Shown here: piece after piece, positions 1 through 20,731 of the stretch
Numbering within the stretch: position 1 is the stretch's first letter
Layout of the letters: every line of letters starts with the position of its first letter
The notes under the pieces: generated by a model
Seen by the model: the letters and a program-made list of their open reading frames with translations, nothing else
What the model was told of the DNA's origin: nothing
Database searches by the model: none
Virus record (IMG/VR): IMGVR_UViG_3300048028_000291
Span: 1 to 20,731 of that record
Source: a virus
Strand: one strand, 5' to 3'
Length of the DNA: 20,731 bases
Program-made: the position numbers and the translations under genes

Positions 1-482
1 TGAAAACAGCCTTTATATTGCAAACCAGTGTTAAACTTCTTTTGACCCTGCCCATCGATGTACTGGTAACCTTTTATGTCACCATCTTTATTAATAACTG
101 GTATTTTTAGTTTACCATTATCAATTTTAGCGCCATGTTGCTTAATTCTTTTTAAAGACAAGTAGGGGTGAATATCCTCAACTTGAAATTTAGGCACTTG
201 TGAAAAATCTTCTCTTTTTTGCGGCTCGAACTTAGGTAACAATCCCTGATCCCTTAAAACTTTAGTTATGCCTGAAAAATCTTCGCATTTTCGACAATTT
301 ACACGAACCTCACCATGAAAGTCGCTAATCCAGAATCTATCCTTACCGCCACAACATGGGCAAGCCCCATGATATTCTTTTGGGCTTACTTTTTTTAGAT
401 CTAATGACTGGATTATACCTTCAGCATACTCTGACCAATATGCTGTATATGACTTGTTATTATTATCTATATATTGTACCAT
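1..482 (-). CDS. Phage DNA primase (P4-type, zinc-ribbon N-terminus), partial
   Basis: This is the first 160 residues of a primase or primase-helicase; the rest lies beyond the left edge. Residues 41-66 form a primase zinc ribbon, with CPCCGGKDRFW (Cys41, Cys44) and CRKC (Cys63, Cys66). Residues about 105-155 (HPYLSLKRIKQHG, then KIPVINKDG and a K-F-x-x-G end) match the segment that precedes the TOPRIM catalytic domain in P4-alpha-like phage primases. The role would be RNA primer synthesis at phage forks, in the cytoplasm. The ATG at 482 has only a weak site in front (GGAG 12 bases away, GAG nearer). The frame stays open for 24 codons upstream without an ATG, GTG or TTG, so the start is slightly uncertain. 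It follows the SSB gene after a 113-base gap with a hairpin. Family call is firm; whether a helicase domain is attached cannot be seen. Confidence 0.85.
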   Translation of the reverse strand, partial: MVQYIDNNNKSYTAYWSEYAEGIIQSLDLKKVSPKEYHGACPCCGGKDRFWISDFHGEVRVNCRKCEDFSGITKVLRDQGLLPKFEPQKREDFSQVPKFQVEDIHPYLSLKRIKQHGAKIDNGKLKIPVINKDGDIKGYQYIDGQGQKKFNTGLQYKGCF

Positions 483-595
483 TTTACTCGAATACTCCGC
501 ATGGATATTTACATAACTGCTAGACCTACTTTTATTAGCCTTTCTGTAGGTTTTAACTTATAAGCCCCACTGTTAAAGTGGGGCTATTTTTTTGC
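483..595. other. Intergenic gap between SSB and primase genes
   Basis: Besides the terminator hairpin, this gap holds a second inverted repeat, ACCTAC at 524-529 and GTAGGT at 546-551, separated by 16 bases. Between the arms, read leftward, lies AGAAAGGCTAA, nearly the same as the ribosome-binding sequence used by the 2126-2428 gene, but no ATG in the primase frame follows it. It may be a leader that controls primase translation or a relic start region. No clear promoter was seen. Confidence 0.35.
563..593 (+). terminator. Rho-independent terminator reading rightward
   Basis: A perfect 9-bp stem (AGCCCCACT, 5-base loop, AGTGGGGCT) is followed on the + strand by ATTTTTTT. On the - strand the same stem is followed by TATAAGTT, with no T run. 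The structure therefore terminates rightward transcription, opposite to the genes on both sides of it. Only leftward genes are visible here, so its target would be antisense or read-through transcription from the left. Confidence 0.75.
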
Positions 596-1261
596 TTAGA
601 ATGGGATTTGATCGTCAAAGAATTCCGAATCATCAGACTTCTTATCTTCGCCCTTATCGGGCGCAAGCTCAGTTTCCTCATCGTCATCAGTTTTAGGCTG
701 ATGCCCATCAGGTGCGTCACTAGCCTTAAAGCCGCCCTCTTCAGCCTGAAAGGGTGACGGACGCTCCATAGGGGCAGCTAACTGCAATACCTGAACATCA
801 GTTAGCTTTAGAGTAATACCCTGCTGTGAGCCGTTCTTATAGCCTTTGATGATGAACTGACAATGCATATCACTGTTAGTTGTTAGAGCAAAGTCTTTCG
901 CTAACCTTTCGGCTGCGCTATCCCATTGCTTAACGACAGTTTTTTCATCGCCATATGTTGGCAGCTTCATTTTGCAATAACCTCTGCCCTCATTATCCTC
1001 ATCTAAAGGTAACCTAAATTTCTTAGGGTCTTTAATAGGCTTGTTTTCTTGCTGACGCTTTTCACAAAACTCTCTCCAGACTTGCTCACATAGCTTCTGC
1101 AAATCTTGATAAGCTTCGTTTGAGATAAATGCGTCACAATAAAAAGCAGCATTATCCATTGTAGCATCGCAACCGATATACCTATTATCTGGATCACTCC
1201 AAATGTAAGGCTGGTTCATTTTCGGGTATCTAGCTTTTACGTTTTTTAGTTTATGTATCAT
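596..1261 (-). CDS. Single-stranded DNA-binding protein, T7 gp2.5-like
   Basis: The 221-residue protein has the layout of phage single-stranded DNA-binding proteins of the gp2.5/DUF2815 type. The N-terminal region (KLKNVKARYPKMNQP) and a beta-rich OB-like core run to about residue 165. A strongly acidic tail (TDDDEETELAPDKGEDKKSD region, 191-212) then leads to a C-terminal tip of FFDDQIPF. It would coat single strands at forks and recruit replication proteins through the tail. The ATG at 1261 is chosen because AGAAAGG sits 5 bases before it; the longer frame from 1282 overlaps the exonuclease gene and lacks such a site. The tip is very close to the bacterial SSB ending DDDIPF. The gene lies between exonuclease and primase genes, consistent with replication and recombination. 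Fold assignment is from sequence pattern, so moderate. Confidence 0.8.
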   Translation of the reverse strand: MIHKLKNVKARYPKMNQPYIWSDPDNRYIGCDATMDNAAFYCDAFISNEAYQDLQKLCEQVWREFCEKRQQENKPIKDPKKFRLPLDEDNEGRGYCKMKLPTYGDEKTVVKQWDSAAERLAKDFALTTNSDMHCQFIIKGYKNGSQQGITLKLTDVQVLQLAAPMERPSPFQAEEGGFKASDAPDGHQPKTDDDEETELAPDKGEDKKSDDSEFFDDQIPF

Positions 1262-1271
1262 GTTAACCTTT

Positions 1272-2120
1272 CTACATTTCATCCATTACTTCATCTTCAA
1301 GATAGCTGGGCAAATGAATAACGTTTTCATCGGGCCAGCCAGTGCTAAATTTACCTGATACTTGAGCATCAAGTAATTCAGCCATTGCTTTGAACATCTG
1401 CTTTTCAGCATATTTCAAATACAATTCGCTTAGTGTGTGCTTTGTACAGATACCTGTATCCTTACACACCGCAAAAAAGATAAACCTATCTACTGTCAAA
1501 CCTATTGATTTGCAGCACATCATATAGAACACAGCCTGAACGCCATAATTCCAGTTTTTTATCTCTTTTGAAAAACCATAAGGGCTGACATTGAGTGTGG
1601 TTTTAATATCCATCAATGTCGCCTTTTTATTCTTTTCATCTAACAGCATACCGTCAGGTCTGCATTTAATAGATAAGCCAGTGTTTTCGCATTCTCCAAA
1701 CACACTAACCTCTGGAAGAAAATTTTTATGCTTTATAAAGCTCAGTAAATCAGTGTTAGTAATTAAAGAAACTTCAGCCAATTTTTTAGCATGATCGTAA
1801 GTTCCCTCTTTTAGCAAAATTTTACCATCCTTAGCCGCCTGATCTTCCATTTCAGCCCAAGCTTTTCTTTGCAGTTTATTTGGCAAGCCGCGCATAAATT
1901 CATTCTTCTCTGGCTCCAAAATAAATCCATGAACTGCGCTACCTAATAGCATAGCTTCAGTTGGCTCTTTGCGAGGCTCATCTTGTTTTAGCGCCCAGTG
2001 TAAGGCTGAGTTTTTAACAACCTCTTTTATATCTGATGAACTAAAGTGAGGATAAGTGTCACTATCGTGATACTGCTCATTAGACAAATCTCGCCTAAAA
2101 AAATCTTTTGAGAGTTCCAT
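1272..2120 (-). CDS. RecE/exonuclease VIII-like PD-(D/E)XK exonuclease
   Basis: This 282-residue protein is a DUF3799/RecE-type nuclease. Visible motifs are GSAVHGF (His64, helix after the N-terminal SSSDIK segment), the acidic strand EVSVFGE (137-143), IKCRPDG (Asp156), LMDIKTT (Asp171 and Lys173, the PD-(D/E)XK metal site) and YGVQAVFY (Gln195, Tyr199). Family members degrade one strand of double-stranded DNA 5'-3', giving tails for strand annealing, and phages use them in recombination-dependent replication or host DNA recycling. The ATG at 2120 has GAGGAG 8 bases upstream; a GTG at 2126 would leave only 2 bases and is rejected. The gene overlaps nothing important and is followed 10 bases later by the SSB gene, a common pairing. 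No RecT/Bet-like annealase is recognisable nearby. Confidence 0.88.
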   Translation of the reverse strand: MELSKDFFRRDLSNEQYHDSDTYPHFSSSDIKEVVKNSALHWALKQDEPRKEPTEAMLLGSAVHGFILEPEKNEFMRGLPNKLQRKAWAEMEDQAAKDGKILLKEGTYDHAKKLAEVSLITNTDLLSFIKHKNFLPEVSVFGECENTGLSIKCRPDGMLLDEKNKKATLMDIKTTLNVSPYGFSKEIKNWNYGVQAVFYMMCCKSIGLTVDRFIFFAVCKDTGICTKHTLSELYLKYAEKQMFKAMAELLDAQVSGKFSTGWPDENVIHLPSYLEDEVMDEM

Positions 2121-2125
2121 CTTCA

Positions 2126-2428
2126 CTACTCCTCAGACCAGCGGCATTTTCGTTCCTCAAGCAGTGCTAAAACAGTGTCATAGCTTTTCTCTCTATGCAC
2201 TGTGATAATTGTAAAGCCACCTTTAAAAAATATTTTTAGTTTACAAATATCAAGTGATGGATGCGTTGGAATATCATGCCAAGCAACAACATCACATATG
2301 TGAAAATTGATAAAACCTTGATCGCCTATAGGTAGACCCTCAAAGTCTTTATCATAAATCTTCATTACAAAAAAATTAGGGTCTAATTGACCATTGCCTA
2401 AATCTAATTTCCTTATTTTTTTAGTCAT
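2126..2428 (-). CDS. Conserved-looking small protein of unknown function
   Basis: I do not recognise this 100-residue protein. It begins MTKKIRKLDLGNG, is mixed alpha/beta in appearance with an aromatic core (NFFVMKIYDK, then FINFHICDVVAW) and ends in a short charged helix. It has no signal peptide, membrane segment or cysteine cluster. The ATG at 2428 is preferred, with AGAAAGG about 8 bases upstream, over a TTG at 2455 that overlaps the upstream nuclease gene. Its stop lies six bases before the exonuclease start, so the two are probably translated together. By position, between two nucleases and an SSB, it may be a small partner in recombination; that is inference only. Confidence 0.7.
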   Translation of the reverse strand: MTKKIRKLDLGNGQLDPNFFVMKIYDKDFEGLPIGDQGFINFHICDVVAWHDIPTHPSLDICKLKIFFKGGFTIITVHREKSYDTVLALLEERKCRWSEE

Positions 2429-2442
2429 AATTTTAGCCTTTC

Positions 2443-2838
2443 TTAGCTGTTCCAATTTTCTCTAGCAACGTAGCAAAAAGCTTCCCAATTAAGTTCAACT
2501 TTTAAGCCTTGCTCTGTGTTATCCCTCATCAAATGCTCAAGCCTCATTACAACTCTAATTGGTTGTCTATCAAACTTGTACACTAAGACAGGCTCTTTAT
2601 TAGCAACCTTAGCTGCCTTATCAACCTGATCCCACCAGCTTTGCGACCAGCTACCCTTCTTATACCTTTTACATTCTATAGTATAAGGGAAGCTTTCATC
2701 GTCTATAAGTATATCGCCCCTATCCGCAGATCTATACTGTTCTAGATCCCTCTTTGCCGCCTTTACATTTAGATCGTCCTGCAAAGCGTTGCATATAGTG
2801 CGCTCAAAACTAGCTCCTTTTTGCCTGCCATTAACCAT
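2443..2838 (-). CDS. PD-(D/E)XK endonuclease, Holliday junction resolvase-like
   Basis: The 131-residue protein has the Hjc/RecU-like arrangement of the nuclease fold: an N-terminal helix with Glu12 (GASFERTI), Gly41-Asp42 (RGDILID), the core Glu55-Cys-Lys57 (IECKRYKKG) and Gln71 in the following helix (WWDQVDKAAK). These are the expected metal and phosphate contacts. Family members cut branched DNA; in a phage the role would be to resolve replication or recombination intermediates before packaging, as T7 endonuclease I does. The start ATG comes one base after the stop of the RHH gene, and no strong ribosome site is seen, so translational coupling is likely. A VRR-NUC or other small nuclease subtype is the alternative; the fold is secure, the substrate is not. 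Confidence 0.8.
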   Translation of the reverse strand: MVNGRQKGASFERTICNALQDDLNVKAAKRDLEQYRSADRGDILIDDESFPYTIECKRYKKGSWSQSWWDQVDKAAKVANKEPVLVYKFDRQPIRVVMRLEHLMRDNTEQGLKVELNWEAFCYVARENWNS

Positions 2839-2839
2839 A

Positions 2840-3040
2840 TCACTTATTATGTCCGACAGGTTCCCTTGCCTTAGAAAAGTTATATTTAACTAAATCCTCC
2901 TCTAAGTTTCCGTAGAGCATATACTGCTCAACCAATACACTTTTAGGAATGCGAGTTACATTGCTAAGAAAGTCCAATTTCTCAACCATACTTTCCCTCA
3001 TCCTCATGCATTGCTGCACTGTTTTTTGTTTATCTGTCAT
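2840..3040 (-). CDS. Ribbon-helix-helix (CopG/Arc-like) DNA-binding protein
   Basis: A 66-residue protein whose central part, CMRMRESMVEKLDFLSNV followed by TRIPKSVLVEQYML, fits the RHH pattern: a short strand (CMRMRESM), helix A with Leu/Phe packing, a turn at residues RIPKS and helix B. RHH dimers insert the strand pair in the DNA major groove and usually repress their own promoter. The ATG at 3040 has AGAGG 5 bases upstream, better than the frame start at 3067, which would put the gene start inside the promoter area. It is the first gene of the leftward replication operon and faces the divergent promoter region, so autoregulation of this region is a reasonable inference. Confidence 0.68.
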   Translation of the reverse strand: MTDKQKTVQQCMRMRESMVEKLDFLSNVTRIPKSVLVEQYMLYGNLEEDLVKYNFSKAREPVGHNK

Positions 3041-3060
3041 CGTAACCTCTTTAAAAAAAA

Positions 3061-3089
3061 TTGACACTATTGCATTTAGGGAATATTAC
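3061..3089 (+). promoter_or_regulatory. Sigma70 promoter for the rightward gene island
   Basis: TTGACA at 3061-3066 matches the -35 consensus exactly. TATTAC at 3084-3089, after a 17-base spacer, matches 4 of 6 positions of the -10 box. Transcription would begin near 3096 and reach the GAAAGG ribosome site and the ATG at 3135. The spacing and position make this the best promoter in the window. Confidence 0.65.
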
Positions 3090-3101
3090 CTTATATGTCA
3101 A
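3073..3101 (-). promoter_or_regulatory. Candidate leftward promoter overlapping the rightward one
   Basis: A second exact TTGACA lies on the - strand at 3101-3096. The hexamer 17 bases further (TAAATG, 3078-3073) is a poor -10 box, matching 3 of 6. It would serve the replication operon starting at 3040. It occupies almost the same DNA as the rightward promoter, so both could not be bound at once. The two TTGACA copies form an inverted repeat (3061-3066 and 3096-3101), which could equally be an operator. Confidence 0.35.
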
Positions 3102-3134
3102 GTCCGTGCAATAATATAATGAAAGGTTAAACAA

Positions 3135-3779
3135 ATGAAACAGAAGTTAGATATTAGACAGGTAGCAATTATACGCATTATTAGATCAGGGCATGGATTG
3201 GGGAGATGTATGAAAACGCTCGATGAGGTTTTTATTCCAAAGTCTATGGTGGATCAATTTAATTTAAAACTGAACGCTACTTGCTTTATTGAGGTTATAC
3301 ATACTCCAAAAGAAGAAATCCAAAGACTTGAGGGTTCAGGTAAGCTTCATAGCGAGTATAAGGCTAAGGTTATTTATGATAAAAGCAGTCCGTTTATCCA
3401 TTTAATGGATCAATTTTCAGTTAAGGGTTTGGCTGGCCTTGGTGAGCTTGCTCCTCAAAAAAATGTTAATGTTATTGATTGGGATGAAGCTATTTTAGCA
3501 GTTCTTCAGTCAGAACAAGAATTTTTTACTAGCTTTGAAGTAATGGAGCAAGTTGAAAGAAAATATGATGCTATTGGTTCTAATAAAGATATAACTAGCA
3601 AACTTACTGGGCTTCACATGAAGGGTAAAATTGCTAAACTCTCCCTTACTGTGGACGGCAAGCAAGATAAAGTTTCGAAACTCGCTTGGTGCGACAGAAG
3701 AATAGCTATGGATATATATAAAAAATACGTTTTGGGTTATGGAGATGAAGATGAGAAAGCTTTGCACACAGTGCAATAA
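3135..3779 (+). CDS. Putative DNA-binding protein with C-terminal winged-helix-like region
   Basis: I do not recognise the family of this 214-residue protein. The N-terminal 60 residues (IIRIIRSGHGLGRCMKTLDEVFIPK, then LNATCFIEVIHTP) look like a small beta-barrel, possibly OB-like. Residues about 115-185 (AILAVLQSEQEFFTSFEVMEQV, a KDITSKLTGLHMKGKI helix and a KLSLTVDGKQ hairpin) look like a winged helix-turn-helix. This suggests nucleic acid binding and maybe regulation. The start has GAAAGG 8 bases upstream and lies just after the strong rightward promoter. Its 3' end overlaps the zinc-ribbon gene by 29 bases. As first gene of an early island divergent from an RHH regulator it may be the opposing regulator, but this is inference from position and weak fold resemblance. 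Confidence 0.75.
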   Translation: MKQKLDIRQVAIIRIIRSGHGLGRCMKTLDEVFIPKSMVDQFNLKLNATCFIEVIHTPKEEIQRLEGSGKLHSEYKAKVIYDKSSPFIHLMDQFSVKGLAGLGELAPQKNVNVIDWDEAILAVLQSEQEFFTSFEVMEQVERKYDAIGSNKDITSKLTGLHMKGKIAKLSLTVDGKQDKVSKLAWCDRRIAMDIYKKYVLGYGDEDEKALHTVQ

Positions 3780-3963
3780 TAAAGGCTACATTGAGGTAGA
3801 GGTGGTGCATCCAGTTATTTTTTTACCTAGCATTGGATATATCACTAAACATAAAAAACTTTGCGAAGGGTGTAATAATGGAACTGAAGCCAGAAGACAG
3901 GAATCTGAGAGACAGTTTAAAGAGGGAAATACAAAGACTAGAACCAATGGCGCTATCAGTTAA
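3751..3963 (+). CDS. Small zinc-ribbon protein (DnaJ-like Cys motifs)
   Basis: A 70-residue protein with two Cys pairs, CTQC (Cys5, Cys8) followed by NNKGYIE, and CEGC (Cys38, Cys41) followed by NNG. This matches a four-cysteine zinc ribbon and resembles half of the DnaJ cysteine-rich repeat. The C-terminal third is charged. The ATG at 3751 has GGAG 6 bases in front; two earlier in-frame ATGs at 3739 and 3745 are too close to or within that site. The gene begins inside the end of the 3135-3779 gene and its last 86 bases are shared in another frame with the next gene. Its partner, DNA, RNA or protein, is unknown. Confidence 0.65.
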   Translation: MRKLCTQCNNKGYIEVEVVHPVIFLPSIGYITKHKKLCEGCNNGTEARRQESERQFKEGNTKTRTNGAIS

Positions 3964-4057
3964 TGCAGAGCCAAAGGTTAAGCAGCAATATAGAGATGCC
4001 AAAGATGCTATGAAAACTCTTGTTGGTAAGCTGCAAGCAGAGGGCGTAGATATATGA
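3878..4057 (+). CDS. Small helical protein of unknown function
   Basis: A 59-residue, highly charged protein, probably almost all helix (ELKPEDRNLRDSLKREIQRL, then VKQQYRDAKDAMKTLVGKLQ), which could form a coiled-coil dimer. The ATG at 3878 is chosen because GAAGGG lies 7 bases upstream; the frame is open from 3833 but has no site there. The first 86 bases overlap the end of the zinc-ribbon gene in another frame, and the stop overlaps the next ATG (ATGA). No known family is recognised. Confidence 0.55.
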   Translation: MELKPEDRNLRDSLKREIQRLEPMALSVNAEPKVKQQYRDAKDAMKTLVGKLQAEGVDI

Positions 4058-4299
4058 GTACGCACACGTTAAAGGCTAATAGGCGTCACCCAGATGCAGA
4101 CAGAGACTGCATACAGGTGGGCCATATAACTTTTGAGTTTAGTAGAAAGAATAAGACTTTCGCATTGAAAGCTTGTGAGGCTGTAAATGCGAAAGATCGT
4201 AGACCCTTATTTACGGGGTTTATTGAGAAAGGCATGGACGTAGAGCTAAGACGGCTTGCATCTGTTTTCAGGCAAATAGCGGAGGAAAATAATGACTGA
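4054..4299 (+). CDS. Small protein of unknown function
   Basis: An 81-residue protein, not recognised. It has a central beta-like stretch (CIQVGHITFEFSRKNKTFALKA) and a C-terminal amphipathic helix (VELRRLASVFRQIAEEN). There is no membrane segment or obvious metal site. It starts in an ATGA overlap with the gene before it and ends overlapping the next start by 8 bases, so it belongs to one translationally coupled series. By position it is an early accessory protein. Confidence 0.62.
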   Translation: MSTHTLKANRRHPDADRDCIQVGHITFEFSRKNKTFALKACEAVNAKDRRPLFTGFIEKGMDVELRRLASVFRQIAEENND

Positions 4300-4516
4300 A
4301 GAAGAAATTGGTAAAGCCATGAAGAAAATGGCAAGGCAGGAAAAAGATAAACAGCGTAAAATGCTGCATGGAACTTCAAAAAACATAGCAGCGGAAAACA
4401 AGTTTAGGCTTTTAAATAATAATGGGAAAAGAGTTCGTGAGGAAACCAAAGGTAAAACTAATACAAGCAGGAGAAGTATAAGGCCAAGGGCTTCCTCTAG
4501 AATTACAATATCATAA
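4292..4516 (+). CDS. Small very basic protein of unknown function
   Basis: A 74-residue protein rich in Lys and Arg. It has an N-terminal helix (EEIGKAMKKMARQEKDKQRK) and a basic, probably disordered C-terminal part with TSRRSIRPRASSR. GGAGG stands 6 bases before the ATG, one of the best ribosome sites in the island, which supports real translation. Such composition fits nucleic acid or ribosome contact, but no family is recognised. Confidence 0.6.
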   Translation: MTEEEIGKAMKKMARQEKDKQRKMLHGTSKNIAAENKFRLLNNNGKRVREETKGKTNTSRRSIRPRASSRITIS

Positions 4517-4531
4517 TCTGGGGTGTAAACA

Positions 4532-4738
4532 ATGGAATATTTTACATTATTAACGCTTATGTATTACATGAATGGGCATCCTCAAGAGGCAAAGATTTGG
4601 TTTGCCAGTGAGGATGATTGTTGGAGCGTGTTAATGCAAAACGATACGCTTTACGATCAGATTAATGCAGAGGCAGGCTTTTGTGATGTATCAGGGATAC
4701 CATCAAAGATAGTTAAGCCTAAGATTAGGCCGCAGTGA
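4532..4738 (+). CDS. Small protein of unknown function, last gene of the rightward island
   Basis: A 68-residue protein with a hydrophobic N-terminus (MEYFTLLTLMYYMNG) followed by a soluble part containing WFASEDDCWSVL and two Cys (in DDCW and GFCDV). The N-terminus could be a buried helix or a short membrane contact; it lacks the positive charge expected of a signal peptide. The last 14 bases overlap the end of the endolysin gene on the other strand, where a short inverted repeat GCCTAA/TTAGGC (4717-4730) lies. No family is recognised. Confidence 0.55.
   Translation: MEYFTLLTLMYYMNGHPQEAKIWFASEDDCWSVLMQNDTLYDQINAEAGFCDVSGIPSKIVKPKIRPQ
4717..4730. repeat. Short perfect inverted repeat at the convergent gene junction
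   Basis: GCCTAA, two bases, TTAGGC. It sits exactly where the rightward island and the leftward late operon meet tail to tail and includes the endolysin stop codon. There is no T run on either side, so it is not a standard terminator, but no other termination signal is visible at this junction. Confidence 0.4.
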
Positions 4739-5354
4739 GCCACTCATAAATCTTTTTAGTTTGCTCTATACGATCTTTAAGGCCATGCGTACCCCCGTTG
4801 ACCCTTTTGGTCACTGCCTTAATTGTATCATCATCAACACCCTTGTCACATATAGTGAATAGGTTGTTAGACCTAAAGAACCACAGAGCCGACTCAAAGG
4901 CATACTCAGTTTCAACAAATGATGGATGATCTATAACTTCTGGTATACGCATATCACTGCTAAATGATCTGTAGTTAGAGCGTCCAGTTAATTGAATAAA
5001 ACCTTTTCCAGAAAATTTAAAACCATCTCCAGACGCTTCGTCACCGTTACCCATGCGATTTGAATAAACGTTGTTAGCTAATGCTTCTGGGTTCTTTGTG
5101 TATGGCTGTGCAGCCTCTACAGATTTAAATCTACTAGGCCACACAGCCATTAGTCGCTCTGGGGTGCTGTAATACAATCCCTCTTTCGTGCGCTTAAAAC
5201 CACCGCTTTCATGGTGAGCCTGACCTAACAGGTGCGCCCCACGTTTATCTGATAATTCATAATGTTTTGCAATAGCTCTGGCTGTGTTAGGACCAAACGA
5301 TCCATCATCTTTTACGCCACACTTAGCTTGTAATATTTTTAATGCATCACTCAT
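4725..5354 (-). CDS. Endolysin, GH19 chitinase-like muramidase with N-terminal peptidoglycan-binding segment
   Basis: The 209-residue protein hydrolyses cell-wall glycan at the end of infection. Residues 5-32 (LKILQAKCGVKDDGSFGPNT) match a PG_binding_1-type repeat. The GH19 domain follows from about 38: GQAHHESGGF with the catalytic acid Glu49, KEGLYYS with the likely base Glu58, and the substrate-cleft signature NNVYSNRMGNGDE, then GFIQLTGRSNYR. No signal peptide is present, so it depends on the holin encoded just upstream for access to the periplasm; start and holin stop overlap as ATGA. It is the last gene of the late operon and ends against the rightward island. The family call is strong. 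Confidence 0.93.
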   Translation of the reverse strand: MSDALKILQAKCGVKDDGSFGPNTARAIAKHYELSDKRGAHLLGQAHHESGGFKRTKEGLYYSTPERLMAVWPSRFKSVEAAQPYTKNPEALANNVYSNRMGNGDEASGDGFKFSGKGFIQLTGRSNYRSFSSDMRIPEVIDHPSFVETEYAFESALWFFRSNNLFTICDKGVDDDTIKAVTKRVNGGTHGLKDRIEQTKKIYEWLTAA

Positions 5355-5728
5355 TTTTTACTATCCGTTTTATTAAGTTTATCGAACGATCTCATTCCCC
5401 CCATACCAAGCATACCTAGCAATAATGGCATCATCACTGACATATCTGCTTGAGGTATGCTAAAACCAAAGCCCATTGCGATAGGAGCTACCATGTAATT
5501 TATGCCTAACGATATACCGCCGATCCAGCCAATTAGGGGTCGCCACGACGATTGGAACCAGTTGCCTTGAGCATCCATTTTTAATATTTCTAACTGGGCC
5601 ATTACTTGCTCTTGGGCGTGCTTTTCGCCCATAGTTGCAATCTCATGCGCCAACTGTGCAGCCTGATCTTTATCTTTTATAACTTTACCAAGCAGGCCAC
5701 TTACTGGCCCTATAAGTTTATCTATCAT
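5351..5728 (-). CDS. Holin, GTA_holin_3TM type
   Basis: A 125-residue inner-membrane protein. An N-terminal amphipathic helical part (about 1-50) leads to SWRPLIGWIGG (61-71), a signature of the three-transmembrane holin family found in gene transfer agents and alphaproteobacterial phages. Hydrophobic spans are near 64-90 and 97-113, and the C-terminus is charged (RSFDKLNKTDSKK). It would form holes that release the endolysin, whose gene it overlaps by 4 bases. Its own ATG overlaps the stop of the EF-hand gene. Family assignment is good; the number of spans, two or three, is uncertain. Confidence 0.85.
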   Translation of the reverse strand: MIDKLIGPVSGLLGKVIKDKDQAAQLAHEIATMGEKHAQEQVMAQLEILKMDAQGNWFQSSWRPLIGWIGGISLGINYMVAPIAMGFGFSIPQADMSVMMPLLLGMLGMGGMRSFDKLNKTDSKK

Positions 5729-6030
5729 TGATCCTTACCCATATTTGTGAAGCCATAATAAGCTGCAACTATAGCAGCAATACTGACATAGTATATATTA
5801 CTCATGCTTGCTAACATTACTGAGGCTTGAGGTAACTCCATCCATTCCGTAAAAATAACGCCAAATGGAAACAAAAGCATACCTGTTAAGCTAAACCATG
5901 CCATTCTACGTTGTGCATCGCGCTTGGCATCGGCATCTAAAACCTGTCTACGCAATTGATCGAGCATTATTTCGCGCTCATCTGGATCAATTTTGCCGTT
6001 ATCGTTTAGATCATATTTTGCTTTGGGCAT
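5725..6030 (-). CDS. Membrane protein with an N-terminal EF-hand calcium loop
   Basis: A 101-residue protein. Residues 7-18 are a textbook EF-hand loop (DLNDNGKIDPDE), with Asp7, Asn9, Asn11, Gly12, Ile14, Asp15 and Glu18 in the canonical positions 1, 3, 5, 6, 8, 9 and 12. A charged helix (19-43) follows, then two membrane spans at about 44-61 and 72-94. The ATG at 6030 has GGAG 7 bases upstream and is preferred over the ATG at 6036. It is placed directly before the holin and endolysin, with ATGA overlap, so a role in lysis timing or as a second holin or antiholin is plausible. Only one EF-hand is present, so calcium binding would need a dimer or be weak. Confidence 0.75.
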   Translation of the reverse strand: MPKAKYDLNDNGKIDPDEREIMLDQLRRQVLDADAKRDAQRRMAWFSLTGMLLFPFGVIFTEWMELPQASVMLASMSNIYYVSIAAIVAAYYGFTNMGKDQ

Positions 6031-6208
6031 ATGCATACTCCTGTACTATTCTTCTATCGTATCCCAATATTATTAGCTTACCACGTTTATCATATGCTGC
6101 AAACTTCTTGCCACGCTCTACTATTGTTGGCTGTTTACTTCTAGGCAAGTCACCTTCATTGAGTTGTGCGTTACCATTATCTTTGCTTTTTCTGCTTGCT
6201 CTAGGCAT
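6011..6208 (-). CDS. Small basic protein of unknown function
   Basis: A 65-residue basic protein, not recognised. A polar N-terminus (MPRASRKSKDNGNAQLNEGD) precedes a beta-like C-terminal half (KKFAAYDKRGKLIILGYD) that could be a small hairpin fold. The ribosome site is weak (AAGCAAGA). The 3' end overlaps the EF-hand gene start by 20 bases. It is kept because the frame continues the gene series and fills the only space between lysis genes; it has no membrane span or lipobox, so it is not an obvious outer-membrane spanin. Confidence 0.55.
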   Translation of the reverse strand: MPRASRKSKDNGNAQLNEGDLPRSKQPTIVERGKKFAAYDKRGKLIILGYDRRIVQEYAYAQSKI

Positions 6209-6290
6209 TCTTGCTTATCCGAAAATGTGCCGATCTGATAATATTGTAAGCGGTCTGTACTAATAAAATGTAGAAAAACCAAAACATAAA
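6209..6290 (-). other. Intergenic gap in the lysis region, possible weak promoter
   Basis: An 82-base gap in an otherwise gapless leftward operon. It contains TACAAT on the - strand (6248-6243), a 5 of 6 match to a -10 box, but no convincing -35 at 16-18 bases. It could hold a weak internal promoter for the holin and endolysin genes, or simply be spacer. No hairpin with a T run was seen. Confidence 0.25.
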
Positions 6291-6746
6291 TCATTTAAAA
6301 TAATCCCAGAAATCTATCCAACCCATGTGATGCAGATAAGCAGTTGCCCCAATAGCAGACGCAGTGAGTAAGAAAAATACCCCAGCTAAGGTAAGAGCTA
6401 GTTCTTGTCGCTCTATAGCGTCACGCCTTGCTTGAGCCTCTGCCTCACGTTTTTCTAATAAAACTTCCTTGCGTATTTTTAATAGCTCTAACCATTTTGA
6501 TCTTCCGTAGGTTTGGGTGATCCATTCTTGGAGTTCTGCTTCAGCTTCTGCTGCCGCTCTAACACTCGCCCAGCGATCCAACGCCGTAGCATTGGTGCTT
6601 TTTCCCGATATACCTTTTTTCTGTAACGTTTTCTTAGCGTGGTCAGTTGCGTCAAAGAACTTTCCTATATCTTTTGAAAGAGCGGCAATCGTTTTACCAG
6701 CAGCTAACCCTGTTTTTAGTCCTGCAAGGATTGTAATAGGGTCCAT
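6291..6746 (-). CDS. Coiled-coil protein with C-terminal membrane span
   Basis: A 151-residue protein. The N-terminal part (TILAGLKTGLAAGKTIAALS) is a weakly hydrophobic, Ala/Gly-rich helix. Residues about 60-115 form a long charged helix (AAAEAEAELQEWITQ through EKREAEAQARRDAIERQ), and a single strong membrane span follows at about 116-137. The end is short and aromatic (GWIDFWDYFK). The design suggests an inner-membrane protein with a large cytoplasmic coiled coil. Its start follows the preceding stop by 2 bases. It sits among lysis and small membrane genes downstream of the capsid module; lysis control or superinfection exclusion are both possible. No family is recognised with confidence. 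Confidence 0.7.
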   Translation of the reverse strand: MDPITILAGLKTGLAAGKTIAALSKDIGKFFDATDHAKKTLQKKGISGKSTNATALDRWASVRAAAEAEAELQEWITQTYGRSKWLELLKIRKEVLLEKREAEAQARRDAIERQELALTLAGVFFLLTASAIGATAYLHHMGWIDFWDYFK

Positions 6747-6748
6747 AA

Positions 6749-7144
6749 TTACATCCCATCGTTGCGGCTAAACTCTACTGTCTTTTCTAATATAGCAATG
6801 CGAGATTGAAGCTTGATGATCTCCATCATATGACTAGCCATGCCACCCATATCCTCATTGATCATATCTATGTCTTCCCAAATCTCATTGTCGGCATCTT
6901 CCATGTCTTCATAAAACTCTGATAATATATCAATAATCTCTTGCAGATGATCAGTATTACGCTGCACATCTCTAATTAGATTAGTCTTATCAGTAGCGTT
7001 ATTCTCAACAGTTAGAATGTTAACTGTTTCTTCTAGGTTAGATATTGTGCTTGCTTGCTGTGCCGTCCACCAAATAAAACCGCCGATCTGAGCTATAACA
7101 ACTCCAACTACAGCAATACTTACTTTTGGCAGCTTATCTGACAT
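6749..7144 (-). CDS. Membrane-anchored coiled-coil protein, possible inner spanin
   Basis: A 131-residue protein with one N-terminal membrane span (about 8-27, VSIAVVGVVIAQIGGFIWW) after a short basic start, followed by a long soluble part predicted as coiled coil (STISNLEETVNILTVENN, later MMEIIKLQSRIAILEKTVEF). The N-in, C-out topology with a periplasmic coiled coil is that of Rz-like inner spanins, which help fuse inner and outer membranes during lysis. A matching outer-membrane lipoprotein is not visible inside or next to it, so the spanin label is only a hypothesis. A notable acidic stretch (EFYEDMEDADNEIWEDID) breaks the coiled coil. Its gene starts two bases after the XhlA-like gene stops. 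Confidence 0.68.
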   Translation of the reverse strand: MSDKLPKVSIAVVGVVIAQIGGFIWWTAQQASTISNLEETVNILTVENNATDKTNLIRDVQRNTDHLQEIIDILSEFYEDMEDADNEIWEDIDMINEDMGGMASHMMEIIKLQSRIAILEKTVEFSRNDGM

Positions 7145-7146
7145 GA

Positions 7147-7338
7147 TTATCCCATAATACTCATACGAATAATCAGCAATAAACTAGCGCCAGTAATACC
7201 AATCATAATTGCTTCCATACGCTTCATACGATTGTACAAATCTTTAAACTGTATTTTCATTTCAGTTTGTATCTCAATCATTTGCTTTTCCAATGCGTCA
7301 ATGCGTGAGTGCGCTGATTGTACTGTGCGCTTATTCAT
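7147..7338 (-). CDS. Small XhlA-like coiled-coil membrane protein
   Basis: A 63-residue protein with a coiled-coil helix (residues 8-43, SRIDALEKQMIEIQTEMKIQ region) and one C-terminal membrane span (about 44-61, IMIGITGASLLLII). This is the layout of XhlA-type proteins, which work with holins at the inner face of the membrane. The ATG at 7338 shares its A with the stop of the preceding gene (TAATG) and has GGAAGGG 9 bases upstream; an earlier in-frame ATG at 7356 lies inside the preceding gene. The family match rests on architecture more than on sequence identity. Confidence 0.65.
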   Translation of the reverse strand: MNKRTVQSAHSRIDALEKQMIEIQTEMKIQFKDLYNRMKRMEAIMIGITGASLLLIIRMSIMG

Positions 7339-7637
7339 TAATATGTACCCTTCCAAACTCTAAGGTCTTGAAATTCATTACTCAATAACTTGCGCTTTAT
7401 GACTTCTTTAACTGCGCCTGTATCTGACCAACTAACGCCAGCCTCTTTTAGCCATATGCCAAGTAATGCCAGATCGACATTACCAACGTGTTTATGATCA
7501 GATCCAAAACTATTGTCAGAATGCTGTCTGGCATACTCAACATCCTTTAGCATTTCATTAGCGTCATGCGTGTTCTTGATGATTAGATTATCACCCTCAA
7601 ACTTGTATGACTCTCTAATTTTAGTGCTATTAGACAT
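7338..7637 (-). CDS. Small protein of unknown function between capsid and lysis genes
   Basis: A 99-residue soluble protein, not recognised. It contains YKFEGDNLIIKNTHDANEML, a His-rich turn (GSDHKHVGNVD) and an amphipathic C-terminal part ending WKGTY. The ATG at 7637 overlaps the preceding stop as TAATG; an ATG at 7646 would leave only one base after GAGG and is rejected. Position right after a head-associated gene suggests a virion assembly or late accessory role, but nothing in the sequence decides this. Confidence 0.65.
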   Translation of the reverse strand: MSNSTKIRESYKFEGDNLIIKNTHDANEMLKDVEYARQHSDNSFGSDHKHVGNVDLALLGIWLKEAGVSWSDTGAVKEVIKRKLLSNEFQDLRVWKGTY

Positions 7638-7885
7638 TATTGCCATGCCTCATTAATATCTGCTGTCTGCGGATCGTCAGCTTTTAGTGTGCCATCATCA
7701 TTTCTGGCCCGTGTCTTTTTTGCTGCTTTTTTTGCAGGCTTTGGATCTGCCTTTAGCACTTCAAAAGCATTTGGCTTCATAACCATAATCTCTTTTACTT
7801 CTGCTTCAGGTAAATCAACCTTATCTCCACCCCTCATAATACCTTTGGATGTTGAGATGCTTCTGTCTATTACTAATACTTTCAT
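7637..7885 (-). CDS. Small Lys/Ala-rich head-region protein
   Basis: An 82-residue protein. Residues 1-45 (KVLVIDRSISTSKGIMRGGD, then a short helix ending VMKPNAFEVL) look like a small beta-alpha domain often found beside capsid genes. Residues 46-62 are Lys/Ala/Pro-rich (KPAKKAAKKTRAR), suggesting DNA or capsid-surface contact. It has the best ribosome site in the late region, AGGAGG 5 bases before the ATG at 7885, which comes just after a terminator-like hairpin. It may be a minor head or completion protein; no exact family is claimed. Confidence 0.7.
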   Translation of the reverse strand: MKVLVIDRSISTSKGIMRGGDKVDLPEAEVKEIMVMKPNAFEVLKADPKPAKKAAKKTRARNDDGTLKADDPQTADINEAWQ

Positions 7886-7898
7886 TTTTTCCTCCTGT

Positions 7899-7924
7899 AA
7901 AAGTAGGGGCATTTCTGCCCCCAC
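7899..7924 (-). terminator. Terminator-like hairpin after the capsid gene
   Basis: Read leftward, GTGGGGGC, a 6-base loop and GCCCCTAC form an 8-bp stem with one G-T pair, followed by TTTT. It lies 8 bases past the capsid gene stop. The T run is short, so it probably reduces rather than ends transcription into the lysis genes, giving more capsid mRNA than downstream mRNA. Confidence 0.55.
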
Positions 7925-7932
7925 CTATTATA

Positions 7933-8889
7933 TTATGAAGTTGTGTTATCAGCAATAATGCCGTTTGCAGCTTCGTTTTTAGCACAAAGTGTAAGCTCAG
8001 TAACAATTTGTCTCTGAGTGTTATCACCAGTTTTTGCAAGTTCTACGTTTTTAGTTGGACGCAGTGTCGCAACTTCCCACATATCGTCCTGCATGATGAA
8101 AACGTCACGACTTCTGTTCTCGCGGCTAGGCATAAACTCTATAGTTCCCCACGGAGTTGTATATACTGCCAAGCTTTTGATCACACGCTCGTCACTTGCC
8201 TGTACACTTGAACGCTGGTTGTTGTTACCAGTAAAGCCCAATGCCACATTCATTTGAAAAGCAGATAGATACACCGTGTCTGGCTCTCCACCGTTTTCCC
8301 AAACTGATTGCATAACATTGTCAAATTTGGCCTGTGAAAACGCTGTAGGAGCGCCTGAGTCGGTACGTGCGTTGCTGCCTGTGCCGTTAGGATTGGCACC
8401 AGAACTTGCAGAAACAAAGTTCACGTTGGTGGTCATCCAAGCTGGAGCGCCTGCAAGCTCTCTAGCAGCAGTCGCGCTGCCAGCTACTTTTGCATTATTG
8501 TCAAATAAAGCTTTCTCTATATCGAGTTTTTGCTCTTTGGCAATTTTTACAATTTGGTAGGCCATTTCACGTTGACGCCCAGCCTTGTTAAGACCTTCAT
8601 CAGTATCAGTTACGATTACCGCATTTTTGAAAATTTGAGTCCTGTTGTTGAGACGAACAGTTGCAACAGCCGCTTGAGCCGCAGTTGCGTCACCTTCAAT
8701 ATGTGCGTTTGCGCCACTATTTCTCAACGTATCAGTCTGCCATTCTACTAATGTATTGTTGGCAGTTGTCTTCCCGCACTTAGAGAAAAATGGAGTGCTT
8801 TCAGGAGTAATATTTGAGATAATATCACTCAAATCCTCCCTGATTCCTACTTGATCGTAAGAATCAAATGTGTTGCTTGGTTGTGCCAT
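7933..8889 (-). CDS. Major capsid protein (SU10/DUF5309-type, HK97-like fold)
   Basis: The 318-residue protein matches the SU10 major capsid protein family. The N-terminus NTFDSYDQVGIREDLSDIIS followed by ITPESTPFF is its hallmark. Later parts (residues about 60-110, RLNNRTQIFKNAVIVTDTDE) correspond to the long-helix/E-loop region, and the C-terminal half holds the P- and A-domain strands (PDTVYLSAFQ, WGTIEFMPSR, VFIMQDDMWE). It self-assembles into the icosahedral shell. No long scaffold-like N-terminal extension is present; the separate scaffold gene just upstream supplies that function. AAAGGA precedes the ATG. Hairpins lie on both sides of the gene, fitting separate control of a protein needed in hundreds of copies. 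Confidence 0.92.
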   Translation of the reverse strand: MAQPSNTFDSYDQVGIREDLSDIISNITPESTPFFSKCGKTTANNTLVEWQTDTLRNSGANAHIEGDATAAQAAVATVRLNNRTQIFKNAVIVTDTDEGLNKAGRQREMAYQIVKIAKEQKLDIEKALFDNNAKVAGSATAARELAGAPAWMTTNVNFVSASSGANPNGTGSNARTDSGAPTAFSQAKFDNVMQSVWENGGEPDTVYLSAFQMNVALGFTGNNNQRSSVQASDERVIKSLAVYTTPWGTIEFMPSRENRSRDVFIMQDDMWEVATLRPTKNVELAKTGDNTQRQIVTELTLCAKNEAANGIIADNTTS

Positions 8890-8908
8890 TATGTATTCCT
8901 TTCAACGG

Positions 8909-8917
8909 CTTATAGCA
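8909..8917 (-). promoter_or_regulatory. Possible extended -10 promoter element for the capsid gene
   Basis: Leftward, the sequence TGCTATAAG matches an extended -10 element (TGnTATAAT, with one mismatch), but no -35 box is seen 17 bases upstream. A transcript would start near 8902, right before the capsid ribosome site, leaving a leader of about a dozen bases. It overlaps the hairpin arm, so the two readings compete. Confidence 0.25.
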
Positions 8918-8931
8918 TTTTGTTAATGCTA
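8913..8931. repeat. Perfect hairpin between scaffold and capsid genes
   Basis: TAGCATT, 5-base loop, AATGCTA, a perfect 7-bp stem covering the scaffold stop codon and ending just upstream of the capsid ribosome site. Leftward it has no T run, so it is not a terminator in that direction. It could protect the 5' end of capsid mRNA or be an RNase processing site. Confidence 0.5.
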
Positions 8932-9891
8932 AGTTTTCATAATTAAGTCGATTGCATCTTCCATTCGACCTGTCTTTTGCAATTTAGCAAATTGCTTACG
9001 CTTTAGTGAGCCTTCTGGATCAGCAACCTTCTTAGCTCCAGCCCGTACAACAGGTTTGGCATTCTTGCCTTTGGCTTCTGCCTTTTTGCGATTTGCAACT
9101 ATACGTCTAAACTTCATGGCATCATTAGCCATTTGTATATAACGTGCATCGGCTGTGGCTGCGATTTCTTGATCGCTAAACCCATACTCTTTGGCACTAC
9201 CCATTAATGACTGCCAGTGAGAAGAACTCTTTTCTGGGTCAGCCAATTCAGGAATTTTGCCTCTGATTATTTCAGCCTGTTCTGCGACAAAGGATTGGTG
9301 CTGCTGATCAGCTTGCTGCCTTTGTTGATTTTGTAGTTGTTGCATTTGCATCTGCTGCTGCTGGTAGCCTTGCATATCAGCATCGTATTTAGCTCTTTGC
9401 TCCATATAGGAGACTGGATCACTCTCAGCTAAACCATGATCTGGTAGCTTAGGTGGTGATACAAAGCCTTGTTGTTGAGACTGATTATAAAGGTAACTTA
9501 CCGTTTGCTCACGCTGTAAGACTTCAGAAGCTTTTTGCTCAATTTGCTTTCGCATATCAGCAACTTCTTGAAATCTTTTATTTATTGCGCTTTGACCTGA
9601 ATAACTTTGCTTTAACTGATCTATTGTTACCGTTTCTTCCTTGCCGTCTGCCTTGACGGTGTAATACTCTGGCCCGACAGTTTCTTCTTCAATGTCATCT
9701 GCTTCAATTTCAGCATCTAATAATTCCTCATCAGATACCTCTAGTTCATCAAGCTCTCCAGTTTCTTCAACTGCTTCCACTTCTGGATCTACAATTGTTT
9801 CCTCTTCGACTTGATTAGTTTCGCCTGTTTCTTCTTGGGCTGGCGCTATGATTTGTTCAATCGCGCTTTGTATGCTGTCAGTCGTTTCCAC
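8929..9891 (-). CDS. Scaffold protein
   Basis: A 320-residue protein lying directly upstream of the capsid gene, as scaffolds usually do. Residues 1-72 are extremely acidic (stretches such as EEETIVDPEVEAVEETGELDE). A hinge with EYYTVKADGKEETVTIDQLK follows (about 75-94), then a long helical region rich in Gln (about 165-200, QQQQMQMQQLQNQQ), and a basic C-terminus (RRIVANRKKAEAKGKNAKP, then a helix ending IDLIMKT) that probably binds the capsid interior, like the P22 and phi29 scaffolds. It would guide procapsid assembly and then leave or be cleaved. The start is GTG at 9891, with AGGAG 7 bases upstream; no ATG fits. The call rests on position and composition. Confidence 0.82.
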   Translation of the reverse strand: METTDSIQSAIEQIIAPAQEETGETNQVEEETIVDPEVEAVEETGELDELEVSDEELLDAEIEADDIEEETVGPEYYTVKADGKEETVTIDQLKQSYSGQSAINKRFQEVADMRKQIEQKASEVLQREQTVSYLYNQSQQQGFVSPPKLPDHGLAESDPVSYMEQRAKYDADMQGYQQQQMQMQQLQNQQRQQADQQHQSFVAEQAEIIRGKIPELADPEKSSSHWQSLMGSAKEYGFSDQEIAATADARYIQMANDAMKFRRIVANRKKAEAKGKNAKPVVRAGAKKVADPEGSLKRKQFAKLQKTGRMEDAIDLIMKT

Positions 9892-9901
9892 GGTACTGCT
9901 C

Positions 9902-10138
9902 CTATTGTTTACGATCTAAAAGTGTCTCTGCCATTATACAGGCGTCAAGCTGCACTTCGATCTTAGTTAATGCACGCAGTATTGCGTGCGCCTCTTCGCG
10001 CTGCTCAACGTCTTCAGCAACACTAGCCGTAAAAAGCCTAATTTGCTCATTACGAACATCCTCAATAAACTGCTTAAATGCAGTATCATTTTTTAACCGT
10101 TTGGCATCATCTGCCTGTATTCTTATATCTGTTGTCAT
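9902..10138 (-). CDS. Small helical protein between portal and scaffold genes
   Basis: A 78-residue, probably all-helical protein (RIQADDAKRLKNDTAFKQFI, later EEAHAILRALTKIEVQLDAC). The ATG overlaps the portal stop (ATGA), and it ends 10 bases before the scaffold start. Similar short genes between portal and scaffold are common in phages of this type, where they may be small head-assembly proteins. Not recognised beyond that. Confidence 0.68.
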   Translation of the reverse strand: MTTDIRIQADDAKRLKNDTAFKQFIEDVRNEQIRLFTASVAEDVEQREEAHAILRALTKIEVQLDACIMAETLLDRKQ

Positions 10139-12237
10139 AACCCTGCTGCTCTGGCAGTCATGTCATTTATCTGACGCTCTTTTTCCTGCTCTGCTTTAAT
10201 TCTAGCTATGTCTACTGATGAACCATATTGACCTAAAGTCTTAGCCGCATCAACATATAGATTTTGTGCCATCTGATCTCTTTTTAGATCATCTTGCATA
10301 GTCATGTCTTCGCGTTTTCTAGCATCATCCATTTGCGCTCTTTGCATATCAACTTGCGCCCTAGTTTGCGCTTTCATTGCCTCAGCCTGAACCATAGCTG
10401 TTGCTGGGTCTTGGCTTTGACCTTGCTGGGCCATCATCGCCTGCTGCTGTTGCTGCATTTGCATTAGTTGCATTTCAATCTCTGGTGTAATCGGTGCGAA
10501 GTAACGATCTGCATTTCTAATTCCACTAGAGGCTAACATATCTGTAAGAGTATTACGGATGTTTGTTAGTGATACCAAGCCATTCATAGGGCCGTATGTT
10601 TGATAAACCATAGTTTGTTGCTGCAATGCCATAGCGAGAGCGTTTGTCTTCTCTTCTTCTCTACCAGTGCCAAGCCCCACATTAATAGTAACGTCCATAT
10701 CTATGTCAAAAGCTTTTGGGTCAACTGGCTGGAAGCGTCCATTCATACGCATCATAGCGCCATCTTCCATATTCTTTTGCAGCAATCTCAGCATTAAACC
10801 AAATAAATCTCTAGCACCATCAGCTAGATTTCTAACCATCACCTCTACTTGCCCTGCTGCGGCCTGCACAGTAGCCTGCACAGCGGCCTTAGTTGTTGAT
10901 TGCATAGCATCAGGGTCTAACCCCATAGACGCCCTACTAACGCCTGTCTTGCCCTCTACAAGCTGGTCTAGGTATGTAAGTGCGCCTAGTGTCTGTCCTG
11001 CGGTAAACGGCACAGCTAAATCCTGCACTGCTCCTGCCTGACGCATACGCACAATCGCGCCAATCTCATTGTTTAAAACATCATCTATGTTAACTGCACC
11101 ATCGACTATGCCAACTCTGGGATTATTCGTCATGGCTACATTATCTAATATGCCTCTTAAAATAGAGGTTGCTGCGTCTTGATCGTCTAAAACTAGATCA
11201 GCAATACTTCTGCCATAGAATGTGTGCGGTTCTGGGTCTACTTCAAATTTTGCAAAAGGTAACTCGTCTGCTAACTCATAATCTAGCAGCTTGTACTTAG
11301 TTCCACCGCATAAAAATCTATGCAACACAGCAACCCCTGTTCCATCAACGTCCATCCTCATATAAGCTTCTGTTAATGTAACAGACCGCATGGATGGATC
11401 AGAGCTTGTTTCATCAAAATCACTCGAATAACCTTGGCGCTCGTGTCGCTCTGCTTCAGTCATTTCTGTGCCTGCATCAAAGCTATCTAATTTAAGAATT
11501 TCATCTGCCTCAAAGCCCATAGCAATAAGATCACTGGCCCTCATATCAGACCTATGAACAACAACATGAGCATCCTCTAAGGTTCTGCAATTTCGATCTA
11601 CAAAGAACTCTTCTGGTGGTACACTTTCTATCTTTAGGCAGCCAGCGTATGCTTTTCTTGAGACTTTAGCAGAATGAACAGGCGTCTTCATCTCAACGCC
11701 TTGTTCATCCATACTCATTTCCTGCTCGACAGTATGCTCAAGAACCGTTACATCATCGTCCTGCACTAAAAAGGTATACTCATCATCAGATAAGTTTGTG
11801 TAAGTGTAAATTTCTGCCTCTGGCATTTCTTCCCAGTAAGCTTTTACTATACCTTGCTTCTTGATTAGCGCATCGTGAAAAGCATCGTTTAGCACTCTAT
11901 AGCCGTTGCTACGCTGAAACTCATAATGAACATAATCAGTTGCCTGCTCTGCCATGTTCACATCTTCTGGTCCATGCGGCATAAATTCTACTGGCCTTGC
12001 AGTGCTTAAAAACACACGCATCAATGATGGTTTAATCGCACGCACAGTATCCCGAACCTTAGTGGCAACTACTTTGCTGCGCCCGTCCTCATAGCCTATA
12101 TCGACCTCGCCATCGTAGTAGCGTTGAGCAGTTATTCTATCCTCAGATATTTCGCTTTCAACAAAGTCTACAGCGTCATCAATAGCGGCCTGAACAATGC
12201 TTTCTATCTCTAATTCTGTTTTAGCTTTAAGTTCCAT
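10135..12237 (-). CDS. Portal protein (P22-like)
   Basis: A 700-residue protein that forms the dodecameric ring at one capsid vertex, the DNA entry channel and the tail docking site. The N-terminal region (YYDGEVDIGYEDGRSKVVAT, VRAIKPSLMRVF, QRSNGYRVLNDAFHDAL) is the signature of P22-type portals in podoviruses. The central part holds the wing and stem elements (SVPPEEFFVDRNC, TFYGRSIADLVLDDQ, NNPRVGIVDGAVN). Residues 588 to the end are rich in Gln/Met, then charged helix (MQMQQQQQAMMAQQGQ, later AQMDDARKREDMT), which fits a C-terminal coiled barrel like that of P22 gp1. The length is close to P22's roughly 725 residues. GAGGG stands before the ATG, which directly follows the preceding stop. 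Confidence 0.9.
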   Translation of the reverse strand: MELKAKTELEIESIVQAAIDDAVDFVESEISEDRITAQRYYDGEVDIGYEDGRSKVVATKVRDTVRAIKPSLMRVFLSTARPVEFMPHGPEDVNMAEQATDYVHYEFQRSNGYRVLNDAFHDALIKKQGIVKAYWEEMPEAEIYTYTNLSDDEYTFLVQDDDVTVLEHTVEQEMSMDEQGVEMKTPVHSAKVSRKAYAGCLKIESVPPEEFFVDRNCRTLEDAHVVVHRSDMRASDLIAMGFEADEILKLDSFDAGTEMTEAERHERQGYSSDFDETSSDPSMRSVTLTEAYMRMDVDGTGVAVLHRFLCGGTKYKLLDYELADELPFAKFEVDPEPHTFYGRSIADLVLDDQDAATSILRGILDNVAMTNNPRVGIVDGAVNIDDVLNNEIGAIVRMRQAGAVQDLAVPFTAGQTLGALTYLDQLVEGKTGVSRASMGLDPDAMQSTTKAAVQATVQAAAGQVEVMVRNLADGARDLFGLMLRLLQKNMEDGAMMRMNGRFQPVDPKAFDIDMDVTINVGLGTGREEEKTNALAMALQQQTMVYQTYGPMNGLVSLTNIRNTLTDMLASSGIRNADRYFAPITPEIEMQLMQMQQQQQAMMAQQGQSQDPATAMVQAEAMKAQTRAQVDMQRAQMDDARKREDMTMQDDLKRDQMAQNLYVDAAKTLGQYGSSVDIARIKAEQEKERQINDMTARAAGL

Positions 12238-13944
12238 TTAGCCGCCCTCTATGCTTGCTGCTGAACCAATAAGTTGCCTAATGTCTTGGTCTGTTATGTT
12301 TATTTTTTGCTTAGGTTTTGCGCCTAACATAATTGTTTCTCTAATTCTGTTTACCGTTGATTTAGCTAAAGCATCACCAGCAGCTTTTGCTCCAAACCCA
12401 GCGGCTGTTCCTACAATAAAAGCAGGGTTTGTTGCTATTGCAGCAATATTTAAGGCCTGCATAAGGCCATTTCCAGTGGGAGATAGTTTACCAATTAATC
12501 TCAATGCATTGTCGGAAAGCCTGCCCATAACAAAAGCTTCCATCATTTCCAGTTCTGGGTCATCGAACTGATCTCTCATTCTTTTATTTTGCAATATTTG
12601 CTTTGCTGCTTGCCTGTATGAATTTACAATATTACCGCCAGCCCCTTGAGCAGCCGCAGTAAGCTCAGCTTTTCCTGCTGTTCCCATAACTTCTTCAAAA
12701 AGCTCTACTTTTTTAAGCCTTCTGTAGTCACTTCTTGCTGCTTTAATTAAGCTTTCAAGGGTTTCTCTTTTGGTGCTTGGCGTAGACCCAAATTTAATTG
12801 GCAAATTATTAGGGTTTATATTATCAACTGGCGTCTTCATTATAACATCATCAATCTGATCTTTTAAAAATCCGACTCTTGGGTCATAGCCACTTTTTCT
12901 ATGAAGATCACCTAAGCCAGACCTTAGACTATCTAATTGAGCTAAATTAAATTTTTTACCAGTGTGCTTAATTATTGCCTGCCTTGCCGCATCGACATAC
13001 TCACTACCAGCAAGCCTTGGGGTGTAAGCCATAAACAATCTTTCACCCTCTCCAGAGAACGCGCTGTCTTCAACTTTTTTTACAACATCACTCATATTTA
13101 TAAATTTGCCACCATCAGTAGCTTTAGCAACTGCATCATCAAACGCTTTATAAGATACTCTGGACGCATCTCTAGCTGTTTCTAAAGCAGGCTTTTCCAT
13201 AGCTCTCTTTTGAAAAGCTGCTAATGTTTTGTTTTTAGCACCTGTTGCCGCAACAGGTGCTAGAAAAGCACCAATAACCCTTGCATACGGCTCCGCTGCT
13301 GTTCCTTCAGTCATCTGCCCAGCAAGCTCACTGCCTGACCCAGCCACAACTGATGTTTTCCCAGTTTGAAGCGCCCCACCAAGACCCTTGCCAACACCTA
13401 AATCTTGAACACGCTGGCCTACTTTCTCCAAGCCCTCGCCAATAGCTTGCTGCGTTGTTGTGATTGGAACATCATCTGCAAGCGCAGGAAGGGTTGATCT
13501 ATTTTTTGCTAATGCTTTTCCTGCAATCTTAGCTGCCTTGCCAGCCGCACCAAAAGCTCCTGCGCCACCAGCAAATTCGCCTATAGTGCCTGCATATCTT
13601 CCTGCTGTTGTCTTGGCCTCATAATCATCAAGAGATGTTAGACCACTTAAAGCCCTTCCTGTGGCTGTATCTAAAACAGGAATATTATAATCATCATCCG
13701 CAAGGCCGACAGCTTGTAAACCCTCCTGCCCCAATCTAGCAACGCCTCTTGCAGCCATTTCGGGCAAAGCCGCTAAACCTATGCCACCCCTGACCGCACC
13801 ACTGCCAAGTGATTTTAATGAATCCTCTACAACGCCAACATCCTCACCTAACATCTTCATAAGCGCTGCGTGAGCGCCTTGAGCGTTATCGCCACTTACT
13901 CTATATTTTTTACCGTCTGGTGATGTAATATTAAATGTTGGCAT
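12238..13944 (-). CDS. Large Ala/Gly-rich virion protein, probable internal ejection protein
   Basis: A 568-residue protein. The first 33 residues (MPTFNITSPDGKKYRVSGDN, then QGAHAALMKML) are a short motif found at the N-terminus of many phage internal or lytic virion proteins. Next come long Ala/Gly-rich helical stretches (FAGGAGAFGAAGKAAKIAGK), a charged helical middle (residues about 250-450) and a hydrophobic stretch near 495-525 (ALNIAAIATNPAFIVGTAAG) that could enter membrane. It follows the next upstream gene by 8 bases. Such composition and position next to the portal fit proteins ejected with DNA to build a trans-envelope conduit, like P22 gp16/gp20. No lysozyme or transglycosylase active site is visible. 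Confidence 0.65.
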   Translation of the reverse strand: MPTFNITSPDGKKYRVSGDNAQGAHAALMKMLGEDVGVVEDSLKSLGSGAVRGGIGLAALPEMAARGVARLGQEGLQAVGLADDDYNIPVLDTATGRALSGLTSLDDYEAKTTAGRYAGTIGEFAGGAGAFGAAGKAAKIAGKALAKNRSTLPALADDVPITTTQQAIGEGLEKVGQRVQDLGVGKGLGGALQTGKTSVVAGSGSELAGQMTEGTAAEPYARVIGAFLAPVAATGAKNKTLAAFQKRAMEKPALETARDASRVSYKAFDDAVAKATDGGKFINMSDVVKKVEDSAFSGEGERLFMAYTPRLAGSEYVDAARQAIIKHTGKKFNLAQLDSLRSGLGDLHRKSGYDPRVGFLKDQIDDVIMKTPVDNINPNNLPIKFGSTPSTKRETLESLIKAARSDYRRLKKVELFEEVMGTAGKAELTAAAQGAGGNIVNSYRQAAKQILQNKRMRDQFDDPELEMMEAFVMGRLSDNALRLIGKLSPTGNGLMQALNIAAIATNPAFIVGTAAGFGAKAAGDALAKSTVNRIRETIMLGAKPKQKINITDQDIRQLIGSAASIEGG

Positions 13945-13952
13945 TTATCTGC

Positions 13953-15140
13953 TTACTCCATCTCAATGGTATATCCGTCTATGACGGTCGCGTTAGAGTT
14001 TCCTTCCTGACCTGTCTCAACATCATTACCTAAAATCATGTTAACTTCCGCTTCAGAAAAGAAATCATAGGGCGTTACCACTTTGTTTGTAAATTTATTT
14101 TTAAGACCTTTTTCATTATCAACAATTGCAGCATCAATTATTCTTTTCATTGAGGTAATGTATTCACGCTTAACTCTTTGAAGATTTCCAACCACAATTT
14201 CCCTATCTTGGGTTATATCTAAGCTACCCATTGTCGCCCTTAGTGCTTCAAGTTCCTGAACAGCTACCTGACCAAGTGCGCCACCAGTTGGGCTTTCATC
14301 TCTCATTCTTTGCAATCTATCAAAACCAATTGTAGCTGAAACTGTTTCAATTGTTTTGGATAAGTTTCTAGCCTCTGTGCCGCCTACGTTTTGAAGAAGT
14401 TGACCCCTAAGACCTGTAGCCATTTTTGTTCCCATAGCTATTTCAATAGCTCTATCAATGTTTTCTAGAACTAGCCTTCCAGACCTTGATTGATTAGTAA
14501 ATTTTTCAATCCTTGCCTGATCTTCTTTTCCTGCTGTTTCCTCCTGCTTACCACCCTCAATATTGACAAGTTTTACATTTTGGAATTGACCCATTTCGTC
14601 ATATACAAACTCATAATCTTGCCCAGCAGGCGGCTTAGTGAGTGTTTTTCGATACTCAGCTTCAAAGCTGTTATCAATCTTGCCTGTAAGCATAAATCTT
14701 TCAAACTCAGTAGTTTTGGGAACAAGTCCTGCGGCAATAGCATTTTTATATCTAGTAGTACCTGTACCGCCAGACCTAAGCTCTGCAAGCTTTACATCTC
14801 TACTATACTTTAGATCAGCCGCTGTTCTTGCACGATCAGAAGCTCTTTGCTCCGCTTGCATATTAAACATCAAACTGTAAGCGTCTTTTGCACCTAAACC
14901 GCCTGTCTGAACCATTGACGCCAATCTATCCATGTCGGGTGTGCCGTAACTTTTCAAAAGCTCTACAGTTTTATTCCTGCCTTTTCTTGCAGTTTGCTGC
15001 TGCATGACGTTTTGCAAATCAGCGTTTAATTGCTGATCTGGAAAAGTTCTAAGCGTATTAAACCCTTTAGCAAAGGCTGCTGCTACAGGTCTAAAATCAC
15101 GGTCATCGTCTTGTGAAAGATTAAAAGCATTTGGTAGCAT
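13953..15140 (-). CDS. Probable internal virion/ejection protein
   Basis: A 395-residue, largely helical, charged protein. A Gln-rich region at 40-52 and a long helix near 85-122 (MFNMQAEQRASDRARTAADL) precede a small beta segment (QDYEFVYDEMGQFQNVKLVN, 174-193). The stretch at 275-308, with RMRDESPTGGALGQV and a GSLD end, is a motif I have seen repeatedly in phage virion proteins near ejection genes. The gene has GAGGTGAT before its ATG and lies 8 bases after the preceding stop. A role inside the capsid, with its large neighbour, is the best guess; direct evidence of function is absent. Confidence 0.6.
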   Translation of the reverse strand: MLPNAFNLSQDDDRDFRPVAAAFAKGFNTLRTFPDQQLNADLQNVMQQQTARKGRNKTVELLKSYGTPDMDRLASMVQTGGLGAKDAYSLMFNMQAEQRASDRARTAADLKYSRDVKLAELRSGGTGTTRYKNAIAAGLVPKTTEFERFMLTGKIDNSFEAEYRKTLTKPPAGQDYEFVYDEMGQFQNVKLVNIEGGKQEETAGKEDQARIEKFTNQSRSGRLVLENIDRAIEIAMGTKMATGLRGQLLQNVGGTEARNLSKTIETVSATIGFDRLQRMRDESPTGGALGQVAVQELEALRATMGSLDITQDREIVVGNLQRVKREYITSMKRIIDAAIVDNEKGLKNKFTNKVVTPYDFFSEAEVNMILGNDVETGQEGNSNATVIDGYTIEME

Positions 15141-15148
15141 ATATCACC

Positions 15149-15784
15149 TCAAAATCCTGGCATACCAGTATATATTTGTGCGCCAGCGGTTAAATAATCC
15201 ATTATTCCTAATTGTCTGTCTGTTGTTTTTGTTTCGGAAAGTGGAGTAGCCCCAAGAGCCGCAAGCGGAAGACCAAGCTTATTTGTCGGAGCATCTGCAT
15301 ACTGCTGATACTGGCCTTTAGCAGCATCTATTAAGCTTTGCATCATTGCTTGCTGCATTTGCCCTTGTTGCAACTGTTGCTGGTTAATAGCTTGGCCCAT
15401 GTTAAAGGCTTGAGAGCCTACGCCCTGCAAACCTTGCGCTGATCTAAATGCGTTATTCATAGCATTATCAAAGCCTTGCTGACGCAATGCACCAACCTTA
15501 TCTAAAGCCTGCTGCTGAAAGCCTTTCAGCGTCTCAGCTTCCATAATACCTTGCCTAGAACCACCATAAGCGCCTGCTCCTTGTGCCTGCGCCCCAACTT
15601 GGTTTAATCCCATCTGAGCCGCGCTGCCTACATCTCTTAATGTTTTATCAACAACATTTTGATTAAATGGGTTCATAAATTGGTTTACATTTGGATTAGC
15701 AAAGCCTTGTCCTGCCTGCATCGTTGCTTGAGCCGCGCCCTGATAAGGGTTCATTGTCATTGCTGGATTTGCTGCTGCGCCCAT
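15149..15784 (-). CDS. Gln/Ala/Gly-rich ejection-like virion protein, C-terminal partner
   Basis: A 211-residue protein with NPFNQNVVDKTLRDVGSAAQ and GAQAQGAGAYGGSRQGIMEA (about 38-85). This is a recurrent signature in podovirus and siphovirus virion proteins thought to be delivered with DNA. The remainder is Gln-rich helix (QQQLQQGQMQQAMMQSLID) and a hydrophobic, possibly membrane-active end (GIMDYLTAGAQIYTGMPGF). In many phages this signature sits in the second half of one longer protein whose first half looks like the product of the gene before it. Here the two are separate, with 1 base between stop and ATG, and GAGGGG before the ATG, so they are likely coupled and equimolar. Confidence 0.68.
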   Translation of the reverse strand: MGAAANPAMTMNPYQGAAQATMQAGQGFANPNVNQFMNPFNQNVVDKTLRDVGSAAQMGLNQVGAQAQGAGAYGGSRQGIMEAETLKGFQQQALDKVGALRQQGFDNAMNNAFRSAQGLQGVGSQAFNMGQAINQQQLQQGQMQQAMMQSLIDAAKGQYQQYADAPTNKLGLPLAALGATPLSETKTTDRQLGIMDYLTAGAQIYTGMPGF

Positions 15785-15785
15785 G

Positions 15786-16280
15786 TTACTTACCCCTCGT
15801 CATAGTATTTCTTGATATAGGTTGCACTCCTAATGGTGAGCGCGGTGAATACTCAACAGGAGTAAAGCTTTCTGCGCTACCCATTGGAGCAGCGTTACTG
15901 CCTGCTTCGCCAGTTTGAGGATTCATAAAAAATGTATCCATGTATTGACTTTGCGCTGGTCTAAACTGAGCTAAGTTTTCTACAGATTGCTCAAACATAG
16001 GAGCAGAAGAATACCCCATACCGCCACCAGCAAACTGTGTTGCTTCTGGCATATACTGCCCTGCGCCTGCATTCATACCAAAAGCTGATGCTGCGTTTTG
16101 AGTGTTTTGAAAAGCAGCGTCTTGCATTGGAGTAACAGCGGCAAGGTCTGGGCCATAATAAGGTGTATACCCTATGTTAGATATTTTATCAGCAAGTCCT
16201 AAATTAGATTTTGCAGCGTCCTCAATATACGCTGGCACTTCTGTTGATACACTGCTGCTTCCGCCTTTACCACCACTCAT
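15786..16280 (-). CDS. Ejection-like virion protein, N-terminal partner
   Basis: A 164-residue protein. It starts with a Gly/Ser-rich tail (MSGGKGGSSSVSTEVPAYIE), followed by DAAKSNLGLADKISNIGYTP and YYGPDLAAVTPMQDAAFQNT, a pattern typical of the N-terminal half of phage internal virion proteins. It then becomes low complexity (Gly, Ala, Met, Phe, Gln). The ATG at 16280 is chosen over 16325 because AAGGAG lies 7 bases upstream and the longer version would run deep into the GNAT-like gene. The stop of that gene and this ATG are separated by one base. Confidence 0.65.
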   Translation of the reverse strand: MSGGKGGSSSVSTEVPAYIEDAAKSNLGLADKISNIGYTPYYGPDLAAVTPMQDAAFQNTQNAASAFGMNAGAGQYMPEATQFAGGGMGYSSAPMFEQSVENLAQFRPAQSQYMDTFFMNPQTGEAGSNAAPMGSAESFTPVEYSPRSPLGVQPISRNTMTRGK

Positions 16281-16281
16281 C

Positions 16282-16656
16282 TTATATCTCCTTTTGAAAT
16301 GAAGCGTGCAATGGCTTCCAACCATGCGCCTTCAAAGGTTTTTTCCATCCAAAACGACCTGTAATCGTCAAAGCCTCACACCCATAGCTCTTTGCCCAAT
16401 CTGTAACATCATTGTGCATATCTAACAACTGATCTAGCTCACCACCGCCTAAAAACACGTTCAACGCCTTTTTTCTAGGATATATCACAATTTCTGTAAC
16501 AATGCACCCCCTTGGGCTAGGCCACAACTGCATACTTCCATCAAGTATACCTTTTGACACATCCTCAAAGCTATGTGTACCACCAGAATACTCCAAAGCC
16601 GCCTCTATCCAAGGGCGGCATCTTTCTAATTCATTTACTTGTGTATCTTTAGGCAT
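16282..16656 (-). CDS. GNAT-fold phage protein (acetyltransferase-like)
   Basis: A 124-residue protein with WIEAALEYSGGTHSFEDVSK, SMQLWPSPRGCIVTEIVIYP, RKKALNVFLGGG and a C-terminal WAKSYGCEALTITGRFGWKK. This is the conserved pattern of a GNAT-like protein that many podoviruses carry among their tail genes. The classical acetyl-CoA loop (Q/R-x-x-G-x-G/A) is not clearly present; LGGGELDQLL may occupy its place. Activity is therefore doubtful, and it may be a structural or assembly factor that kept the fold. It starts directly at the preceding stop (TAAATG) and ends one base before the next start. Function in this phage group is unknown. Confidence 0.75.
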   Translation of the reverse strand: MPKDTQVNELERCRPWIEAALEYSGGTHSFEDVSKGILDGSMQLWPSPRGCIVTEIVIYPRKKALNVFLGGGELDQLLDMHNDVTDWAKSYGCEALTITGRFGWKKPLKAHGWKPLHASFQKEI

Positions 16657-17004
16657 TTAATATGTAGACAATGCTACCCTCTTCCAAATTGCTGTACTGC
16701 CATCATGTGCAGCAGTACAAATATAAATATAAGACGCATCCCAAGCTATCATGCCAGCCCCATCGCCAGCCGCGCCGACACTTGAACTAGGTGTGGTTTG
16801 CTTCATAGCAACTTGCTTAAATGCGTTCTGCGCTGAAACGACAGGATAATTGTTTTGCTCATCCCATAAAAAAATTCCATTATCGGCTGGAACATCATCA
16901 GACTGTTTAAAGAACAACTTACCTAAATTTCTGCTAAGAAAAAGATTAAGCTCCCTGCCCCATTGACGAATGTCTGTACCTATAACTGGTGGAGTAACTG
17001 GCAT
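16657..17004 (-). CDS. Small tail-associated protein
   Basis: A 115-residue protein. An N-terminal segment (VTPPVIGTDIRQWGRELNLF, then LSRNLGKLFFK) leads to a C-terminal beta segment GAGMIAWDASYIYICTAAHD ending STAIWKRVALSTY. The latter is a motif shared by many phage fiber and tail proteins (a small trimer-forming or attachment module). It starts 1 base after the tail hub gene stop. It probably connects or decorates the tail; no exact counterpart is named. Confidence 0.62.
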   Translation of the reverse strand: MPVTPPVIGTDIRQWGRELNLFLSRNLGKLFFKQSDDVPADNGIFLWDEQNNYPVVSAQNAFKQVAMKQTTPSSSVGAAGDGAGMIAWDASYIYICTAAHDGSTAIWKRVALSTY

Positions 17005-17005
17005 A

Positions 17006-18835
17006 TTATCTAGTACCCCCAGCCCTTGTTTCTAAGCGCATAGTACCAACACGCCATTTTGCAGCTTTAGTTCCATCTACCCTCATTCGTATTTGCCTAC
17101 CACTAAACCTAGCGTCTGTAGGGTTTGCAGGAGCAAATGGTCCATGTGATGTTTCTGTATCGTTAGGGTGATACCTTGTTTTAAAAGTCATGTTTACATC
17201 ACCTTGCGTAAGCTCATCAGGTATAACTGATGTAACGTACATAATATTATCACCGTTACCTATAGATACAGGGCCAGTTTCGCAAAAAACAGAACCGCTA
17301 TCATAATTTAAACCCTGTTCGTGGTTCCAAACTAAAACAGGCTCTATCACGTTTGCTGTTCCACCCATTCCGCTATGGTTACTGCAATAATAATAAAGTG
17401 TTGAAGGAGTGCTATCTGTTACGGTTATTTCTGTATAGGCTCCTGCATTTCCTGCCGAACCTGTTGTGACAACATTTGTTGAATAAGCCGACCCACCGCC
17501 ATGCGTTCCATTAGATGTTGTAGAAAATTGAAACGGATGATTTATATTTGATGCGTCTGATTGGTCAAAACGATATACGCCACCTTTTTTTAATGTTATC
17601 GTAGGAGCCGCACCAGAATGGTCTGATATGAAATACTTATTTCCACCACCACTTGCAGCTACAGTTACATTATAAGTTATATTCTCAGCATTTTCGCCGC
17701 TTAAAACTGGCGTTCTGAATACACCCCTAGAAACCCCACCAGTTCTTGATAAATTGCCAATTAACCAATGGTTCTCAAGCAAATCAAATGCAACGTATCT
17801 ATCTATCTCTAAGCTACTTGATGATGGGTAAAACCACCAAACTTCACTAAACTCTGTATTGCTAAACGCCCATATTTTAGATTGTTGGTTAACATTTATA
17901 TCGTCAAAAACGTAGTCGTGAACTTCGCAAGGTATTTCTCTAACAGAGTTACCATCAAAACCAAAGAAGCCTTTTTGCCCCATCCAGAAAGAACCCATGT
18001 CTGTATCAACAGCCGACATACGAGAAACTGCTCCGCAAGAAGTTCCAACCCTATTAAATCCATAAACGTAGGGCGGTCCAAGGTATTTTGCAGAAAACGC
18101 ATCACTATCAGTAATTATAAGCGTCTGGCCTCTTGTCTTTAAACCTTGCATAATTTGACCAGTAGTTTGCAGTAAAATATCTCCTGCCTCATTGGTTGCC
18201 GCTGGCGTCCAGACTGTATTGTTTTCTTTGTCGCACCATTGTACTTTTCTAGGATCGCCTCCTGCGCCTAAACAAAATATAAATCTTTCCTCAGTTACAA
18301 CTAATCCAAGATTGTTTGTCGGAGCATTTGCGACAGGTGCAGCAACAGCGCTGGAACCAAGTTGCCACTCTACCAATGTACCAGTGTCGTAATGAACACC
18401 GACTAAATACTGCCCAAAGTTATCTAACGACCATGATGTTGCTTCAGAGTATGTGCCAGTAGCAGGGCGTTGTGTTCCAAAATATCCAGTACCGTAAAAG
18501 CCACCACCAAAACCTAAATTTAACCCTGCATCTTCGCGCCCAGTAGACATAGACGTTGGCGTAATATCGTAGGTTGTACCCGAACCTGTCATGGCTGTTA
18601 ATTCGTTATGAGATCCTGCCGCAAAGTATGCCGTTCCATTATTGCTTTCCCAAGCGTGTGCGCCTCTAATTGGGTTTGCACAAAACCCTTTTTTAAAATT
18701 TTGCCACCCCCCAATAGGCCGAAGAGAACCATCACGCCACCTTACTAAGCTACCGTCACGCCATCTATTAGAAGCGTCAAACTCTGTTCCGTTTCGGTAA
18801 AATCCTGCTTTTAAATCTAATGGTACTAAAGGCAT
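17006..18835 (-). CDS. Tail hub/nozzle-like protein with inserted cupredoxin domain
   Basis: A 609-residue protein with the N-terminus MPLVPLDLKAGFYRNGTEFD, RWRDGSLVRWRDGS and IGGWQ, typical of podovirus tail proteins next to the portal-proximal fibers. Residues about 50-370 read as a repeated beta structure resembling a propeller (PIRGAHAWESNNGTAYFAAG, VTEERFIFCLGAGGD, FWMGQKGFFGFDG), as in T7 gp12 or P22 gp10. Residues about 384-497 interrupt it with a cupredoxin-like domain carrying His433, Cys484, His487 and Met490; the tail fold resumes at VLVWNHEQGLNYDSGS and runs to the end. The ATG at 18835 is chosen, one base after the fiber stop; the frame is open to 18976 but that region codes for the fiber. 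Tail role is well supported; exact position in the tail is inferred. Confidence 0.75.
   Translation of the reverse strand: MPLVPLDLKAGFYRNGTEFDASNRWRDGSLVRWRDGSLRPIGGWQNFKKGFCANPIRGAHAWESNNGTAYFAAGSHNELTAMTGSGTTYDITPTSMSTGREDAGLNLGFGGGFYGTGYFGTQRPATGTYSEATSWSLDNFGQYLVGVHYDTGTLVEWQLGSSAVAAPVANAPTNNLGLVVTEERFIFCLGAGGDPRKVQWCDKENNTVWTPAATNEAGDILLQTTGQIMQGLKTRGQTLIITDSDAFSAKYLGPPYVYGFNRVGTSCGAVSRMSAVDTDMGSFWMGQKGFFGFDGNSVREIPCEVHDYVFDDINVNQQSKIWAFSNTEFSEVWWFYPSSSSLEIDRYVAFDLLENHWLIGNLSRTGGVSRGVFRTPVLSGENAENITYNVTVAASGGGNKYFISDHSGAAPTITLKKGGVYRFDQSDASNINHPFQFSTTSNGTHGGGSAYSTNVVTTGSAGNAGAYTEITVTDSTPSTLYYYCSNHSGMGGTANVIEPVLVWNHEQGLNYDSGSVFCETGPVSIGNGDNIMYVTSVIPDELTQGDVNMTFKTRYHPNDTETSHGPFAPANPTDARFSGRQIRMRVDGTKAAKWRVGTMRLETRAGGTR
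17345..17686 (-). other. Cupredoxin-like domain inserted in the tail protein
   Basis: Residues about 384-497 of the tail protein. It begins NITYNVTVAASGGGNKYFIS, passes TITLKKGGVYRFDQSD, NHPFQFST and GTHGGGSAYSTN, and ends TLYYYCSNHSGMGG. The Cys484-x2-His487-x2-Met490 set with upstream His433 is the ligand pattern of type 1 copper sites in plastocyanin-like proteins. The domain has clear edges, with Glu/Asn-rich and Pro joints. Copper binding itself is inferred from the ligands only. Confidence 0.7.
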
Positions 18836-18836
18836 A

Positions 18837-19652
18837 TTATTTCCAATGTGCAGCAGATAATTGCATGATTGCTGACCCTGAAACAACATTGCTTGCAGGG
18901 CTATTTTGGTCACATAAATAACTTGTCGTTCCTGTTGATGTACTTTCATCTTTCCAACAAAAATGATTAGTGGCACTTTCTAAATCTTGCTGTACTATTT
19001 GGTCTGAATTGCTGACTGTTACTGACCCAGCTGGATTAGTATCCTCAGTTATTCCAGAACCAATAGTCACTCCGTTGTATTGTGTTGAAAGCGAAATGGT
19101 TTTTGAAAAACTTGTATTATCTGTATTTTGCGCTGTAGCTGTAGCTGTAGGTGTAGAACTATTATAACCTGTTATTTCCCAAACATGAGTAACCGATCTA
19201 CCGCTACCACCGTTACCAGTTATTTGGGTAGAGCCAGAAGCAGAGGTAACTAAATAATAAACTGCCGATGTAAGCCCTGCGCCCCAAACGCCACCAGTAG
19301 GCGCTGTATCCATTTTTGCGGCAAGCGTAGCACTAACACCGCCCACATTAACAAAAGTATTGTTGCCCCCTGCCAGTTGACAAGTAACCACAACTAATTT
19401 TGAACCAGAACTTAAAGTAACATTTCCTGTTGGAAACCCATTACCAGTTGTAAGCGTTCGCCCCTTATAAACAGCGACAGGGGAAGCAGCAGAAACACCA
19501 TAGTAGTCATTAAATCTGTTTTCTGCGTTTGAACTTTTGCCAATCATATCACGAATATCAACATCGTTTATTGCAGCTTGTGAACCGCTACCGCCTCCTG
19601 CTTCAACGTGTATTTGATCTATTGTTATCTGACCGCTACTTGGCAGAGGCAT
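18837..19652 (-). CDS. Tail fiber/receptor-binding protein
   Basis: A 271-residue protein. Residues 1-52 (PLPSSGQITIDQIHVEAGGG, then NRFNDYYG) are the common attachment module of marine phage fiber proteins. The rest is Ser/Thr/Gly/Asn-rich beta structure, typical of a receptor-binding head (TGNVTLSSGSKLVVVTCQLA, VWEITGYNSSTPTATATAQN). Two Cys near the C-terminus (HFCWKD and YLCDQ) might form a disulfide or metal site. The start overlaps the end of the S74 gene by 17 bases in another frame, with GAGGAA 7 bases before the ATG. It probably determines host range together with the neighbouring fibers. Confidence 0.75.
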   Translation of the reverse strand: MPLPSSGQITIDQIHVEAGGGSGSQAAINDVDIRDMIGKSSNAENRFNDYYGVSAASPVAVYKGRTLTTGNGFPTGNVTLSSGSKLVVVTCQLAGGNNTFVNVGGVSATLAAKMDTAPTGGVWGAGLTSAVYYLVTSASGSTQITGNGGSGRSVTHVWEITGYNSSTPTATATAQNTDNTSFSKTISLSTQYNGVTIGSGITEDTNPAGSVTVSNSDQIVQQDLESATNHFCWKDESTSTGTTSYLCDQNSPASNVVSGSAIMQLSAAHWK

Positions 19653-20487
19653 TTTTTAGTTCCTCAATTTCTGCTTTTAATTCTTTAATAGCTTCTATTA
19701 ATAAACCATGAATTTGGTCATATTGCACCGTTTTGTATTCGACACCTTCTTGACCAGTGAAAGCTAAATTTTTAGTTTCTACCGCAGAAGGTAAAATTGC
19801 TTCGATTTCTTGCGCTATAACCCCTGCGCTTTTCTTTCCATCTTCGTTATAAGTAAATGTATAACCGTTAATTTGACAAACTTTATCCAACGCATTGTCA
19901 ATTTTATTAATGTCATGCTTTAAGCGTTGATCTGAAATAGTAGTAGAATAACCAATAATATTTGCGTCAACGTGCAAGTCACCACCGTCTGTGAGCCGCA
20001 TATCTTCGGCACCATTTGTGTAAAAACGCAAACCATTGTTTGTATCATATTCAATAAAATCGTTTGAATTTCCAGTGTATACAAGTGTATTGCTGTTTAT
20101 TCTCATATCGGTTTTAAGGGAAAATTCTAAATCATAAGGGTCTGCATCTGAACCTGTTGAGGTATCAGTCCAGTTTATATCAATGCCATGTCCTTCAACA
20201 AATTTTACTTCTTTACCTTCGGTAATAGTTACTTCTGTTCCATCACCATCCTCTAAAACAAAACTTTGCATAACGGTTTGTGAAGTGTCTAACGTAGCTA
20301 ATAAATCTAAATCTGCCGCCGTTACACTGCTTGAAGAGCCATTAATTGTGACAGTTGTTAGGTTTGGGGCAACAGTGCCTGTCGTTCCATTAGCGGCGTT
20401 TACAATAACATCTAATGCGTCATTGATGGTTTGACCCCACGTTCCCTCACTACCCCCAATAGTTGGTTTTGAAATACTAATCGCCAT
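19636..20487 (-). CDS. Tail fiber/spike protein with C-terminal S74 self-cleaving chaperone
   Basis: A 283-residue protein. Residues 1-70 (ISISKPTIGGSEGTWGQTIN region) are the attachment part common to marine phage fibers. The middle (about 70-180) is a beta-helix-like shaft with TNGAEDMRLTDGGDLHVDAN. Residues 181-283 form an intramolecular chaperone of the peptidase S74 family, with the cleavage motif SDQRLKHDI. Ser185 and Lys190 are in place as the catalytic dyad, followed by YTFTYNEDGKKSAGVIAQEI and a C-terminal coiled coil (LLIEAIKELKAEIEELKN). The chaperone trimerises the fiber and then cuts itself off. AGGAG precedes the ATG. The S74 assignment is very secure. Confidence 0.9.
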   Translation of the reverse strand: MAISISKPTIGGSEGTWGQTINDALDVIVNAANGTTGTVAPNLTTVTINGSSSSVTAADLDLLATLDTSQTVMQSFVLEDGDGTEVTITEGKEVKFVEGHGIDINWTDTSTGSDADPYDLEFSLKTDMRINSNTLVYTGNSNDFIEYDTNNGLRFYTNGAEDMRLTDGGDLHVDANIIGYSTTISDQRLKHDINKIDNALDKVCQINGYTFTYNEDGKKSAGVIAQEIEAILPSAVETKNLAFTGQEGVEYKTVQYDQIHGLLIEAIKELKAEIEELKNASAK

Positions 20488-20518
20488 TATTTTCTCCTAT
20501 TTACTGGAATATATCATG

Positions 20519-20731
20519 TCAGGCCGCATCCGTCCATATTGCAGGAGGTATACTAGGCGTAATCCAACCTCTAATTTTGAAATTATCAAAGCTATAAGTA
20601 TATATTCCTGTTTCTGCACTAAAGTATCTTTGAACGGTAAAATCTACTGGTTGACCAGTGTAAGTAAAAGTTCCTTTGCTAAAGACTTCACTTACACCTT
20701 TTAAAGCATCTTGACCTGTATAAGTAAAAAC
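20519..20731 (-). CDS. Tail fiber protein, C-terminal fragment
   Basis: The last 70 residues of a protein whose start lies beyond the right edge. They hold two copies of an FTYTGQ motif about 20 residues apart and a degenerate third (IYTYSFDNF), then end WITPSIPPAIWTDAA. Repeats of this kind are common in the shaft or tip of marine phage fibers. The stop is 31 bases before the S74 fiber start. Since it precedes two other fiber genes, it is probably the longest of the set, but its size cannot be seen. Confidence 0.65.
   Translation of the reverse strand, partial: VFTYTGQDALKGVSEVFSKGTFTYTGQPVDFTVQRYFSAETGIYTYSFDNFKIRGWITPSIPPAIWTDAA
20606..20728 (-). repeat. About 20-residue beta repeats in fiber fragment
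   Basis: Two units start with FTYTGQ (residues 2-7 and 22-27 of the fragment), followed by IYTYSF at 43-48, giving a period near 20-21 codons. The array may extend beyond the right edge. Confidence 0.5.

Follow-up and report, generated by a model that had tools for sequence, protein, structure and literature searches.

Our analysis of the virus record studied here, a stretch of 20,731 bases that we call the window, indicates that its tail nozzle protein carries one copy (the only one in the record) of a predicted cupredoxin-like domain, which we read, with a slight lean in favour, as a metal-stabilised putative surface or adhesion module inserted in the nozzle. As judged from sequence comparison, this module represents a marine subfamily that is widespread but has no name and whose ligand loop is as long as that of amicyanin, and selection acts on its putative ligand site as a unit. 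The features discussed below are collected in Table 1.

Table 1. Nozzle gene, insert and predicted metal ligands in the window (residue numbers refer to the 609-residue nozzle protein).
Feature	Position	Strand	Basis
Tail nozzle protein gene (609 aa + stop; start at MPLVPL)	17006..18835	-	translation; PHROG 3287; AlphaFold2 model
Nozzle residues 1-377, upstream of insert	17705..18835	-	homology to insert-free relatives unbroken
Whole insert, residues 378-501 (124 aa)	17333..17704	-	judged against empty-site relatives; tree of gains and losses
Predicted cupredoxin-like domain, residues 386-499	17339..17680	-	AlphaFold2; Foldseek PDB matches; hhalign
His433, predicted first (N-terminal) ligand, NHPF	17537..17539	-	alignment, conservation
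Cys484, predicted thiolate ligand, the domain's only Cys, YCSNHSGM	17384..17386	-	alignment, conservation
His487, predicted second His ligand, YCSNHSGM	17375..17377	-	alignment, conservation
Met490, predicted axial ligand at H+3 (amicyanin spacing), YCSNHSGM	17366..17368	-	alignment, conservation
Nozzle residues 502-609, where the host fold resumes	17009..17332	-	homology to insert-free relatives unbroken; more variable than the pre-insert part

The nozzle protein begins at an ATG at 18833-18835 on the minus strand; an alternative frame of 656 aa with a GTG start, reaching 18976, is possible, but it overlaps the next gene. Residues 10-372 match PHROG 3287, a virion structural protein family (E 2e-80), and the whole protein was modelled by AlphaFold2 from 51 sequences with a pLDDT of 86.3. 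When this full-length model is compared with the PDB, the best 30 matches are all phage tail chains, the top one coming from the tail of phage Pa223 (E 6.9e-26), and other matches include Vibrio phage VP1, SU10, P22 gp10 and T7 gp12. An earlier reading of the same DNA, made from the sequence only, had described the protein as tail hub-like. That it is a phage tail protein holds, but since the full model resembles tail chains of this kind most closely, its class is the tail nozzle, and we assign it on the predicted structure to the P22 gp10/T7 gp12 class with a propeller-type fold.

Relatives of the nozzle, collected by searching with its pre-insert part (79 loci), indicate how the insert came to be where it is. 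In about 40 of them the insert site is short, a loop of 7-9 residues in most and of 24-48 residues in a remote group, and in the window and its closest relatives the site holds 116-135 residues (124 in the window). The site is empty in the protein of an Octadecabacter DB2 virus, which is 57-59% identical to the window on both flanks. The sequence-only reading had the host fold resuming after the insert, and indeed residues 502-609 are continuous with insert-free relatives. Three relatives (L231, L234 and L235) are 67-69% identical to the window over residues 159-376 and empty at its insert site, and instead have the domain placed at a second site, which lies among the first 500 residues of a form of the protein with 1017-1022 aa. 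On a tree of the nozzle built without the inserts, presence at the window's site (site A) needs at least three changes, and the second site (site B) is separate. We therefore reject a single acquisition of the module, given also the empty sites. Identity to the window jumps sharply at the joints of the insert, as expected of a recombining module: one relative (L016) is 94/97% identical before the insert, 82% within it and 98% after it, while for another (L002) the values are 94/97%, 92% and 72%. Among 50 related records that were searched in full, 44 lack the module, some of these 44 being fragments. We thus regard the insert, from the sequences and the models, as a presumably mobile, self-folding module added to a loop of the nozzle.

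Two further observations concern the nozzle genes themselves. At loci L231 (832-3882) and L234 (952-4008) the nozzle forms have 1017-1019 aa, because residue 158 of the host protein is followed by about 500 additional residues; in this added region several similar repeats (NGDEVTYS...GGLTNGTNYFI) lie on either side of the cupredoxin-like domain. Separately, the last 108 residues of the nozzle (17009-17332; compared with L002, L005, L016 and L178) show 68-98% identity, against mostly >85% for residues 1-376; this switch in variability falls at the insert and looks like a recombination joint.

The domain within the insert had been called at residues of about 384-497 (17345-17686), and the call is borne out with its limits refined to those of Table 1. 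Modelled alone with 84 aligned copies, the insert is predicted to form an autonomous beta-sandwich (pLDDT 98.1, pTM 0.90), which has the Greek-key cupredoxin fold as judged by AlphaFold2 and PDB matches. A Foldseek comparison with the PDB places a copper nitrite reductase at the top (2dv6, E 6.5e-4, TM 0.65), followed by rusticyanin, pseudoazurin (one engineered with an amicyanin loop), laccases and plastocyanin. According to DSSP, a strand at 94-99 of the domain model ends at the Cys and the next runs from 107, which matches the placement of ligands in cupredoxins. We checked the correspondence of the ligands against ten genuine PF00127 proteins, taken from genomes that also carry the module: hhalign of the module profile with these proteins gives a probability of 95.4 and E 1.7e-8 over 77 columns, and in this profile-profile alignment the module's His, Cys, His and Met, all present at the numbering given by the sequence-only reading, fall on the four ligands of the PF00127 proteins.

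Single sequences reach less far. The window copy scores 14.4 bits against Pfam PF00127 (Copper-bind), below the curated cut-off of 21.2, and PF00127 is matched at E <=0.1 in 17 of 84 relatives, with a best E of 2.3e-5. The PROSITE type 1 copper signature PS00196, [GA]-x(0,2)-[YSA]-x(0,1)-[VFY]-x-C-x(1,2)-[PG]-x(0,1)-H-x(2,4)-[MQ], fits 0 of 153 copies; no PROSITE signature is listed for amicyanin or pseudoazurin (PMC517927). Searches of Pfam, NCBIfam and PDB sequences for a known named domain returned sub-threshold matches only. Given the sub-threshold single-sequence Pfam score and the failure of PS00196, we place the module, from its sequence and model, as a predicted divergent member of the cupredoxin superfamily outside PF00127. 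A Bacteroidetes protein (L296, 1501-1752) has a domain that scores above the PF00127 cut-off and bears the module's motifs (GHPFYI, YYQCSLHNGM), making it a sequence bridge from classical cupredoxins to the marine module. The P-SSM2 copy (L275) and other gp9-type copies show a weak match to PF25489 (At5g54830-like; best E 2.9e-4, below cut-off), possibly a remote plant relative.

The sequence-only reading had called the ligand set plastocyanin-type. The four ligands are the same, but their C-x2-H-x2-M spacing is that of amicyanin, whose ligands are H53, C92, H95 and M98 (PMC517927). With the C-x2-H-x4-M loop of plastocyanin and pseudoazurin (PMC517927) the ligand would be Gly492, so we reject a plastocyanin-type spacing. 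The module has the predicted fold of amicyanin and pseudoazurin (PF00127) and the same four ligands in the same order, but the stretch from His433 to Cys484 is longer (51 residues versus 39 in amicyanin), and the second sphere is unlike that of classical cupredoxins: the first ligand is mostly followed by Pro (H-P) rather than by the Asn of PF00127 cupredoxins (H-N), and neither Pro nor Gly lies between Cys and His. The module also sits in virion and stalk proteins rather than forming a soluble electron carrier.

Could the ligands be a chance motif? Of the other ORFs with a length of 100 aa or more, 2324 in all, one has the pattern H-x30-80-C-x2-H-x2-5-M, and we reject chance on this rarity, on the cupredoxin fold with its ligand match, and on the conservation of the ligand columns. 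In 162 distinct copies these are the most conserved of the well-filled columns (M490 1.000, C484 0.987, H487 0.987 and H433 0.981). Exactly one Cys, always in C-x2-H, is present in 150 of the 153 copies of at least 85 aa, the other three having none; with one Cys per copy the ligand Cys is not in a disulfide, and we reject such a role for Cys484. The Met is kept in two copies that have lost the other three ligands, and so may be partly structural.

The sets used for conserved columns and Cys counts are partly biased, as the search patterns included LYYYC followed by H. We therefore turned to a pattern-free sample, in which twelve whole phage records were searched by profile and every copy was read. 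In this sample, where ligands were assigned by eye and several copies are orthologous, all four ligands are present in 19 distinct copies and at most one in 9, and two or three are present in none, although column shuffles lead one to expect 19 copies with two or three ligands and never give fewer than 8. The 19 complete copies have identities down to about 30%, and their Met lies three or four residues after the His (H+3 or H+4). Of the second copies borne by wedge proteins, two show a His in the expected position or beside it, and a remote PSS2 match (L273) was left out of the count as too partial. Collapsing the copies by lineage gives the same all-or-none result, the lineage numbers being our guess. 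Random loss of single ligands had been set beforehand as what would refute the copper-site idea, and the sample contains no such case; it also counters search bias as the source of the conservation. A metal site predicts all-or-none loss and a plain structural sandwich does not. Both states can occur in one protein: in the SAR86 protein L173, copy one reads N, S, A, M at the ligand positions and copy two is complete. Other ligand-less copies keep the rest of the pattern, namely those of a protein of about 490 aa (L276, L278, L279 and L283, from S-SSM5, ACG-2014d, S-RIM2 and S-RIM8) and a PSS2 copy (L261), a stand-alone small protein of about 112-119 aa, in which the ligands were lost together; such copies are natural controls lacking the metal ligands.

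The module is found at no fewer than 594 loci on viral contigs, and in 246 isolate phage records at E 1e-3 (373 at E 1). Its carriers are foremost phages of Synechococcus and Prochlorococcus, then phages of Pelagibacter and Methylophilales, and it is borne by tail fibres, by baseplate gp9 and wedge proteins, and by further virion structural proteins. Isolates that bear it include S-TIM5, P-SSM2, S-RIM2, the Pelagibacter phages Mosig and Baldr, and the Methylophilales phage Melnitz. By sequence it is contained in PHROGs 30742, 27200, 693, 677 and 708 (cyanophage tail fibre, gp9 baseplate connector and wedge proteins), which are named for the whole protein, with neither domain nor metal site named in any. 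The nearest viral protein models in BFVD superpose on the predicted domain at 0.8-1.2 Å. Two giant-virus "beta-sandwich proteins" in BFVD also match the predicted fold (A0A481Z6J5 and A0A481YVH3, from Pithovirus LCPAC302 and Marseillevirus LCMAC201).

Cells carry the module as well. We found 107 loci in prokaryote genomes, including SAR86, other Gammaproteobacteria, Bacteroidetes, Actinomarina and Poseidoniales archaea. Some of these matches look phage-like (for example L125, L142 and the Maricaulis IN14 contigs), but prophage contamination is rejected as a full account of the cellular copies, which include lipoprotein-like ORFs on contigs of 0.5-1.2 Mb. Several cellular carriers are lipoprotein-like; they contain collagen or cadherin/Ig repeats and have the module as their C-terminal end, at the tip of a stalk, and this position suggests a tip module common to phages and cells. 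Four loci of Poseidoniales/MGII archaea (L139, L154, L155 and L163) encode putative lipoproteins with collagen-like repeats that end in the module; at L139 the module gene adjoins nitroreductase and EamA transporter genes. At three cellular loci scanned, copper-related neighbour genes were not evident.

What might the module do in the nozzle? Because its four ligands are kept or lost together, the predicted site very probably binds a metal, and the sequence and the model make it fairly likely that this metal is copper rather than another. If the nozzle is hexameric, as in its relatives, six modules would ring the tail, each holding one metal ion, most likely copper, whose uptake may take place in the host envelope or once the virion is out of the reducing cytoplasm. 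By tying the N-terminal His to the Cys-His-Met loop, the ion would make the exposed beta-sandwich stiffer and protect it. The module would then work in adhesion to, or presentation at, the surface of the host, which is also the role supposed for the Ig-like domains of other tails; such a display role is suggested by its carriers (tail fibres, gp9, wedge and nozzle proteins, together with cellular stalk tips); electron transfer is not implied. Virions are assembled in the cytoplasm, where copper is scarce, and this cytoplasmic assembly, like the second sphere described above, counts against the copper reading. The more general proposal, that marine tailed phages commonly bear copper-loaded cupredoxins on their tails, of a kind also borne by the surface stalks of bacteria and archaea of the sea, and that the predicted metal is needed for adsorption, stability or triggering, we put forward only tentatively, at a little under an even chance.

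Several other readings of the same site have to be weighed against a copper-stabilised display module. The metal could be zinc or cuprous copper, acquired from the host cytoplasm at assembly and purely structural, with no relation to environmental copper or to redox chemistry. Assembly in the cytoplasm would suit this, a Cys-His2 site whose Met is weak might accommodate zinc, and the second sphere does differ from that of redox cupredoxins; however, zinc is poorly bound by Met, no residue is kept better than Met490, which is retained despite a change in loop length (H+3 or H+4), and all structural and profile matches are copper proteins, so that we consider this reading unlikely. Alternatively, the beta-sandwich may be purely structural and metal-free in phages, its ligands being relics or packing residues, as one might suppose from the ligand-less copies that evidently fold or function (PSS2, the ~490-aa family, second wedge copies). 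Against this stand the four ligands, whose columns are conserved above all others even where identity falls to about 30%, the all-or-none losses, and an unpaired Cys in 150 of 153 copies for which another use is not evident, and we judge it quite improbable.

The remaining alternatives give the metal an active part in infection. Copper on the tail might be bait, recognised by a copper or metallophore uptake protein of the host and leading the phage to its receptor as a copper "Trojan horse". Type 1 sites, however, keep their copper buried and tightly held, a receptor is not known, and the range of carriers (nozzle, baseplate, fibre and the cellular stalks of many phyla) is better fitted by a general module. 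The tail location, the marine hosts and the precedent of iron in tail fibres (PMC11705849) speak for bait, which we nonetheless regard as decidedly unlikely. Least supported, and highly improbable, is a redox-active tail that would pass an electron to or from a partner in the host envelope, thereby sensing contact or triggering ejection. The full type 1 ligand set and the amicyanin-length loop would allow it, but a redox partner gene was not seen in the 20,731-base window, the second sphere is unlike that of electron-transfer cupredoxins, and absence from most of the related records searched, some of them fragments, together with presence in many unrelated tail proteins, is better explained by decoration.

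Our preferred reading, a metal-stabilised display module, has partial precedents. The nozzle protein of SU10 is a hexamer in which Ig-like domains inserted in the propeller form the tail tip (PMC9509320), so that inserted sandwich domains in nozzle proteins are already known; the nozzle domain of T7 gp12 is likewise a beta-sandwich inserted in a propeller-bearing nozzle. In SU10, however, several Ig-like domains follow one another between the second and the third blade, with no metal site described, whereas the window nozzle has one cupredoxin domain after residue 377, near the C-terminal part. Metal on phage tails with a proposed role in host contact is also known or proposed, from the iron-binding HxH motifs in the fibres of T4 gp37 and alterophage R22Y and from the iron Trojan horse hypothesis (PMC11705849). 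Those sites are His-only, octahedral iron sites in trimeric fibres, in contrast to the predicted His2-Cys-Met site in a monomeric domain. The sequence-only reading had held that such a tail is not a standard phage idea. This is right insofar as we found no description of a cupredoxin in a phage tail in the open literature, most subscription journals lying outside the search, but it needs qualifying in view of the SU10 inserts, the iron of tail fibres and how common the module is in cyanophage, pelagiphage and methylophage tails. What is known, then, is the fold and the habit of decorating nozzles; what is new is their combination and its wide spread, and we read the module as a new virion subfamily of cupredoxins, with no description found in the literature covered.

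Should the site hold copper, a type 1 copper protein would be part of the virion in many ocean phages, giving the cupredoxin fold a new place and role, a counterpart to the iron-in-tails idea and possibly a handle on seawater copper. Even without copper, a module has been defined that is very common in virions and on cell surfaces and that lacks a name, and existing isolates that bear it make the copper question testable now. Elsewhere in the window, a 283-aa protein is encoded at 19636-20487 on the minus strand; over its C-terminal ~100 residues it resembles the ends of numerous tail fibre and long-tail-fibre families (PHROG 5668, E 7.5e-36), and it reads like an intramolecular chaperone (SDQRLKHDI).
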